NCBI RefSeq assembly: GCF_023028345.1
Contig: NZ_CP095487.1
Span: forward strand, 620,001-684,000
Length of the DNA: 64,000 nt
Reading direction: 5' to 3'
Source: Halorientalis marina
Lineage (GTDB): Archaea > Halobacteriota > Halobacteria > Halobacteriales > Haloarculaceae
The position numbers and the translations under genes are program-made. The notes beneath the pieces are model-generated. The model saw only the letters and a list, made by a program, of their open reading frames with translations. It made no database searches and was not told the DNA's origin. How positions within the stretch are numbered: the stretch's first letter is position 1; the number at the start of each line of letters is the position of its first letter. Shown piece by piece: positions 1 through 64,000 of the stretch.

Positions 1-1
1 C

Positions 2-184
2 AGTCCGGTGAAGGTCTCCTCGAACGAGGACAACGACATCGACGTCGACCGCATCGCCGACCGCGTGCTTGACGCGGAGTTCGCGGACGAGACGCAGAAA
101 CAGCAGTTCCTCGGCGAGGAACGCGAGCCGACCAACCTCTCGGAGCACGCCGACGAGTGGTGGATGGCCCAGAGTGACGACTAA
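2..184 (+). CDS. rpoA1: DNA-directed RNA polymerase subunit A' (C-terminal end, partial)
   Basis: This open frame enters from the left edge and ends with TAA at 182-184. The visible 60 residues are acidic and end in [11 protein letters not shown]. That fits the C-terminus of the archaeal largest RNA polymerase subunit half A', which in haloarchaea lies directly upstream of the A'' gene. The next ATG is at 186, one base after this stop, so the two halves are almost certainly co-transcribed and translated in tandem. Nothing of the catalytic centre is inside the window, so the call rests on gene order and the tail sequence. Confidence 0.85.
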
Positions 185-185
185 C

Positions 186-1433
186 ATGAGCGAAATAGAC
201 TACGACCCCACGGAGAAGTTCGAGGGCATCGACGCGGACATCGAGGCCGTCGTCGAGGACACCGACCTGCCCCGACGGCTGCGCAATCAGGTGTACGAGA
301 CCATCGACGACCGCGGCGGCGTAGACGTCGAGGCGGCCGACGAGATCGCCAGGGCCGTCGAGGCGCGGTACAACGACACGCGTGTCGACCCGCTGGACCC
401 GGTCGGGACCGTCTCGGCCCAGTCAATCGGGGAACCCGGCACCCAGATGACGATGAACACGTTCCACTACGCGGGCGTCGCGGAGATCGACGTGACTCAG
501 GGCCTCCCGCGGCTCATCGAGTTGGTGGACGCCCGGAAGACGCCGGACACGCCGATGATGACGGTCCACCTGGAAGACGAGTACGCGGTCGACCGCGAGC
601 GCGCCCACGAGGTCGTCTGGAAGATCGAGGCGACGAAGATCCTCGCGCTCGGGGACATCTCGACGGACGTGGCGGACATGCGCGTCGTCGTCGACCTCAA
701 TCCCGACACCCTCCGGGAGCGGTGGCCGACGGTCGACGACCTCGGCGCGGTCGTTGAGGAGATCTCCGAAACAATCGAGTCGAACCTCGGCGTCGAGGTC
801 GTCCAGCTCGACGAGACGATCATCGAGTTCGGGCCGGACCAGCCCAGTTACCGGGAACTGCTTCAGCTGGTCGAGGACCTTCGCGAGATCGTCTTCAAGG
901 GCATCGAGGACATCGACCGCGTCGTCATCCGCAAGGAGGAGACCGACGACAGCGAGGACGGCGAGTTCGTCCTCTACACCGAGGGGTCGGAACTCGGGAA
1001 CGTCCTCTCCATCGAGGGCGTCGACGCCTCGCGGACGACCTGCAACAACATCCACGAGATCCACCGCAATCTCGGGATCGAGGCGGCCCGCGAGGCGATC
1101 ATCGAGGAGACGATGAACACCCTCGAAGAGCAGGGGCTGGACGACGTGAACGTCCGGCACCTGATGCTGGTCGCGGACATCATGACCAACAACGGCGAGA
1201 TCGAGTCCATCGGCCGCCACGGTATCTCCGGCTCGAAGGACTCGGTGCTGGCCCGGGCGGCCTTCGAGGTGACGGTCAACCACCTGCTCGATGCGGCGAT
1301 CCACGGGGAGGTCGACGACCTCAACGGCGTGACCGAGAACGTCATCGTCGGGAAGCCGATCAAGCTCGGCACCGGCGACGTGAACCTGCGGATGGGGTCG
1401 GGCCCCGCGCGGGACGGTGAAGGGGCCGACTGA
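186..1433 (+). CDS. rpoA2: DNA-directed RNA polymerase subunit A''
   Basis: The product is 415 residues, the usual size of archaeal A'', and is the C-terminal half of the split largest subunit. The trigger-loop region is clear near residues 60-85, with [20 protein letters not shown]. Another conserved block lies near residue 340, with [21 protein letters not shown] chose ATG 186 because it follows the A' stop by one base. An in-frame upstream ATG at 69 would overlap the A' gene. Downstream, nusA begins 6 bases after the stop, the standard archaeal arrangement. Function is RNA synthesis in the cytoplasmic polymerase core. Confidence 0.97.
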
Positions 1434-1439
1434 CGCGGT

Positions 1440-1865
1440 ATGACGGTCACGCTCTCGGATCGTGCGCGGCAGTACATCGCGTTGTTCGAGGACGAGGCTG
1501 GGGTCACGATCCGTGACTGCGTGGTCGACGGGGAGTACGACCGCGTGCTCTTCGTCGTCAAGGCCGGCGAGATGGCCGCGGCCATCGGTCCGAGCGGCCG
1601 AACGGTCGAGAAGATGGAGGCCGAACTCGGCACCGACATCGAACTGGTCGAGGACGCCGACACGGCCGAGGCGTTCGTCGCGAACGCGCTCGCGCCCGCG
1701 GCGGTCTACAACGTCACGATCAGCGAGAACGACGACCGGATCGCCTACGTCGAGGTCGACCACGACGACACGGGCGTCGCCATCGGCTCGAACGGGAAGA
1801 ACATCGACGCGGCGCGGCTGCTCGCCAGCCGCCACTTCGACGTGGACGACGTGCAACTGACCTAG
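1440..1865 (+). CDS. nusA: Archaeal NusA-like transcription factor (two KH domains)
   Basis: The product is 141 residues, typical for archaeal NusA, which lacks the N-terminal and S1 domains of the bacterial protein. Two KH-type RNA-binding motifs are visible: AIGPSGRTV near residue 50 and AIGSNGKNI near residue 118, each with the GxxG loop. It follows rpoA2 by 6 bases and is probably in the same operon. Its stop (1863-1865) is directly abutted by a hairpin-rich repeat with a T-tract that may terminate transcription. Confidence 0.95.
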   Translation: MTVTLSDRARQYIALFEDEAGVTIRDCVVDGEYDRVLFVVKAGEMAAAIGPSGRTVEKMEAELGTDIELVEDADTAEAFVANALAPAAVYNVTISENDDRIAYVEVDHDDTGVAIGSNGKNIDAARLLASRHFDVDDVQLT

Positions 1866-1988
1866 CACCTTTTTGCCGCTCGGGTTCGCGCGAAGCGCGA
1901 ACCACTCGCGGCAAAAATGTGCGTGAAAAAGGCCGAGCGCTCGCTTCGCTCGCGCTCGGTGAACCGCGCCGCTTCGCGGCGCGGATGC
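1866..1988 (+). repeat. Dispersed hairpin-rich intergenic repeat, copy A
   Basis: The repeat begins at the base after the nusA stop with a CACCTTTTTG tract. It contains three strong stem-loops: GGTTCGCGC/GCGCGAACC, an imperfect CCGAGCG/CGCTCGG stem, and CCGCGCCGC/GCGGCGCGG. The same order of modules occurs at 14024, at 14826 (inverted) and, degenerate, at 21722. T-tracts flanking hairpins on both strands suggest a bidirectional terminator; that role is inferred. Confidence 0.8.
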
Positions 1989-2052
1989 CCGTGTTCGTGT
2001 GCCCGGCGTTCGGCTGAAACGGAATAATTGCCAGCGCTACGTTTCCTCTAGT

Positions 2053-2472
2053 ATGGACAGGGAGAGGGAACTCGCCTTGGCTATCGGTGTCGTTCTCCTC
2101 GTCATCGTCGCCGGCACGGTTCCGGTGGCCTATCCCCAACAGAAGCGCCTCCCTGACCGTCCGGACACACTGTCGCCTTCGACCGCCCGGACGTATGTGA
2201 GCGACTTCGAGCGGAGTTACCAGTGGAATCAGGAAGTCGACGGCTGGTTCGATCCAGTGACCGTGAACGTCGTCCGGACGAACGTGACCCAGCACGACGA
2301 CGGGTACTGGGTGCACCTCGAAATCGGGTTTGCCGAGCGAGCGATCCGGTCGACTGGTGGTGGGTTCTATACGGTCAATTACTTCGTCAATCGGACGACG
2401 ACAATGCGGGCTGTCGCCGGCGGCCAGCACCGACCCGGACTGCACCCGCAGAAGGGAACCGCAGCCGCATAG
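2053..2472 (+). CDS. Hypothetical membrane-anchored or exported protein
   Basis: The product is 139 residues. Residues 1-25 form a positively charged start followed by a hydrophobic segment (LALAIGVVLLVIVAGTVPVA), a signal anchor or signal peptide. The remainder is a soluble domain predicted outside the cell, with a WNQEVDGWF segment. I chose ATG 2053 over an upstream in-frame start at 1999 because the extra residues overlap the repeat flank and the hydrophobic segment starts just after ATG 2053. I do not recognise the family. Confidence 0.55.
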   Translation: MDRERELALAIGVVLLVIVAGTVPVAYPQQKRLPDRPDTLSPSTARTYVSDFERSYQWNQEVDGWFDPVTVNVVRTNVTQHDDGYWVHLEIGFAERAIRSTGGGFYTVNYFVNRTTTMRAVAGGQHRPGLHPQKGTAAA

Positions 2473-2572
2473 CGCATCTATTTCGGACCGCTCGGCGCGA
2501 CCGGTAGTGCTGTGTACGGCGGGTACTTTGCAGGAGGCTGTCGATTCGAAGAAACCGTGAGCGACGACCCGA

Positions 2573-2842
2573 TCAGGCCGACGCGGAGTCCCGATGCCAG
2601 CCCGGGTCGTGGCCGGTCCGCTCGATGCGGTCGGCTCGACACGCCGGGCAGAAGTCGGGCGTCTCCGACTCGCCGTCGGGGACGTACACCGCACCGCCAC
2701 ACTCGACGCACGCATCCGCAACGATGGTCACACAGTCCGCACAGAGGCCGAAGTCGTCGACCGTGAGGTCGCGCAGCGGTTCCAGTCGTTTGTCGAGGAT
2801 GTACTCGTCGATGACCGTCTGGCAGTTGTGACACGGTTGCAT
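2573..2842 (-). CDS. Small zinc-ribbon protein
   Basis: The product is 89 residues with four Cys pairs: CHNC at residues 4-7, then CADC, CVEC and CPAC. The spacing suggests two zinc-binding ribbons. It is acidic with no membrane segment, so it is probably cytoplasmic and binds nucleic acid or protein. It faces the cold-shock gene divergently, with about 150 bases between them. The function is unknown; the regular cysteine spacing is the main evidence for a real gene. Confidence 0.7.
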   Translation of the reverse strand: MQPCHNCQTVIDEYILDKRLEPLRDLTVDDFGLCADCVTIVADACVECGGAVYVPDGESETPDFCPACRADRIERTGHDPGWHRDSASA

Positions 2843-2989
2843 AGCGATGCACAGCCACCGAAGCGCCGCCGCGGTAAATACCTGCCCCCGCCGGCACCGA
2901 CGGCGGCCGGCACCACGCCGCCGGCAGCGGGTCGTGGTACCGCGACTCTCGGAAGGGTTATCCCATGTTCGGTCCTATTACTGTTTGTA

Positions 2990-3196
2990 ATGGCAAACGG
3001 TAAGGTTGATTTCTTCAACGACACAGGCGGCTACGGTTTCATCTCGACTGACGACGGCGACCTCGACGACGACGAGGACGTGTTCTTCCACATGGAGGAC
3101 GTTGGCGGGCCGGACCTCGAAGAGGGCGAAGAAGTAGAGTTCGACATCGAATCGTCCCCCAAGGGACCCCGCGCGGCGAACCTCGTCCGCAAGTAA
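2990..3196 (+). CDS. cspA: Cold-shock domain protein
   Basis: The product is 68 residues. It has a nearly complete cold-shock OB fold: MANGKVDFFNDTGGYGFIST carries RNP1-like aromatic residues and DVFFHMEDV carries RNP2. Proteins of this family bind single-stranded RNA and DNA and act as RNA chaperones in the cytoplasm. ATG 2990 matches the family N-terminus exactly; a longer in-frame opening from 2594 is antisense to the zinc-ribbon gene. An AT-rich stretch just upstream is the likely promoter. Confidence 0.95.
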   Translation: MANGKVDFFNDTGGYGFISTDDGDLDDDEDVFFHMEDVGGPDLEEGEEVEFDIESSPKGPRAANLVRK

Positions 3197-3348
3197 CGCT
3201 CGCCGTCGCATCCGCGACAGGCGTCGATTTCGTTCTTTCAGACCGTCACACCGACGAGCCGCGGCTCTCCACGACCCGGCGACGGGGGCTGAGTCGGTGT
3301 CGGTGGGGACCACAACGTCCATGAGCGGGCCCCGAGAATGGGGGACAG

Positions 3349-3612
3349 ATGTCGCCCTCCACTCCCTTCATCACCGCCGACGGACGGATCGACACCGACC
3401 GGGTCCTCGCCGAGGCGATCCCGCTCGCGAAACTCGTCGTCGCCGTCTTCGCGGTCGCACTCGTCCCGCTTCTGGTCGTGTTCATGCTGGGCGGCGGCGG
3501 TTCGCCGCTCGGGGTCGTGTTCGTGGTGCTCGCCCAGTTCGTGCTCGTCGTCGGCGGCGGGATCGTCCTGATGCACGTGATCGTTCGAGCGATTCGGCTG
3601 GCCGAGGAGTGA
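3349..3612 (+). CDS. Small two-helix membrane protein
   Basis: The product is 87 residues. It has a short soluble start followed by two hydrophobic helices, about residues 28-47 and 52-75, with a glycine-rich turn between them. It sits between cspA and rpsL, and similar small membrane proteins are common in this haloarchaeal neighbourhood. I cannot assign a function. Confidence 0.65.
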
Positions 3613-3691
3613 ACGACCGACGTGTGCCGCCGACACGCGGCGGTTCCGAAAAGGGACGCTTAAGTACCTCGATAGGGTACGGACGGGTACT

Positions 3692-4120
3692 ATGGCGAAC
3701 GGCAAATACGCCGCGCGAAAACTCAAGAAGGACCGCCAGAACCGTCGGTGGTCCGACTCGAAGTACGCGCGCCGCGAGCGGGGGCTTCGTGAGAAGTCCG
3801 ATCCCCTCGAGGGCGCCCCTCAGGGTCGAGGTATCGTGCTGGAGAAGACGGCCGTCGAGGCCAAACAGCCCAACTCCGCGGTCCGGAAGTGCGTCCGCGT
3901 CCAGCTCATCAAGAACGGCAAACAGGTGACTGCCTTCTGTCCGGGTGACGGTGCGATCTCCTTTATCGACGAACACGACGAGGTCACCATCGCCGGGATC
4001 GGTGGCGCGAAGGGTCGCGCGATGGGTGACCTCTCGGGCGTGAACTACAAGGTCGAGAAAGTCAACGGTGTCTCGCTGATCGAACTGGTTCGCGGGAACG
4101 CCGAGAAACCGGTGCGCTAA
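3692..4120 (+). CDS. rpsL: 30S ribosomal protein uS12
   Basis: The product is 142 residues, the usual length of archaeal S12. The decoding-centre loop is visible as [15 protein letters not shown] near residues 55-70. [14 protein letters not shown] and [15 protein letters not shown] follow in the expected order. S12 shapes the A-site decoding centre of the small subunit. rpsG begins two bases after this stop, so the genes are co-transcribed. A TTAAG motif about 30 bases upstream is a possible promoter element. Confidence 0.98.
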
Positions 4121-4122
4121 TC

Positions 4123-4737
4123 ATGTCGAGCGACGCACCCGAGCCGGACGCGCCTGCCGGCACCGAAGACGAGGACGGCGCCGCCGCGAAACTGTTCGAC
4201 GAGTGGTCGGTCGAGGACATCGAGTACACCGACCCCTCCACCGAGCGCTACATTACGGTGACGCCCATCGCTCACACGATGGGTCGCCACTCCTCGAAAC
4301 AGTTCAAGAAGTCGGAGATCAGTATCGTCGAGCGGCTGATCAACCGACTGATGCAGACCGAAGAGAACACCGGCAAGAAACAGCAGGCGACCCGGCTCAC
4401 CCGCGAGGCCTTCGAGATCATCCACGAGCGGACCGACGAGAACCCGGTCCAGGTGCTCGTGCGCGCGGTCGAGAACAGCGCACCCCGCGAGGAGACGGTC
4501 CGCCTGAAGTACGGTGGCATCTCCGTCCCCAAGGCCGTCGACGTGGCACCACAGCGCCGTGTCGACCAGGCCCTGAAGTTCATCGCCGAGGGCGTCCACG
4601 GCGACTCCTTCAAATCGCCGACCGAGGCCGAGCAGGCGCTGGCCGACCAGCTCGTCGGCGCCGCCAACAACGACGTCCAGGCCTACGCCGTCAATCAGAA
4701 AGAGGAGAAAGAGCGCGTCGCCGCCGCCGCGCGGTAA
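4123..4737 (+). CDS. rpsG: 30S ribosomal protein uS7
   Basis: The product is 204 residues with the acidic N-terminal extension seen in haloarchaeal S7. The family block is clear in the middle (RLINRLMQTEENTGKKQQAT) and at the C-terminus (KPTEAEQALADQLVGAANN-like, here SPTEAEQALADQL). It binds 16S rRNA in the head of the small subunit. In many haloarchaea the EF-2 gene follows closely. Here about 6.2 kb of DUF6230/DUF6114 genes lies in between. Confidence 0.98.
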   Translation: MSSDAPEPDAPAGTEDEDGAAAKLFDEWSVEDIEYTDPSTERYITVTPIAHTMGRHSSKQFKKSEISIVERLINRLMQTEENTGKKQQATRLTREAFEIIHERTDENPVQVLVRAVENSAPREETVRLKYGGISVPKAVDVAPQRRVDQALKFIAEGVHGDSFKSPTEAEQALADQLVGAANNDVQAYAVNQKEEKERVAAAAR

Positions 4738-5136
4738 CCTTTCGCCCGTCGTTTTTCCCGTTCTTTACTCACACTGCGTCGGAGCGGTAGCACTGTCTCT
4801 CACAATCGTAGCGCCCTCGGGTGGTTTGACGGGCGTCGCTCCTCGCGACTTCACACCACGACACGACTGCCTGTAATAAATGCCCGTCTATGTCCGGGGA
4901 AACACTGAGGGACAAAACCGTGCTTGAACACGATGTCGTGGTACGACAGACGAGACGAGGGGGAACCTCCCGCTGTGGGTCTCCACAGCCACGCTGTGTC
5001 GGGCTTCTTGGGGAGAAGTCCGAGGCCGCGTGATTCCCGTGGTGTTGGGGGTCGGCACCCGCACGCGTGCCGGCTTTTCGGGGGGCGAACTGTGACGAGT
5101 TGTCGACCACGCGTGCAGACACGAGAGTGAGAATCC
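4738..5136 (+). other. Intergenic region and probable leader of the first DUF6230 gene
   Basis: No convincing gene is seen in these 399 bases. There are several small inverted repeats: GGGA/TCCC near 4970, CTGTG/CACAG near 4980 and CTTCT/AGAAG near 5010. A G-rich run at 5047-5051 lies within a short GGTG/CACC stem. The hairpin series could be a structured 5' leader or the worn end of an insertion element. No transposase remnant is visible. Confidence 0.4.
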
Positions 5137-5853
5137 ATGTACGACAAAAGCATCCTAGCAAAGAGCACCGGAGCGTCGCTCGGTGTGGTCGCCATCGTCG
5201 GTATGCTCTTCCTGAGCACCGGCACGGCGTTCGCACTTCCGATCTCCGGGATCGGTGGCTTCACGATTAGTGCGACAGAAATCGAAGGCGAGAACCTCAA
5301 GCTGTATCCGGCTGGTGCGCAAGACCGACCCAACGACGCGTCGAACGCGTCCCAGTATCCGCAGGGTGTCGTCGAGCTGACGGACACCACGATTACGGAC
5401 CTGCGCCTCACCAAGGAGTTCGACCTCGGTGAATTCACCGGCTTCCCGGACTCCGCCGGGAACGCGCGGCTCGTGATTACCGCCGGGAACAACGGCACGA
5501 AAGTGAGCACCAACAACATTCTGCTCAAGACGCCCAAGCTGGGCGCCCAGTCGGCCACGTTCAACGGCCTGACGATCAACGAGCAGAACTCGAATAACAT
5601 CCGTGAGACGTTCACGATTACGGCCTCCACGGACCCGAGCGCGGCACCGAACGAGTACGGTGCGACGCGCCAGAGCCTCGATCTGAATGCGAATTCCGGT
5701 CCGGGCCTGATCCTCGAGCAGCCGAACATTCGCGCGACCTACCTGACGACGAGTCAGATCACGCTGCCCGACCTCGCGCTGGAAATCCAGTGGGACACCA
5801 ACGACAACGGTCAGTACACTGACCGGGTCGACTACGGTAGCGCCTCGTCGTAA
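5137..5853 (+). CDS. DUF6230 family exported protein
   Basis: The product is 238 residues. Residues 1-33 form a signal peptide ending in an AxA-like site (TAFA), followed at once by LPISGIGGF, the mature N-terminal motif shared by all four paralogues in the window. The body is probably beta-rich, with conserved blocks ILLKTPKL and IRATYLTTSQITLPDLAL. The family occurs in Streptomyces and haloarchaea, usually next to DUF6114, as here. Its function is not established. An envelope or surface location is inferred from the signal peptide. Confidence 0.85.
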   Translation: MYDKSILAKSTGASLGVVAIVGMLFLSTGTAFALPISGIGGFTISATEIEGENLKLYPAGAQDRPNDASNASQYPQGVVELTDTTITDLRLTKEFDLGEFTGFPDSAGNARLVITAGNNGTKVSTNNILLKTPKLGAQSATFNGLTINEQNSNNIRETFTITASTDPSAAPNEYGATRQSLDLNANSGPGLILEQPNIRATYLTTSQITLPDLALEIQWDTNDNGQYTDRVDYGSASS

Positions 5854-5911
5854 CGTCTGACGACTACCAACTAACCAATTTTTTCGTACGACAACAGGAT
5901 ACAACGATACC

Positions 5912-6400
5912 ATGTCCGTGAAATCAACCCTTTGGCACGTGGTTCCGGAGCCGATCCGGCGACGCATCGACGACCGACTGGCGAGGTTCAACTCGTGGCG
6001 GGAGGGCCGCCCCTTCTGGGGAGGGACGCTGCTCATCCTCGCCGGGATCGTGATCGGGTACGTTCCCCTGCAGTTCGCGACCGAACTCGCGGTCATCGGC
6101 GGGGCCCAGTCCGTCATCGGGCTCATCTTCGCCGTCCTCGTCTTCCTCGACGGGGTGTTCGTGCTCGCGCGACCGGAGGTGTCCACCATCTTCGGCGTCA
6201 TCGGGATCGCGCTCTCGATCCTCTCGATCATCGGCGCGCTCGGCGGGCTGTTCGTCGGCATGCTGCTCGGCATCGCCGGCGGGAACCTCTGCATCGCCTG
6301 GCAGGATCCCGACCCGAACCGGAGTTCCTCCGGCAGCACGAGCAGTATGGGCGGGTCGAGCAACGAGGACGTGCAGTTCAGCTGGCAGGGCGACCAGTAA
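5912..6400 (+). CDS. DUF6114 family membrane protein
   Basis: The product is 162 residues. It begins with a basic amphipathic region, then RPFWGGTLLILAG, the family hallmark, followed by four transmembrane helices between about residues 32 and 125. The C-terminal tail is Ser/Gly-rich and ends in QFSWQGDQ. The gene follows the DUF6230 gene by 58 bases in the same direction. This pairing, also known in actinobacteria, suggests the two proteins act together at the membrane. Confidence 0.85.
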   Translation: MSVKSTLWHVVPEPIRRRIDDRLARFNSWREGRPFWGGTLLILAGIVIGYVPLQFATELAVIGGAQSVIGLIFAVLVFLDGVFVLARPEVSTIFGVIGIALSILSIIGALGGLFVGMLLGIAGGNLCIAWQDPDPNRSSSGSTSSMGGSSNEDVQFSWQGDQ

Positions 6401-6526
6401 TCGTCAGCACGTCTCGCCGGGCATCGGCGCGACACCCGACGCGGTTTCCGGCCGGACAGCCCATTTTTTCGCGTTTTTTTGCAGTGGGAAAAAGTTAAGT
6501 TGGAGAGCCGGATTGTGTGTAACAGA

Positions 6527-6561
6527 CAGCCACGCTTTCGTCGGGGGACAGGGGGTGGCTG
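6527..6561 (+). promoter_or_regulatory. Leader stem-loop with G-rich loop
   Basis: CAGCCAC and GTGGCTG arms enclose a loop with two GGGGG runs, ending 12 bases before the ATG of the PKD-containing gene. A similar hairpin precedes the next DUF6230 gene. It is a possible translational control element; no function is shown. Confidence 0.4.
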
Positions 6562-6573
6562 CGGCTATCACAC

Positions 6574-8760
6574 ATGTACGACCGCCAACGAGTAGCACGG
6601 GGGGCAGGCGCAGCTATCGCCGTCTGGGCTCTCATCGGGCTCGTCTTTTTATCGTCCGGTGTCGCCTACGCAGTACCGCTCGCCGGTTTCGGGGGGTTCA
6701 ACGCCTCTATCGGCGTCGTCGAAGCCGACAGCCTCGCGTTGTATCCGTCGGTCGGTGACACGTCCGAGCAGGACGCGTACCCGCAGACGGTCATCGAACT
6801 GTCGAACACGCAGTTGACGGACCTCGAGGCGTACAAGGACCTGGACGTGAGCACGGTCCCGGGGCTCTCCGGGACGGCTCGGTTCCGGCTGGCGGGCCGT
6901 GGCGACATCGACAGTGGGGACGTGCTGTTGAAATCGTCGGCACTGACGGCGGACGATGCACAGTTCGACGGGTTCGTGATCGAGGACTCGGGTAACGAGA
7001 GCGTCGACTCGTCGTTCGAAATCTTCGCGAACGACCGAGCGCGACTGGAGAGCGTCAACATCAAGGCGCACTACCTGACGGCGAGTTCGGTGGAACTGTC
7101 GAACCTCGCGCTCGGCGTGTGTTACGACTCGAACAACGACGGGACCTGGGAGCGCGGCCCGTGTGACGGCGAGCCCTCGTTCGTCGAGAACAACGACGCG
7201 CCGTTCGCGGACGCGAACGCGAGCCCACAGACCGCCGAGCCCGGTTCGCAGGTCACGTTCGACGCCTCGTCGTCGACCGACGTCGACGGCTCGATCGTGA
7301 GCTACGAGTGGGCCTTCGGCGACGGCACGACCGCGACGGGTCAGAGCGTCAGTCACGCCTACGACAGCACCGGTACCTACACTGCCACGCTGACCGTCAC
7401 TGACAACGAAGGCGCCGTGAGTTCGGACGTGGTGACCATCCAGGTGACGTCGACGTCCGGCGAACTGACGGCCGACGCCTCGGCGAACCAGACGACGGCC
7501 AATCCGGGCGAGCTGGTCGTGTTCGACGGCGTCGGCTCGTCGGCGCCGGATGGCTTCGTCGAGAGCTACGAGTGGGACTTCGGCGACGGCACGACCGCCA
7601 CGGGCGAGATGGCCGAACACAGTTACGGCTCGGTGGGGACGTACACGGCGACGTTGACGGTGATCAGTGACTCCGGCGAGACGGCGACCGACACCGTCGA
7701 GGTCTCTATTGAGGCCAACGACGCGCCGGCCACCTCGATTTCGGCCAACCGCACGTCGACGAAGGTCGACGAGGCGGTGGCGTTCGACGGGTCGGGGTCG
7801 TCGGATTCGGACGGGACGATCACGAGCTACGAGTGGGCCTTCGGCGACGGCACGACCGCGACCGGGCCGGACGCGACCCACCGGTACGCCAGCGCGGGCG
7901 AGTACACGGTGACGCTGACGACCCAGGACAACGACGGCGCGACCAGTTCCGACACCGTGACGGTGTCTGTCGCCGAGAACCAGCCGCCGAGCGCCTCGGC
8001 GACGGCGAACCGGACGTCGGCGAAGGTCGACGAGGCGGTGGCGTTCGACGGGTCGGGGTCGTCGGATTCGGACGGGACGATCACGAGCTACGAGTGGGTC
8101 TTCGACGACGGGACGACCGCGACCGGTCCGACAGCCACGCACCGCTACGGCTCGGCGGGCACGTACAACGCGACGCTGACGGTGACCGACGATAACGGTG
8201 CGACCAGCACCGCCGAGGTGACCGTCGAGGTAACGACGAACGTGGCCCCGACGGTGTCGATCTCCGCGAACCGGACGACGGCCAAGGAAAGCGACCCCAT
8301 CGCGTTCGACGGGTCGGGGTCGTCGGATTCGGACGGGACGATCACGAGCTACGAGTGGGACTTCGGCGACGGCACGACCGCGACCGGGCCGACAGCCACG
8401 CACAACTTCAGCGGCGTCGGGTTCCACACGGTGTTCCTGACGGTGACCGACGACGACGGTGCCTCGACGACCGAGACCATCGATATCGAGATCGTCGACA
8501 ACTACGCGCCGACGGCCGCGGTTACTGCCAACCGAACGGCGGTCAACACGAGCGAAGCCATCGCGTTCGACGCAACGGGCTCGTCGGACCAGGACGATGC
8601 CTCGCTCTCCTACCAGTGGGACTTCGGCGACAACTCGACCGCCACGGGGCCAACGCCGACTCACAGCTACGGGTCGACGGGCACGTACACCGTGACGGTG
8701 ACCGTCAGCGACGACGGTGGCAAAAGCGACACCGCCACCGTCGAGATCACCGTCTCGTAG
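6574..8760 (+). CDS. DUF6230 family protein fused to six PKD domains
   Basis: The product is 728 residues. Residues 1-30 are a signal peptide with cleavage likely after AYA, followed by VPLAGFGGF. Residues 31-205 are a DUF6230 domain with LLKSSALTADDAQFDGF and IKAHYLTASSVELSNLAL. From about residue 213 to the end there are six PKD repeats of about 85 residues, each with a YEWxFGDGT-like core. PKD domains are surface-exposed beta sandwiches in haloarchaeal envelope proteins. No membrane anchor or LPXTG/PGF-type tail is visible at the C-terminus. Attachment, if any, must go through the DUF6230 part or a partner protein. Confidence 0.88.
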   Translation: MYDRQRVARGAGAAIAVWALIGLVFLSSGVAYAVPLAGFGGFNASIGVVEADSLALYPSVGDTSEQDAYPQTVIELSNTQLTDLEAYKDLDVSTVPGLSGTARFRLAGRGDIDSGDVLLKSSALTADDAQFDGFVIEDSGNESVDSSFEIFANDRARLESVNIKAHYLTASSVELSNLALGVCYDSNNDGTWERGPCDGEPSFVENNDAPFADANASPQTAEPGSQVTFDASSSTDVDGSIVSYEWAFGDGTTATGQSVSHAYDSTGTYTATLTVTDNEGAVSSDVVTIQVTSTSGELTADASANQTTANPGELVVFDGVGSSAPDGFVESYEWDFGDGTTATGEMAEHSYGSVGTYTATLTVISDSGETATDTVEVSIEANDAPATSISANRTSTKVDEAVAFDGSGSSDSDGTITSYEWAFGDGTTATGPDATHRYASAGEYTVTLTTQDNDGATSSDTVTVSVAENQPPSASATANRTSAKVDEAVAFDGSGSSDSDGTITSYEWVFDDGTTATGPTATHRYGSAGTYNATLTVTDDNGATSTAEVTVEVTTNVAPTVSISANRTTAKESDPIAFDGSGSSDSDGTITSYEWDFGDGTTATGPTATHNFSGVGFHTVFLTVTDDDGASTTETIDIEIVDNYAPTAAVTANRTAVNTSEAIAFDATGSSDQDDASLSYQWDFGDNSTATGPTPTHSYGSTGTYTVTVTVSDDGGKSDTATVEITVS
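7760..8360 (+). repeat. Near-identical DNA repeats within PKD-coding sequence
   Basis: A 79-base stretch at 7760-7838 is repeated without change at 8021-8099. A core of about 58 bases recurs at 8302-8360. The period is 261 bases, one PKD domain. The identity extends to synonymous positions, pointing to recent duplication or gene conversion. Confidence 0.85.
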
Positions 8761-8895
8761 GCCTCCATTCCATTCTCCGAAATCAGCACGAAATAAAAAA
8801 CGGCATCTCAGCCGCTCTCCCGGCCGAATATAAAACCCCTCCTATAAACGGGCCAAGGTTAAGGGAGAGAGCGTGATTTGAGGGGAGTGACGCGG

Positions 8896-8935
8896 CCACG
8901 CACTGCCGGGCAGGGGGAAGGGACCGCCCGCGTGG
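8896..8935 (+). promoter_or_regulatory. Leader stem-loop with G-rich loop
   Basis: CCACGC and GCGTGG arms enclose a loop containing CAGGGGG, 18 bases before the ATG at 8953. It resembles the leader hairpin at 6527-6561. An AT-rich TATAAA-like element lies at about 8829-8850, giving a leader of roughly 80-100 bases. Confidence 0.35.
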
Positions 8936-8952
8936 GGTCGCTCGGGAGAAGT

Positions 8953-9561
8953 ATGTACGACAGAGAACGGATCGCGAGAGGCACGGGTGCGTCCATCGCG
9001 GCGTGGGCGCTCGCCGGGTTGTTGATCACGTCGACGGGTGTCGCCTACGCAGTACCACTGGCCGGGATCGGCGGCTTCAGGATCACGGCCGACGAGATCC
9101 GGTCGGATTCGCTCGTCCTGTATCCGGGTGTCGGGGACACGTCCGAGCAGGACGCGTACCCGCAGGCGCTCGTGGAACTCGAGGGGACGCAACTGGAGAA
9201 CCTGCGTGCGTTCAAGGACATCGACCTGCGGGGAACGCCGGTGTTCTCCGGACGGCTTCGTTTTCTCCTGACGAACCGGGGGACCGTCGACGGCAACGCG
9301 ATCCTGCTGAAGACCTCGGCGCTCGAATCGCGCGAGGCGACCTTCGACGACTTCGCCATCGAGGACGAGGGGAGCGACGTCCGGTCCGCCTTCGAGATAC
9401 GCTCGACTGGCGGGGCGACGTTCGAGGACGCCGACATCCGGGCCCACTACCTGACGGCTGACACGCTCACGTCCTCGAACCTGATGATCCACGCCTGCTG
9501 GGACCGCGACGACGACGGCACCTTCGAGTACGGCCCCTGTCGACGGGTCGGTGGAGGCTGA
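8953..9561 (+). CDS. DUF6230 family exported protein
   Basis: The product is 202 residues. The start is nearly identical to the PKD-containing paralogue: MYDRERIARGTGASIAAWAL, then a hydrophobic stretch to AYA and VPLAGIGGF. The body repeats the family blocks, including AILLKTSALESREATFDDF and IRAHYLTADTLTSSNLMI, and ends in a DDDGTFEYGPC segment. I chose ATG 8953 because it reproduces the MYD start of the other members; 25 extra in-frame codons upstream do not. Confidence 0.87.
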   Translation: MYDRERIARGTGASIAAWALAGLLITSTGVAYAVPLAGIGGFRITADEIRSDSLVLYPGVGDTSEQDAYPQALVELEGTQLENLRAFKDIDLRGTPVFSGRLRFLLTNRGTVDGNAILLKTSALESREATFDDFAIEDEGSDVRSAFEIRSTGGATFEDADIRAHYLTADTLTSSNLMIHACWDRDDDGTFEYGPCRRVGGG

Positions 9562-9658
9562 CGCCGATGACGACCGACACTCCGCTGTTGGCCGCCGCGG
9601 CTCGCCGGACCGGAAGTGTCGAAAGACAAAAGCGGGTCGAGGTGCGACCTTCGGCGGA

Positions 9659-10414
9659 ATGAGTGGCCCGTTGTCCGGTGGTGGCGCGTCGCTCGCCGAG
9701 TGGGTCAGGCACCCACGGGCCACGTTCCGCCGGTGGCGCGAACCCCGTCCGCTCGGCGGTGCCGTGCTCTTGCTTCTCGGCGGGCTGATGATCGCGTACG
9801 TCCCGGCACAGTTCGCCTCGGAGCTGTTGCTCATCGGCGGGACCGTCACCGTCATCGGGCTCGTCTTCGCCGTCGCGGTCGCGTTCTGTGGCATCGCCGC
9901 CCTCGCGAAACCCCGCTTCTCGACGGTCTTCGGGACGCTCGGTATCGTGTTCTCCACGTTGTCGCTGTTCGGCGCCCTCGGCGGCATGTTCGTGGGGATG
10001 ATCGTGGGGACGGCCGGCGGCATCCTCTGTTACGCCTGGGACCCGCCGGAGGGCTACGAGACTGCGACGCTCGCCGAGGCGTCGGGCTTCATCTGGCAGG
10101 GGGCCGGCGGCTTCGTCTGGCAGGACTCTCGCGGCTTCGTCTGGCAGACCCAGGACAATCGAGAGACCGACGCCGACGCCGAGAGCGACGGGACAGAGCC
10201 GGTCACGGACGGAGCGGCGGACCCCGAACCGGGGCTCGACCTGGTTCCGGACGCCGCCGACGACGCGGACGGTGTGGACCTTGCTGACGCGGTCGACGAC
10301 GGCTCGGACGACGAGACGGCCGACGACGAGTCGGACGACGACGCGGACGACGAGATCGAGACCGGGTTCGAGTTCGACGACGAGATGGACCGCCGGGACC
10401 GGTTCGAGCTGTAA
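9659..10414 (+). CDS. DUF6114 family membrane protein with WQ-repeat and acidic tail
   Basis: The product is 251 residues. Four hydrophobic helices lie between about residues 30 and 125, with the family pattern RPLGGAVLLLLGG and FASELLLIGG. After the last helix come three tandem units, GFIWQGAGG, GFVWQDSRG and GFVWQTQDN (about residues 143-170). An Asp/Glu-rich tail of about 80 residues follows. ATG 9659 fits the family start; the in-frame upstream GTG at 9551 would overlap the DUF6230 gene. The next gene starts two bases after the stop. Confidence 0.85.
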   Translation: MSGPLSGGGASLAEWVRHPRATFRRWREPRPLGGAVLLLLGGLMIAYVPAQFASELLLIGGTVTVIGLVFAVAVAFCGIAALAKPRFSTVFGTLGIVFSTLSLFGALGGMFVGMIVGTAGGILCYAWDPPEGYETATLAEASGFIWQGAGGFVWQDSRGFVWQTQDNRETDADAESDGTEPVTDGAADPEPGLDLVPDAADDADGVDLADAVDDGSDDETADDESDDDADDEIETGFEFDDEMDRRDRFEL

Positions 10415-10416
10415 CC

Positions 10417-10935
10417 ATGTCCGATGGTGGCTCCGACCCGACCGGGCGACGGGAACGGCTGCGGAAGGCGTGGGCGTACTTCGGGCTCTGGCGGGAGTTT
10501 CGTCCGTTCTGGGGAGGAACGCTTCTCCTCCTGGCCGGCCTGGCGATGGGGTTCATCCCCGTGGTCGCCGCCGGGATACTCCCCTTCGCCGTCGGTTCCT
10601 TCACCGGTTCGGCCCTGCTTTTCGCCGTCCTGCTCATGCTCTGTGGGTTGAGCGCACTCACGTTCCCGCGCGTCTCGTCGGTCGTCGGGCTCGCCGGGAT
10701 GTTGGTGTCGGTCCTCTCCGTGTTCGGCGCGCTCGGGGGCTACCTCGTCGGCTCGTTCCTCGGCGGCGTCGGCGGCCTCCTCGCGTTCGCCTGGCGGCCG
10801 CCGACCGTCGCGGAAATCGAAGCCGAGTACGGCACCGTCGACGACGTCTCAGTCGACGACGCCGACGACGGAGAAACAGGCGCGAGCGGTGACGACGTGG
10901 GAGCCGCAAACGCTGTGGACGCGGCCGAGGAGTGA
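10417..10935 (+). CDS. DUF6114 family membrane protein
   Basis: The product is 172 residues with the hallmark FRPFWGGTLLLLAGLAM near residue 25. Four transmembrane helices end near residue 125, and an acidic tail follows. It lies two bases after another DUF6114 gene, so this operon holds two membrane partners for one DUF6230 protein. It lacks the WQ repeats of its neighbour. Confidence 0.85.
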   Translation: MSDGGSDPTGRRERLRKAWAYFGLWREFRPFWGGTLLLLAGLAMGFIPVVAAGILPFAVGSFTGSALLFAVLLMLCGLSALTFPRVSSVVGLAGMLVSVLSVFGALGGYLVGSFLGGVGGLLAFAWRPPTVAEIEAEYGTVDDVSVDDADDGETGASGDDVGAANAVDAAEE

Positions 10936-10947
10936 TCGAGCGGACAC

Positions 10948-11697
10948 TCAGTCGGCGGCCTGCTCTGCACCGGTCGCGTACTCGCGGGTGACGTCGACGA
11001 GGGCTTTCCGGTACTCGCTCTCGTCGGGGTCCTCGACCAGCGAGCGGAAGTGGCGTTTGAACCGCTCGAAGCGCACGTCGGGGGCGTCGGCGGCGGCCGC
11101 GTGTGCGAGGTCGTACAGCCGGTGGTCGGTCCCGACCAGGTCGTGGCGCTCGACCAGCGCCAGGGCGAAGGCGGCGTTGACGGCGGTGATCTCGGGGTCG
11201 CTGGCCGGCGTTCGGCGGGTCCAGGCGGCGGGGTCGGCGGGCCGGTCGGCGACGGCGGCGGCGAGGCTGGACTCGAAAAAGGCGACCAGTTTGTCCGCGG
11301 GCGCGACCGAGAGGGTGATGTCGTCGGCGTAGATGTCCTTCATGTGGTTCGCGATCTGGTAGCAGTGGGTGAGCTTGCGGCGCTCGACGCTGCGGCCGGC
11401 CAGGGCGAGATAGATGGCTTCCTCGGTCGACTGGGTGTGTGAGGGGTGGCTGCGCTCGTGGCGGTGCATGTGGGCGAACTCGTGGAGGGCGAGTTCGCGT
11501 GCCATCGCGCTGGTGGCGGCCTGCCGGGAGATCGTCAGCAGGTGGCCGTCGTCGGTGTGGCTGACGCGGGTCCGCTCGTCGGGGTCCTCGGTGACCTCGA
11601 CGGTGACCGGGCTGGTCAGGTCGTACTCGGTCTCGAAGAGGGCACGCGCACCGAGAAACGGCTCCGTCGGCCCACTGTTCCGCACGCGTACGTCCAT
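10948..11697 (-). CDS. DUF5781 family protein with HEFAH metallopeptidase-like motif
   Basis: The product is 249 residues. The core has [11 protein letters not shown] near residues 87-97, an HExxH zinc-peptidase-like signature, then [12 protein letters not shown] with a possible third ligand Glu. The remaining sequence is helical and soluble. I believe it belongs to the haloarchaeal DUF5781 group found beside EF-2. The start at 11697 is preferred because the 71 upstream residues overlap the EF-2 promoter region. It is transcribed away from fusA. Peptidase activity is inferred from the motif only. Confidence 0.75.
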
Positions 11698-11833
11698 GTC
11701 CTTCCCTGATACGGTGCCAGTCCGTATGACTCTTGCGGGGGTTCGTGGCCGCCTGCGGGCGGTTTCCCAGCCGTTCGGCGGGCCGGGGCAAACCACTTCA
11801 CTTTTGACCCTCCTTCCGATATGGAGGAGTATA

Positions 11834-14023
11834 ATGGGCCGACGCAAGAAGATCGTACAGGAGTGCGAACGGCTGATGGACGAGCCGGAGAACATCCGGA
11901 ACATCGCCATCGCCGCGCACGTCGATCACGGCAAGACGACACTCACCGACAATCTCCTCGCTGGTGCGGGCATGATCTCCGACGACACCGCCGGCGAGCA
12001 ACTCGCGATGGACACCGAAGAGGACGAGCAGGAACGCGGGATCACCATCGACGCGGCGAACGTCTCGATGACTCACGAGTACGAGGACACCAACCACCTC
12101 ATCAACCTCATCGACACGCCGGGCCACGTCGACTTCGGGGGCGACGTGACCCGCGCGATGCGTGCCGTCGACGGCGCCTTGGTGGTGGTCGACGCCGTCG
12201 AGGGTGCCATGCCCCAGACCGAGACGGTCCTGCGGCAGGCGCTCCGCGAGGGCGTCAAGCCAGCCCTGTTCATCAACAAGGTCGACCGCCTCATCTCCGA
12301 GCTCGAAGAGGGTCCCGAGGAGATGCAGGAACGGCTGACCGCGGTCATCCGCGACGTGAACGAACTCATCCGCGGCATGACCGAGGAGATGGAGGACATC
12401 GACGAGGACTGGACGGTCTCCGTCGAGGAGGGCACCGTCGGCTTCGGCTCTGCGCTCTACAAGTGGGGGGTCTCCATGCCGTCGATGCAGCGGACCGGGA
12501 TGAACTTCGGGGACATCATCGACCTCGAACAGGACCACAAGCGCCAGGAACTCCACGAGCGGACGCCCCTGTCGAACGTCGTGCTCGACATGGTCTGTGA
12601 GCACTTCCCGAACCCCGTCGACGCCCAGCCCCGTCGTATCCCGCGTATCTGGCGCGGCGACGCCGACTCCGACATCGCCGGGACGATGGAGATGGTCGAC
12701 GAGGACGGCGAGGTCGTCCTGATGGTCACCGACATCGGGATCGACCCCCACGCCGGCGAGATCGCCGCCGGCCGCGTGTTCTCCGGCACCATCGAGAAGG
12801 GCCAGGAGCTCTACGTCTCCGGGACTGCCGGTCAGAACCGCATCCAGAGCGTCGGCATCTACATGGGCGGCGAGCGCGAGGAGGTCGACCGCGTCCCCGC
12901 CGGGAACATCGCCGCCGTCACCGGCCTCAAAGACGCCATCGCGGGCTCGACTGTCTCCTCCGTCGAGATGACTCCCTTCGAGTCCATCGAGCACATCTCG
13001 GAGCCGGTCATCACCAAGTCCGTCGAGGCCCAGCGCATGGACGACCTGCCGAAGCTCATCGAGACGCTCCAGCAGGTCTCCAAGGAGGACCCGACGATCC
13101 AGATCGAGATCAACGAGGACACCGGCGAACACCTCATCTCCGGACAGGGTGAACTCCACCTCGAGGTCATCACCCAGCGCATCGAGCGCAACCAGGGCAT
13201 CCCGGTCAACACCGGCGAACCCATCGTCGTCTTCCGCGAGGCGCCCCAGGAGGCGAGCCGCGAGGTCGAGGGGATCTCCCCGAACCGCCACAACCGCTTC
13301 TACATCTCCATCGAACCCCTCGAAGACGAGGTCGTCGAGACGATCAAGATGGGCGACGCCTCGATGGATATGCCCGAACTCGAGCGGCGCGAGGCCCTGA
13401 TGGAAGCCGGTCTCGACAAGGACACCGCTCAGAACGTCGAGACGATGCACGGCACCAACATCCTCATCGACGACACGAAGGGGATTCAGCACCTCAACGA
13501 GACGATGGAACTGGTCGTCGAGGGGCTGGAGGAGGCGCTCGACGACGGCCCGCTCGCCGCCGAGCCGGTCGAGGGCGCGCTCATCCGTCTCCACGACGCT
13601 CGGCTCCACGAGGACGCCATCCACCGCGGTCCGGCACAGGTCATCCCGGCCGTTCGGGAGGCCGTCCACAACGCCCTGATCGACGCCAGCATCAAACTGC
13701 TGGAGCCGATTCAGGAGGTCCGCATCGACGTGCCCAACGACCACATGGGCGCCGCCTCCGGCGAGATTCAGGGTCGCCGTGGCCGCGTCGACGACATGTA
13801 CCAGGAAGGCGACCTCATGGTCGTCGAGGGCATCGCGCCCGTCGACGAGATGATCGGCTTCTCCAGCGACATCCGCTCCGCGACCGAGGGGCGTGCCTCC
13901 TGGAACACCGAGAACGCCGGCTTCCAGGTCATGGCCGACAACCTGCAGCCCGAGACCATCACCGAAATCCGGGAGCGCAAGGGCATGAAGACGGAACTGC
14001 CCGAGGCCATCGACTACTTCTAA
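11834..14023 (+). CDS. fusA: Translation elongation factor EF-2
   Basis: The product is 729 residues, the normal archaeal length. GTPase motifs are [10 protein letters not shown] (G1), DTPGHVDF (G3) and NKVD (G4). The C-terminal HRGPAQ loop carries His597, the residue normally modified to diphthamide. EF-2 catalyses ribosomal translocation. A strong ribosome binding site, GGAGGAG, lies just before ATG 11834. The stop is directly followed by repeat copy B. Confidence 0.98.
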
Positions 14024-14144
14024 CCCACCTTTTTCTGCGTCGGGTTCGCGCTCCGCGCGAACCGCCCCTTGAAAAACGTGGGCGAAAAAGGCGCGAGCGG
14101 CGGCGCCGCTCGCGTGAACCGCGGCGCTACGCGCCGCGGATGCT
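14024..14144 (+). repeat. Dispersed hairpin-rich intergenic repeat, copy B
   Basis: It starts at the base after the fusA stop with CCCACCTTTTT. The order of modules is the same as copy A: GGTTCGCGC/GCGCGAACC, a GCGAGCGGCG/CGCCGCTCGC stem, and a CCGCGGCGC/GCGCCGCGG stem. The middle stem differs in sequence from copy A while pairing is preserved, which argues for selection on structure. Confidence 0.8.
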
Positions 14145-14216
14145 TGCCCGAACGTCCCCTTCTCTCCGCACTCTGCTTCCCCCAGACGTACCTCCGTCGG
14201 ACCGCTACATCGTCAC

Positions 14217-14444
14217 ATGTCCGTGCTCTACCAGGTCGTCGACATCGTCATCGGCGGGCTGATCGCCGGAGCGACGACCTTCGTGCTGTCCGCCGCCACC
14301 GCCGACCAGCAACTCGCGGTGACGGTCGGGGTCGTCCTCGCCAGCATGTACTACTTCTCGCGGAACCCGTGGGGGAGCGACCCCGAGCGGGCCGCCGAGT
14401 ACAACGCCCGCATCGACGAGTTTTACGGGAAATTCCTGCCGTAG
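14217..14444 (+). CDS. Small two-helix membrane protein
   Basis: The product is 75 residues with hydrophobic helices at about residues 7-26 and 31-47. A short soluble tail ending EFYGKFLP follows. It stands alone between repeat B and a small minus-strand membrane protein. The family is not recognised. Confidence 0.6.
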   Translation: MSVLYQVVDIVIGGLIAGATTFVLSAATADQQLAVTVGVVLASMYYFSRNPWGSDPERAAEYNARIDEFYGKFLP

Positions 14445-14460
14445 CGCGCCGGCGAGCCAG

Positions 14461-14691
14461 TTATCCCTCGCTCCCGGCGTGGGTCACGAGATGGTCGAGA
14501 CCGGCCGTCAACACGAAGAGGACGGCACCGACGTACAGCAGCCCTCGGGGGTTGGCGACCAGTTTCGTGACGACCCCGTTTCCGGTGCCGATTACCGCAG
14601 CCAAATAGAGCAGGAGCGATCCGGTCCAGCCCAGTCCCGTGAGTCCGGCGAGTCTATCCATCTCGTCGTCCGACAGCCCATCAAGGTTCAT
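14461..14691 (-). CDS. Small two-helix membrane protein
   Basis: The product is 76 residues: a short acidic start (MNLDGLSDDEMDRLAGLTGL), then two hydrophobic helices at about residues 24-37 and 48-66. The start at 14691 is chosen because the 31 residues upstream are basic, lack the family-like look and extend into the intergenic region. It converges with the small gene at 14217, 16 bases apart. Function unknown. Confidence 0.55.
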   Translation of the reverse strand: MNLDGLSDDEMDRLAGLTGLGWTGSLLLYLAAVIGTGNGVVTKLVANPRGLLYVGAVLFVLTAGLDHLVTHAGSEG

Positions 14692-15082
14692 CGGTACTCG
14701 TGGTAGGACGGTCCTACTCACCGGTAGGGGATGAACGTACCTTCGGGATGCTCCCGGGACCGTTACCACGTGGTTACGGCTCACTCACCGGTGGGGACAC
14801 GGTGTGCGCACGACTCAGTCCACCAGCATCCGCGCCGCGTAGCGGCGCGGTTCACCGTCAGAGCAAGCTCTGACGAAACCACGTTCGTTCCCTGCGGTCA
14901 CTCACGTGGACACCGAGCGCTCGCTTCGCTCGCGCTCGGCCTTTTTCGCCCACGTTTTTGCCGCGAGTGGTTCGCGCGGAGCGCGAACCCGAGCGGGAAA
15001 AAGGTGGGCTTATAGGCGCGGGTTCGCCATTCGTATCCATGACCGAAGGGGTCGTTTCCGGTCGACGGGAGGTGAACGAGGC
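14692..15082. other. Divergent intergenic region with repeat copy C
   Basis: No gene is seen here. The region lies between a minus-strand membrane protein and the ACT-homoserine dehydrogenase operon. It holds short palindromes (such as ACGTGGTTACG near 14770) and the inverted repeat copy C at 14826-15008. Confidence 0.5.
14826..15008 (-). repeat. Dispersed hairpin-rich intergenic repeat, copy C (inverted)
   Basis: Read on the minus strand it has the same modules as copy A, starting with CCCACCTTTTTCCC and ending with the CCGCGCCGC/GCGGCGCGG stem and GGATGC. It has about 60 extra bases between the second and third stems, including an added TCAGAGC/GCTCTGA hairpin. Unlike copies A and B it does not abut a stop codon on its own strand. 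Confidence 0.78.
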
Positions 15083-15619
15083 ATGAGCGACGGACACGGC
15101 GACGAGGTCCGCGCCTACACGGTGCGGCTGGAACTCGTCGACGAGCCCGGCGAACTGCTGCGCGCGCTGAAACCCATCGCGGACAACGGTGGGAACCTGC
15201 TCTCGATCTTCCACGAACGGGGGAACGTCACACCGCGGGGCCACATCCCCGTCGAAGTCGACCTGGAGGCGACACCGGAGCGGTTCGACGCCGTCGTCGA
15301 GGGGCTCCGCGACGCGGGGGTCAACGTCATCCAGGCGGGCGCGGAGCGCTACAGCGAGGAGCTGACGCTCGTGCTCGCCGGCGATCTGATCGGGACGGAC
15401 CTCTCGGATACGCTCTCGGCGATTCAGGACGGGACGGACGCCTCGGTGACGGACGTGTCGCTAACTGCGCCCGAAGGGGCCGACGAGACGGCGAGCGCGC
15501 GGCTCCGCCTGGCGACCCAGAGCGGGGAGGGCGACGCCGTCCTCGCGGCCGTCCGCGAGGTGGCCGCGGTGAAGGACCTCCGTGTGATCGAACCGCTCAC
15601 CGGAGGTGGTGAAGCGTGA
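15083..15619 (+). CDS. ACT-domain amino-acid-binding regulatory protein
   Basis: The product is 178 residues. An ACT-like beta-alpha-beta fold begins at residue 10 (YTVRLELVDEPGELLRAL), with GNLLSIFHERG after it. A second, weaker repeat follows from about residue 95. ACT domains bind amino acids for feedback control. The GTG start of homoserine dehydrogenase overlaps this stop by four bases. That enzyme has no ACT domain of its own here, so this protein probably supplies threonine or related feedback. ATG 15083 is preceded by GGAGGTG. Confidence 0.85.
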   Translation: MSDGHGDEVRAYTVRLELVDEPGELLRALKPIADNGGNLLSIFHERGNVTPRGHIPVEVDLEATPERFDAVVEGLRDAGVNVIQAGAERYSEELTLVLAGDLIGTDLSDTLSAIQDGTDASVTDVSLTAPEGADETASARLRLATQSGEGDAVLAAVREVAAVKDLRVIEPLTGGGEA

Positions 15620-16569
15620 GACTGGCCGTGCTGGGTGCCGGCGCGGTCGGGAGTTCGGTCGCCGAACTCGCCGCGGCGTACGGCCACACGGTGACGGCGC
15701 TCGGGGACTCGTCGAGTGCCGTCGTCGACGCCGACGGGGTCGACGTGGACGCGGCCCTCGAACGGAAGCGCGAGGAGGGGCAGGTCGGGGCCGCGGAGCC
15801 GGACGCGGCGGTCGACGGCCCGTACGACGCGCTCGTCGAGGCGACGCCGACGACGCTCGACGACGCCCAGCCGGGCTTCGGCCACGTTCGGGCGGCGCTG
15901 GAACGGGACCGCCACGCCGTGCTGGCGAACAAGGGGCCGGTCGCGGAGCGGTACGACGAGGTGCGAGCGCTGGAAGCCGAGAGCGCCGGGCAGGTCCGGT
16001 TCGAGGCGACGGTCGGCGGCGCCATTCCGGTCCTCGGGACGGTCGAGGACTACGGGCCCGGGAAGATTTCGGCGGCCCGGGGTATTCTCAACGGGACGGC
16101 GAACTTCATCCTGACGCGGATGGCCGCCGAGGGGCTGGGCTACGAGCACGTCCTCGCGGAGGCTCAGGACATGGGCGTCGCCGAGGCCGATCCGACCTTC
16201 GACGTGGAGGGGATCGACGCGGCGCTGAAGTGTGTCATCCTCGCGAACGTGCTCGCACGGGGCGAGCGGACGTACACGCGCGCGGACGCTGAAATCGACG
16301 GCATCACCGACGTGCCGGGGAGCGCGCTGGAACTTGCCAACGAGGACGGCCGGACGATCCGGCTCATCGGCGAAGTGACCGGCGAGACCGTCCGGGTCGG
16401 GCCGCGCCTGCTTCCGGAACACGCGGACCTGGCGGTCGGCGGGACGACGAACATCGTTCAGCTGGAGACCGAGAACGCGGGCCGGCTCAACCTCAGCGGC
16501 CGCGGGGCCGGCGGCCCGGAGACGGCCTCCGCGGTGCTCGCCGACGTCAACCGACTGCCCGAACCCTGA
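15616..16569 (+). CDS. hom: Homoserine dehydrogenase
   Basis: The product is 317 residues. It starts with a Rossmann NAD(P)-binding loop, LAVLGAGAVGSSVAE. The catalytic-domain signature follows: ARGILNGTANFILTRM, then QDMGVAEADPTFDVEG. It reduces aspartate semialdehyde to homoserine on the way to threonine and methionine. It uses GTG at 15616, overlapping the TGA of the ACT gene, so the two are translationally coupled. Confidence 0.95.
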   Translation: MRLAVLGAGAVGSSVAELAAAYGHTVTALGDSSSAVVDADGVDVDAALERKREEGQVGAAEPDAAVDGPYDALVEATPTTLDDAQPGFGHVRAALERDRHAVLANKGPVAERYDEVRALEAESAGQVRFEATVGGAIPVLGTVEDYGPGKISAARGILNGTANFILTRMAAEGLGYEHVLAEAQDMGVAEADPTFDVEGIDAALKCVILANVLARGERTYTRADAEIDGITDVPGSALELANEDGRTIRLIGEVTGETVRVGPRLLPEHADLAVGGTTNIVQLETENAGRLNLSGRGAGGPETASAVLADVNRLPEP

Positions 16570-16737
16570 GGCCGCGGGGGCAGACGGCCCGGGCCCCGCC
16601 GACACGAGCGCGCCGTCCGTGATACGGGTTCCCAAAACGCAGGACGGCGACGGGACGACGAACGCTTCCTATCGAAATCGTTTTAACTGCCTCCACCAAA
16701 AGAGTCCGATATAGCGCCTCTGCGCGTGAGATAATCA

Positions 16738-18003
16738 ATGAGCGACGAACGCCACCAGAACCTGGCCATCATCGGCCACGTTGACCACGGGAAGAGTACG
16801 CTGGTCGGACGCCTCCTCTACGAGACGGGGAGCGTACCCGAGCACGTCATCGAACAGCACAAGGAAGAAGCAGAAGAGAAGGGCAAGGGCGGCTTCGAGT
16901 TCGCCTACGTCATGGACAACCTCGCCGAGGAGCGCGAGCGCGGGGTCACCATCGACATCGCCCACCAGGAGTTCAGTACCGACGAGTACGAGTTCACCAT
17001 CGTCGACTGTCCCGGCCACCGTGACTTCGTGAAGAACATGATCACGGGCGCGAGCCAGGCCGACAACGCCGTGCTCGTCGTCGCGGCGGACGACGGCGTC
17101 CAGCCACAGACCCAGGAGCACGTCTTCCTAGCTCGCACGCTGGGCATCGACGAGCTCATCGTCGGCGTCAACAAGATGGACCTCGTCGACTACGACGAGA
17201 ACGACTACGACCGCGTCGTCGAGGAAGTCAAGGAACTGCTCCAGCAGGTCCGCTTCAACACCGAGGACGCGAGCTTCGTCCCGATCTCGGCGTTCGAGGG
17301 CGACAACGTCGCCGAGGACTCGGAGAACACGCCCTGGTACGACGGGCCGAACCTCCTCGAGTCCCTCAACGACCTGCCCGCGCCGTCGCCGCCGACGGAC
17401 ACCGACCTCCGGCTCCCGATCCAGGACGTCTACACGATCTCCGGCATCGGGACCGTCCCGGTCGGTCGTATCGAGACGGGTATCCTGAACACGGGCGACA
17501 ACGTCTCGTTCCAGCCCTCGGACGTCTCCGGCGAGGTCAAGACCATCGAGATGCACCACGAGGAGATTCCGAAGGCCGAACCCGGTGACAACGTCGGGTT
17601 CAACGTCCGTGGCGTCGGCAAGGACGACATCCGCCGCGGTGACGTCTGTGGGCCGGCCGACGACCCGCCGAGCGTCGCCGAGACGTTCACGGCACAGATC
17701 GTCGTCATGCAGCACCCCTCCGTCATCACGGCGGGCTACACGCCGGTCTTCCACGCACACACCGCACAGGTCGCGTGTACCATCGAGTCCATCGACAAGA
17801 AGATCGACCCCTCGTCCGGCGAGGTCGCCGAGGAGGAACCGGACTTCATCCAGTCCGGCGACGCTGCGGTCGTCACCGTGCGCCCGCAGAAACCCCTCAG
17901 CATCGAGCCGTCCGAGGAGATCCCGGAACTCGGTTCCTTCGCCATCCGCGACATGGGTCAGACCATCGCGGCCGGCAAGGTCCTGAGCGTCACCGAGCCA
18001 TAA
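16738..18003 (+). CDS. tuf: Translation elongation factor aEF-1alpha
   Basis: The product is 421 residues. GTPase motifs are [10 protein letters not shown] at residue 14, DCPGHRDF near 92 and NKMD near 148. Two beta-barrel domains follow. It delivers aminoacyl-tRNA to the ribosome. rpsJ begins three bases after the stop, the standard archaeal pair. A TTTTAA element about 55 bases upstream is the likely promoter. Confidence 0.98.
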
Positions 18004-18006
18004 CGC

Positions 18007-18315
18007 ATGCAACAGGCACGCGTTCGGCTCGCCGGTACGAGTCCCGAGGACCTCGACGACATCTGCGAGGATGTCAAGGAGATCGCGAACAAGACCGGCG
18101 TCGCCTTGAGCGGCCCCGTTCCGCTCCCGACGAAGACGCTGGAAGTTCCCACCCGGAAGTCCCCTGACGGTGAGGGGACCGCGACGTGGGAGCACTGGGA
18201 GATGCGCGTCCACAAGCGCCTGATCGACATCGACGCCGACGAACGCGCGCTCCGCCAGCTGATGCGGATTCAGGTCCCGAACGACGTCTCTATCGAGATC
18301 GTCCTCGAGGACTAA
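18007..18315 (+). CDS. rpsJ: 30S ribosomal protein uS10
   Basis: The product is 102 residues, the full length of archaeal S10. It contains the family segment [22 protein letters not shown]-like around residues 37-58 and ends VSIEIVLED. It is co-transcribed with tuf. A tRNA-Ala gene follows after about 96 bases. Confidence 0.97.
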
Positions 18316-18411
18316 GCCGCCGTCGGCCGGACCGCCGTCTCACGCGCAGTCTTCCTGCGCTCCAGCGGCGACCGACGAGATTAAGGGACGCCCTCGACAA
18401 CGACTGCGTGC

Positions 18412-18483
18412 GGGCTCGTAGATCAGCGGTAGATCGCTTCCTTCGCAAGGAAGAGGCCCGGGGTTCAAATCCCCGCGAGTCCA
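18412..18483 (+). tRNA. tRNA-Ala (anticodon CGC)
   Basis: A complete cloverleaf of 72 bases with no intron is visible. The acceptor arms are GGGCTCG/CGAGTCC, with the G3:U70 pair that marks alanine tRNAs. The anticodon stem CTTCC/GGAAG encloses loop TTCGCAA (anticodon CGC). The T arm is CGGGG TTCAAAT CCCCG and the discriminator base is A. CCA is not encoded. The last 13 bases, plus two beyond, form the attachment site of two integrative elements. Confidence 0.95.
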
Positions 18484-18485
18484 CT
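18471..18485 (+). repeat. Attachment site in the tRNA-Ala 3' end (copy 1)
   Basis: The 15-base core CCCCGCGAGTCCACT covers the 3' half of the T stem and acceptor stem. It recurs exactly at 20142 and 21707. Integration leaves the tRNA intact, because the element supplies the same 3' end. Confidence 0.85.
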
Positions 18486-18816
18486 CACTTCTTTCCTCCG
18501 GTTTTCGGCAACTTCAGCCATTCTACGCGGGGTCGTAACGAAATCGGCTGCAATTCGTCACGATTCGTGGTGCGAATCATCGCTGGCCTGCGATTCGCAT
18601 TCTGGGATTCAGAGACAGACGAGATAATAAGTCGGCCACTGAGGGGTGAATCAGACACGGAACAGGTAGGAGCGGTCGCCAAATTTAGAAACGCTCCTAA
18701 CTCACCATCGTATTTTGCGATTCGGAAATGAACGATATTCTCTGAACACCACCACTTTAAAATAATAATCAACCAACAAGTATGATGCCCACTCGATGGT
18801 GGTGTGGGTGGAAATC
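18486..18816. other. Left end of element 1, no gene seen
   Basis: Blocks such as TTTTCGGC..TTCAGCC..TTCTAC (18502-18526) and ATTCGTCACGATTCGTG (about 18554) have counterparts in the same order at the left end of element 2. An AT-rich stretch at 18760-18780 is the likely promoter for the beta-helix gene. Confidence 0.5.
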
Positions 18817-20034
18817 ATGACACGCAAACCTTCAACTAACAACGACGGGCCCGACCCATCCGACGAACTGAGAGAGAAATTCGACCGGCGACAGGTGCTT
18901 CGAGGCTTGGGTGCCGGAACGACTGTCACCGCTCTCAGTCTTGGAAGCGTCGGTACTGCGGCAGCCGCAACGACCACCGTCTCCGGTGGCGGCGATGCGC
19001 TTCAGAATGCGATTGACGGCGCAAGTGACGGCGATACGCTCGTTGTGACGGACTCTGCAACGTATGATCCCGTAACTGTCGACGTCAGCGTCACGATTGA
19101 AACAGACGCCGATCCGACTATCGAAGGAGACGGTGGTACCGGCGCGGCAGTCAGTATCGAGGCCGACGACGTTACGTTTGCGGGGTTCACCGTCACGAAT
19201 CCTGACGGCCTTCTCGGCATCAAAGTTCAAACGGACTACGACGGCGCGACAATCGAAGACAACACAGTCGAAGATGTCGGACCGACTGGACGTCTCGGCG
19301 TGACCGGAATCATCGTCGGACAGGGTGACCACGACGATATCGAGATCTCGAACAACGTCATCCAAAATCTCGATCAAGAGACGACCGATGATTCTGGATT
19401 CCCGACAGTCAACGGGATTCTCTTTGATGCGGATGGTTCTACTCCGGGAACGATCACGAACACGGCGGTCAACAACAACGTAATCCGCGACGTCGAAAGC
19501 GACATTGCGCCGCTCGGTATCGTCGTCCAGCACGAGACCGACGGCGTCGATATCAACAACAACGAAATCAGGGACCTCACTGCCGCCGATGATACCGATT
19601 CGGATCCCAGTGATGGCGTCGATTTCGGCTTCACCTTCGCACAGGGGATCAACATCGCGTCGCCGTCCACGGCTGACACGGTCGTCAATCACAACGTAAT
19701 TGAGAATATCACGAGTGCTGAGACGATTCTGCCAGAAGCAGTCAAAATCGATGGCGACGGTGGTGGTGTCAAATTCCGAGCGAACCAGTTCCTCGTCGCA
19801 GTTGGACTTAACAACAGGAATGGGACTGACGGCGGCAGCCGGGACCCGTCGGACGACCCCGTCATCGACGCGAAGAATAACTGGTGGGGTAGTCGGAAAG
19901 GCCCGGAGGAAGCAGACTTCAATCAGGACGCTGACGACGACAAACGAAGTGATGTTGTTGGAAATGTCACGTACGAGCCGTTCCTGCGAAACCCACCAGG
20001 CAAAAACTCGAACAAAGGTAATGGTTCCCCCTGA
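18817..20034 (+). CDS. Tat-exported right-handed parallel beta-helix protein
   Basis: The product is 405 residues. Residues 23-50 form a twin-arginine signal, DRRQVLRGLGAGTTVTALSLG, with cleavage near AAA. The rest shows NosD/pectate-lyase-like coil repeats: short strands with NN turns such as ISNNVIQNLD, VNNNVIRDVE, INNNEIRDLT and VNHNVIENIT. A final NNWWGSRKGP block closes the helix. Such proteins bind or cleave polysaccharides or act as surface adhesins; no catalytic residues can be named. ATG 18817 fits the Tat signal better than GTG/ATG 18796. Confidence 0.85.
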   Translation: MTRKPSTNNDGPDPSDELREKFDRRQVLRGLGAGTTVTALSLGSVGTAAAATTTVSGGGDALQNAIDGASDGDTLVVTDSATYDPVTVDVSVTIETDADPTIEGDGGTGAAVSIEADDVTFAGFTVTNPDGLLGIKVQTDYDGATIEDNTVEDVGPTGRLGVTGIIVGQGDHDDIEISNNVIQNLDQETTDDSGFPTVNGILFDADGSTPGTITNTAVNNNVIRDVESDIAPLGIVVQHETDGVDINNNEIRDLTAADDTDSDPSDGVDFGFTFAQGINIASPSTADTVVNHNVIENITSAETILPEAVKIDGDGGGVKFRANQFLVAVGLNNRNGTDGGSRDPSDDPVIDAKNNWWGSRKGPEEADFNQDADDDKRSDVVGNVTYEPFLRNPPGKNSNKGNGSP

Positions 20035-20401
20035 ATAATATCTGCTCCTTATTTTTAGCTCTCTATCATTGTACTGCCGTTCCAACTAACCACCCGAAAG
20101 CACCAGGATTAAACGGATTCTTTGAAACAGCGTAACGGAACCCCCGCGAGTCCACTTCCACCTCATCCTTCATTTTCGGACGATTTAGCCCTTCTACTGT
20201 CTTCTGAGCATGTGGTTGCTGAACTCGAAAAGAATTCGTTACGAGTCGTGACGGAGGTCATCACTGGCTTTGATCTGTGTTCCACGACACGGAGACAGAG
20301 GGGATACTCAATCGGGATTGAGGGGTATCGACAGGTCCCCTGACCGAGTCAAGAGCGCGTTCTCCGAAACGCTTTAGACCATAGTTCGCGTACTATAAAC
20401 T
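20035..20401. other. Junction of elements 1 and 2, no gene seen
   Basis: This stretch holds the right end of element 1 (20100-20156, including the attachment core) and the left end of element 2 (from 20157). TTTAGA and ACTATAAA elements just before 20402 are a probable promoter for the HTH gene. Confidence 0.6.
20142..20156 (+). repeat. Attachment core, copy 2 (between elements 1 and 2)
   Basis: Exact 15-base copy of the tRNA-Ala 3' end. It lies in a 57-base block (20100-20156) that differs from 21665-21721 at only four positions. Confidence 0.85.
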
Positions 20402-21031
20402 ATGTCTGACGCCCCACCTACCACCCGCCCTTCGGACTCGGGGCACACGGCCCACGGATTTTTCGTCTTCCAAGAACTGCTGAGAGTCCCCGAGCTCGCC
20501 CGGCTCTACACGGATCTCTTGATCAACTCCCCGACGACGGTCACCGCAGCCCGTGACCGCCAGGAATTCTCGAAGAGTACCGCCTACAAGTACGCCAACA
20601 TGCTGGCCGAGTTGGCAGTCGCAGAGGAACTCGACGAGTACGAAGATGGATCGGCTCTCTGGCGTGCCGAACCTGTAAGCGGCAACTGGACGGACGAAAC
20701 GACGCTCGAACTCGGCCCGGTCATCGTTGCCGTCTATGGGGCCACAAGCGTCGATGACGACCTCGAACTGTTCGTTGACCGTCACGGGAAGGCAGCCCTC
20801 GCACCCGCCGTTACGGCGACGATTGAATACCTCCAAGGCAACACGACGCGCCGCGGCGTCGCAGACGACCTCGGTGTCCCTGCCGCGGAGGCTATCGCGG
20901 TCACACAGGCAATCGAGCGGATCATCGCTGTGGTGAAAGATCACGATCCGACGCTCGACGATAGCAGGTTCGAGGTCGATGTCCACGACCGGGCAATCGA
21001 GCAGGCACCGTACCAGCGCAGCGATGAGTGA
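20402..21031 (+). CDS. Putative HTH protein, antitoxin-like partner of a PIN protein
   Basis: The product is 209 residues. Residues 40-85 contain a winged-helix-like segment, TVTAARDRQEFSKSTAYKY, with ANMLAELAVAEEL after it. A second helical domain lies near residue 140 (TRRGVADDLGVPAAEA). I recognise the type from haloarchaeal plasmids and islands (possibly DUF7437) but not a function. The stop overlaps the next gene by eight bases, and such overlapping pairs of HTH and nuclease genes often act as toxin-antitoxin modules. Confidence 0.7.
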   Translation: MSDAPPTTRPSDSGHTAHGFFVFQELLRVPELARLYTDLLINSPTTVTAARDRQEFSKSTAYKYANMLAELAVAEELDEYEDGSALWRAEPVSGNWTDETTLELGPVIVAVYGATSVDDDLELFVDRHGKAALAPAVTATIEYLQGNTTRRGVADDLGVPAAEAIAVTQAIERIIAVVKDHDPTLDDSRFEVDVHDRAIEQAPYQRSDE

Positions 21032-21572
21032 GCCGCATCCGTCGCCGTTTCCGACTGCGCTCGTCCTCGATACGAGTTTTCTCCGAACGATCGGTGGGAC
21101 GGGAAGCGACTCTTATCAGACGGTCGTTCAGTACGTTCGAGCCGAAGACCGAGAGCTGCACCTGAGTAACGGTGTCGTCGAAGAACTGAACGAACAGCGT
21201 GGCTACATCAGCGTTGATTGGGTAGACCGAGCGGACACGGCGGAGTGGATTACGCTCGTGGGTGATGTGCAACCGGGCGTCCGGGTTCACGATGGACCGC
21301 GTGCTGGTGAAGTCATGGACCGGGCTCACGAGCGGTTGGCGACGTTCGAGAAGACAGATCCTGATGAGTTGCGGAAGACGGACTCGGAACTGCCGGCGGT
21401 CGGCGTGATGCTTCTTGGCTCAACGTCGCACGACTCCGTCGGAATCCTGATGGACGACCGGAACGCTGAACGAGCGATCGCCGGCGTCATTGAGAACTCG
21501 TACTACGAAGGGCGTATCCGCGTCATCGATATCTGGACGGCGATCGAATACATGGAGTCACGAATCGGGTAA
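21024..21572 (+). CDS. PIN-like nuclease domain protein, toxin-like
   Basis: The product is 182 residues. PIN-fold acidic positions are visible: ALVLDTSFLRTIGG near residue 13, VVEELNEQ near residue 51, and a C-terminal DDRNAERA near residue 148. PIN-domain proteins are usually Mg-dependent ribonucleases. ATG 21024 overlaps the upstream HTH gene by eight bases, which ties expression of the two together. Confidence 0.7.
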   Translation: MSEPHPSPFPTALVLDTSFLRTIGGTGSDSYQTVVQYVRAEDRELHLSNGVVEELNEQRGYISVDWVDRADTAEWITLVGDVQPGVRVHDGPRAGEVMDRAHERLATFEKTDPDELRKTDSELPAVGVMLLGSTSHDSVGILMDDRNAERAIAGVIENSYYEGRIRVIDIWTAIEYMESRIG

Positions 21573-21706
21573 AAGAGGGTACCCGAGAGAAGCAGAGACA
21601 TCCATCAACTGTACCAGTATTTCCGTGGTACCACTGAACCGACCACCATCATAACCGACAGACGGCACCGGGATTAAACGGATTCTTTGAAGCGGTGTAA
21701 CGGAAC

Positions 21707-21721
21707 CCCCGCGAGTCCACT
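21707..21721 (+). repeat. Attachment core, copy 3 (right end of element 2)
   Basis: Exact 15-base copy of the tRNA-Ala 3' end, at the end of a 57-base block matching 20100-20156. Sequence beyond it is presumably the original downstream flank of tRNA-Ala. Confidence 0.85.
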
Positions 21722-21865
21722 CCACCTTTCATCGGGTTCGCCGTCGGCGAACTGCTCGCGACAAAAACGGCCCCGGAAATCGGAGATTCCTGGTGGGCCA
21801 TGCGAGACGGTCACTCTCGCGGACGTGGACGAAAAATGCCGAGTCCTCACTGCGTTCGCACTCGG
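21722..21865 (+). repeat. Dispersed hairpin-rich intergenic repeat, copy D (degenerate)
   Basis: CCACCTTT, CGGGTTCGCC/GGCGAAC, CTCGCGACAAAAACG, GGACGAAAAATGCCGAG and CTCGG occur in the same order as in copy A. Many substitutions and about 50 inserted bases have weakened the stems. Before integration this copy would have directly followed the tRNA-Ala gene. Confidence 0.6.
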
Positions 21866-21955
21866 AGATTGTCATTGCTCCCGGCGTAGTTTCCACCGGT
21901 CAGGCGGAACGAGTTCGCCCCTATCGTTTTCAATCCGCGGGCTGACGTAGGGGGC

Positions 21956-23245
21956 GTGAACCTCTGGTCGGACCCACTCCGGCGGCGGTGGATCGTCTGG
22001 GGCGCGCTGGCGCTTGCCTTCCTGTTGGTGAACGTCCACCGGCTCTCGACGGCGGTGCTCTCGGAAGACCTGATGCGGGCGTTCGACACGACCGGGGCGG
22101 CGCTGGGCACGCTCCACTCGGCGTTTTTTTACATCTACGCGCCGATGCAGGTCCTCGCGGGCGTGTTCGCCGACCGGCTCGGCATCCGCCGGACGGCGAC
22201 CATCGGGACGGTCGTAATGAGCGTCGGCGGACTCGCCTTCGGGCTGGCGAACTCCTATCTCGTGGCCTTTCTCGCCCGGGTGGCTATCGGCCTGGGGGCG
22301 AGCGTGATCTTCATCGCCACGCTCCGGTTCTGTGCGAACTGGTACCGACCCGACGAGTTCGCGACGATGAGCGGGCTGACGATCGCCATCGCGGGCGTTG
22401 GCGGCATCCTCGCGACGACGCCGCTGGCGATCGTCGTCTCGACGCTCGGCCTTCGGTGGAGCCTGCTCGGGATCGGTGTCCTCGGGCTGGTCGTCGCGGT
22501 CGTCGTCTGGTTGCTGGCGCGTGACACGCCCGCGGACGCCGGATTGCCGTCAGTCGAGAACGTCCCGTCGACGCCGACGCTGTCGCTGGGCGAGGTCGGG
22601 GCGAACGTCCGCACGGTCATGGCCGAGCGGGAGACCTGGCTCGCCGGCCTCGCGCTGTTCACCTCGACCGGTATCAACATCACCGTCATCGGACTGTGGG
22701 GCATCCCGTACGTCGCGCAGGTGTACGAGCGGTCGGTGACGGCGGCGTCGACGCTGACGCTACTCGGGAGCGTGGGACTGGTCGTCGGCCCGCCCGTCGT
22801 CGGGCGGCTCTCGGACCGGTTGGAGCGGCGGACGGAGCTGATGGTGGTCGGCGCGGGGCTGTACACGGCGACGTTCGCGGTACTGGCGGTCACCGGTCAG
22901 CCGCCGCTGCCCGTCGTCGGGGTGCTCTTTTTCGTCGCGAGCTTCCTCGCCGGGGCGTACGCGCTCGGGTACGCGGTGATCAAAGACCGGCACGGGAGCG
23001 CCGCGAGCGGGGTGGCGACGGGCGCGGTCAACGCCGTCGGGTTCGCGGGTGCGGCGGTCTTCCCGACGATCATGGGCGCCATCCTCGACGCCTACTGGAC
23101 AAACGAGACCGTCGCCGGTGCTCGCGTGTACACGACCTTCGGCTACCGGGTGATGTTCGGCCTCGCGGCGGCCGGCGGCCTCGTCTCGCTGTGCTGTGTC
23201 GCGTACCTCCACTACCGGACGACTGACGCCACTACCGACGACTGA
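21956..23245 (+). CDS. MFS transporter
   Basis: The product is 429 residues with twelve hydrophobic segments. The loop 2-3 signature is visible as ADRLGIRRTATIGT near residue 75 and again in the second half as GRLSDRLERRTELMVVG near residue 283. This is the pattern of the major facilitator superfamily. The substrate cannot be told. GTG 21956 fits the family start (short N-terminus before RRRWIVWGALALAFLLVNVH). The last codons lie inside a 19-base tandem repeat. Confidence 0.88.
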   Translation: MNLWSDPLRRRWIVWGALALAFLLVNVHRLSTAVLSEDLMRAFDTTGAALGTLHSAFFYIYAPMQVLAGVFADRLGIRRTATIGTVVMSVGGLAFGLANSYLVAFLARVAIGLGASVIFIATLRFCANWYRPDEFATMSGLTIAIAGVGGILATTPLAIVVSTLGLRWSLLGIGVLGLVVAVVVWLLARDTPADAGLPSVENVPSTPTLSLGEVGANVRTVMAERETWLAGLALFTSTGINITVIGLWGIPYVAQVYERSVTAASTLTLLGSVGLVVGPPVVGRLSDRLERRTELMVVGAGLYTATFAVLAVTGQPPLPVVGVLFFVASFLAGAYALGYAVIKDRHGSAASGVATGAVNAVGFAGAAVFPTIMGAILDAYWTNETVAGARVYTTFGYRVMFGLAAAGGLVSLCCVAYLHYRTTDATTDD

Positions 23246-23277
23246 CGCCACTACCGACGACTGACGCCACTACCGAC
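23221..23277 (+). repeat. Three perfect 19-base tandem repeats over the MFS stop codon
   Basis: The unit GACTGACGCCACTACCGAC occurs at 23221, 23240 and 23259, followed by a partial fourth copy. The MFS stop TGA (23243-23245) falls in the second unit; the frame of the first unit reads TDATTD. Confidence 0.9.
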
Positions 23278-23324
23278 GACCGACACCGTCGCGACCGACG
23301 ACTCAGCCCGCGGCGGGGTCGTCC

Positions 23325-24431
23325 TCATCCGTCGATTTCGTCGCGGTCGACGACGAGGACGGCGACCTCCAGCCGCCCGTGACGCACATCGAGCCGGCGG
23401 GTCGGCTCGAACGGCACCAGGTCCTCCCGGGCCGTGAACAGGACCAGTCGGTCCCACTCCGCATCCCGCAGGTTCGCGAAGAACTCCGTGTAGAGCGTGC
23501 CGAGCCCCTCCTGTTCCGTCCGGACGCCGAAGGGCATGTCGACGATCACGGCCTCGGTGTCGACTGCGGCGGTCGTGGCGTCGGCGGCCTCGAAGGCCAC
23601 GGCGTCGGCGACGCCGGCCTCGCGGGCGTTCTCCCGGGCCGCCGTGACCCACCTGTCTTCGATATCGAGGCCGCGGATCGGTGCGGCGAGTTCCCGCGGC
23701 TCGACCGCCGCCCGCTCCCGTTCGAGCGCCCCGTCGTCGAGAAACCGGAGGTCGGTCAGTGCGAACTCCCGGCCGGGTGCCAGCGGGCGGTTCCCGGCGA
23801 GGAGCGCGGCCTCGATGGGGATCGTGCCACAGCCACACATGGGGTCGAGGACGGCCGTGTCGGCGTCGACGCCGGCCAGCCGGCACAGCGCGGCGGCCAT
23901 CGTCGGCCGCACCGGGGCATCGTGGTCGCGGACGCGGTACGGGCGCCGGTGGAGCGAGGTCTCACCGGTCGCGTCGATTGCCAGCCGGAACCGATCCTCG
24001 CGGACGGTGGCCCGGAAGACGACCTCGGGGTCGTCCAGGTCGACGGGGATACGCTCCCCGGTGGCCGCCCGGAGGTCGTCGACGATGGCCTGCCCGACGC
24101 GCTCGGCCACGTCCATGCTCGTGAAGTCGTGTTCGCCGATCCGCTTCCCACGGACCGCGATGGGCTGGTCCGGGTCGACGTACTCGGCGAGGGGGACCGC
24201 TCTCACCTGATCGTAAGCGTCGGCCGGCGTCTCGATGGCCCCGCCCGTCAGTTCCACGAGCACGCGGTTGAGCGTCCGCGCCCGGCAGTGGAGCCGTGTG
24301 AGGTCGGCCTCGTCCCCGTCGAACCCGATGAGGCCGGGACGCTCGACTGTCACGGCCGCGCCGGTCAGCTCCCGGACCTCGCCGGCGCTGACCGACTCGA
24401 ACCCGCGGTTCGTGGTGGCGAGCAGGCGCAC
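23325..24431 (-). CDS. THUMP-domain RNA guanine-N2 methyltransferase (Trm14/TrmG10 type)
   Basis: The product is 368 residues. The N-terminal 160 residues form a ferredoxin-like plus THUMP RNA-binding region (LLATTNRGFESVSAGEV). The C-terminal SAM-dependent domain has motif I VLDPMCGCGTIPIEAALLAG and motif IV DMPFG. The DMPFG form resembles the THUMPD3/Trm14 m2G6 branch more than the DPPYG of TrmG10. The target (tRNA position 6 or 10) is therefore uncertain. The gene is divergent from the MBL-like gene. Confidence 0.85.
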   Translation of the reverse strand: MRLLATTNRGFESVSAGEVRELTGAAVTVERPGLIGFDGDEADLTRLHCRARTLNRVLVELTGGAIETPADAYDQVRAVPLAEYVDPDQPIAVRGKRIGEHDFTSMDVAERVGQAIVDDLRAATGERIPVDLDDPEVVFRATVREDRFRLAIDATGETSLHRRPYRVRDHDAPVRPTMAAALCRLAGVDADTAVLDPMCGCGTIPIEAALLAGNRPLAPGREFALTDLRFLDDGALERERAAVEPRELAAPIRGLDIEDRWVTAARENAREAGVADAVAFEAADATTAAVDTEAVIVDMPFGVRTEQEGLGTLYTEFFANLRDAEWDRLVLFTAREDLVPFEPTRRLDVRHGRLEVAVLVVDRDEIDG

Positions 24432-24534
24432 GGGTCGACTCGGGGCGGCGACGCCCCTGTGTCTTTCGTCGGGAGCGTCCCGACGCGTCGCCCACGTCGG
24501 TGGGGATTTACCGGTCCGGCTCCAGGGTGGGCGT

Positions 24535-25239
24535 ATGCCAGCGAAGGTGACCGAACCCGCGAGCGAGTTCGCGACGATCGACCGCTGGGACGGGGGCGTC
24601 GGCTGGGTGCCCCATCCCGAGGAGACGATGCAGCGGGCCAGCCACGCGCTCGCGACCGACGAGGGCGTCTGGGTGGTGGACCCGGTCGACGCCGACGGGA
24701 TCGACGACCTGATCGCCGAGTTCGGCGAGGTACGGGGTGTGGTCGTCCTCTCGAACCACCACCTCCGGGACGCCCCGGCGGTCGCGGCCCGCCACGACGT
24801 GCCGGTGTACCTCCCCGCGCGGATGACCGGCGTCGCCGACCGCGTGGACGGCCCCGTCGGCCGGATCGAGAACGGGGCGACCCTCGGCGCGTACGAACTG
24901 ATCGAGGTCGCACACAGCGACAGCGACTTCTGGCAGGAGTGGGCGCTGTCCGACGGCGAGACGCTCGTCTGCTCGGAGTCGGTCGGCGGCGCGCCCTACT
25001 TCACGGTCGACGACGAACGGCTGGGTATCATGCCGATGCGCCGGCTGTCGCCGCCGCGGGACGCGCTCGGCGACCTCGAACCCGAACGTGTCTTCTCGGG
25101 GCACGGCGCGGGCGTCCAGACGGAGGCGACGCCCGCCCTCGAGGAGGCCCTGCGGACCTCACGACGGCGGTTCCCGCGCGCACTGCTCGCACACGGCCGC
25201 GACCAACTCGGAACGGTCACTGCGGCGTTGCGCACCTAA
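24535..25239 (+). CDS. Metallo-beta-lactamase-fold-like protein
   Basis: The product is 234 residues. The layout recalls the MBL fold: WVVDPVDADGIDDLI, then VVVLSNHHLRDAPAVAARH where the HxHxDH motif would lie, and VFSGHGAGV near residue 190. The first metal motif is degenerate (NHHLRDA), so catalytic activity is doubtful. ATG 24535 is used; upstream in-frame sequence is antisense to the methyltransferase. Confidence 0.65.
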   Translation: MPAKVTEPASEFATIDRWDGGVGWVPHPEETMQRASHALATDEGVWVVDPVDADGIDDLIAEFGEVRGVVVLSNHHLRDAPAVAARHDVPVYLPARMTGVADRVDGPVGRIENGATLGAYELIEVAHSDSDFWQEWALSDGETLVCSESVGGAPYFTVDDERLGIMPMRRLSPPRDALGDLEPERVFSGHGAGVQTEATPALEEALRTSRRRFPRALLAHGRDQLGTVTAALRT

Positions 25240-25293
25240 ATCGGGCGCGTCAGGCCCCGGACTTATTTTTACGCGGCCGGCGATGGATGGGGT

Positions 25294-26715
25294 ATGGCGA
25301 CGGAGCACGAACAGGAGACTGGGGGATCGAGCGCGGGGGAGTCGGACGGGACTGGGCCGGGAACGGACGTTTCGAACCTGCCCTTGCCGCCGTACCCGCC
25401 GAACCTCGGGCCGTCACAGTTACACTTCGTCCGGCAGATGTGGGACACGCTCGATTTCATCGAGCGCGCCTTCGCCGAGCGGGACGTGGTGCGAACACGG
25501 GTGCCGAGCCAGGGGGACGTAATCGGCCTCTCTCACCCCGACCACATGAAACGCGTCCTGCTGACCGACCGCGACCAGTTCCGGAAAAGCGAGGACTTCC
25601 GCATCGCCTTCGGTGAGGGTCTGCTCACCGTCGAGGGCGAGGAGTGGCAACAGCAACGCGACGTGCTCCAGCCCCTCTTTACCCGACAGAGCGTGATGGG
25701 CTACGCCGACGGGATGGTCGAGCAGGTGCGCCGACGGACCCGCCGGTGGACCGACGGCGACCGCCTCGTCCTTCAGCAGGCGTTCACCGACATGACTCTC
25801 GACGTCATCTTCGCGACCGTCCTGGGCCGCGAACTCGCCGTCGACGGCGACGAGCGCATCCGCGACGCCGCCGAGCACCTCCACGACTGGTTCGTGCCCA
25901 CCTCCTACGCCCTCCCGGAGTGGCTGCTGACGCCCGCTCGATACCGGTTCAAGAAGGCAAAGGAGACCCTCGAGGCGGAGGCCAGCCGACTCCTCGACGA
26001 GAAACGCGGCGAGGCCATCACCGACCCCTCCGAGGCCGACGACCTGCTCTCCCTGCTCGTCGGCCTGCGCGAGGCCGGCGTCACCGACAGCGCGATGCTC
26101 TCCGACGAGCGCCTGCGCGACCAGATGGTCACCATCATCTTCGCCGGCCACGACACGACCACGACCACCCTGACCTTCGCCTTCTGGGCGCTCGCGAACA
26201 ATCCCGAGGTGTACGAACGCTTCCACGACGAGGTCGACGACCTCGACGGGCCGCCGACGATGGACGACCTCGACGACCTGGACGTGACCGAGCGGATTAT
26301 CACCGAGACCCTCCGGCTGTTCCCGCCGGTGTACATGCTCCCGCGGGAAGCCGACACCGACGTGGCCGTCGACGGCTACCGCATCCCCGAGGGCAACGTC
26401 GTCCACGTCCCGATCCGGGAGATTCACCGTGACGAGCGGTTCTTCGACGACCCCGAGACCTTCCGCCCCGCGCGGTGGGAGGACGACCTCCGGCAGGAAC
26501 TCCCCGACTTCGCCTACGCCCCCTTCGGCGGCGGCCCGCGCATCTGTATCGGCCGCCAGTTCGCCCTGCTGGAGGCGAAACTGACGATGGCGACCATCGG
26601 CCGGAACTACAAGCTCTACTGGCTCGGCGAGAACGACGGGGCGGAACCGCCCACCTCGCCACAGATGACCCTCCGAATGGAGTCCGGCCAGGAGTTCCTC
26701 GTCACCGAGCGGTAG
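25294..26715 (+). CDS. Cytochrome P450
   Basis: The product is 473 residues. The I-helix oxygen-binding motif is AGHDTTTTTL, the ExxR motif is ETLRLFPPVY, and the haem loop FGGGPRICIGRQFALLE carries ligand Cys418. There is no N-terminal membrane anchor; the first 30 residues are acidic and disordered. Haloarchaeal P450s of this kind (CYP174-like) may act on lipids or carotenoids, but no substrate can be assigned. It converges with an NAD-dependent reductase gene. Confidence 0.95.
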   Translation: MATEHEQETGGSSAGESDGTGPGTDVSNLPLPPYPPNLGPSQLHFVRQMWDTLDFIERAFAERDVVRTRVPSQGDVIGLSHPDHMKRVLLTDRDQFRKSEDFRIAFGEGLLTVEGEEWQQQRDVLQPLFTRQSVMGYADGMVEQVRRRTRRWTDGDRLVLQQAFTDMTLDVIFATVLGRELAVDGDERIRDAAEHLHDWFVPTSYALPEWLLTPARYRFKKAKETLEAEASRLLDEKRGEAITDPSEADDLLSLLVGLREAGVTDSAMLSDERLRDQMVTIIFAGHDTTTTTLTFAFWALANNPEVYERFHDEVDDLDGPPTMDDLDDLDVTERIITETLRLFPPVYMLPREADTDVAVDGYRIPEGNVVHVPIREIHRDERFFDDPETFRPARWEDDLRQELPDFAYAPFGGGPRICIGRQFALLEAKLTMATIGRNYKLYWLGENDGAEPPTSPQMTLRMESGQEFLVTER

Positions 26716-26782
26716 CCGGTCGGCGCGGTGCGGGGGCCGGGCGACGGGTCCGGGCAGCGGACCCTGCGCCGCCCCGGCGCAC

Positions 26783-27874
26783 TCAGTGCATCGCTTCGCT
26801 GCCGACCTCGGGATTGGCCTCGTAGAACTCGACGAGGTTCTCGGCGTAGTCCCCGAAGTCCGGACACTCGATGCCCGACCCTTCCAGGTCTTCGACGGCG
26901 TTCGAGCAGTCGAAGGAGGGCGGCCAGTCGAAGTACGTCAGCCCGCCAGCACGCACGAACTCCGCGGCGTCGTCGCTGATGTAAGCGAGCGACGAGAGAA
27001 TCCCCTCGGTGATACCCTTCGGAACGATGGGAAGGACGAACGTCCGTGTCTTCCCCATCGCCGCCCCGAGCGTCGTTATCAGTTCGGCCGTCGTCGGCGG
27101 GTCCGGGTCCGCGAGGTGGTAGACTTTTCCCTCGGACTCGTCGATGCCGGAGAGGTAGCCGATGGCGTCGACGATGTAATCGCGGGGGACGACGTTGAAC
27201 TCCGCGCCGCTCGACCCGAAGACGGTGGGGACGACCGCGGTCGAACCCTGGTCGGCGAGCAACTCGACGAACTCGTACATCCCGTCGTACTTCTGGGTCT
27301 CGCCGGTGTCGCTGTCCCCGACGGCGACGCCCGGGCGGTAGACCGTGACCGGCAGGTCGTCCATCCGCTCCTGGACGAGCACCTCCGCGGCGTGTTTCGT
27401 CGACTCGTAGTAGTTACAGAACTGCTGGCCCTCCTGGAGCATGTCCTCGGTGAAGCGGCCGTCGTAGGTGCCCGCGACGACGACCGTCGAGACGTAGTGG
27501 AACCGCTCCAGGCCGTCGACGCCGGCGGCGAACTCGAGCATCCGCCGGGTCCCCGCGACGTTCACCCGCCGGGCCGGCTCGCGCTCGACGGCCAGGTCGT
27601 AGATGGCCGCGAGGTGGAACACCTCGACGGTCTGGGCCTGCAGGTCGGCGTAGGCCTCCTCGGCGAGGCCGAGCCGGTCGGCGGTGAGGTCACCCTCGAC
27701 GAAGTCGATCCGGTCGGGGTCGTCGGCGAGGTCGGCGGCTCGCGACTCGGCCTCCTCGCGGAACTTCGACTGGACGAGACAGGTCACCGTGGTGTCGTCG
27801 TACCGGTCGAGCAGGCGCTCGATCAGCCCCGACCCGAGAAACCCCGGGAACCCTGTCAGGAAGACGGTCGTCAT
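26783..27874 (-). CDS. NAD-dependent epimerase/SDR, fatty acyl or thioester reductase-like
   Basis: The product is 363 residues. The nucleotide-binding loop is TGFPGFLGSGLIERLL at residue 8, and the catalytic YxxxK is YESTK near residue 155. The GFLG pattern and FHLAAIYDL segment fit the extended SDR branch that includes fatty acyl-CoA and thioester reductases. The substrate is unknown. Convergence with the P450 suggests, without proving, a shared lipid or carotenoid pathway. Confidence 0.82.
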   Translation of the reverse strand: MTTVFLTGFPGFLGSGLIERLLDRYDDTTVTCLVQSKFREEAESRAADLADDPDRIDFVEGDLTADRLGLAEEAYADLQAQTVEVFHLAAIYDLAVEREPARRVNVAGTRRMLEFAAGVDGLERFHYVSTVVVAGTYDGRFTEDMLQEGQQFCNYYESTKHAAEVLVQERMDDLPVTVYRPGVAVGDSDTGETQKYDGMYEFVELLADQGSTAVVPTVFGSSGAEFNVVPRDYIVDAIGYLSGIDESEGKVYHLADPDPPTTAELITTLGAAMGKTRTFVLPIVPKGITEGILSSLAYISDDAAEFVRAGGLTYFDWPPSFDCSNAVEDLEGSGIECPDFGDYAENLVEFYEANPEVGSEAMH

Positions 27875-27978
27875 GGGGACACGTGACTACCGGGGCACGG
27901 GAATAGGTTTCGCCCGCAACTCGGCGAATACAACGCCTCCGGGCAAAGCTTACCTCGCGGGCGATACAACTCGGAGTG

Positions 27979-28614
27979 ATGTTCGGGTTCGGTCGCTCGA
28001 CGTACGACGACGTCGCGGACGTGATCGTCACGGATGCCGCCGACCTCCGGCTCGTCGACCCGGGCGACGTGTTCGTCGAGCGCAGCGCCGTCGGGGGCGA
28101 GATTACGGTCTCCGACGCCGGCGACCTCCGCGTTCGCGGCCCGGCTGCGTCCCTGCCCGACCCCGCACGCGACTGCGTGGTCGACGACGGCGACGATGCG
28201 GCCGTGCGGGACTGCGAGGACGTGCTGGTCCGGGCCAACGCGGTCGACGGGACCCTCGAAATAGAGGACTCCCGCCACGACGTGGTGACGAAACAGACCG
28301 ACCGCGTCGTCGCCGAGGGCGTCGAGGACGTCCGCATCGAGGGCGGCGTCGACGACCGGGCGGACCTCCGGGTCCGCTCGGCGCAGGACGTGCGCTTCTC
28401 GCAGGGCGCGGTGGCGACCGACGTGACCGCCGTCGACGTCGAGGACGTGTTACAGGCGGCCGACGGTGCCGTCGCCGACGGGGTCGAGGCGTCGTCGGTC
28501 GACCGGCGGGCGCCGGTCCACGTCGACGCGGCCGAGGACCTGCTCGTCGCCGACGACGCCATCGAAGGGGCCGTGACCGTCGCGGACCCGGAGGACGTGG
28601 TCGTCGAGGACTAG
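27979..28614 (+). CDS. Hypothetical repetitive protein, beta-solenoid-like
   Basis: The product is 211 residues, acidic, with no signal peptide. It is built of loose repeats of about 20-28 residues of the form DVxVxxxAVxGxVxVxDAxD, for example CEDVLVRANAVDGTLEIED and AEDLLVADDAIEGAVTVAD. The alternation of Val and polar residues predicts stacked short beta strands. I do not recognise the family. Its stop overlaps the convergent small membrane gene by three bases. Confidence 0.6.
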   Translation: MFGFGRSTYDDVADVIVTDAADLRLVDPGDVFVERSAVGGEITVSDAGDLRVRGPAASLPDPARDCVVDDGDDAAVRDCEDVLVRANAVDGTLEIEDSRHDVVTKQTDRVVAEGVEDVRIEGGVDDRADLRVRSAQDVRFSQGAVATDVTAVDVEDVLQAADGAVADGVEASSVDRRAPVHVDAAEDLLVADDAIEGAVTVADPEDVVVED

Positions 28615-28802
28615 AAGTCGGCGTTGTGGAGCCACTCGATCCCGGCGAGGACGAACCACGCCATCCAGACCGCGAACACGACCAGCCACGCGCCGTACCT
28701 GACGACGGGGTCGGAGGCGAGGACGTACCCGACCGTCAGCACGAGCGTCACCGCGACCAGCGCGCCGACGTTCCGGCGGTTGAACCCCAGGACGACGCTC
28801 AT
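28611..28802 (-). CDS. Small two-helix membrane protein
   Basis: The product is 63 residues with two hydrophobic helices (about 12-28 and 35-55) separated by a short ASDPVVRYG loop. It ends with GIEWLHNADF. It converges tightly with the repetitive protein gene. Function unknown. Confidence 0.6.
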   Translation of the reverse strand: MSVVLGFNRRNVGALVAVTLVLTVGYVLASDPVVRYGAWLVVFAVWMAWFVLAGIEWLHNADF

Positions 28803-28893
28803 TGCACCCTCGTACGGACCTGAAACACATCAAACCCGCCCCGCTACTCGCGTGGTCACGGTCCGGGCCGGCCCGGAGCGACCGGCACCGGCC

Positions 28894-29423
28894 TCAGTCG
28901 ACCAGGCCGTAACCGCGACGGAAGAGGACGATGTCGAGCGCGACGACGGCGACGGTCAGCCCCGAGAGGACGAGCAGGGCGGCATTGGGTTCCACGTCGG
29001 AGTAGCCGAGGAAGCCGTAGCGGACGCCGTTGACCATGTAAACCATGGGATTGAGCAGCGAGAGCGTCCGGAACAGCGGCGGGAGGATGTCGAGCGAGTA
29101 GAAGACGCCGCCGAAAAAGACCAGCGGGCGGACGATGAACTGGTTCAGCACGGTCAGGTAGTCGAAGTCACGCGCCCAGAGGCCGCCGACGACGCCGAAG
29201 CCGGCAAACAGCAGGCTGACGACGAGCATGAACGCCACCAGGTAGAGCGGCTGGGCGATAGTCAGCGACTGGATGCTCGGGTCGAGCAGCGTGAAGCCGA
29301 GCCCGACCAGCCCGATGATGATGCCGACGAGGACGCCCCGGAGTGCCGAGGAGAGCACGTAGGCCAGCACCATCGAGGAGTAGGGAAGCGGCGAGGTCAG
29401 CACCTCGTGGATGTACTCGTTCC
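28894..29423 (-). pseudogene. 3' fragment of host ABC-2 permease gene, cut by an integrative element
   Basis: This frame encodes the C-terminal 176 residues of an ABC-2 type permease, from RNEYIHEVLTSPL to RRGYGLVD, with about four transmembrane helices. Its 5' part lies at 34359-34743, on the other side of the element. Joining the two across one copy of the 15-base repeat gives an in-frame 900-base gene (299 residues). The fragment has no native start, so it is probably silent while the element is integrated. Confidence 0.9.
29409..29423 (+). repeat. Attachment repeat, left end of the 4.95-kb element
   Basis: GGATGTACTCGTTCC occurs here and at 34359-34373. On the coding strand it encodes the permease segment WNEYI(H), where element and host sequence part. 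Confidence 0.92.
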
Positions 29424-29442
29424 TGCTTTGTTTTACACAAGT

Positions 29443-29454
29443 TTTATACATATA
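29443..29454 (+). promoter_or_regulatory. TATA box for the RHH-integrase operon
   Basis: TTTATACATATA lies about 26 bases before the GTG at 29476, the spacing of a leaderless archaeal transcript. Short inverted ACAC/GTGT and ATAC/GTAT segments overlap it and may bind the RHH protein. Confidence 0.6.
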
Positions 29455-29475
29455 GCCTGTATCTGTGTAATCACA

Positions 29476-29997
29476 GTGCCCGACCGAAAGCGCGTCAATC
29501 TGACCGTCGATCCGGAAACTAAGAACGACTGGAAACAAGCAGTAGAAGACTCAGACACCTTTCGTAGCCTCTCAGAACTAATCCGGCACGCAGTCAATAA
29601 CGAGATTTCAGACGACACACAGGCGACACAGACGGCAGTTGAAGCCGAAGAATCTGATACCGGCGCTGTCCAAGCCGAGGCTCTGAATCAGGTGCTTGAC
29701 GCTCTTGAGGGGCTTAACGACACCGTATCTGACCTTGACGACCGGCTTACAAACGTCGAAAAAGAAGTAACAGCCGAAGCCAAGGCGGACTTGAAGAATC
29801 GAGTGTTCGACTGCCTGCCCAAAGAGTCTGACGCGAACCAGCCGGACGGGAAGACAGCCGAGCAGATAGCCGAGGAGATTGATGAAGACCGAGATCGAGT
29901 TAGCGAGACTCTGTTAAAACTTCAGACACAAACTGCCACGGTCAATGAAGCGTTTACGCTTGATGAGGGGCAGATAGCGTGGTGTAGAGAGGAATAA
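29476..29997 (+). CDS. Ribbon-helix-helix protein with coiled coil and C-terminal HTH
   Basis: The product is 173 residues. Residues 1-45 form an RHH domain (RKRVNLTVDPETKNDWKQAV, then SLSELIRHAVNNEI). A coiled coil spans about residues 75-105, and a helix-turn-helix-like region (GKTAEQIAEEIDEDRDRV) ends the protein. GTG 29476 is chosen because the RHH strand starts right after it and a TATA box sits at the right distance. The integrase starts three bases after the stop. It probably regulates the operon and may act as an excision factor. Confidence 0.8.
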   Translation: MPDRKRVNLTVDPETKNDWKQAVEDSDTFRSLSELIRHAVNNEISDDTQATQTAVEAEESDTGAVQAEALNQVLDALEGLNDTVSDLDDRLTNVEKEVTAEAKADLKNRVFDCLPKESDANQPDGKTAEQIAEEIDEDRDRVSETLLKLQTQTATVNEAFTLDEGQIAWCREE

Positions 29998-30000
29998 CGT

Positions 30001-31035
30001 ATGGCTACTGATTCATATCTCATTGAAGAATGGGAAGCCGAAAGTGTCGATGATAGTGATAGCGACAAGCTTTCTCAATCAACCTTCGACCGATACAGTC
30101 GCCACGTCGAGAATTGGGCAGACTGGCTTTCGGATAACCGCGATAAGAGTCCTTGGGAAGCCGATAATCTCGACTTGAGGCGTTTCATCAAACAGTTAGA
30201 TCGAAACGATATGGCTCCTTCGACAATCAGCCAACGAGTTTCCGCTATCTCCAAATTCTATCAGGCAATGGGGACAATAGCCGAAGAAAAAGAAGAGGAA
30301 GGGGAAGAAGTACCTGATATACCGGATAATCCATACGATAATCTGAAAAAGAAGTACAAGAAGCGGCTACGTGGCGACACAAAAAAGAAGCAGGCAATGT
30401 CTGACAGCACGGACGACGAATTTGCCTATCTTGACCGCTCTGAAGTCAATAAGCTGAAAAAGAACGTCCCGAAGCCCAAGCGCCGGAACGAACTTATCAT
30501 AATGTTGCTTTTCAACTGCGGATTCCGACGCGAAGAACTGGCACAGTGTAAAATTCGGAATCCGAGGCATATTGATCGGGACGACGAATCAATCTACATT
30601 CCACCGATGAAATCGCCCGAGGGTAGGACTGTTGCCTATAATCCCGACTATCTCGGCTTTCATCTTGACCGCTGGCTGAATCACGAGCGCGACAATATGA
30701 CCTATGCCAACGAGTCTGATTATCTCTTTCCGACCAATGACAGTAAGCACATCTCCGGCGACTATATCAACCAGATGATTAAACAAGCGGCTGATAACGC
30801 AGGACTTCAAGAAATAACCGCTGAATACTCGGACGGGCGTAAACAACACAAAATCACTGCTCATACGCTTAGGCACTCTTTCGCTATGCAGTTGGTTGAG
30901 GAAGTTGACATTCGGAAACTGCAAAAACTGCTCGGTCACGAAGAACTTGAGACGACTCTCATCTACCTGCATATGTCGGAAGACGAAGCCAAAGAAGCGA
31001 GTCGTGGTTTTGATCCAAGCCCGGACGAAACGTAG
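30001..31035 (+). CDS. Tyrosine recombinase (integrase) of the element
   Basis: The product is 344 residues. Residues 20-100 are an N-terminal SAM-like core-binding domain. The catalytic residues are in order: Arg in FNCGFRREELAQ, HTLRHSF, LLGHEELETT and the nucleophile Tyr in LIYLHMS near residue 320. It should catalyse integration and excision at the 15-base repeats. The gene is AT-rich compared with host genes. A CCAGC/GCTGG hairpin just after the stop may terminate the transcript. Confidence 0.95.
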   Translation: MATDSYLIEEWEAESVDDSDSDKLSQSTFDRYSRHVENWADWLSDNRDKSPWEADNLDLRRFIKQLDRNDMAPSTISQRVSAISKFYQAMGTIAEEKEEEGEEVPDIPDNPYDNLKKKYKKRLRGDTKKKQAMSDSTDDEFAYLDRSEVNKLKKNVPKPKRRNELIIMLLFNCGFRREELAQCKIRNPRHIDRDDESIYIPPMKSPEGRTVAYNPDYLGFHLDRWLNHERDNMTYANESDYLFPTNDSKHISGDYINQMIKQAADNAGLQEITAEYSDGRKQHKITAHTLRHSFAMQLVEEVDIRKLQKLLGHEELETTLIYLHMSEDEAKEASRGFDPSPDET

Positions 31036-31477
31036 ACTGTCAGGCCAGCGGCCTAAGGCTGGCACAGGACTTCTACGCTACTCTAAGGGCGTTAGACGGC
31101 TATCATATTGAACAGACTGCTGTTCTAATACGTCTGACACACCGGAGCGCACAGAAATCGACAGAATCGGGAGATCTCTTAATCCCGTGCAGCTAAACAA
31201 TTGATGTTCAACCCCCACTGGTCACAGACTCAAATCGAAAAGTAGCGGCTTAACGGAAATCCCGAATCGCTAAGACTATCGTTAGCGCCGCGTTCAATGC
31301 CATCAAACTATGGTTTTCTCTAAGGCCTTGTGATTATCTACATACAGAACCTCTAACGGCAATGTAGGGGGTAGCCAAATACCGTTCCAGTAACTCAACG
31401 GAATAAATCGGGCCATATTTGACCATATTTTGGTGTATCCTACTGCCCTATTGCGATTGTAAATTTCAGAAATGCAG
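31036..31477. other. Non-coding stretch after the integrase gene
   Basis: No gene is supported. A CCAGC-GGCCTAAG-GCTGG hairpin lies at about 31045. A CCATATTTGACCATATTTTGG direct repeat lies near 31415. A 61-codon plus-strand frame at 31419 is antisense to a better small gene. Confidence 0.4.
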
Positions 31478-31600
31478 TCAGAAAGTCCCTAAGAGATCGA
31501 TATCAAGATACAGAACTATCCCTGCACCGATTAAGAAAATCAGCATTAGTGTCGCAACGATCCAATCAGGCAATCCTCCTTCTGCTTCCAATTCTGACAT
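31478..31600 (-). CDS. Micro membrane protein of 40 residues
   Basis: The reading is MSELEAEGGLPDWIVATLML, continuing into IFLIGAGIVLYLD and ending DLLGTF. It has one transmembrane helix, about residues 13-32. The ATG directly follows the TAA of the upstream PD-(D/E)XK-like gene, with no base between, and a GGAGG ribosome binding site lies 13 bases before it. Tight coupling and a clean helix support a real gene. Confidence 0.65.
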   Translation of the reverse strand: MSELEAEGGLPDWIVATLMLIFLIGAGIVLYLDIDLLGTF

Positions 31601-32125
31601 TTAAATCAGACCTCCTCCGCCAAAGGGTCCACTGTTGTCCCGATTGATTTCGGATGGGTCTTTTCCGAAGTTATCTTTTTTCTTATGTATAAAATGCACC
31701 TCGCTTTGACTCATTCCGACCGCCCCCATACCTTGATAATCATTTTGTAATTCTCTCCAACCACTCATATCTGAGATCCCACAAGCAACCGCAATCACCA
31801 CAGGGAATTCTTTTTTGTATTTTTCTATTTGACCTCTTAGTCGGTTTATGTCCCGGTTTTTGAGATCTTTTTTCATCTCGATCCCGATGCTATCATCTAC
31901 AACGAGATCTGCGTCAGATTTTCCACGTTCACGCCAGACCGGAACCTCTCCACCAGTGCCACCACCAAGACCGGGGTGCATTCCTGAATTGCTCTTTTCA
32001 TTCAGTTGAATGTCTAAATAACCCTCTAATTCCTGTTGAAATCCGTATTCATTTTCGTGTTTGTCTTCTGGTATCCACTCATCTATGAGTTGTACCACTT
32101 CATTACCAAGATTGTTCCCGAGCAT
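31601..32125 (-). CDS. PD-(D/E)XK nuclease-like protein
   Basis: The product is 174 residues. The core SDADLVVDDSIGIEMKKDL (about residues 70-88) fits the D...ExK catalytic motif, and NRLRGQIEKYKKEFPVVIAV follows as in restriction-endonuclease-like proteins. The tail is Gly-rich. There is no membrane segment. It is coupled to the 40-residue membrane protein. A nuclease role, perhaps in element maintenance or defence, is inferred only from the motif. Confidence 0.65.
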   Translation of the reverse strand: MLGNNLGNEVVQLIDEWIPEDKHENEYGFQQELEGYLDIQLNEKSNSGMHPGLGGGTGGEVPVWRERGKSDADLVVDDSIGIEMKKDLKNRDINRLRGQIEKYKKEFPVVIAVACGISDMSGWRELQNDYQGMGAVGMSQSEVHFIHKKKDNFGKDPSEINRDNSGPFGGGGLI

Positions 32126-32618
32126 ACAAAATACTGTTAATTACAGGCATATCAATCTATTCGACATTTTACCCAGCACATCTACCTCCACGGTCCTGCT
32201 TTCTCTCTTACTGCGACCGCGCTGGCTTCGCAGATAGATCGAGTGTCATACCGCTACCGCACCAAGCCCACCCACCTCCACGTTCCGGGCCACGCACCGC
32301 GCCGGGCTTTCGCCACGCACCGCGCCGCAACTGCGCTCGCCTCGGCAGTAGCGAAGCGGCAGGCGCGCTCAATTTCGTTCCGGCAGTAGATCGAACTCTG
32401 CTCCCGTGGCATTGACTCCCCCGACTGCACCGCGCTTGTTCCGCTTCGATGGTTACTGATAGTAATCGCTCCAAGGATTGGTGTTTTCTCGGTATCGCGT
32501 GGGCAGAATTTCGGGTTTAAGTGTCCGATTCGGCACCCCCTATAAAAAAGAATCAAAAATTATCGCCAGCCAAATCAACACTCAGGGCTTGTTCTACCAG
32601 TACTGCCGAACACCACGG

Positions 32619-32735
32619 GTGGGGGCATTATACAGCTACAACACAGCATTAGTTACAGTATTAGCTATTGTTGTTATAATTGCTGTATTCTGTATTGCTG
32701 TACTCTCCGCTCCCTCCGGTCGCAAGGAGAGTTAA
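32619..32735 (+). CDS. Possible micro membrane protein (38 residues)
   Basis: A GTG start, one long hydrophobic helix at about residues 10-29 and a short basic tail (SGRKES) are all that can be seen. The 3' end overlaps the first arm of a long inverted repeat. It could be chance in a T-rich stretch. Confidence 0.25.
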   Translation: MGALYSYNTALVTVLAIVVIIAVFCIAVLSAPSGRKES

Positions 32736-32791
32736 TTGTAGTGCTGTGCGGTAGGCTGTGCTGTTCTCGACCGACCGGAGGGAGGGAGAGT
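32702..32791 (+). repeat. Long inverted repeat with alternative pairing
   Basis: ACTCTCCGCTCCCTCCGGTC (from 32702) pairs with CGACCGGAGGGAGGGAGAGT at 32772-32791 over about 20 bases with one bulge. The first seven bases, ACTCTCC, can instead pair with GGAGAGT at 32726-32732. The two structures exclude each other. Confidence 0.7.
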
Positions 32792-32890
32792 AGTCAGCCG
32801 CCCCCCCGCCAGCCTGCCGCGCACAGATCGAGTCGGCGTTGTGCTACAGTCTCCAGCTCGTCGTACAGTCGGACGGCGTTGTAGGGACTC

Positions 32891-33322
32891 TCACGTCTCT
32901 ACTTTCTTGAATTGGACATTACACACACCACAGTAATTAACTCGCTTTGAATTTTTCACACCACATTGTGGACAAGTGATAGAAGCGAGTCCAATGTCAT
33001 TTGGACCGATTTCTACTACCTCTGTTTCATTCTCTTTTTCTGGTTGTACTTCTATCTCACACCCACAATTTTGACAAAAATTCGGATTGCCCACATTTGT
33101 TGCTCCACATTCATTGCACTCTATTTTTGAGTGGGGAGATTCGGAACTGGTAGAAATTGTATATATAAGAATACCAATTATACCGAGAATAAGAGTTACT
33201 ACAAACCAAAAGGAAGCAGATCTCCCTTTTTTACTGGCATCATTCGCTACCCACAAGGCGAGAAATAGCCAAACCAACCCAGCAAATAGAAATATCGTGG
33301 ATAGGCCAGACATTATGTTCAT
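32891..33322 (-). CDS. Zinc-ribbon membrane protein
   Basis: The product is 143 residues. Two transmembrane helices lie near residues 8-27 and 35-56. Two zinc ribbons follow: CNEC...CQNC near residues 70-89 and CPQC...CGVC near residues 117-134. The arrangement suggests a membrane-bound protein with a cytoplasmic zinc domain. The codon composition is AT-rich like the rest of the element. Function unknown. M at 33313 is an alternative start. Confidence 0.75.
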   Translation of the reverse strand: MNIMSGLSTIFLFAGLVWLFLALWVANDASKKGRSASFWFVVTLILGIIGILIYTISTSSESPHSKIECNECGATNVGNPNFCQNCGCEIEVQPEKENETEVVEIGPNDIGLASITCPQCGVKNSKRVNYCGVCNVQFKKVET

Positions 33323-33544
33323 AACATAACGCTCGATTTATGACACAAAAATCTTAATACTGCGAATGTGGAATGGCGTGGATTGGTGACTAAAATCCCG
33401 CTATTTCGCTATTTTTTGTGCGCTGAGTTGCGTAATGTATGACCACCCTACCCGACCATCGTTGTCACGACCGCGCTCGCCCCCTCAGTCGCCGTGGATA
33501 CAGGCCCATAGATTACGGTACTCCACACCCGCGCTGAAGATGTG

Positions 33545-34318
33545 CTACTCTACTAGTCCATACCCACGCTTGAACAGCAGGAAGTTCACGAACATCACAA
33601 CAACAGCGGCTACGGACAACACAATCAATGAGACGTTTGGATTAATTTCGGTTACTCCAATCATCCCAAACCGAACGCCGTTAACCATATACACCATCGG
33701 ATTCAGCAGAGACACTTGTCGCCACAGCGGGGGCAGTATCTCAAGCGAGTAGAATACCGCGCCGAAGAAAACCAGCGGTCGGAGAATAAACTGGTTCATC
33801 ACGGTCAGATAATCGAAATCATCGGCCCAAAGCCCGCCGATCACGCCGAACCCGCTGAATAAGACTCCAATCACAAGTAGGAACGCAACCAGATAAAACG
33901 GATTTGACACTGGAATAGAGGTAAATATCAATCCAACACCGACAATCAATGAAGCAGTAATGAACCCCCGGAGTGTGCTGGAAATAGTGTATGCCAGCAC
34001 CATATTCTGATAAGACATTGGAGAAGTAGTTACCTCATTGATATACTCGTTCCATCGGCCGTGGAAGATCGAGAAGGAAGCGTTCTCAAAGGCGTCTGAG
34101 ATTGAGCCAAGGACTACCAAGCCCGGTAGAACGAACTGAAGATAACTCACACCTGCAATTTCTCCAATCCGACTGCCAAGTATTACACCGAACACAGAGA
34201 AGTATAGAGAATTGGTGATTATCGGGGGTAGGAACGTATTGTATGGCCGTCTGACGTACCTCAGTATTTCACGCTTGACGAGTGATTTCAGTTGTATGAA
34301 CTGTCTGTTGGTGCTCAT
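33545..34318 (-). CDS. ABC-2 type permease carried by the element (replacement copy)
   Basis: The product is 257 residues with six transmembrane helices, complete from the cytoplasmic REILRYVRRPYNTFLPP start to FKRGYGLVE. It aligns along its whole length with the interrupted host permease (same FENASFSIFHGRWNEYI, GLWADDFDYLTVMNQFI, LNPMVYMVNGVRFG). It lacks only the host's 40-residue N-terminal extension. Its ATG overlaps the TGA of the truncated host ORF (bases 34315-34318), so it lies in the host operon behind the ATPase. It probably pairs with that ATPase to restore export. Confidence 0.92.
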   Translation of the reverse strand: MSTNRQFIQLKSLVKREILRYVRRPYNTFLPPIITNSLYFSVFGVILGSRIGEIAGVSYLQFVLPGLVVLGSISDAFENASFSIFHGRWNEYINEVTTSPMSYQNMVLAYTISSTLRGFITASLIVGVGLIFTSIPVSNPFYLVAFLLVIGVLFSGFGVIGGLWADDFDYLTVMNQFILRPLVFFGAVFYSLEILPPLWRQVSLLNPMVYMVNGVRFGMIGVTEINPNVSLIVLSVAAVVVMFVNFLLFKRGYGLVE

Positions 34319-34743
34319 TGGTGCCTCAATTTGAATAAAATTTGAGTGCTTTGTCCTAGGATGTACTCGTTCCAGCGGCCGTGGAAGATCGAGAAGGAGG
34401 CGTTCTCGAAGGCGTTGGAGATGGTGCCCAGGACGATGAGGCCGGGGACGATGAAGACGATATAGGAGAAGCCGGCGATCTCGTCGATGCGGCCACCGAG
34501 GATGACGCCGAAGACGGCGAAGTAGAGGACGTTCGTGATCGCCGGCGGGAGGAAGGTGTTGCGCGGCCGGCGGACGAACCGCAACACTTCACGGCGACAG
34601 AGCGTCCGGAAGCCCGCCGGGAACAGCCGGTCGAGGACGCCCGACTCCGTGGGGGTCTCCGCACCACTGACGGTCTCGCCCGCGGCGGTACCGCCGTCGG
34701 GACGCCGCTCGCTGGTGTCGTCTGGCCCGTGCTCGTCGCTCAT
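34315..34743 (-). pseudogene. 5' fragment of host ABC-2 permease gene, ending in element sequence
   Basis: The frame encodes 142 residues. The first 127 or so are the native N-terminus and first two transmembrane helices of the permease up to FHGRWNEYI. The last residues (LGQSTQILFKLRHQ) come from the element after the attachment repeat. The start overlaps the ATPase stop by four bases, and its own stop overlaps the replacement permease start. It may be translated only to couple the replacement gene. Confidence 0.9.
34359..34373 (+). repeat. Attachment repeat, right end of the 4.95-kb element
   Basis: Exact copy of GGATGTACTCGTTCC at 29409. Beyond it the host permease 5' part continues (AGCGGCCGTGGAAGATC on the plus strand). 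Confidence 0.92.
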
Positions 34744-35672
34744 GCACTCACCTCGCTTTCCTTGCGAGTCACGTCGACGAACACCTCTTCGAGGGAGGCG
34801 CGTTCGATGTCGAGTTCGGCCACCTCGTAGCCTCGCTCGTCGAGTTCGCGGACGAGGTCGGGGACGAGCGCGCTCCCGCGGGCGGCGGTCACGACCACCT
34901 GCGAGCCGGACAGTTGCACGTCGTGGACGCCCGACAGCGACAGGTCCGGCGCGGTCGTCGGCGGCTCGCGCAGGTCGATGGTGATGCGGTCGGTTCCGCG
35001 GTCCATCAGTTCGCCGGGACTGGCGACCTCGACTTTCCGGCCCTCGTCCATGATGGCGACGCGGTCACAGAGCCGTTCGGCCTCCTCGATGTAGTGGGTG
35101 GTGAGCAGGATCGTCGTCCCCTCGTCGTTCATGCGGTTGATGATCGTCCAGAGGTCTCGCCGGAGCTGCACGTCGACGCCGGCGGTCGGTTCGTCGAGGA
35201 TCAGGAGGTCGGGGTCGGAGACGAGCGCGCGAGCCAGCATGAACCGGCGTTTCATTCCGCCGGAGAGCCAGTCGAAGCGGGTGTCTGCTTTCTCCGCGAG
35301 CCCGACGGTATCGAGCGCCTCCTGTGCCCGCCGGCTGGCCTCTCCCGGCGGGATGCCGTGGTAGCCGGCCTTGTGTTCGAGCACTTCGTGGATCGGAAAA
35401 AAGCGGTCGACGTTGTACTCCTGTGGCGCGAGCCCGATGGCGTCCCGGGCCTGGCGGTAGTCGTCGTCGACGTCGTACCCGAAGACTTCGGCCTCGCCGG
35501 CGGTGCGCTCCGCCAGGCCGACGAGGATGTTGATGAACGTCGTCTTGCCCGCGCCGTTCGGACCGAGCAGGCCGAAAAACTCCCCGGCCTCGACTTCGAG
35601 ATCCAGCCCGTCGAGCGCGCGCACGTCCGCGTAGTCCTTCACGAGGTCCGACGCGCGGATGGACAGCGACAT
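34740..35672 (-). CDS. ABC transporter ATP-binding protein
   Basis: The product is 310 residues. Walker A is GPNGAGKTTFIN near residue 40, the signature is LSGGMKRR, and Walker B is LLILDEPTAGVD, with the switch His in TTHY. The C-terminal 80 residues resemble the extension of drug/polysaccharide exporter ATPases (YadG/DrrA type). The start at 35672 matches the family; the upstream 23 residues are not conserved in type. The next gene on this strand starts inside its stop (ATGA), so ATPase and permease form one operon. Confidence 0.95.
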   Translation of the reverse strand: MSLSIRASDLVKDYADVRALDGLDLEVEAGEFFGLLGPNGAGKTTFINILVGLAERTAGEAEVFGYDVDDDYRQARDAIGLAPQEYNVDRFFPIHEVLEHKAGYHGIPPGEASRRAQEALDTVGLAEKADTRFDWLSGGMKRRFMLARALVSDPDLLILDEPTAGVDVQLRRDLWTIINRMNDEGTTILLTTHYIEEAERLCDRVAIMDEGRKVEVASPGELMDRGTDRITIDLREPPTTAPDLSLSGVHDVQLSGSQVVVTAARGSALVPDLVRELDERGYEVAELDIERASLEEVFVDVTRKESEVSA

Positions 35673-36080
35673 ACCCGAACGACGGCACGTGGGCGTGTAA
35701 GCCCAACGTTCTCCGCCGGCCGAGCGTCGCTTCCGGGCCACGGTCGGGTACGCTCACTGTCCGTCACGGGTCCCACGCGACGGACTGCCGGCGGTCCGTG
35801 GTCGGTTCCGTCCCGCCGCAGTCGGTTATTTTCGTGTGCTGGAAGCTTTCTTCCCGGTCGACACATTGATATGAGATGATGCTCATGTCGTGCACAAGAG
35901 ACCGCACGCGAGTCAGTTCCGGTGGTTCGTCACCCGGACCACGAGCTGACTTCCGGGGGGGACGGAATCCGTGGTCGACAGGAACGTACAGTCGCGGTTG
36001 CCGCGAGGGGGCGGCGAGCGCGGGCTGTGCGGTCGACGACGGTCCGGCGGGGATGGCTCGCTTCGGTCCTGGTATCAACT
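35673..36080. other. Divergent promoter region and structured leader of the second DUF6230 locus
   Basis: No gene is supported. Inverted repeats include GTCAG/CTGAC with an inner CGGTGGT/ACCAC pair (about 35914-35952) and a CCGCG/CGCGG stem around a GGGGG run (36001-36023). The region separates the divergent ABC operon and DUF6230 locus 2. Confidence 0.4.
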
Positions 36081-36740
36081 ATGTACGACAACAGACGACT
36101 CGCCAGCGGTATCGGCGTGCTGTTCGTGCTGTGGACACTCGTCGGACTGCTGGTCGTGAGCACCGGGGTGGGTGTGTCGATTCCGCTGACGGGGACAGGG
36201 GGGTTCAACGTCTCCGCCAGCTACTTCGGGGCCTCGGAGTCGGAATCGGTTCCGGCGACGACGAGCAACGGCGCACCGGCAGCCCAGTTCGAGGTGGCAA
36301 CGACCGTGGCGGAGGACCTCGAAGTCGAGAAGACACTCGGGCTGGAGAATCTCCCGGGCGTTCAGGGAAACCTCCGGCTGATCATCACGGCCGACCGCGC
36401 GACGCTTAACACCGTGACGTTCAAGACCGACAGCCTGACCGCCGGGACCGCCATCTGGCGCGGGTTTGTCCTCGACGAGCGCAACACGGACTCGCGGTTC
36501 ACCGAGTTCGTCGCGTACGCCGGACCGAACCCACAGGGCGCGGTGAACACCGGCACCCAGTTTGCCATCGACGGGAGCGATCCGGGTGCGACCGACCGCT
36601 CCGAGCGCCCGGCCTTCCAGCTGTACAACGCCGAGTTCAAGATGTCGTCCCTGACGGCAGATCAGGTAACGCTCCAGAACCTCGGACTGGTCGTCCAGTA
36701 CGATCCACAAGGCGACGGCACCTACGACTATGGCCCCTGA
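36081..36740 (+). CDS. DUF6230 family exported protein (locus 2)
   Basis: The product is 219 residues. It shares the MYDNRRLASGIG start, a hydrophobic segment and then IPLTGTGGFNVSASYF, matching the VPLAGxGGF motif of locus 1. Later blocks VTFKTDSLTAGTAIWRGF and LTADQVTLQNLGL, and a terminal DGTYDYGP, also match. It lacks the cysteines of the locus 1 paralogues. The stop overlaps the next gene by 11 bases. Confidence 0.85.
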   Translation: MYDNRRLASGIGVLFVLWTLVGLLVVSTGVGVSIPLTGTGGFNVSASYFGASESESVPATTSNGAPAAQFEVATTVAEDLEVEKTLGLENLPGVQGNLRLIITADRATLNTVTFKTDSLTAGTAIWRGFVLDERNTDSRFTEFVAYAGPNPQGAVNTGTQFAIDGSDPGATDRSERPAFQLYNAEFKMSSLTADQVTLQNLGLVVQYDPQGDGTYDYGP

Positions 36741-37965
36741 GAGCACCGATCCCGGTACGGGACACGACGACGACGATACCGCCACACAGACACCTACCGG
36801 TCGGCTCCGGTCGTGGCTGACGGCTCGTCCGGCCCGCGGCGCGGCCCTGCTCGCGCTCGGGAGCCTCCTGCTCTCCTGGCAGGCGCTCCTGTTCGTGCGC
36901 GTGCCCGACACCACGATCACGTCCGCCGGCTACGCGGGCATCTTCGCGCCGCTTCTGGGCGTCGTCCTCGCCGGCGTTACCCTCCTGTGGCCGGGACGGG
37001 CCACGGCCGCGGGCCTGACTGGCGTCCTGATCGCCCTCGGTGACGTCACCAGTATGCTGCTCGCGCCGACGGAGGTGGCCGACCCGCACGCGCTCTTCCT
37101 GGCGCTTCTGGTAGCCGGCGTCGGCGGACTGCTGTGTGCCAGCGGCACGCGGCCGCAGGTCCGGATCGAGCGCGTCAGTACCGCGGTCAGGGTCGGGAGC
37201 TCCGTCCTGGTCGTGGTCGCGCTCGCGGCCCTGCTGGTCACGGTGACAGCACCGGCGGCCTCGGGCGACGACTTCCCACAGCAGGACGGTGAGCTCGGCG
37301 GCTTCGTCCTCGTACAGGACACGCTCGACGCCGGGCAGTACAACTACCAGGCCCACTGTCCCAAGCCGACGACGATCGACCTGCTAGACGAGGGCTGTAT
37401 CGAGGCGACGCTGGACTCCTCGAAGAAAGACGACGTGAACCGGTTCGGGCGACAGCGTCTGGACTGCTGGAACAACAACGAGGTCGTCATCGGCGGCTTC
37501 CAGATCTACAAGAACTTCCCGGTCCGGGGCACCGACAAGATCGAGTCCCTGGAGCTGTCGGCGACGACGGCCTACGCGACCGGTGGCGACTGTGGGACCT
37601 TCGACGGCGACCCGCCGGAAGCGGTCGACGTGTACGCCTCGGAGTTCCGGGCCCGACAACTGGAGGCCCGGCTGGACGTGGTGGACTTCCCCGGTTACGA
37701 CCCGGGAATCAAGGTCGACAACGTCAACTACTGGGAGTGCTCGCCCCAGAACGCCTCGGGGCTGGGGAGCGTCAACGACGTGCGGTTCGGGCTGGACGCG
37801 TTCCCGGCGCTGACCAACGGCCGTGACGTGTACCTGCTGGCCCACCAGCTCGGGAGCACGAAGACCGAACTGACGAACTTCGAGCTCCGGGTCCGTGCCG
37901 AGAAGATCGAGGACATCAACGTCACACAGGAGCCGAGTGAGGCGCCCGCTAACTGCTACTCGTGA
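36730..37965 (+). CDS. Membrane protein with DUF6114-like domain fused to a Cys-containing ectodomain
   Basis: The product is 411 residues. Four helices at about 37-56, 69-87, 92-112 and 121-137 resemble the DUF6114 four-helix domain. A fifth helix at 155-174 leads to an exterior domain of about 235 residues. That domain has six cysteines (residues near HCPK, EGCIE, LDCWN, GDCGT, WECSP, ANCYS), unusual for a haloarchaeon, and hints of DUF6230-like strands. Overlaps with both neighbours show one operon. It may combine partner and surface functions in one chain. Confidence 0.75.
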   Translation: MAPESTDPGTGHDDDDTATQTPTGRLRSWLTARPARGAALLALGSLLLSWQALLFVRVPDTTITSAGYAGIFAPLLGVVLAGVTLLWPGRATAAGLTGVLIALGDVTSMLLAPTEVADPHALFLALLVAGVGGLLCASGTRPQVRIERVSTAVRVGSSVLVVVALAALLVTVTAPAASGDDFPQQDGELGGFVLVQDTLDAGQYNYQAHCPKPTTIDLLDEGCIEATLDSSKKDDVNRFGRQRLDCWNNNEVVIGGFQIYKNFPVRGTDKIESLELSATTAYATGGDCGTFDGDPPEAVDVYASEFRARQLEARLDVVDFPGYDPGIKVDNVNYWECSPQNASGLGSVNDVRFGLDAFPALTNGRDVYLLAHQLGSTKTELTNFELRVRAEKIEDINVTQEPSEAPANCYS

Positions 37966-38423
37966 TGGATGAAACCGAATCCGCCGGGAGTCGGGGACTG
38001 ACGATGGGGTCGGACGGCGCCGACGCCACCGACCCGGAGACCGTTACGTTCGCCGAGTGGCGCGCCGAACGACCGTTCTGGCCCGGTCTCGTGATGATCC
38101 TCGGCGGGCTGGCGATTGCCTGGCCCGCGCTCCAGTTCGTCCTCACGGCGTCGCTGGTCGAGAGCCGGTCGGTGGTCACGCTCGGCGTCCCGCTGGGTGC
38201 GCTGGTGGTCTTCGCCGGCGTCACCGCCATCGTCCGTCCGGAGCGTACCTCGGCGCTCGGGGTCGTCGGGATCGTCCTCTCGGCGCTTTCCTTCCTGGTG
38301 GTGTTCGGCGGCGTGTTCTTCCTCGGGCTGATCCTGGGCGGGGCTGGCGGCGTGCTCGTGTTCGCCTGGGAACCGCCGGCCGGGACGGCCTCGCCCGAGC
38401 CGGGCGACGAAGAAACCGAGTGA
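37965..38423 (+). CDS. DUF6114 family membrane protein (locus 2)
   Basis: The product is 152 residues, with ERPFWPGLVMILGGLAI near residue 26 as the hallmark. Four helices follow, and the tail is short and acidic. The ATG overlaps the preceding stop by one base (TGATG). It ends five bases before the convergent sepF. Confidence 0.85.
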   Translation: MDETESAGSRGLTMGSDGADATDPETVTFAEWRAERPFWPGLVMILGGLAIAWPALQFVLTASLVESRSVVTLGVPLGALVVFAGVTAIVRPERTSALGVVGIVLSALSFLVVFGGVFFLGLILGGAGGVLVFAWEPPAGTASPEPGDEETE

Positions 38424-38428
38424 GTCGG

Positions 38429-38782
38429 TTAGCGACCGAGCTTCTTGCGGCTGATCTCGACGCTTCGGGGCGTGACGATGATCTGGTCGTCGTTCTTCTG
38501 GACGATGTCACCGCCGACCCCGCGGGCGACCTGCTGGAGTTCGTCGGTGATCTGCTCCATCGTCCGGTCCTGGGTCGTGTGGCGGGTGATGTCCGCGACG
38601 ACGATGTCGCCGGCGTAGACGGCGTCTTTGATGTCGATGACGTCCTGTTTCTCGCTGATCTGTGCGATGTGAAGTTGGGTGTCGGCCTCGGTCTCGGGGA
38701 TGGCCACGCCGTCGAGTTCCTCGTAGTCGTCGGTCCGGCGCGCGGACCCCGAATTCCCGATGATCTTGTTCATGAAGCCCAT
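38429..38782 (-). CDS. sepF: Cell division protein SepF
   Basis: The product is 117 residues. An N-terminal amphipathic membrane-targeting helix (MGFMNKIIG) is followed by a linker and the SepF core (DVIDIKDAVYAGDIVVADIT, then GGDIVQKNDDQIIVTP). Archaeal SepF anchors FtsZ to the membrane at the division site. The start at 38782 gives the MGxMxKI family N-terminus; the 15 residues upstream do not belong. Confidence 0.93.
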   Translation of the reverse strand: MGFMNKIIGNSGSARRTDDYEELDGVAIPETEADTQLHIAQISEKQDVIDIKDAVYAGDIVVADITRHTTQDRTMEQITDELQQVARGVGGDIVQKNDDQIIVTPRSVEISRKKLGR

Positions 38783-38903
38783 ACCCACGTCACGACTCCC
38801 TGAAAGTATAGTTTTTACGTCAGACAAACATAAGAGAGAATATATTAACCGCAGGACGTGACCGGTGCCAGACGGAGCGATGACGCGTGTCAGACGCGAA
38901 CGA

Positions 38904-39395
38904 TCAGACGGTGAACTCGTAGAGATCGTCGCCGACGTGGTGAATGGATTCGACGACGCGGCCCTCGGAGCCGACCATGTCCGACCCCTCGGTGAGCGCG
39001 CGGCCGATCGCCAGCACCTTGCCGTGGTTCTCCTCGTCGATCACAACGAGGTCGCCCGGTTCGATGTCGGGGTCGGCCTCGACGATGCCGGGCCGCATCA
39101 CGTCGGCACCGTCGCTGACGAAGGAGATGGCGCCGCTGTCGACGGTGACGCGGTGTTTCGCCGGCGGGTACTCGTTGGCCCCGTCGACGGTCAGGAAGGG
39201 CGCCCGCTCGCCGTCGTCGTCGAGATAGCACACCGACGGCTCACCGTCCACGAGGACGAGGTCGAACTCGGTCCCCTCCAGTTCCACCAGTTCGTAGCTG
39301 TCGGCGTCCAGTTCGACGCCGAGACCGGCCGACAGCGCCGTCTCCAGCTCGTCGACCGCGTCCGCCCGCAGGTGATGTCGCGATGTGACCTCCAT
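38904..39395 (-). CDS. PUA domain RNA-binding protein
   Basis: The product is 163 residues. The C-terminal half is a PUA domain: VDSGAISFVSDGADVMRPGI, then IEPGDLVVIDEENHGKVLAIGRA. The N-terminal half resembles the pre-PUA region (RHHLRADAVDELETAL). PUA domains bind tRNA or rRNA, so a role in RNA modification or translation is likely. The start at 39395 excludes 44 residues that look non-coding. Confidence 0.85.
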   Translation of the reverse strand: MEVTSRHHLRADAVDELETALSAGLGVELDADSYELVELEGTEFDLVLVDGEPSVCYLDDDGERAPFLTVDGANEYPPAKHRVTVDSGAISFVSDGADVMRPGIVEADPDIEPGDLVVIDEENHGKVLAIGRALTEGSDMVGSEGRVVESIHHVGDDLYEFTV

Positions 39396-39446
39396 ACCCC
39401 CACGTGGCTGCCGCTCGGAATAAATCGCCCGCTCTCGCCCGTCCGT

Positions 39447-39499
39447 TATCAGGTGTGATACCTGGTGCCACAGGCTTTTATTTGGTGCCGTATCAGGTG
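39447..39499. promoter_or_regulatory. Repeated TATCAGGTG motif between divergent genes
   Basis: TATCAGGTG occurs at 39447 and 39490. The first is part of an inverted repeat CAGGT-GTGAT-ACCTG. It lies between the PUA gene and the small gene at 39611 and could be an operator; no regulator is known. Confidence 0.3.
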
Positions 39500-39610
39500 A
39501 AATTGGATGAACGACAGGCGTTGTCACACGACGAGGTCGCGGGCGGCCACGGGCCGGCTGTCGCGACCGGTCGGGAGACGCCGTGTCGACCGCTACGAGG
39601 TGAGCCAGAT

Positions 39611-39811
39611 ATGAGTGTCGTCGATAGATCCGAACAGGAGAGCGGGGTTGAGTTCGACCAGTTGCCGGAGTTCGAACTGGAGTGTATGTACGACGACTGG
39701 GACGACCCGACGGCGGTGACGGTCTTCTCGACGGAGGAGAGCGACAGCCTCTATACGGCCTGGCTCACCGCCGACAGGGACCACGCCGTGTCGCTCGACG
39801 CGGTGCGCTGA
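39611..39811 (+). CDS. Small conserved haloarchaeal protein (DUF7511-like)
   Basis: The product is 66 acidic residues with ECMYDDWDDPTAVTVFSTEE and a TAWLTADRDHAVSLDAVR tail. The layout recalls a small haloarchaeal family I associate with DUF7511; this is tentative. No membrane segment or metal motif is visible. Confidence 0.6.
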   Translation: MSVVDRSEQESGVEFDQLPEFELECMYDDWDDPTAVTVFSTEESDSLYTAWLTADRDHAVSLDAVR

Positions 39812-39868
39812 CTCCCCGTTCTGCCGCGTCGAAAAGGGATAAGTAGGTCAGTCACGAACCGTCGCGTT

Positions 39869-40168
39869 ATGTGGGGCTCCGGCCGGTCCCGGGACGGTTC
39901 ACAGGTAACCTGTATCGCGTGTGGGCAGTCGGTCGCACGCACCGACGCCCGCGAGTACGACAAGTACGGCGACCGGTTCTCCCGGGAGGACAAGGAGTTC
40001 GAGTTCCTCTGTAAGGGCTGTCACCGCGAGTGCTGTCACCAGCCCCGGGGCGGCCTCGAGACCCTCCTCGTCGAGAGCGGCGCCGGCGAGGCCGACCGCG
40101 AGGAGTTCTTCGCCGCCTTCTACGCCCTCGCCGGCACCGGCGAGGACGCCGAGGAACAGCAGTCCTGA
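39869..40168 (+). CDS. Small zinc-finger protein (DUF7562-like)
   Basis: The product is 99 residues with CIACGQS near residue 15 and CKGCHRECCHQ near residue 48, a likely zinc site. An acidic helical tail follows. Function unknown; the gene lies upstream of the RNB exoribonuclease in the same direction, 66 bases apart. Confidence 0.7.
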   Translation: MWGSGRSRDGSQVTCIACGQSVARTDAREYDKYGDRFSREDKEFEFLCKGCHRECCHQPRGGLETLLVESGAGEADREEFFAAFYALAGTGEDAEEQQS

Positions 40169-40234
40169 CCCGTCGCCCGCGAGCCCCGGTGTCCGGTCGA
40201 TACCCCTAACTGTCGGGTCGCCGTACCGAGTCGC

Positions 40235-41539
40235 ATGACCAGCGACCAGGCAGCGGCCGGGACTGCGGAGGGACAGGGCCCCGTCGAGATCGACGAGGAG
40301 ATGGCCCGCCACCTCGCCAACAAGCGCGAGGACCTGTTCGAGAAGTTCGAGCTCCGCGACGACTTCCCGCCCGAAGTCCTCGAGGAAGCCCAGGAACGCA
40401 CCGAGGACGTCCAGAGCGAGATCGAGGCCGAGATCGACGACCGCGCCGATCTCCGGGAGATGCCTACCTGGACCACCGACCCCGTCGACGCCCAGGACTT
40501 CGACGACGCCCTCTCCATCGAGGTCAACGAGGACGAAATCGTCCTCTGGGTCCACATCGCCGACGTGACCCACTACGTCCACCCCGACAGCGAGATGTGG
40601 GCGGAGGCGCTCAAGCGTGCCAACACCATCTATCTCCCCGCCTACACCGTCCACATGCTCCCGCCGGTGCTGGCCGAGACCGTCTGCTCGCTCGTGCCCC
40701 ACGAGGACCGCCTGGCTCACACCGTCGAGATGCATCTCGACCCGGAGACGCTCTCATACGAGACCATCGACATCTACAAGTCCGTCGTCCGCTCGGACGC
40801 CCGCCTGACCTACTCGCAGGCCGAACGCCTGCTCGACGAGCCCGACAGCGCCGACGACCTGCTGGAGGACCCCGAGGTCGACCTCGCCACCAAGTGCGAG
40901 CAGGTCTGGGACCTGGCACAGCAACTCCACGAGCAACGCAAGGAGGACGGCTCGCTCGTGCTCAATCCCCGCCGGGACCGCGCCCACACCATCATCGAGG
41001 AGTGCATGCTCAAGGCCAACAAGGCCGTCACCCACACGCTCCAGTGGGACATGGGCGTCGAGGCGATGTTCCGCGTCCACCCACAGCCCACCCCCGACCA
41101 GTGGAACGAGGCCCTGCGGGAGATCCAGGACCTCGACGGCGTGTCCGTGTCGGCGACCGCCGACGACCCCCGCATCGCCGTCAACGAGACCCTGGAGGAG
41201 GCCCCCGAGCGCCAACTCGGGAAGATCCAGCGGGCCGTGATGCGCGTGATGCCCCGCGCGAAGTACATGGCCGACCCCTTCGGCGGCCACCACGCCCTGA
41301 ACTTCGAGATTTACGGCCACTTCACCAGTCCAATCCGCCGGCTGTCGGACCTCGTCAACCACTGGATCGTCCACAACAACGACGTGCCGACGAACCTCGA
41401 CGAACTCTGCTCGCACGCCTCGGACAAGCAGAAAGACGCCGAGCAGTGCGAACGGGAGTACCGGCAGTTCCTCGAAGAGGTCGGCCTCGATCCCGGCGCG
41501 GTCAACAACCGGGGGATCGAGGTCGTCGACGAGGACTGA
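40235..41539 (+). CDS. RNB-domain exoribonuclease (RNase R/II type)
   Basis: The product is 434 residues. The catalytic RNB motif is clear as TDPVDAQDFDDALS near residue 85, with the acidic residues that bind magnesium. HYVHPDSEMW and the late FTSPIRRLSDLVNHWI block also match. The protein is nearly all RNB domain: the cold-shock and S1 domains of bacterial RNase R are absent, as is usual in haloarchaea. It should degrade RNA from the 3' end. Confidence 0.93.
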   Translation: MTSDQAAAGTAEGQGPVEIDEEMARHLANKREDLFEKFELRDDFPPEVLEEAQERTEDVQSEIEAEIDDRADLREMPTWTTDPVDAQDFDDALSIEVNEDEIVLWVHIADVTHYVHPDSEMWAEALKRANTIYLPAYTVHMLPPVLAETVCSLVPHEDRLAHTVEMHLDPETLSYETIDIYKSVVRSDARLTYSQAERLLDEPDSADDLLEDPEVDLATKCEQVWDLAQQLHEQRKEDGSLVLNPRRDRAHTIIEECMLKANKAVTHTLQWDMGVEAMFRVHPQPTPDQWNEALREIQDLDGVSVSATADDPRIAVNETLEEAPERQLGKIQRAVMRVMPRAKYMADPFGGHHALNFEIYGHFTSPIRRLSDLVNHWIVHNNDVPTNLDELCSHASDKQKDAEQCEREYRQFLEEVGLDPGAVNNRGIEVVDED

Positions 41540-41623
41540 CCGGCGAGGGCCGCGATGCGTGCCCGGGCCGCGGTCTCGTCGACGCAGGAGACGAGGACGA
41601 GGACTGAGTCCGCGGGCGAGCCG

Positions 41624-42277
41624 TCACTCCTCGGTCACGACGACCACTCGTTCCTCGGCCAGGTCGACCTGGGCCTCGTATTCGAGTTCGCCGGTTCCCG
41701 CGTCGCGTATCCGGACGAAGACGTCGTCCTCGGCGGCGGCCGGCTCGCGGTCGATAGTCACGGAGTCGCCGTCCGCGTCGACGCTCACGTTCCCTGTCGA
41801 AACGACGAAGGTGCTTCCGTTCCCGTTCGCCCGGACCGGCCTGCCGATGTCGGTCCGTTCGACCTCGACCGTTTGCACGGTTTCGGAGGTCACGGCGTTC
41901 CGGATCGGTTTCACCACGAGTTCGGCGTCCCCTACCGCGGCGAGGTGGCGCTGCACCGTCTCGTTCGCCCGCGCGATCTCGCGCGCCCGCCGTCGCTCGG
42001 CGTCGGTGAGCGGCCCCGACTCGGTCACGACGCGGAACTGTCCGTCGTCGGCCGCGATTTCGACCGTCTCGGCACGTGTCACGTTGCCCAGGACGGTCAC
42101 CGTCCGCGTGCCGTCCGAGAACGTGACGTTCGACTCGGAGACGACGAACGCGGGCGGGGAACCGGTCTCCGTGACTGGGCCGCCGTACCCGAGGGCAGCT
42201 CCGGCCCAGCCGATGCTCGCACCCAGCACGGCCAGCACGGCGAGGAGTCCGAGCCGGGACCGCAGGTCGTCGGTCAT
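41624..42277 (-). CDS. Hypothetical membrane-anchored exterior protein
   Basis: The product is 217 residues. One hydrophobic segment (about 10-31) serves as signal or anchor, followed by a Val/Thr-rich exterior domain (ESNVTFSDGTRTVTVLGNVT). It is divergent from the wHTH gene, with a palindromic motif between them, so the pair may be co-regulated. The family is not recognised. Confidence 0.65.
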   Translation of the reverse strand: MTDDLRSRLGLLAVLAVLGASIGWAGAALGYGGPVTETGSPPAFVVSESNVTFSDGTRTVTVLGNVTRAETVEIAADDGQFRVVTESGPLTDAERRRAREIARANETVQRHLAAVGDAELVVKPIRNAVTSETVQTVEVERTDIGRPVRANGNGSTFVVSTGNVSVDADGDSVTIDREPAAAEDDVFVRIRDAGTGELEYEAQVDLAEERVVVVTEE

Positions 42278-42317
42278 CGTGTTCCCGTTGGCTGAAAGCC
42301 CTGATGAACGTTGGGTT

Positions 42318-42340
42318 GAAACGCGTTCGAAACGCGTTTC
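42318..42340. promoter_or_regulatory. Palindromic operator candidate
   Basis: Arms GAAACGCGTT and AACGCGTTTC are separated by CGA. Related ACGCGTTTTC motifs occur at 42399-42409, 12 bases before the wHTH start, and at 43025-43035, upstream of the exported protein gene. This fits binding by the neighbouring wHTH regulator, which is inferred. Confidence 0.5.
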
Positions 42341-42421
42341 AGCGGTGTTTCACGCCGTCTCGTGCCGGTCTCCGCGAAGCGGAATCGATGGTACTTTGCA
42401 CGCGTTTTCGAATTGTCGACT

Positions 42422-42988
42422 ATGCAACTGCGGGCCCTCCCCACCCGACGTCTCTTCGCCGCAGTCGTGTTCCTCGCCGCGACGCTCGTCCTCGCGGTCC
42501 AGTTCATCACTCCGTCCCCGGTCGTGGTTCGCGTCGGCGAGCGCGGCACGGAAGTCGCCGAATTGGGCAATTACTTCAGGTACACCGACGTCGCCGTCAT
42601 CTCCGTCGCGTCGTGCGTGCTCGGCGCGTCCAGCACGTATCTCCTGCTCGCCGAGCAGTCGCCCGAGGCCACCGCTCGACCGGACGATACCGCTCCGTCA
42701 CGCGCCGAGTCGCTCGTGACCGACGGGAGTTCCGGTCCGACACCGGACGGCGAGTTACTCGAAGTCCGCCGGGCGGAGTGGGAAGAGACGGCCGAGCGCC
42801 TCGCGAACAACGAACGCGAGATCTACGAGACGCTGATCGACGCCGACGGCGTCCTCCCCCAGAGCGACATCGTCGACCGTACCGACCTCTCGAAGGCGAC
42901 GGTCAGCCGTGAACTCGACAGCCTGGAGACCAAGAACCTCGTCGAGCGCAAGCGACGCGGGATGGGCAACGTCGTCCTGTTACTGTAG
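42422..42988 (+). CDS. Membrane-bound winged-helix regulator (DUF7343-like)
   Basis: The product is 188 residues. Two helices lie at about 11-28 and 56-78, with a short exterior loop. The cytoplasmic C-terminal domain is a wHTH (LANNEREIYETLIDADGVLP, then SDIVDRTDLSKATVSREL and a VERKRRGMGNVVLL wing). Membrane-tethered regulators of this form are common in haloarchaea and may sense envelope state. ATG 42422 follows a TTTGCACGCG motif closely and suits a leaderless transcript. Confidence 0.8.
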   Translation: MQLRALPTRRLFAAVVFLAATLVLAVQFITPSPVVVRVGERGTEVAELGNYFRYTDVAVISVASCVLGASSTYLLLAEQSPEATARPDDTAPSRAESLVTDGSSGPTPDGELLEVRRAEWEETAERLANNEREIYETLIDADGVLPQSDIVDRTDLSKATVSRELDSLETKNLVERKRRGMGNVVLLL

Positions 42989-43151
42989 GTGCCGACCGGC
43001 GAAAACCCGGTTTCGGCCGTTTCAGAACGCGTTTTCAACGGGTAGCTATGTGGCCTTTCGTCTAACCCCGAACCGAGTGCCACGGGCGCGGGTCCCCGCT
43101 GGACCGCCCACCGGTCCCCGCGACCGGTCGCGCCCGGCACTCGTGAGACGC

Positions 43152-43529
43152 ATGAAATCGAAACTCGTCGCGCTCACGCTCTCGGTGGCCCTGGCCATCA
43201 GCGGCACCGGCCTGGCCGCCGCCGACAGCGTGGGCCCCGACACCGCAGACGCACCGATGCCCGACGACAGCACGGACCCGACCGACGACGCGGCCACGGA
43301 CGACCCGGCCGACGACGACGCGGAGAACGCGACCCGGCTGACCGCCGACGAGTCGGTCACGATGTCCGTCGGCGAGAACACGACGGTCGTAGAGGACGAG
43401 CCGACCCGGATCACTGCCGACGATTCGTTCACACTCGATTTCTCGACGGCTACGCTCGAACCGGTCGACGACGGCCTGCTCCTCGTCGAACTGCCGGACG
43501 CTGACGACGACGGGGCCGACGACGCGTAG
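43152..43529 (+). CDS. Small exported acidic protein
   Basis: The product is 125 residues. A signal peptide, LVALTLSVALAISGTGLAAA, ends near residue 25. The mature part is very rich in Asp and Thr, with TADESVTMSVGENTTVVEDE and a related ITADDSFTLDFSTATLEPVD half-repeat. It lies downstream of the wHTH gene with an ACGCGTTTTC motif between. Function unknown. Confidence 0.65.
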   Translation: MKSKLVALTLSVALAISGTGLAAADSVGPDTADAPMPDDSTDPTDDAATDDPADDDAENATRLTADESVTMSVGENTTVVEDEPTRITADDSFTLDFSTATLEPVDDGLLLVELPDADDDGADDA

Positions 43530-43650
43530 GGCGCCCGCGGTCGCTTCACGGTCCACGTCACTCGCTTCATTTTTTGGTCGCATCGATGGCTTCGGAATGC
43601 CCTTATGCCGGCGCCCCCGTGTAGGGGACAACAGAATGGGGGGACGTGCC

Positions 43651-44490
43651 ATGGACGCAGGGACGATTCAGGACTACTACGAGGAGAGTCACATCGACTA
43701 CCAGCTCATCTGGCAGTTGCCGGTGAGCCACGGGCTCCACGCGGGTTATCACGACGACGACCACAGTTCACACGGTGCCGCCGTCGAGAACATGAACCGC
43801 GTGCTGGCCGACACGGTCGACATCGGGCCGGACGACCGCGTGCTGGACTGTGGCTGTGGGGTCGGCGGGAGTTCGGTCTGGGTCGCCGACGAGCGGGGCG
43901 CGACCGTTCAGGGGATCGATCTCGTGCCCATGCAGCTCCGGAAGGCCCGGAAACTCGCCCGGAAACGCGGCGTCGCGGACCGCGCGTCGTTCGCGCTCGC
44001 CGATTTCACGAACACGCCGTTCCCCGACGACTCCTTCGACGTGCTCTGGGGGATCGAGGCAATCTGCCACGCCGAGGACAAGACCGACTTCATCGCGGAG
44101 GCGGCCCGCCTGCTCGACGACGGCGGCCGGCTCGTCCTCTCGGACGGCTTCCGGGCCGTCGAGAACATGACTCCCTACGAACGCGAGTCGATGGACAAGT
44201 GGCTCGACGGCTGGGCCGTCCCCAACCTCGCCGACGCCGACGACTTCCGCGCGGCCCTCGACGACGCCGGGTTCGGAAACGTTCGCTTCGAGGACGCCAC
44301 CGAGAACGTACTGCCCTCGTCGAAGCGGCTCTACTGGGTGAGTCGGCTCGGCGCGCCGCTGGCGAAACTCATGCTCAAAGCCGGTATCCGGACGCCGACC
44401 CAGGAGGAAAACAGGGTCGCCGCCCGCTACCAGCACGAGACGCTGTCGGCGGGGCTGTGGCAGTACGGTATCTTCGCGGCCGAACGGTAA
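43651..44490 (+). CDS. SAM-dependent methyltransferase, tocopherol/sterol C-methyltransferase-like
   Basis: The product is 279 residues. SAM motif I is VLDCGCGVGGSSVWVADE near residue 66; the acidic loop ends strand 2 at GIDLVPMQ; motif III is FDVLWGIEAICHAED. This architecture is typical of gamma-tocopherol, sterol and quinone methyltransferases. The N-terminal YYEESHIDYQLIWQ segment fits too. Substrate unknown; a membrane quinone or isoprenoid is plausible. ATG 43636 is an alternative start. Confidence 0.82.
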   Translation: MDAGTIQDYYEESHIDYQLIWQLPVSHGLHAGYHDDDHSSHGAAVENMNRVLADTVDIGPDDRVLDCGCGVGGSSVWVADERGATVQGIDLVPMQLRKARKLARKRGVADRASFALADFTNTPFPDDSFDVLWGIEAICHAEDKTDFIAEAARLLDDGGRLVLSDGFRAVENMTPYERESMDKWLDGWAVPNLADADDFRAALDDAGFGNVRFEDATENVLPSSKRLYWVSRLGAPLAKLMLKAGIRTPTQEENRVAARYQHETLSAGLWQYGIFAAER

Positions 44491-44721
44491 CCGGTGGCGA
44501 ACACGGGGCCACCGGATACCGGCCCACCGGCGGACGGCGACACGGCCGCCGGCGGTGCCCGCACGGGACGACGCCGTCGCCACTCGACTACTGGCTACGG
44601 CGGCACACGACACTCCCCGCGAGCCGGATACGTTCCCCTCCCCCGGCCGAGGAGTGTGATAGCGTGTATCACGGAAGCGTACGAAGCGGTCGCGGGCGTC
44701 CGGAGACGGACCGAGAACGTA

Positions 44722-45114
44722 TCAGACGTTGTCGGGGGTCTCGGCGTCGTCCTCGACGGACCGCTTCATGGAGTCGCGGCGGCTCTTGGCGTCGCGGCCG
44801 GTACACTCCTCGAGGAAGTCGTTTTTCGCGTCGACCGCGTCGGCGGCGGCGTCGGCGTTGCCTTCCGCGATGACGTCCTCGGCCGGTCGCTCTATGAAGT
44901 CCACGCCCAGTTTGTCCTTCTTGCCACTGTACTCCACCGTTCCCGCGACGATGCGCTCGAACACCGGGTTGTCCGGGTCACCGACGACGTAGAGGTCGCT
45001 CCCCTTGTACTCCTGGGTGTCGGTCACGGTCCCGAAGAAGTCCTCGATCTTTGCTTTCATGTCCGGTACGCGGTCTTCGAGGTGCTCGCCCCGACGCATC
45101 TTGTACTCCCGCAT
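44722..45114 (-). CDS. DUF5611 family protein
   Basis: The product is 130 residues, starting MREYKMRRGEHLEDRVPDMK. It contains the conserved EYSGKKDKLGVDFIERPAED block and a C-terminal DAKSRRDSMKRSVEDDA helix. I recognise it as the small haloarchaeal/methanogen family DUF5611, of unknown function. The start at 45114 gives the family N-terminus; the ORF continues upstream without similarity. Confidence 0.85.
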   Translation of the reverse strand: MREYKMRRGEHLEDRVPDMKAKIEDFFGTVTDTQEYKGSDLYVVGDPDNPVFERIVAGTVEYSGKKDKLGVDFIERPAEDVIAEGNADAAADAVDAKNDFLEECTGRDAKSRRDSMKRSVEDDAETPDNV

Positions 45115-45140
45115 GGGGAGACCTTTGGACAGGCCCCGTT

Positions 45141-46025
45141 TTACTCTTTTCGCGTCTCGCCTTCCGGAACGTGTTCGAGCGAGCCGCGGTGACACTCGGG
45201 GCAGAAATCGCCCGCACGCAGCGACGTGGACTCGACGGAGGTGACGAACTCACACTCGGGGCAGTGGAACTCCCCTTCCGGCACCGTGACCGTCGCGCTG
45301 CCCGCGGGTTCGACCTCGCCCTGGTCGATCTTCTGTGTGAGGCTCTCGGCGGGCTCCCACTCGTCGTCGTCTCCGTCGTCGCCCTCGTCGGGCCAGGCCA
45401 CCTCTTCGGCCGTGCGGTCGCCCGCCGCCGGGCCGCTATCGGCCTCGTCGGGCCAGGACTCGCCCGGCGATCCCGCGTCGGGTTCACCGGGGTCGTCCTC
45501 GGTTGCCGCCGGTTCGTCGGCCTCGTCGGGCCACTCGCCCGGGTCACGCTCCGGTTCGTCGTCCTCGTCGTCGAGGATGACCGCGTCGTCCTCTGCCGCT
45601 GTCGGCTCCGGCTCGTCCGGTTCCGTCGTCTCGGCCGTCGACCCCGACGCCGGTTCCGTCTCCGTCCCCGCGTCGTCCGGTTCCACCGGTGCTGCCGGGG
45701 ACTCGGCCTCGTCGTCCTCGTCGTCGAGGATGACCGCCTCGTCCTCGGCGGCGTCCATGTCCGGCGCGGGGTCCGTCCCGGTCGACGGACTCGGTCCGGC
45801 CGTCGTCTCGACGTCCGGTTCGTCGTCCGTGTCCTCCGCCGCGGCCTCCGCCGTCTCCAGCGACGTCACCTCCTTGTTCTCGGAGACGACCCGCTCGGCC
45901 CCGCACCGGTCACAGCGCTCGATCTCCCTGATCGTGACCACGACCTCGCTCCCTTGTTCTTCACGCTCCTCGGTGACCTCCGTCTCGGCGAACCGATGAC
46001 CCAGTAGCGAACACTTGATACCCAT
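45141..46025 (-). CDS. Zinc-ribbon protein with long acidic linker (DUF7093-like)
   Basis: The product is 294 residues. An N-terminal module has IKCSLLGHRF and CDRCGAERVVSE. A linker of about 170 residues is rich in Asp, Glu, Pro and Thr and contains repeats AVILDDEDDE and WPDEAD. The C-terminal zinc ribbon is CPECEFVTSV...CPECHRGSLEH. It is likely cytoplasmic; function unknown. It lies 26 bases upstream of the DUF5611 gene in the same direction. Confidence 0.8.
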   Translation of the reverse strand: MGIKCSLLGHRFAETEVTEEREEQGSEVVVTIREIERCDRCGAERVVSENKEVTSLETAEAAAEDTDDEPDVETTAGPSPSTGTDPAPDMDAAEDEAVILDDEDDEAESPAAPVEPDDAGTETEPASGSTAETTEPDEPEPTAAEDDAVILDDEDDEPERDPGEWPDEADEPAATEDDPGEPDAGSPGESWPDEADSGPAAGDRTAEEVAWPDEGDDGDDDEWEPAESLTQKIDQGEVEPAGSATVTVPEGEFHCPECEFVTSVESTSLRAGDFCPECHRGSLEHVPEGETRKE

Positions 46026-46165
46026 TGTCACGATAATGCCGCCGAGCGGATTATAAGCGTACTGCTTGTCACGCCGACACCTCCGACTTTCGACCGGTCG
46101 TGGCGGTGAAACGAACCGTCGGCCCGAGGGACACACGTAAGACCCACCCGGTCGAACGAACGGAT

Positions 46166-46459
46166 ATGAGGGCAAAGCGGGAGTACCGCGACCGCGACGA
46201 GACACAGGTCGCGGTGCTCGACGCTCTCGCGGACCGGCGGGAGGAGGGAATGACCGTCTTCGAGCTCCGGTCCCACGTCGACGTCGGCATCGACGAACTC
46301 GAAGGGGCGCTGTCGGACCTCAAGGCGGACGATCTCATCGAGGCGAAAGACGACGGCGAGCGGACGGTTATCCTCCCGGAGGACCACGCCATCGGGCAGT
46401 ACGACCCCGACGAGGACGAGTCGATGCTCGACCGCATCCGACAGTGGCTCGACCGCTGA
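46166..46459 (+). CDS. Small wHTH protein (DUF6432-like)
   Basis: The product is 97 residues. MRAKREYRDRDETQVAVLDA leads into a winged-helix segment (GMTVFELRSHVDVGIDELEG). The tail SMLDRIRQWLDR is amphipathic. The pattern matches a small haloarchaeal wHTH family (DUF6432). It is divergent from the DUF7093-like gene and just upstream of the YgfZ/GcvT-like gene. Confidence 0.78.
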   Translation: MRAKREYRDRDETQVAVLDALADRREEGMTVFELRSHVDVGIDELEGALSDLKADDLIEAKDDGERTVILPEDHAIGQYDPDEDESMLDRIRQWLDR

Positions 46460-46505
46460 ACTCCGGAGCGGGGGCTTTACGGCCGCGGCCCACCCACGAC
46501 GTGGC

Positions 46506-47597
46506 ATGACCGTCATCGAGTCCGTCCACACGTCCCACGACGCCACCTTCGTCGAGCGCGGCGGCCGTCGCGTCGTCGACCACTACGGGCGCCCGGCACG
46601 TACCCACGCCGCCGTCCGCAGGGTCGTCGGCGTCTGCGAGATGGGATACGGCATCGTCGAGGTCACCGGCGACGACCGCGTCGACTTCGTCGATAACGCC
46701 GTCTCCAACCGCGTCCCCCCCGACGACGGGCAGGGGTGTTACGCGCTCCTCCTGGACCCGCAGGGCGCCATCGAGACCGACATGTACGTCTACAACGCCG
46801 GCGAGCGCCTGCTCGTGTTCTGCTCGCCCGCCCGCGCCGCGCCCGTCGCCGAGGACTGGCGCGAGAAGACGTTCATCCAGGACGTCGAGATTCGCGTCGC
46901 CACCGACGACTTCGGCGTCTTCGGCGTCCACGGCCCGAAAGCCACCGAGAAGATCGCCAGCGTCCTCAACAAGGCCGCATCTCCCGAGACCCCCCTCTCG
47001 TTCGTCCGCGGGTCGATGGCCGACAGCGGCGTCACCGTCGTCCGCGGCGACGGCCTCGCCGGCGAGGAGGGCTACGAGGTCATCTGTGCCGCCGACGCCG
47101 CCGAGGACGTCTTCGACACCCTGGAGAACCGCGGGATGAACGCCGCCCCGTTCGGCTACCGGACCTGGGAGACGCTGACCCTGGAGGCCGGGACGCCGCT
47201 TTTCGACACCGAACTCGAAGGCGAGATTCCAAACGTCGTCGGCATCCGTAACGCCCTCGACTTCGAGAAGGGGTGTTACGTCGGCCAGGAGGTCGTCTCC
47301 CGCGTCGAGAACCGCGGCCAGCCGAGCCGCCGCCTCGTCGGCCTCACCGTCGAGACCGTCCCCGAGGCGGGTGCGGCGGTCTTCGCCGGCGACAGCGCCG
47401 TCGGCGAGGTGACACGCGCCGCCGAGAGCCCCACGCGCGAGGAGCCCATCGCGCTCGCACTCGTCGAGTTCGACGCCGACCGGAGCGACCTCACCGTTCG
47501 CGTCGACGGCGAGGAGGTCACCGCGGCCGGCGCCGCCCTCCCGTTCGTCGATGGCTCTGACGCCTCCGCCCGGCTCCCTGCCTACCCGGACTCGTGA
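46506..47597 (+). CDS. Folate-binding GcvT/YgfZ family protein
   Basis: The product is 363 residues. The YgfZ signature is GCYVGQEVVSRVENRGQPSR near residue 257, preceded by the GcvT fold (VTGDDRVDFVDNAVSNRVPP near residue 52). YgfZ-type proteins use folate in Fe-S cluster repair or assembly; GcvT is the T protein of glycine cleavage. The KGCYxGQE motif favours the YgfZ branch, although haloarchaeal genes are often annotated as aminomethyltransferase. Confidence 0.88.
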   Translation: MTVIESVHTSHDATFVERGGRRVVDHYGRPARTHAAVRRVVGVCEMGYGIVEVTGDDRVDFVDNAVSNRVPPDDGQGCYALLLDPQGAIETDMYVYNAGERLLVFCSPARAAPVAEDWREKTFIQDVEIRVATDDFGVFGVHGPKATEKIASVLNKAASPETPLSFVRGSMADSGVTVVRGDGLAGEEGYEVICAADAAEDVFDTLENRGMNAAPFGYRTWETLTLEAGTPLFDTELEGEIPNVVGIRNALDFEKGCYVGQEVVSRVENRGQPSRRLVGLTVETVPEAGAAVFAGDSAVGEVTRAAESPTREEPIALALVEFDADRSDLTVRVDGEEVTAAGAALPFVDGSDASARLPAYPDS

Positions 47598-47672
47598 CTC
47601 GCCCGCGGACCTGTCCGGAAAAGCGAAAGTACCACCAACCTAATTCGTGTGCCACTTGTAGACCCTGCTAGT

Positions 47673-47750
47673 ATGTCTCATACCCGCCGGTCCCGGGACC
47701 TGTCGCGGCGGCCGAGACGGTCGCCGGCCGCGACACGAGCGGAGGTGTAA
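47673..47750 (+). CDS. Possible Arg-rich leader peptide (25 residues)
   Basis: ATG 47673 opens MSHTRRSRDLSRRPRRSPAA and closes with TAA at 47748-47750, five bases before the kinase GTG. Seven of the first 16 residues are Arg. GGAGGTG at the end could serve the downstream GTG. It may be chance in GC-rich DNA. Confidence 0.25.
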   Translation: MSHTRRSRDLSRRPRRSPAATRAEV

Positions 47751-47755
47751 CCGAC

Positions 47756-49939
47756 GTGTCTTCCTCCGGGAGCGGAGACGCCACCGACGCCGGCCCGTTC
47801 GAGGGCTCTCGCGTGGTCGTGGGCGTCGCCCACGACGCGACCCGCGCGACGCTCGTCGAGTGGCTCGCGCCCGACTACGACGTGGTCACCGCCGACCCGG
47901 ACGAACTTCCCGGCCTCGCGCCGGACCTGTACGTCCTCGACCGGCCGACGCTCGCCGCCGGCCACGACGCCATCGAGCAGGCCCGGGCCGCGGCCGACCC
48001 GACACACCTTCCGGTTTTGCTCGCTGCCACGCCCGACGACGAGCCCCCGCTCGAATCCGCCGCGGCCGCCACCGACCGACCCGACGAGCTGGCCGACGAC
48101 GTCGTGACATACCCACTCGAGCGGGTCACCGTCCGCCGCCGCGCGCGAGCACTGCTCCGTATCCGGTCGCTCTCCGTCGAGGTCGCCGAGCGGCACGAAC
48201 AGTATCACGGCCTGCTCGACCTCCTCGACGATGGCATCTGTCTCCTCGACGACGGGACCGTCACCTACGTGAACGACGTCGGCCTCCGACTGCTCGGCGT
48301 CGAACAGGAGGCCGCGACCGGCGACCCCCTCACCGCGTTCGTCGCCGAGGGCGACGTACCGGTCGTCGAGTCGCTCCTGGCGGACGTCCGGATCGACGGG
48401 CGTGCAACCATCCAGCAGCCGGTGACGCTCACGACCGGAACCGGGGACGCCGTTACCGTCTCGATGAGCGCCGTCGCGGTCGGGGACGACGGGGCCGGCC
48501 GGATGCAGATCGTCTTCCGCGATCTCCGTGACAGCGAGCGGAAGTCGGACCGGTTCGGGCTGTACCTGTCGGCCCTGGACGCGGCCGCCGAGGGCATCAC
48601 TATCGCCGACGTGACCCGGGACGACGACCCCCTGATCTACGCCAACGAGGCCTTCGCCGAAATCACCGGCTACGACGTAGCCGAGGTGCTCGGCCGGAAC
48701 TGTCGGTTCCTCCAGGGGACGGACACCGACCCGGAACCGGTCGCGACGATGCGGGCCGCCATCGCGGCCCGCGAGCCGGCGACGGTCACCCTCCGGAACT
48801 ACCGGGCCGACGGGACGCCGTTCTGGAACCAGGTTCACCTGATGCCGGTCGACCACGGCGGCGAGACGACACACTTCCTCGGCTTCCAGCGGGACGTGAC
48901 CGAGCGGGTCCGGCGCGAACGCGAACTCGGCCAGTACCGGACGCTCGTTCAGGCCGCCGGCGACCCCATCTACACGCTCGACGCCTACGGCTGTTTCACC
49001 GACGTCAACGACACGTTCGTCTCCTTTACCGGGTACGACCGCGCCGACCTCATCGGCGCACACGCCTCGAAAGTGATCGACGAACAGGACGTCGCGGTCT
49101 GCCGCCGGCGCATCGCGGACCTGCTCAGCTCGTCGGACTCGACCCAGGTGACGGTCGAGATCGTCGTCGAGACCGTCGACGGCGACCGCCGGCTCTGTGA
49201 GGTCTCGCTCGGCCTGCTGCCCTTCGAGGCGGGCCAGTTCGGCGGGACGGTCGGTGTCGTCCGCGACGTCACCGAGCCGAAGGGCCGCGAGCAACGACTG
49301 GCCGTCCTCGACCGCGTCCTCAGGCACAACCTACGGAACAAGATGAACGTCATTCTCGGCCGGAGTGAGGCGCTCCGCGAAGAGACCGACCTCGACGACG
49401 ACGCGGCCGCTCACGTCGACGCCGTGATGGACGCCGCGGCGGAGCTGCTGGATACGAGCCAGGATGCACGTCGTTTCCGTGACGTGCTCGCGCTCAAGGA
49501 ACAGGAGCCGTCGACGCTCGATCTCGCCGCGCTCGCCGCCGACGCCGTGGCCGACAAGCGTGCGGCGTTCCCAGACACCGATATCACGGTCGCTACACCC
49601 GACGAGGCCCCGATCCGGACGCGCGGACGTCTGCGAAGCGCCGTCGACGAACTCCTCGAAAACGTGGTCGAACACAGCGACCGGGACAGGCCGACCGTCG
49701 ACGTGACCGTCCGCGCCGACGGCGACCGCGTCGTGCTCGAAGTCGCCGACGACGGCCCCAGGGTCCCCGACTTCGAGCGCCGCGTCGTCCGGGATACCGT
49801 CGAGAACCCGACCGAACACGGGAGCGGCCTCGGGCTCTGGCTCGTCAGCTGGACGGTCGAACAGTCCGGCGGCGAGATCGAGATCGTCGACAACGACCCA
49901 CGCGGCACCGTCGTCCGACTCCGGTTCCCGTGCGCCTAG
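47756..49939 (+). CDS. LOV/PAS sensor histidine kinase
   Basis: The product is 727 residues with no membrane segment. Order: receiver-like N-terminus (about 17-130), PAS (about 150-255), LOV-type PAS (about 270-390), PAS (about 395-510), histidine-acceptor region with His524 (RHNLRNKMNVIL), and an ATPase domain to the end (GSGLGLWLVSW). The LOV domain has GRNCRFLQG with Cys316, NYRADGTPFWNQ and GFQRDVTE, all the flavin-contact and photo-adduct positions. It should be a cytoplasmic blue-light sensor. The receiver-like domain lacks a clear phospho-acceptor. GTG start. Confidence 0.9.
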   Translation: MSSSGSGDATDAGPFEGSRVVVGVAHDATRATLVEWLAPDYDVVTADPDELPGLAPDLYVLDRPTLAAGHDAIEQARAAADPTHLPVLLAATPDDEPPLESAAAATDRPDELADDVVTYPLERVTVRRRARALLRIRSLSVEVAERHEQYHGLLDLLDDGICLLDDGTVTYVNDVGLRLLGVEQEAATGDPLTAFVAEGDVPVVESLLADVRIDGRATIQQPVTLTTGTGDAVTVSMSAVAVGDDGAGRMQIVFRDLRDSERKSDRFGLYLSALDAAAEGITIADVTRDDDPLIYANEAFAEITGYDVAEVLGRNCRFLQGTDTDPEPVATMRAAIAAREPATVTLRNYRADGTPFWNQVHLMPVDHGGETTHFLGFQRDVTERVRRERELGQYRTLVQAAGDPIYTLDAYGCFTDVNDTFVSFTGYDRADLIGAHASKVIDEQDVAVCRRRIADLLSSSDSTQVTVEIVVETVDGDRRLCEVSLGLLPFEAGQFGGTVGVVRDVTEPKGREQRLAVLDRVLRHNLRNKMNVILGRSEALREETDLDDDAAAHVDAVMDAAAELLDTSQDARRFRDVLALKEQEPSTLDLAALAADAVADKRAAFPDTDITVATPDEAPIRTRGRLRSAVDELLENVVEHSDRDRPTVDVTVRADGDRVVLEVADDGPRVPDFERRVVRDTVENPTEHGSGLGLWLVSWTVEQSGGEIEIVDNDPRGTVVRLRFPCA

Positions 49940-51021
49940 GACCGCGAGAACAGCGCCTTCAGTTGCTCCGTCGAGAACAGCGTCGTCGGGCGGTCCATGT
50001 GGACGCCGATCTCGCCGGCGAACGCCCGCAGTCCGGCCTCCTGGACCGGCCCGGGCAGCGAGTAGCCGGCCCGGACGACCTTCCCGAGCCGTATCTCCTG
50101 GCGGAGGTCCGCGCGCCAGGCCCGCTCGTAGTCCCCGAGCGTCCCCGGCTCCCGGGGGTCGATTTCCCGTGCGGCGTGGTCCGCGGCCGTCATCCCGTAG
50201 AGGATGCCGCCGCCGGTGAACGGCTTCGTCTGTGCGGCGGCGTCGCCGATCAGGAACGACCGCCTGCCGGTCACGCGCTCCGGCGGGCCGATGGGGATGA
50301 GCCCGGAACAGCGCCGCGTCACGGCCGCGCCGTAGTCGCCGGTGAACTCATCGAAGGCCGCGCGCACGTCGTCGCCCGGCGGCGTCGCCAGCCCGTACTC
50401 GACACCAGCCTCGCCACGGGGGATGCGCCAGGCGAAAAAGCGCGGCACCGTCAGGTGGACGTCGACGAAGTCGTCGTGGTCGGCCTCGTCGGTGAACCCC
50501 AGGACGCCGTGGAGGAGTTCGTCCGGCTCCGGGAGACCCAGTTCCGACCGCACCCGCGAGTTCGGGCCGTCACAGCCCGCGACCATCCGCCCCTCGTACG
50601 TGTCGGTCCCGTCCGGGCCGCGTGCGGTCACCGCCACGCGGTCGCGGCCCTCCTCGACCGCGACCACCGTGTGTTCCTCCCGGAGGTCCGCGCCGGCCTC
50701 GCGCGCGGCGTCGGCGAGCCACCGGTCCAGCCCCACCCGGTCGATGACGTTCGAGATCACCTCGTCCTTGTAGAAGGGGTGGGCCTCGTCGCCCGGCCCG
50801 CCGCGGTGGAACCGCGCGCCGCTGATCTCGTTCTGCAGGAGCGCCTCGCGGGCACCGTCCGGCGTGAACTCCCAGACGTCCGTGCTGACGTGGCCCGAAC
50901 AGGCCAGCGGCTCCCCGACCTGCCCCTGCTCGAAAACGAGCACGTCGTACCCGGCCTCGGCCGCCCGGCGGGCGAACCGCGATCCCGCGGGCCCGGCACC
51001 CACCACGACGAAGTCGTGCAT
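49936..51021 (-). CDS. Geranylgeranyl reductase family FAD protein
   Basis: The product is 361 residues. The FAD-binding loop FVVVGAGPAGSRFARRAAE is at residue 4. The LIGDAAAQTKPFTGGGILYG motif near residue 270 is characteristic of geranylgeranyl reductases. These saturate isoprenoid chains of archaeal membrane lipids or quinones. It converges with the LOV kinase gene, overlapping by four bases. Confidence 0.92.
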   Translation of the reverse strand: MHDFVVVGAGPAGSRFARRAAEAGYDVLVFEQGQVGEPLACSGHVSTDVWEFTPDGAREALLQNEISGARFHRGGPGDEAHPFYKDEVISNVIDRVGLDRWLADAAREAGADLREEHTVVAVEEGRDRVAVTARGPDGTDTYEGRMVAGCDGPNSRVRSELGLPEPDELLHGVLGFTDEADHDDFVDVHLTVPRFFAWRIPRGEAGVEYGLATPPGDDVRAAFDEFTGDYGAAVTRRCSGLIPIGPPERVTGRRSFLIGDAAAQTKPFTGGGILYGMTAADHAAREIDPREPGTLGDYERAWRADLRQEIRLGKVVRAGYSLPGPVQEAGLRAFAGEIGVHMDRPTTLFSTEQLKALFSRS

Positions 51022-51062
51022 TCGGGCAGAACTTGGCAGTCGACAATCAATAGTCTCCCGGT

Positions 51063-52832
51063 TCAGTCTGCCCCGTCCTCGATCCAGGCGCCGCGGAACA
51101 CGAACCGTGCGCCGCCGGTCGCGGACTCCTCGAGGTCGACCGTCCAGCCGTGGGTCTCGGCGACGGTCTCGACGATGGCGAGGCCGAATCCGGTTCCGTC
51201 CTCGCTCGTCGTGTAGCCGTGATCGAACACCTGGTCGCGCTGGTCCGCCGGCACGCCCGGGCCGTCGTCCGCGACGTAGAACCCGTCCTCGACGGCCCCG
51301 ATGCGGATCGTCGTCGTCCCACCGTCCGTGCGCTCGCGGGCCGGGCCGTCGGTGGCCCCCGGTCGCTCGCTCGCCGGGCCGTGCTCTATCGAGTTCCGGA
51401 AGAGGTTCTCGAAGACGGTGAGGAGACCGCTCCGGTCGGCCCAGATCGTGCCCGTCATCGACACCTCGATGGTCGCGGTGTCGGTGTCGACGGTGGCCCA
51501 GGCCTCGCGAGCCGCGGCCTCGATGTCGACGGCCTCGAACTCGTCGGCATCGCGCCCCTCCCGGGCCAGCGTGAGCACGTCGTCGATGATTTCTCTCATG
51601 CGGTCGTGGGCCCGTTCGATGCTGGTCAGGTGGTCCGTGGCCCGTTCGTCGTCCGCGTCGACGACCTCCGAGAGGAGTTCGAGACGACCGCCGGCGACGT
51701 TCAGTGGGTTGCGCAGGTCGTGGCTGATCGTACCGGCAACGCGGTCGAGCCGTTCGTTCTGCCGTTCGAGTTCGCGCCGGGACGCCTCCAGTTCGGTCAC
51801 GTCCCGGACCAGCACCGAGTGACCGACGATGTCCCCCCGCCGTTCCTTCTGAACCGGCGAGATCAGCACCGAAAAGTGCTTCATACCGGGCCGGTCGGGA
51901 AGCGACACTCTGTCAGTGACGGTCTCGCCGCCGTCCGGGAACGCGAGGTGGCTGGCCAGGTCGGGACAGGCCGCGTCGAGCGGGTCGCCGACGTGGTCGA
52001 CCACGTCCGGCCACAGGTCCGCCGCCGCGCGGTTGTAGTCGGCGACCCGACCTTCTTCGTCGACGACGAGCACCGGGTCCGGGAGCGTCTCGACCAGCGT
52101 CTTCCGCGCGACCGGCACGATGTCGAGCAGTCCGAGGCGAAAGATGCTGACGGTCGTGAACACCGCGAACGGCAGGGAGCCGTACGAGCCGTAATTGAAC
52201 CCCTGCAACGGCACGACCTCCACGATGGAGAGCGTGTTGAGCGTCCCGACGCTGGCCGCGCCGAGCATGAGCAGCGCCACCTGCCAGCGCGCGTCGTCGC
52301 GCGTGGTCAGCAGGAAATCGATCATGTAGTAGTAGCTCAGCGCCAGGAGCGCGTAGGTGACACCGAGGAGGAGGTAGTAGAGCGGGCCGCGCTGTATCCC
52401 GGCGTAGATGAACGGCGCCCCGGTCATCGAGATACCGCTCACGAACAGCCCGTGCAACGGGTTCGTGGCCCACAGCAGGAGGAAGCCGCCGATCTGGACG
52501 GCGATCCCGGCCTGGACGACCGGCCACCGGTGGTAGTCGGCGTTCGTGTACTGCGAGACGAAGACGACGAACAGCGAGGTGGTGAGCATCCCGGCGAACT
52601 TGTCGGCGATGGCGACCTGCCGAAGCAGCGCCTCGCCGGTCCCCAGCACGTGCACGAGGGTCAGCGCCTGCCACCCGAACGCCCCGACGAGCAAGAGGAG
52701 GACGAACGTCCGGGCACCACGGACGTCCCAGCGACGCTGGAACACCCACACAATTATGCCGGCGGTTATGAGTACCGTCGCCACTAGCGGCACGAGGTGG
52801 GCGAGAACCGCCGGCTCCGGTAGCGGCGTCAC
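51063..52832 (-). CDS. Sensor histidine kinase with N-terminal seven-helix domain
   Basis: The product is 589 residues. Seven hydrophobic helices occupy about residues 10-225 (the 7TM sensor region common in haloarchaeal kinases). A PAS domain follows at about 235-355 (VVDEEGRVADYNRAAADLWP). The phospho-acceptor helix has TISHDLRNPLNVAGGRLELL, and the ATPase domain ends with DDGPGVPADQ and EDGTGFGLAIVET. Signal and partner regulator are not known. The geranylgeranyl reductase gene lies downstream on the same strand. Confidence 0.9.
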   Translation of the reverse strand: MTPLPEPAVLAHLVPLVATVLITAGIIVWVFQRRWDVRGARTFVLLLLVGAFGWQALTLVHVLGTGEALLRQVAIADKFAGMLTTSLFVVFVSQYTNADYHRWPVVQAGIAVQIGGFLLLWATNPLHGLFVSGISMTGAPFIYAGIQRGPLYYLLLGVTYALLALSYYYMIDFLLTTRDDARWQVALLMLGAASVGTLNTLSIVEVVPLQGFNYGSYGSLPFAVFTTVSIFRLGLLDIVPVARKTLVETLPDPVLVVDEEGRVADYNRAAADLWPDVVDHVGDPLDAACPDLASHLAFPDGGETVTDRVSLPDRPGMKHFSVLISPVQKERRGDIVGHSVLVRDVTELEASRRELERQNERLDRVAGTISHDLRNPLNVAGGRLELLSEVVDADDERATDHLTSIERAHDRMREIIDDVLTLAREGRDADEFEAVDIEAAAREAWATVDTDTATIEVSMTGTIWADRSGLLTVFENLFRNSIEHGPASERPGATDGPARERTDGGTTTIRIGAVEDGFYVADDGPGVPADQRDQVFDHGYTTSEDGTGFGLAIVETVAETHGWTVDLEESATGGARFVFRGAWIEDGAD

Positions 52833-52958
52833 AGTATACCACCATCACATGACACTGCTAATGAGTATTTGCCGTCGATTATCAGTGATAAAAACCCAGT
52901 CGGGGTCGCGCCCTGCTCTCACCGCTCGCGCGTTCCCTCCCGATGGTCGACCCGACCG

Positions 52959-55900
52959 TCAGTCGTCACCGGCGCCGGTCGCCTGCTCGCCATCGGCCTC
53001 GGCAGCCTCCTCCGCGGCGATCTCGCGGTCCGACCGCGGCCCCTCCAGGTCGACTGTCGGCAGGAGGTCACGGAGATACCGGCCGGTGTGGGACTCGTCG
53101 GTCCGGGCGACCGCTTCGGGGGTGCCCGCCGCGACGACTTCGCCGCCGTGCTCGCCGCCCTCCGGCCCGAGATCGACGATGTGGTCGGCGTTTTTGACGA
53201 GATCGAGTTCGTGCTCGATGACGACGACCGTGTTGCCGTCGTCGGTCAGCCGGTGGAGCACGTCGATGAGCTTGCGCTCGTCCTCGGGGTGCAGGCCGGT
53301 GGTCGGCTCGTCGAGCAGATAGAGGGTTTCCCCGGAGTCTTTCTTCCCGAGTTCCTCGGCGAGTTTCACGCGCTGTGCCTCGCCGCCCGAGAGGGTGGTC
53401 GACGGCTGGCCCAGTCGCATGTAGCCCAGGCCCACGTCCTGCAGGAGTTTCAGCCGCCGGCTGATCTGCGGGTGGCTCTCGAAGAACTCGGCGGCCTCGT
53501 CGACGCTCATCCCCAGCACGTCGGCGATGGTCGCGTCCTTGTAGGTCACGTCGAGCGTCTCGTCGTTGTAGCGGGCGCCACCACAGGACTCGCAGTCGAC
53601 CTTGACGTCCGAGAGGAAGTTCATGTCGATCGTGACGGTTCCCTGCCCGCTACACTCCTCACAGCGGCCGCCCTTGACGTTGAACGAGAACCGCCCCTTC
53701 TCGTAGCCGCGCTGTTTGGCGAGGCTGGTCTCGGCGAACAGTTCCCGGATGTGGTCGAAGACGTTGGTGTACGTGGCAGGGTTCGAGCGCGGCGTCCGGC
53801 CGATGGGCGACTGGTCGATGAGCCGGACCGTCTCGACGTGTTCCAGTCCCTCGATGTCGTCGTGGTCGCCGGGGTCGACGGAGGTGTTGTCGTTCATCCG
53901 CCGGGCCAGCCCCTTGTAGAGGATGTCGTGCATTAGCGTGGACTTCCCGGACCCCGAAACTCCGGTAATGGCGGTGAACGCGCCCACCGGGAGGTCCACG
54001 TCGAGGTCTTTGAGGTTGTGCTGGCGCGCGCCACGGACGGTGATGGTGCCGTCGGCGTCGCGGCTCGCGTGTCCGTCGTCCCCGCTCGCTCCATCCGTGC
54101 CCTTTCGACGGTCGGGCACGCGCCGCGTCTCGGGGACCGGGATCGCTCGCTCCCCGGCGAGGTAGTCGCCGGTGACCGACTCCTCGGCCGCGATCACCTC
54201 GTCGAAATCGCCGTCGACGACGATTTCGCCACCGCGCTTGCCCGGACCGGGCCCCATGTCGATGATGTTGTCCGCCCGCCGCATCGTCTCGGTGTCGTGT
54301 TCGACCACGAGCAGGGTGTTCCCGAGGTCCCGGAGTTCTGCCAGGGTGTTCAGTAGACGGTCGTTGTCCCGCTGGTGGAGGCCGATGGAGGGCTCGTCGA
54401 GGACGTAGAGGACGCCGACGAGGCCGGAGCCGATCTGCGTCGCGAGGCGGATGCGCTGGCTCTCGCCGCCCGAGAGGGTGGCGGCCTCCCGGTCGAGCGT
54501 GAGGTACTCCAGGCCGACCTCGCACATGAACCCGAGGCGGGCGCGGATCTCCTTGAGTATCTCCTCGGCGATCTTCGTGTCGCGTTCGTCGAGGTCGGCT
54601 TCCATCTCCTCGAAGTGTTCCAGCGCGTCGCCGATGGACATCCGGTTGACCTCGGTGATGGTGGTTCCGTTCACGAGGACGGCCCGGGATTCCGACTTGA
54701 GTCGGGTCCCCTCACAGGCCGGGCAGGTGGTGACGGCCATGTACTCCTCGATGTGCTCGCGGGCGCGGTCGCTGTCGGTCTCGACGTGCCGGCGCTCCAG
54801 GTTGGGGATGACCCCCTCGAACCGCTCGGTCTTCTCCCGGGTGCCGTTCTTGGTCGTCCACTCGAAGTGGACGACGTCGTCCGTGCCGTAGAGGAACTGC
54901 CGGCGGATGTCGGGGTCGAGTTCCTCGAAGGGTGTCCCGAGGTCGACGCCGAAGTGCTCGGCGACGTTGTCCAGCTGGCGGGAGTAGTAGGTCCGGTTGT
55001 AGCTCCAGGGCTCGAAGACGTGCTTCAGCGGTTTCGAGGGATCGGTGATCACGAGGTCCTCGCTGACCTCCTTGGTGGAGCCGATGCCCTCACACTCCGG
55101 ACAGGCGCCGTAGGGGGAGTTGAACGAGAACGACCGCGTCTCGATCTCGGAGATGTCGATGTTGCAGTGGGTACAGGCGAGGGCCTCGGACATTTCGACG
55201 ACGAGGCGGTCGTCGGCTCGCGGGTCGGTCCCCTCCCCGCTCGCCCCGTCCGAGGCGCTTCGCGCCTCGCGCGCCAGATCCCCCGTCGAGCGGACGGACG
55301 AGCCGCCGAGTTCGACGTCCTCGGGCGGGTCGGGCAGGATCACCTTGAGGACACCCTCTCCCTTTTCGAGGGCGGTCTCGACGGAGTCGGTGATGCGCGA
55401 GCGGGCGTCGGGGCTGACTTTCACGCGGTCGACGATCACGTCGACGGTGTGGTCGTAGTTCTCGTCCAGGTCCGGCCTGTCCATCGTCAGGTCGTAGGCC
55501 TCGCCGTCGACCTCGACGCGGGCGTACCCCTCGCTCACGAGGTCGTCGAAGAGGTCCTCGAAGGCGCCCTTCTGGTCGCGGACGACCGGCGCGGCGAGCT
55601 TCGCTTTCGTCCCTTCGGGGAGGGCCACGATGCGAGAGACCATGTTCCCCGCGCTCTGCTCGCCGACCTCGCGGCCACACTCGGGACAGTGTGGCGTCCC
55701 GACGCGGGCGTAGAGCAGTCGGAGGTAGTCGTGGAGTTCGGTGACGGTCCCGACCGTCGACCGCGGGTTGTTGGCGGCGTTTTTCTGGTCGATGCTGATC
55801 GCGGGCGAGAGCCCCTCGACGTTCTCGACCTGCGGTTTGTCCATCTGCCCGAGGAAGTTCCGGGCGTAGGCCGACAGCGACTCGATGTAGCGCCGCTGGC

Positions 55901-56051
55901 CCTCGGCGTAGACCGTCTCGAATGCGAGCGAGGACTTCCCCGAACCCGACAGGCCCGTCACGACCGTCAGCTGTTCCCGCGGGATGGAGACGTCCACGTC
56001 CTTCAGGTTGTGTTCCTCCGCCCCGCGAACCTCGATGTGGTCCTTGCTCAT
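52959..56051 (-). CDS. uvrA: UvrABC system protein A
   Basis: The product is 1030 residues. Two ABC ATPase halves have GLSGSGKSSLAFETVYAEG near residue 33 and GVSGSGKSTLMHDILYKG near residue 690. Signature blocks are TLSGGESQRIRLA and TLSGGEAQRVKLA, and zinc modules are CPECEGIGS and CEECSGQGT...CESCGG. UvrA recognises DNA damage in nucleotide excision repair. The chain is longer than the usual 940-980 residues because of two acidic linkers, about residues 260-285 and 640-670, both containing DGASG. Confidence 0.97.
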   Translation of the reverse strand: MSKDHIEVRGAEEHNLKDVDVSIPREQLTVVTGLSGSGKSSLAFETVYAEGQRRYIESLSAYARNFLGQMDKPQVENVEGLSPAISIDQKNAANNPRSTVGTVTELHDYLRLLYARVGTPHCPECGREVGEQSAGNMVSRIVALPEGTKAKLAAPVVRDQKGAFEDLFDDLVSEGYARVEVDGEAYDLTMDRPDLDENYDHTVDVIVDRVKVSPDARSRITDSVETALEKGEGVLKVILPDPPEDVELGGSSVRSTGDLAREARSASDGASGEGTDPRADDRLVVEMSEALACTHCNIDISEIETRSFSFNSPYGACPECEGIGSTKEVSEDLVITDPSKPLKHVFEPWSYNRTYYSRQLDNVAEHFGVDLGTPFEELDPDIRRQFLYGTDDVVHFEWTTKNGTREKTERFEGVIPNLERRHVETDSDRAREHIEEYMAVTTCPACEGTRLKSESRAVLVNGTTITEVNRMSIGDALEHFEEMEADLDERDTKIAEEILKEIRARLGFMCEVGLEYLTLDREAATLSGGESQRIRLATQIGSGLVGVLYVLDEPSIGLHQRDNDRLLNTLAELRDLGNTLLVVEHDTETMRRADNIIDMGPGPGKRGGEIVVDGDFDEVIAAEESVTGDYLAGERAIPVPETRRVPDRRKGTDGASGDDGHASRDADGTITVRGARQHNLKDLDVDLPVGAFTAITGVSGSGKSTLMHDILYKGLARRMNDNTSVDPGDHDDIEGLEHVETVRLIDQSPIGRTPRSNPATYTNVFDHIRELFAETSLAKQRGYEKGRFSFNVKGGRCEECSGQGTVTIDMNFLSDVKVDCESCGGARYNDETLDVTYKDATIADVLGMSVDEAAEFFESHPQISRRLKLLQDVGLGYMRLGQPSTTLSGGEAQRVKLAEELGKKDSGETLYLLDEPTTGLHPEDERKLIDVLHRLTDDGNTVVVIEHELDLVKNADHIVDLGPEGGEHGGEVVAAGTPEAVARTDESHTGRYLRDLLPTVDLEGPRSDREIAAEEAAEADGEQATGAGDD

Positions 56052-56341
56052 CTAGACACGCCCACGGGCGGGGCCAGTGAAACACTGTCGGTTCCCACTC
56101 GGCGCCCGGCCGGGCACCGCGAGCGCTCGATTGCGCCTCCCCAACCGACGCCGCGACCCCGCTCTCACGACCGAGGACGAGAGATCGGAGTATGAACCCC
56201 TCTCACGCCCGATTTCGTCGGTGAAAATACGGTTTCGAACGGTGAGAACGCCGGCTCGAGCCGGGTGCTGGGAGAATCAGTTAGGATACTTACTCGATGG
56301 CTGTGATTATTTATTGTGCAAGCGACCGTTGTGAAGAAGTG

Positions 56342-57325
56342 ATGCCTGCTACAGTGTATGCGGTTGCCGGCGGCAAGGGTGGTGTCGGCAAGACGACGAC
56401 CGCTGCGAACCTCGCAGCGACGCTGCGGGCGACGGGACGGGAGGTCGCGCTCGTGGACGCCGACCTCGCGATGTCCAATCTCCAGGACCTCATCGGCCTG
56501 GCACACGACCCGACACTGCACGACGTCCTGGCCGGGACGGCGACGCTCTCGGCGGCGCTGATCGAGGAGTCCGAGGACGTCCTCGACACGGCGGGTCGGC
56601 TCGACATCCTGCCGGGGTCGACCGACCTCGACGACTTCGCCCGGGCCGATCCCGAGGGCCTGAACGAGGTCGTCGACGAACTCGCCACCGAGTACGATAC
56701 CATCGTGCTGGATACGGCCAGCGGCGTCACCCGGGAGACGGCCGTCCCGATCCAGCTCGCCGACGAGACAATCGTCGTGACGACGCCCCGCGAGGCGGCG
56801 GTCCTCGACGCGAAAAAGACCGTCGAGTTCGTCGAAAAGGTCGGTGGTTCCGTCGCCGGCCTCGTCGTCTCCCGCGTCTGTCACGGCCTCGACGAGGGCG
56901 ACGTCGTCGAGACCGTCGGCGTCGACCACTTGGCGACGGTCCCCGACCTCGACGTTCCCGGCACCGACCCGCTTCGGCCCTACCGGACGCTGCTCGTCCG
57001 GCTACTGATCGGCAGCGAAATCTCCGCCGCCGACCCGGCCGCCGTCCTCGATATCGAGGGCGTCACCCCCCGTATCACCGAGACCCTCGAACCCGTGCCG
57101 GTCGCCGACGACGCCCCCGACGTCACCGACGCACCCGAGGCTCCCGACGAATCGGAACTCGACGACGAGCCCGACGTGCGCGTCGAGACGACTGCCGACA
57201 CCGGGGACGCCGGCGACGAGGAATCCGGGTCCGGCGGTGACGACGCGTCGACGGCGGGCGACTCCGAGGAGAACGGCGGTCGGATCGACCGCTTCGTCAG
57301 CGCCATTTCCGGCAACGACGACTGA
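56342..57325 (+). CDS. MinD/ParA-family ATPase
   Basis: The product is 327 residues. The deviant Walker A is AGGKGGVGKTTTAANLA at residue 8, with VDADLAMSNLQDLIGL after it and DTASGVTRETAVP as the Walker B region. The first 245 residues are the MinD core. An acidic, low-complexity tail of about 65 residues then leads to a basic-amphipathic end (GGRIDRFVSAISGNDD). It probably acts in spatial organisation at the membrane; which haloarchaeal MinD paralogue it is cannot be told. ATG 56342 fits the family start. Confidence 0.88.
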   Translation: MPATVYAVAGGKGGVGKTTTAANLAATLRATGREVALVDADLAMSNLQDLIGLAHDPTLHDVLAGTATLSAALIEESEDVLDTAGRLDILPGSTDLDDFARADPEGLNEVVDELATEYDTIVLDTASGVTRETAVPIQLADETIVVTTPREAAVLDAKKTVEFVEKVGGSVAGLVVSRVCHGLDEGDVVETVGVDHLATVPDLDVPGTDPLRPYRTLLVRLLIGSEISAADPAAVLDIEGVTPRITETLEPVPVADDAPDVTDAPEAPDESELDDEPDVRVETTADTGDAGDEESGSGGDDASTAGDSEENGGRIDRFVSAISGNDD

Positions 57326-57327
57326 GT

Positions 57328-57963
57328 CTAGCCGTCTCCACCCTCGCCGCCACTTCTCTCAGTTCCCGCTTCGTTTTCGGTCTCGCCCGCCAGCGACGGC
57401 TGTGCGACGATACTGCCGAGCGTGCCACAGACCAGCGGGTACGCGAGGGCGGCACCGAGCGTCCACAGTCGGTCGGGGTACAGCACCCCGAACTGCGTGA
57501 ACGCGAACGTCCCGACCAGCGCGAGCAGGAGGTAGCCGATGGTCATGGCCGCGCCGGTCGCCACGGCGACGAACGCGTCCTGCTCGGGCGGCCGGTACCA
57601 GTAGGTGAACAGGCCGCCGGCGACGGTCAGCGCGACCACCGGAATCCCGTAGTACGCCCAGGGGATCGCCGCGCCGGACACCGGGTTCGGAATGCGGCTG
57701 ATGACCGTCGGGTCGGCGGAGACCACCGGGATCGTGTGTGCGTTGTAGAAGATGAACCCGACGCCGACGAGCCTGTCGACGATCCCCCCCTGGAGGGGAG
57801 CGATGCCGACGAGCATGTAGCCGACGACGGCGAGGTAGCCGACGATGAACGCGCCGACCCCCGCCGCCAGCCCGACCGGCCACGGGAACGCCTCGGCCCG
57901 TGCCCGCAGGCCGTCAGCCGCTCCGCCACTCGCGTCGCCGTCCGTCACGTCTCGTTGTGCCAC
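57328..57963 (-). CDS. Multi-pass membrane protein (DUF7978-like)
   Basis: The product is 211 residues with about five transmembrane helices between residues 27 and 190 and acidic ends. It contains FIFYNAHTIPVVSADPTVIS in an exterior loop and AYYGIPVVALTVAGGLFTYW. I associate it loosely with a haloarchaeal membrane family (DUF7978). It converges with the MinD-like gene, two bases apart. Confidence 0.7.
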   Translation of the reverse strand: MAQRDVTDGDASGGAADGLRARAEAFPWPVGLAAGVGAFIVGYLAVVGYMLVGIAPLQGGIVDRLVGVGFIFYNAHTIPVVSADPTVISRIPNPVSGAAIPWAYYGIPVVALTVAGGLFTYWYRPPEQDAFVAVATGAAMTIGYLLLALVGTFAFTQFGVLYPDRLWTLGAALAYPLVCGTLGSIVAQPSLAGETENEAGTERSGGEGGDG

Positions 57964-58017
57964 ACCGGATGCCCGACCCGATGTCGAAAAAACGTTCCGG
58001 CGGCTGTCAGACCGCTG

Positions 58018-58755
58018 TCAGACCGTCTCGGGGAGCCAGCCGCCCGACACCTCGACGTTCGCGCCGCTGATGTAGTCGCTGTCCTCGTCGAGGAAAAAGA
58101 GGAGCGGCTGGACCATGTCCTCGAAAGAGGCCGGGCGGCCGCGGGGCAGGTCGTCGGGGAACTCGTCGGAGTTCTCGACGACGTACGGGGAGACGGCGTT
58201 GACCGTGACCCCCGACTCACTGGTGTCGGCCGCGAGCATCCGCGTGAACATCAACACGCCCGTCTTCGCCACGAAGTACGGGAAGTTCTTCGGGCTCACG
58301 AGTGCTCGCTCGCCGCTGGCGTAGCCGACGTTGACGATCCGGCCCCACGCCTGCTCGCGCATCGCCGGGAGTGCCGCCTTCGCACAGAGGTAGGTCCCGT
58401 TCAGGTTCGTCTCCAGGACGGTCTGCCAGGTCTCGAAGTCGATGTCCTCCCAGTGGCGGGGGGCGAACGCGCCGACGTTGTTGACGAGGATGTCGACCGT
58501 GTCGAGGGTCGCCTCGACGGACTCGAACATGGCGGCCACGTCGTCGGGGTCGGTCACGTCGGCCTCGACGGCGGCGGCCGCGACGCCGTGTTCGCGGGCG
58601 CGGTCGGCCACCTCCGCGGCGGCGTCGGGGCTGGTCCGGTACTGGACTGCCACGTCCGCGCCACAGGCCGCGATGGCGAGCAGGAACTCCCGGCCGACGC
58701 CTTTCGCGCTCCCGGTTACCAGTGCCGTCCGCCCCGCGAGGTCGGGTGCGAGCAT
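58018..58755 (-). CDS. Short-chain dehydrogenase/reductase
   Basis: The product is 245 residues. The cofactor loop is VTGSAKGVGREFLLAIA at residue 14, NNVG near residue 90 is the family structural motif, and the catalytic Tyr-Lys pair is YFVAK near residue 164. The expected catalytic Ser region reads GYASGERALVS. The C-terminal EDSDYISGANVEVSGG segment is typical. Substrate unknown. Confidence 0.9.
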   Translation of the reverse strand: MLAPDLAGRTALVTGSAKGVGREFLLAIAACGADVAVQYRTSPDAAAEVADRAREHGVAAAAVEADVTDPDDVAAMFESVEATLDTVDILVNNVGAFAPRHWEDIDFETWQTVLETNLNGTYLCAKAALPAMREQAWGRIVNVGYASGERALVSPKNFPYFVAKTGVLMFTRMLAADTSESGVTVNAVSPYVVENSDEFPDDLPRGRPASFEDMVQPLLFFLDEDSDYISGANVEVSGGWLPETV

Positions 58756-58821
58756 ACCCCCGCTTCGGGTCGAACAGGCTTAATCGCCGGTGGTCCGGGG
58801 GCGGGGGTCCGACGGGGCCCG

Positions 58822-61377
58822 TCAGTCGTCCTCGCTGTCGATGTCCACGTCCGGGTTGGGCGTTCCGGTCGCGGGCTCGGGGCCGAGTTCCGGCCGCGGA
58901 GCCGGCCCGGTCCCGGTGTCGGTGTCGGCGTGGTCCGGACCGAAGAAGCGGTCCCAGATGACCAGCACCGAGGGGAGCACGAACACGGAGGCCACGAAGG
59001 CGTAGAAGATCGACAGCCCCGTGAGGATGCCGAACTGGCCGATGGCCGGGAACAGCGCCAGTGCGAGGACGCCGATGCCCGAGACGGTGGTGACCATGCT
59101 GCCGAGCAGGGCGCCGCCGGTCCCGCGGACGGTGCGGTCGAGCGCCGTGTTCAGGTCGTTCATTTCGCGCTCGTCGGCGAAGCGGTGAGTGACGTGGACC
59201 GAGTAGTCGATCCCCAGCCCGATGGTGATGGCGAGGATCGTCGCCGTGATGGCGTTGAACGGGATGTCGAAGAACCGCATCGACGCGGCGACCAGCGTGA
59301 CCGTCATCACGATGGGCACGATGTTGGCCGCTCCGAGGCTCGCAGCCCCCTCGAACAGCCGGTAGGCGAACAACAGGAACAGCGTCGCGCCCGCGAGGGC
59401 AACCGCGAGGCTGACGAGTGCGGATTCGAGGATCACGTCCGAGACCGCCTGGAAGACGACGATCTGACCCGTCGCGATCGCCGTCATCTGGTAGTCGTCG
59501 GCCACTGCGCGGGCGTCGTTCGTGACCACGCTCTGCTCGGCGTCGGACTTGACCGTGTAGACGACGCGAGCACTCCGACGGTCCGCGGTCATGTACTCCA
59601 GGGCCCGGTCACGCGAGTCCGAGGCCAGCAGGTAGTCGTATATCTCCCCGAGGTCGTCGTCCGGGACGCCGTTGTCGTTCAGGTCGTTCCGGGCGACCAG
59701 GCGCGCGAACTCCTCGTCGCGCTCGGCCCGCTGCTGGATCACCGAGAGGATGCTCGTCGGCTGGGCCTCGCGGTCGGAACTGACGAACGAGTCCGGCGGG
59801 TTCTGGTTGGCCTTGTGGATACTCTCCAGGGCGTAATCTTTCTCCATCGGTCCCTCGACGTATATCGTGGCCGACGAGGACTGCGTGGAGCTGAACTTGT
59901 CTTCGAGGAAGTTCGTCGTCTCGGTCACGGTGTAGTCGTTGGGCCGGAACGGCTCCGGGAGGTCCATGATCCAGTCGGGGTTGTCCTCCGGTGGGAGGAA
60001 GTCCTCCTGTGCGAAGGAGGTGTCGACGCCGGTCGCGTAGTAGCCCGCGCCAGCCGTCCCGACGAGGACGATGAGCAGGAAGGCGACCGGCGCAACGTCG
60101 GAGATGGACACGCCGATCCGGAGTACCCCCGATAGCTTGGAGTCCTCGGAGCCGAGCGGCGTCGTACTGAACGTCGGGATCGGGTAGTCCTCGCGCCTGT
60201 AGTCCACCCACGTCTTCAGCGCCGGGAGGAAGATGCCGAAGATGAGGAACGTGAAGACGATGCCGATGGCGGCGACCAGTCCGAAGTCCTGGATCGGCGG
60301 GAGGCTGGAGGTGAAGTTCGACGCGAACCCGATGACCGTCGTCCCGGTGACGATGAAGAAGGCGACGATCAGCTGGTCGGTCGTGATCCGCATCGACTCC
60401 GAGATGCTCTTGCCGGTGATCGTCTCCTCGCGGTAGCGGTTGATGGCGTGGATACCGAAGTCGATCCCGACCGCCAGCAGCAGGGGCGGCACCGCGATGA
60501 GCATCTGACTGAAGGCGATGCCGGCCAGCCCCATGAACCCGAACGTCCAGATGATCGTCATCGCGAGCGCGGAGACGCCGAGCAGGAGGTCGACGAGGTC
60601 GCGGTAGGCGACGATCAGAAAGAGCGTGATGAGGATGACCGCCGCGGGCACGACGATCAGAAGCGAGTCGGTGATGACGCTGGAGAACTCGTTGGCGATG
60701 ATCCCCGAGCCGAAGACCGTGATCCCGCCACCGACCGACTCGACGACGAACTTCGACCGCTCCTGGAGGGGCGTCAGCGGGCTGGAGCCGCCCTGTCCCG
60801 ACCCGGTCGAGAGGCCCGCTGGAATCTCGTGGTCGACGATGCCGATGGTCGCCGACGCGGAACTCGACCGGCGGTTGAAGTCGTCACTGACGATGCTGGC
60901 GAACCGCTCGTTCTCCGCCGCGGCCCGCCGGACGGCGGCGTCGATCTGTCCGGGCGTCGCGTCCTCGACGGCCTCGCGCTGTTCGGCCGGCGTCCTCGCC
61001 GACGGATCGAGCTGTCGCGCGACGATACCCGCCGCGCTCGACGTGGAGGTGACCCGGAGGCTCGGCCGGCCGTTCAGCCGCTCCTGTGCCGTCAGCATCC
61101 GGACCAGCGCCGGCTTCGAGAGTACGTTCGGATGTGACTGGATGAGCTGTGTGCTGCCGGTGTCCGTGCTGAAGGGCGGATTGAAGTCGGTCTGGACCTC
61201 GTCGAAGGCCTCCTCTGCCGGGAGCCCGGTCGTGAACTGCGAGGTGCCGGCCGCGGTGCTGATGTTGCCCAGGCCGAGCGTGAACACGGCCGTCAGGGCG
61301 AGGAAGGCGAGGATGATCCGGCCGGGCCGGTTGACGATGGCGTCGTCGATCCGGTCGATGACTCGCTGGTAGTCCAT
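58822..61377 (-). CDS. MMPL/RND family transporter
   Basis: The product is 851 residues. It has two similar halves, each with one helix, a large exterior domain and five helices: the first helix at residues 19-38, a cluster at about 235-395, another first helix near 430 and a cluster near 680-820. GLGIDYSVHVTHRF in the second half and VGIDFGIHAINRYREE in the first are the paired family motifs. It likely exports lipids or hydrophobic compounds. It starts three bases after the COG1361 gene, in one operon. Confidence 0.92.
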   Translation of the reverse strand: MDYQRVIDRIDDAIVNRPGRIILAFLALTAVFTLGLGNISTAAGTSQFTTGLPAEEAFDEVQTDFNPPFSTDTGSTQLIQSHPNVLSKPALVRMLTAQERLNGRPSLRVTSTSSAAGIVARQLDPSARTPAEQREAVEDATPGQIDAAVRRAAAENERFASIVSDDFNRRSSSASATIGIVDHEIPAGLSTGSGQGGSSPLTPLQERSKFVVESVGGGITVFGSGIIANEFSSVITDSLLIVVPAAVILITLFLIVAYRDLVDLLLGVSALAMTIIWTFGFMGLAGIAFSQMLIAVPPLLLAVGIDFGIHAINRYREETITGKSISESMRITTDQLIVAFFIVTGTTVIGFASNFTSSLPPIQDFGLVAAIGIVFTFLIFGIFLPALKTWVDYRREDYPIPTFSTTPLGSEDSKLSGVLRIGVSISDVAPVAFLLIVLVGTAGAGYYATGVDTSFAQEDFLPPEDNPDWIMDLPEPFRPNDYTVTETTNFLEDKFSSTQSSSATIYVEGPMEKDYALESIHKANQNPPDSFVSSDREAQPTSILSVIQQRAERDEEFARLVARNDLNDNGVPDDDLGEIYDYLLASDSRDRALEYMTADRRSARVVYTVKSDAEQSVVTNDARAVADDYQMTAIATGQIVVFQAVSDVILESALVSLAVALAGATLFLLFAYRLFEGAASLGAANIVPIVMTVTLVAASMRFFDIPFNAITATILAITIGLGIDYSVHVTHRFADEREMNDLNTALDRTVRGTGGALLGSMVTTVSGIGVLALALFPAIGQFGILTGLSIFYAFVASVFVLPSVLVIWDRFFGPDHADTDTGTGPAPRPELGPEPATGTPNPDVDIDSEDD

Positions 61378-61380
61378 TGC

Positions 61381-63315
61381 CTAGTCGCGGAACCTGATGA
61401 ACGCGCCGATACCGATGACCAGTGCCGCGCCGATGCCGATGAGCGGGAGCGGGAGACCGCCACCCCCCTCCTGCTCGGTCACCTGCACCGGCACGCGCTT
61501 GGTGTTCGAGACCTGCGTGTCACCCTCTTCGTCGTCGTACTGGAAGTCCAGTTTGAGCGGGTAGGACTTCGCGCTGGCGCCGCTGGCCGAGACGGTGAAG
61601 TTGATCGTCTCGGACTCGCCGGGCCCCAGTTCGTCGATGAACGCCGTCGAATCCGCCGCCGTGATCGGGTCCTCGTCGAACAGTTTCGCGTCGATGTTGG
61701 TCAGCGTCTCGTTTTTCTGGTTGGTGACGCGCACCTGCATCCCCGCGGAGCCGCCGTTCTGGACTGTCCCCTCGACGACCTCGACGGCGAAGGTGTCCAG
61801 TTGCCTGCCGACGGTCTGTCGCGTCAGCAGTTCGTCGCTGGCGCGCTGGTCACCGTCCTGGTTGCGGTACTCCGTCACGAACGAGAACTGGCGGGGGCCG
61901 GCGTCGGCGCCCTCGTTGATCTCGACGGTGAACTGGAAGTCCGTCGATTCGCCGGGCTGGAGGTTCCCGATGGAGTACTCCCGCTCGGTGGGATTGACGT
62001 TCTCGTTTTCGGTCGTGAACTGGATAACGGCGTCGCTGACGGTCGTCTCGCCGTCGTTGGTGATGGTCCCGCGGATGGCTCCCTCGTCACCGACCCGGAG
62101 CGTGTTCGAGACGTTCGAGAGGGTGAAGCCGGTCTCGGGCGCGGGTGTCAGCCCGAGCGAGATCGGTCTGGACTGCCCGGCGTCGTCGTCCTGGTCGTCG
62201 TAGTTGACCGTCGCCCGGAGCGCGTAACTCCGCGTCTCGGCGCTGTCGGTCGCGGTCACGTCGAAGGTGAGTTCCCGCTGCTCGCCGGGCGCCCAGTCGC
62301 CGACGAACCCGCTCGTCGACCCGGACTGCCCGAACACGATGTCCGAACTCGTCGATTCGAGCGCGACCGTCGCGTCGTTGACCGGGATTGACCCGGTGTT
62401 CTCCATGGTGAGCGTCAGCGAGCCGGTGTCACCGACCGCGACCGTGCTCTCGATGTCGACGACGCTGAAATCCTGTTCCGGCTGTGGGGTCACGCCGAGC
62501 GAGAGCGCCGAGGACTGTCGGGGCGTCCCGTCGCTGTCCTCGAAGTTCGCCGTCGCGGTGAACGAGTACTGTTGTTGCTCGGCCGTCGGCGCCGTGTTCG
62601 CCTGGTAGGAGACCGTCCGGACCTCGCCGGGTTCCCACTCGCCGACGTACCGGCTCGCCTCGGCGGACTGGCCGAACGTGACGTCCGCGTTCTGCGAAGC
62701 GAGCGCGACGTTCGTATCCGAGGCCGTCTCGCTGCCGACGTTCTCCATCGTCACGTCGATGGTGCCGGCCGAGCCGACCCGCATGTCCGTCTCCGTGTCG
62801 ACGATCTCGAACCGTGCGCGGTCGTCGACTTCGATCTCGACATCGAATCTCCGCTTCGTGTAATCGGTGCTCCTGGTCCCCTCACTCAGCGAAATGTACG
62901 CCGTGTGCTCGTACTCGACCACCGCTTCGAGTTCGTACGTGCCTGGTTCGGCGTCTTCATCGATCGAGACGGCGAAGGGCAACTGTGCCGTCTGCCCGTT
63001 CGGGAGCGAACCGAGCGTCTGTGTTCCGGTTCTGATTTCGACCGGGGCCCCGTTTCGATTCACTGTCACGTCGACCCCGCGTGCTGTCTGAACTTCGCTA
63101 TTGAGCGCAGGATTACTGTTCGATCCTCTGTCGAGGTCTCCGGAGTTCGAAAGTGTCAACGTCACCTGTGCGTCCTCTCCGGCCACGAACGTGTTGTCCG
63201 GGACTGTCGCCGATAGATCCGGACTTCCCCATATCCCCGCCTGCTGTGCCACCCCGACGGCCGGCGCCGCGACCAGTCCGACTGTCAGTAACACCGCAAC
63301 GTGTTTCCGATTCAT
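61381..63315 (-). CDS. COG1361-type surface protein with NEW3/CARDB-like repeats
   Basis: The product is 644 residues. A signal peptide (HVAVLLTVGLVAAPAVGVAQ) is followed by four to five immunoglobulin-like repeats with phrases such as VGDTGSLTLTMENTGSIPVN and VGDEGAIRGTITNDGETTVS. The C-terminus has one helix (PLPLIGIGAALVIGIGAFI) and a basic end, anchoring it in the membrane facing out. In haloarchaea this family often sits beside RND transporters and probably acts as an exterior partner. Confidence 0.9.
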   Translation of the reverse strand: MNRKHVAVLLTVGLVAAPAVGVAQQAGIWGSPDLSATVPDNTFVAGEDAQVTLTLSNSGDLDRGSNSNPALNSEVQTARGVDVTVNRNGAPVEIRTGTQTLGSLPNGQTAQLPFAVSIDEDAEPGTYELEAVVEYEHTAYISLSEGTRSTDYTKRRFDVEIEVDDRARFEIVDTETDMRVGSAGTIDVTMENVGSETASDTNVALASQNADVTFGQSAEASRYVGEWEPGEVRTVSYQANTAPTAEQQQYSFTATANFEDSDGTPRQSSALSLGVTPQPEQDFSVVDIESTVAVGDTGSLTLTMENTGSIPVNDATVALESTSSDIVFGQSGSTSGFVGDWAPGEQRELTFDVTATDSAETRSYALRATVNYDDQDDDAGQSRPISLGLTPAPETGFTLSNVSNTLRVGDEGAIRGTITNDGETTVSDAVIQFTTENENVNPTEREYSIGNLQPGESTDFQFTVEINEGADAGPRQFSFVTEYRNQDGDQRASDELLTRQTVGRQLDTFAVEVVEGTVQNGGSAGMQVRVTNQKNETLTNIDAKLFDEDPITAADSTAFIDELGPGESETINFTVSASGASAKSYPLKLDFQYDDEEGDTQVSNTKRVPVQVTEQEGGGGLPLPLIGIGAALVIGIGAFIRFRD

Positions 63316-63345
63316 GTATGCCTGATGACTCTCCGGTTGCTTACC

Positions 63346-63365
63346 TTGACTGAACGTTCATTCAA
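63346..63365. promoter_or_regulatory. TetR-type operator 1
   Basis: TTGACTGAACGTTCATTCAA is a 20-base near-palindrome (one mismatched pair). It lies 31 bases upstream of the COG1361 start, over its promoter. It matches operator 2 at 18 of 20 positions. Confidence 0.75.
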
Positions 63366-63425
63366 CACAAGTACCTTTCGACTCGGACCGAGACTGCCGA
63401 AAACGAGTCGAAAGGCTATTAACGA

Positions 63426-63446
63426 GTGACTGAATATTCATTCAAC
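63426..63446. promoter_or_regulatory. TetR-type operator 2
   Basis: GTGACTGAATATTCATTCAA has perfect palindromic centre TGAATATTCA and ends two bases before the TetR ATG. Its centre is 80 bases from that of operator 1. Position suggests autoregulation. Confidence 0.75.
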
Positions 63447-63447
63447 A

Positions 63448-64000
63448 ATGGCAGAGCGGATGGGCGCGTTCGAAGGCGAGCCGGGCAGCACCCGCGAGGC
63501 GATCATGCAGGCGACCTACGACGCGCTGGCCGAACACGGGTACGCGGACCTGACGATCCAGCGGATCGGCGACGAGTTCGAGAAGAGCAAATCCCTGCTC
63601 TATCATCACTACGACAGCAAAGACGACCTGCTGATCGACTTCCTGAGCTTCATGCTCGAACAGATGGCCGAGGACATCCCTTTCGAGGAACAACCCGACG
63701 CCTACCAACAGCTCGTATTCGCTTTCGACCACGTCTTCGAGAACCTCCTCACGCCGGACCGACTGGATTTCATCGGGGCGATGACCGAACTGCGCGCACA
63801 GGCCGCCCACGACGGGTCCTTCCGCGAGCAGTTCACCGCCAACGAGACCTTCATCCGGTCCCGAATCGTCGAGATCATCCAGGACGGGATCGAGGAGAAA
63901 ACCTTCTGCGAGGTCGACCCCCAGCGGGTCGCCGACACGCTCCTGACGATACTCGACGGCGCCTTCGTCCGCTATACGACCATCGAGGACGTCGACATCG
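63448..64000 (+). CDS. TetR/AcrR family transcriptional regulator (3' end outside window)
   Basis: The visible 184 residues include the HTH at about 15-60 (GYADLTIQRIGDEFEKSKSL, then LYHHYDSKDDLL) and most of the ligand-binding helical domain. The gene runs off the right edge. It is divergent from the COG1361-RND operon with two matching palindromes between, so it very probably represses that operon and itself until it binds a ligand. Confidence 0.93.
   Translation, partial: MAERMGAFEGEPGSTREAIMQATYDALAEHGYADLTIQRIGDEFEKSKSLLYHHYDSKDDLLIDFLSFMLEQMAEDIPFEEQPDAYQQLVFAFDHVFENLLTPDRLDFIGAMTELRAQAAHDGSFREQFTANETFIRSRIVEIIQDGIEEKTFCEVDPQRVADTLLTILDGAFVRYTTIEDVDI

Follow-up and report, generated by a model that had tools for sequence, protein, structure and literature searches.

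Site-specific integration very probably acts as a natural form of allele replacement within an operon in a 64,000-nucleotide stretch of Halorientalis marina DNA (the window), where the gene for an ABC-2 exporter permease in the chromosome is split by an integrative element that brings a complete, diverged permease of its own. The preliminary description of this DNA had proposed that the element breaks the permease and brings a diverged replacement as an alternative allele, and this is upheld at the level of sequence by the target with its core repeats and end arms, by the recurrence of the layout in a second element, by a series of decaying scars, by purifying selection on the kept copies, and by the discordance between a largely vertically inherited ATPase and a changing permease allele. 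In the proposed mechanism, a tyrosine integrase would insert the element at a 15-base core lying on the conserved WNEYI codons of the permease, cutting the gene and setting the complete diverged copy at the far end of the element, in the same direction and directly behind the N-terminal fragment. With the frame of the fragment ending on the start of the replacement (ATGA), the ATPase, the short fragment and the replacement would be transcribed together, the replacement would be translated by termination-reinitiation in the manner of the native ATPase-permease pair, and the element would thereby swap one permease allele for another. Afterwards the integrase part would often be deleted and the fragments would decay, with the replacement remaining as the resident gene.

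The direct repeat GGATGTACTCGTTCC is present in exactly two copies on the forward strand of the window, with zero copies on the other strand, and bounds an AT-rich element of 4,950 bases (GC 47% vs 67% in the background; Table 1), with a 15-mer common to two 60-base ends expected by chance at about 2e-6. On the minus strand, positions 34743-34374 and 29423-28894 join to exactly 900 bases in frame, comprising 299 codons and a stop, and the sequences flanking the element align to adjacent native sequence in the congeneric genome G110 and overlap there by 16 bases, as is characteristic of an empty site. The permease is unbroken in six of the seven congeneric genomes, with one gene at the locus, and together with the empty site in G110 this indicates that the target was whole prior to insertion. 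The claim that the 15-base repeat splits a host ABC-2 permease thus stands, and the finding that the preliminary description had named as contrary to it, two permease genes preceding any insertion, is not seen in the congeners, which hold a single unbroken gene. The ATPase, whose NCBIfam drrA-like match lies below the cut-off, is the first gene of the native operon, and its stop codon shares the four bases ATGA (34740-34743) with the start of the permease.

The direct core repeat at each end, the empty site seen in relatives, and an intact tyrosine recombinase place the element in the class of site-specific integrative elements. Inward from the left core lie an arm, a ribbon-helix-helix (RHH)-like gene, the integrase gene, two small genes on the other strand, the permease gene, an inverted arm, and the right core. 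The paired end arms are identical at 13/17 positions as inverted repeats, a match equalled in 19 of 20,000 shuffles. The integrase retains the catalytic residues R176, H288-x-L-R291, GH 312-313, and Y322, all conserved across the relatives compared, and the RHH-like gene, whose product has zero Pfam matches, is kept beside the integrase in most relatives. The first of the two small genes also matches sce7726 (E 0.0013), far under the cut-off. No capsid, replication, or conjugation/transfer genes were recognised in the element with Pfam, PHROGs, and NCBIfam, so that it does not group with known viruses or plasmids, and a reading of the element as a defence system finds a single marginal match only. 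Elsewhere in the window (38991-39080), ARAGORN calls a 90-base tRNA-Gly within a coding-looking stretch, which may be a false call.

Table 1. Features of the element, its target gene and the neighbouring ATPase gene, in window positions
Feature	Position	Strand	Remarks
Permease C-terminal fragment (native gene)	28894..29423	-	part of 900-base joined ORF
Left core repeat (att) GGATGTACTCGTTCC	29409..29423		exact repeat
Left end arm ACACAAGTTTTATACAT	29435..29451	+	pairs with right arm
Ribbon-helix-helix-like protein, upstream partner of integrase	29476..29997	+	RHH reading from sequence only
Tyrosine integrase	30001..31035	+	Pfam Phage_integrase PF00589 3.3e-28
Small gene, possible nuclease-like protein (weak)	31601..32125	-	PHROG nuclease E 0.0086
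Small gene, membrane segments and zinc-ribbon motifs	32891..33322	-	Pfam DZR 4.6e-06, just under cut-off
AT-rich, full-length replacement permease (ABC-2, 257 aa)	33545..34318	-	Pfam PF01061 1.1e-26
Core-like site within replacement permease	34039..34053		2 mismatches to core
ATGA, N-fragment frame stop over replacement start	34315..34318	-	same overlap type as native ATPase-permease pair
Right end arm ACTCAAATTTTATTCAA, probable integrase arm site	34331..34347	-	inverted relative to left arm
Right core repeat (att) GGATGTACTCGTTCC	34359..34373		on conserved W-N-E-Y-I codons of permease
Permease N-terminal fragment (native gene)	34374..34743	-	part of 900-base joined ORF; frame enters element
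ATPase partner of target permease (DrrA/NodI-like ABC ATPase)	34740..35669	-	Pfam ABC_tran 9.9e-33

The complete permease within the element matches both halves of the broken gene, as previously claimed, with 65% identity to the joined host protein over 254 residues (E 6e-122), and is diverged and AT-richer (GC 47% vs 66% for the host gene; GC3 0.55 vs 0.92). Both are ABC2_membrane proteins by Pfam, with the replacement scoring 94 bits against PF01061, above the curated cut-off of 26.9, and 229 bits against NCBIfam NF011648 (YadH/PRK15066; cut-off 225), which identifies it as a YadH-type ABC-2 exporter permease. The frame of the N-terminal fragment extends into the element for 19 codons, to a stop at 34315-34317 on the start of the replacement. 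This stop/start overlap is exactly ATGA in the window and in genomes G137, G352, and G316, and spans 11 nt in G100. ATGA overlaps couple translation via termination-reinitiation in Haloferax volcanii (PMC6728339), and the same arrangement here suggests co-transcription of the ATPase, the fragment, and the replacement, with termination-reinitiation possible. The ATPase and the replacement are accordingly arranged as genes that would be co-expressed in the window strain, and the replacement is predicted to work with the resident ATPase.

A second complete element is found in G100, a genome of another family, in the order ATPase, N-terminal fragment, full permease, integrase, RHH-like gene, C-terminal fragment; complete elements that include a replacement were found twice, in the window and in G100. 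The full permease of G100 is 76% identical to the replacement in the window, and lies in a different clade from the broken gene beside it, next to that of G357 from another family (88%). By comparison, the G100 fragments are 91–93% identical to the native genes of its genus, with the flanks aligning to the congeneric genome G056 with a 15-base overlap. The search of haloarchaeal genomes proposed in the preliminary description thereby returned both of its objects, with the uninterrupted permease present in congeners and, in G100, an integrase beside a homologue of its target. In G100 the ATPase gene is immediately preceded by an ORF that looks TnpB-like by eye (L040:8969-10234).

Seven further genomes (G137, G352, G096, G291, G389, G401, and G316) hold scars. 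Behind the ATPase come the N-terminal fragment up to the core, the right arm of the element, and then a full permease, and the 11–12 kb around the locus yielded no integrase. In G096, G291, and G316 the C-terminal fragment directly follows the permease. A scan of ATPase-permease stretches for the arm (at least 12/17 matching positions), which left out the window, where the arm is nonetheless present, returned the seven scar genomes and G100 and none of the other loci scanned. G137 matches the unbroken G247 at 93.6% identity as far as the core and at 96% behind the gene; its N-terminal fragment shares 95.9% identity with the gene of G247, and that of G352 shares 89.9% with the gene of G186. As each scar fragment derives from the resident gene, the scars point to about four separate insertions, in G137, in G352, in the lineage of G096, G291, G389, and G401, and in G316. 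Four genomes with clade A2 permeases and decayed remnants in front of them (G057, G087, G395, and G151) are, less surely, older cases. Tandem duplication as the origin of the scars was rejected on the strength of the arm and the core. The permease pieces in G333 and G360 lie merely 4–6 bases apart with no insertion, and these genomes were rejected as broken targets and left out of the counts; in G333 (L129) the resident permease is apparently frameshifted at about residue 170.

Whilst the scar fragments carry frameshifts and deletions, the scar permeases have no internal stops and show dN/dS values (NG86) of 0.015–0.08 in all computable pairs; several dS values exceed 1 and are unreliable, with the pairs at dS 0.14–0.30 likewise giving 0.015–0.08. 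The kept permeases are, on these coding-sequence comparisons, under strong purifying selection while the fragments decay.

The decay series also bears on a reversible switch, in which the integrase would recombine the cores, possibly including the core-like site at 34039, and the cell would alternate between the native and the element permease. The intact cores of the window and the open frames of both fragments mean that the native gene would be rebuilt by excision, should it occur, and the integrase retains its catalytic residues. Against this, the left core of G100 (L040:15870-15900) carries one additional base (GGATTGTACTCG), which may be a sequencing error, and as it stands excision there would leave a frameshift, so that the rejoined target would remain out of frame. 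The scars indicate one-way loss, and the core-like site has 2 mismatches in the window and 0–4 in other copies, an inconsistent pattern; a switch is consequently unlikely. Self-immunity of the replacement through recoding of the core was considered separately and rejected, as the copies of the window and G100 carry 2 differences from the core, but a perfect core is found in several of the kept copies.

A search for the integrase across the class returned 27 of 392 genomes at E <= 1e-40. In four genomes with related integrases (G214, G060, G392, and G431) the same permease is broken at the same codons with no second permease, so the replacement is dispensable for use of the site. Furthermore, a permease homologue at E <= 1e-20 is absent from 117 of the 392 sampled genomes (about 30%). 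The earlier proposal that the element uses a needed gene as its attachment site is therefore not supported, as the target is not generally needed. The element of G060 encodes a 261-aa ORF (L043:11947-12732) with no NCBIfam match, which might be a replication-type protein. Scanning genome contigs with the integrase alignment turned up further named hosts (Haloarchaeobius sp. FL176, Halobellus rarus, and Halopenitus persicus) but zero new permease cases. No free forms were found in viral contigs queried by integrase and by permease; phages and plasmids returned distant integrases only (best 32%), and plasmids distant permeases only (all <60% identity).

Eight loci (L037, L039, L041, L044, L046, L048, L050, and L051) hold small haloarchaeal elements with an RHH-like gene and an integrase, inserted in other genes or gene ends, with a TspO-like gene the target at L050. 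These elements have core repeats of 12–16 bases, located 60–76 bases before the RHH-like gene, and lengths of 2.6–6.4 kb, with boundaries that are less certain owing to the short repeats. The possibility that the family generally carries homologues of its targets was discarded, with none found in these eight relatives (0/8), and the pairing of target and cargo is therefore specific. This is pertinent to the alternative that the permease is passenger cargo resembling the target by chance, the native gene being merely broken and the second copy having no replacing role. The four elements at the same site that lack a second permease are in keeping with such cargo, as is the function of the replacement being one predicted from its sequence. 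Passenger cargo is nevertheless distinctly improbable, given that, across elements and scars of several lineages, the position of the permease (one particular end, 60–70 bases from the core), its orientation and its stop/start overlap are shared, that it is under purifying selection after loss of the element while the fragments decay, and that related elements inserted in other targets have no target homologue.

The phylogenies are consistent with replacement of the permease beside a resident ATPase. In the permease tree the host gene of the window groups with its congeners (SH-aLRT 94), and the element copies of the window and G100 fall in clade A (22 rows, SH-aLRT 97) among resident permeases from four families. 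The ATPase tree agrees for the most part with genera and taxonomy, whereas the permease allele type does not, with at least 19 changes of allele type on the ATPase tree; both trees are quick, with open branches and some long rows, and as the sample was chosen to include both kinds, 19 is not a rate. Many clade A residents lie directly behind the ATPase with no scar, and may reflect homologous recombination or old alleles. Routes other than integration, such as homologous recombination or ancestral alleles, would thus also move the permease, and nothing here shows that the scarless residents arrived by element. Whilst these residents could be cited for a local tandem duplication or ordinary homologous recombination that gave rise to a second permease, with one copy decaying and the integrase coincidental, such an origin is scarcely credible for the cases described here, where arm sequence of the element comes after fragments that stop at the core, the cores are duplicated, and the full copy comes from another clade and is much AT-richer than its neighbours.

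Replacement by site-specific integration has partial counterparts in known systems. The dusA islands and prophages of bacteria likewise combine a tyrosine-type integrase and a protein-gene target with an island coding sequence that keeps the target working, but replace a short 5' end only, in contrast to the present element, where the target is cut inside and a whole independent gene is supplied as a second cistron of the operon (PMC4482086). In tRNA/tmRNA islands (Islander) the target is similarly split, island sequence compensates, and the displaced fragment marks the far end; however, the compensating sequence is an identical 3' piece, as opposed to a complete diverged paralogue at a site in the middle of a membrane-protein gene (PMC4383910). 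The integrated elements of thaumarchaea are archaeal too, using short att sites (13 bp in one example) in protein genes with the reading frame reconstituted, but their sites are 3'-distal and they supply a few codons and a stop (PMC6563490). The SNJ2-family haloarchaeal integrases resemble the present system in the tyrosine integrase with a SAM-like N-terminal domain, the short att (13 bp in SNJ2), and a small accessory gene in the operon, and differ in their tRNA gene target and their coiled-coil and MarR-like partners, the comparison being by description rather than with SNJ2 sequence (PMC8371274). Where a target-restoring island mends the host gene by fusion with a short end of its own, the replacement here is a separate full-length gene, which makes the element a variant rather than a standard member of that group. 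Reviews of archaeal integrases list protein-gene sites and no whole-gene replacement (PMC8371274), and among the open-access literature only cases of partial restoration were found for complete replacement of a target gene by an element, although an earlier description is possible.

It is possible rather than probable that such elements bring about standing, in-place gene displacement in Halobacteria, with a recombinase inserting entire alternative alleles of a single operon gene at the right position across families, and that most resident clade A/A2 permeases arrived by this means and were kept for changed exporter handling or a changed route of attack; a selective cause of some kind is presumed to lie behind the swap. 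It is well established that islands can repair a few codons of the gene they enter; a cut in the middle of a gene with resupply of the whole gene within the same operon would be a new variation on these. The element offers a concrete route by which a distant homologue can replace one gene of an operon while its neighbours stay, an otherwise puzzling pattern in gene trees. Additionally, since the stages range from the complete element down to a bare scar, every step can be dated and tested, and the group is genetically tractable.
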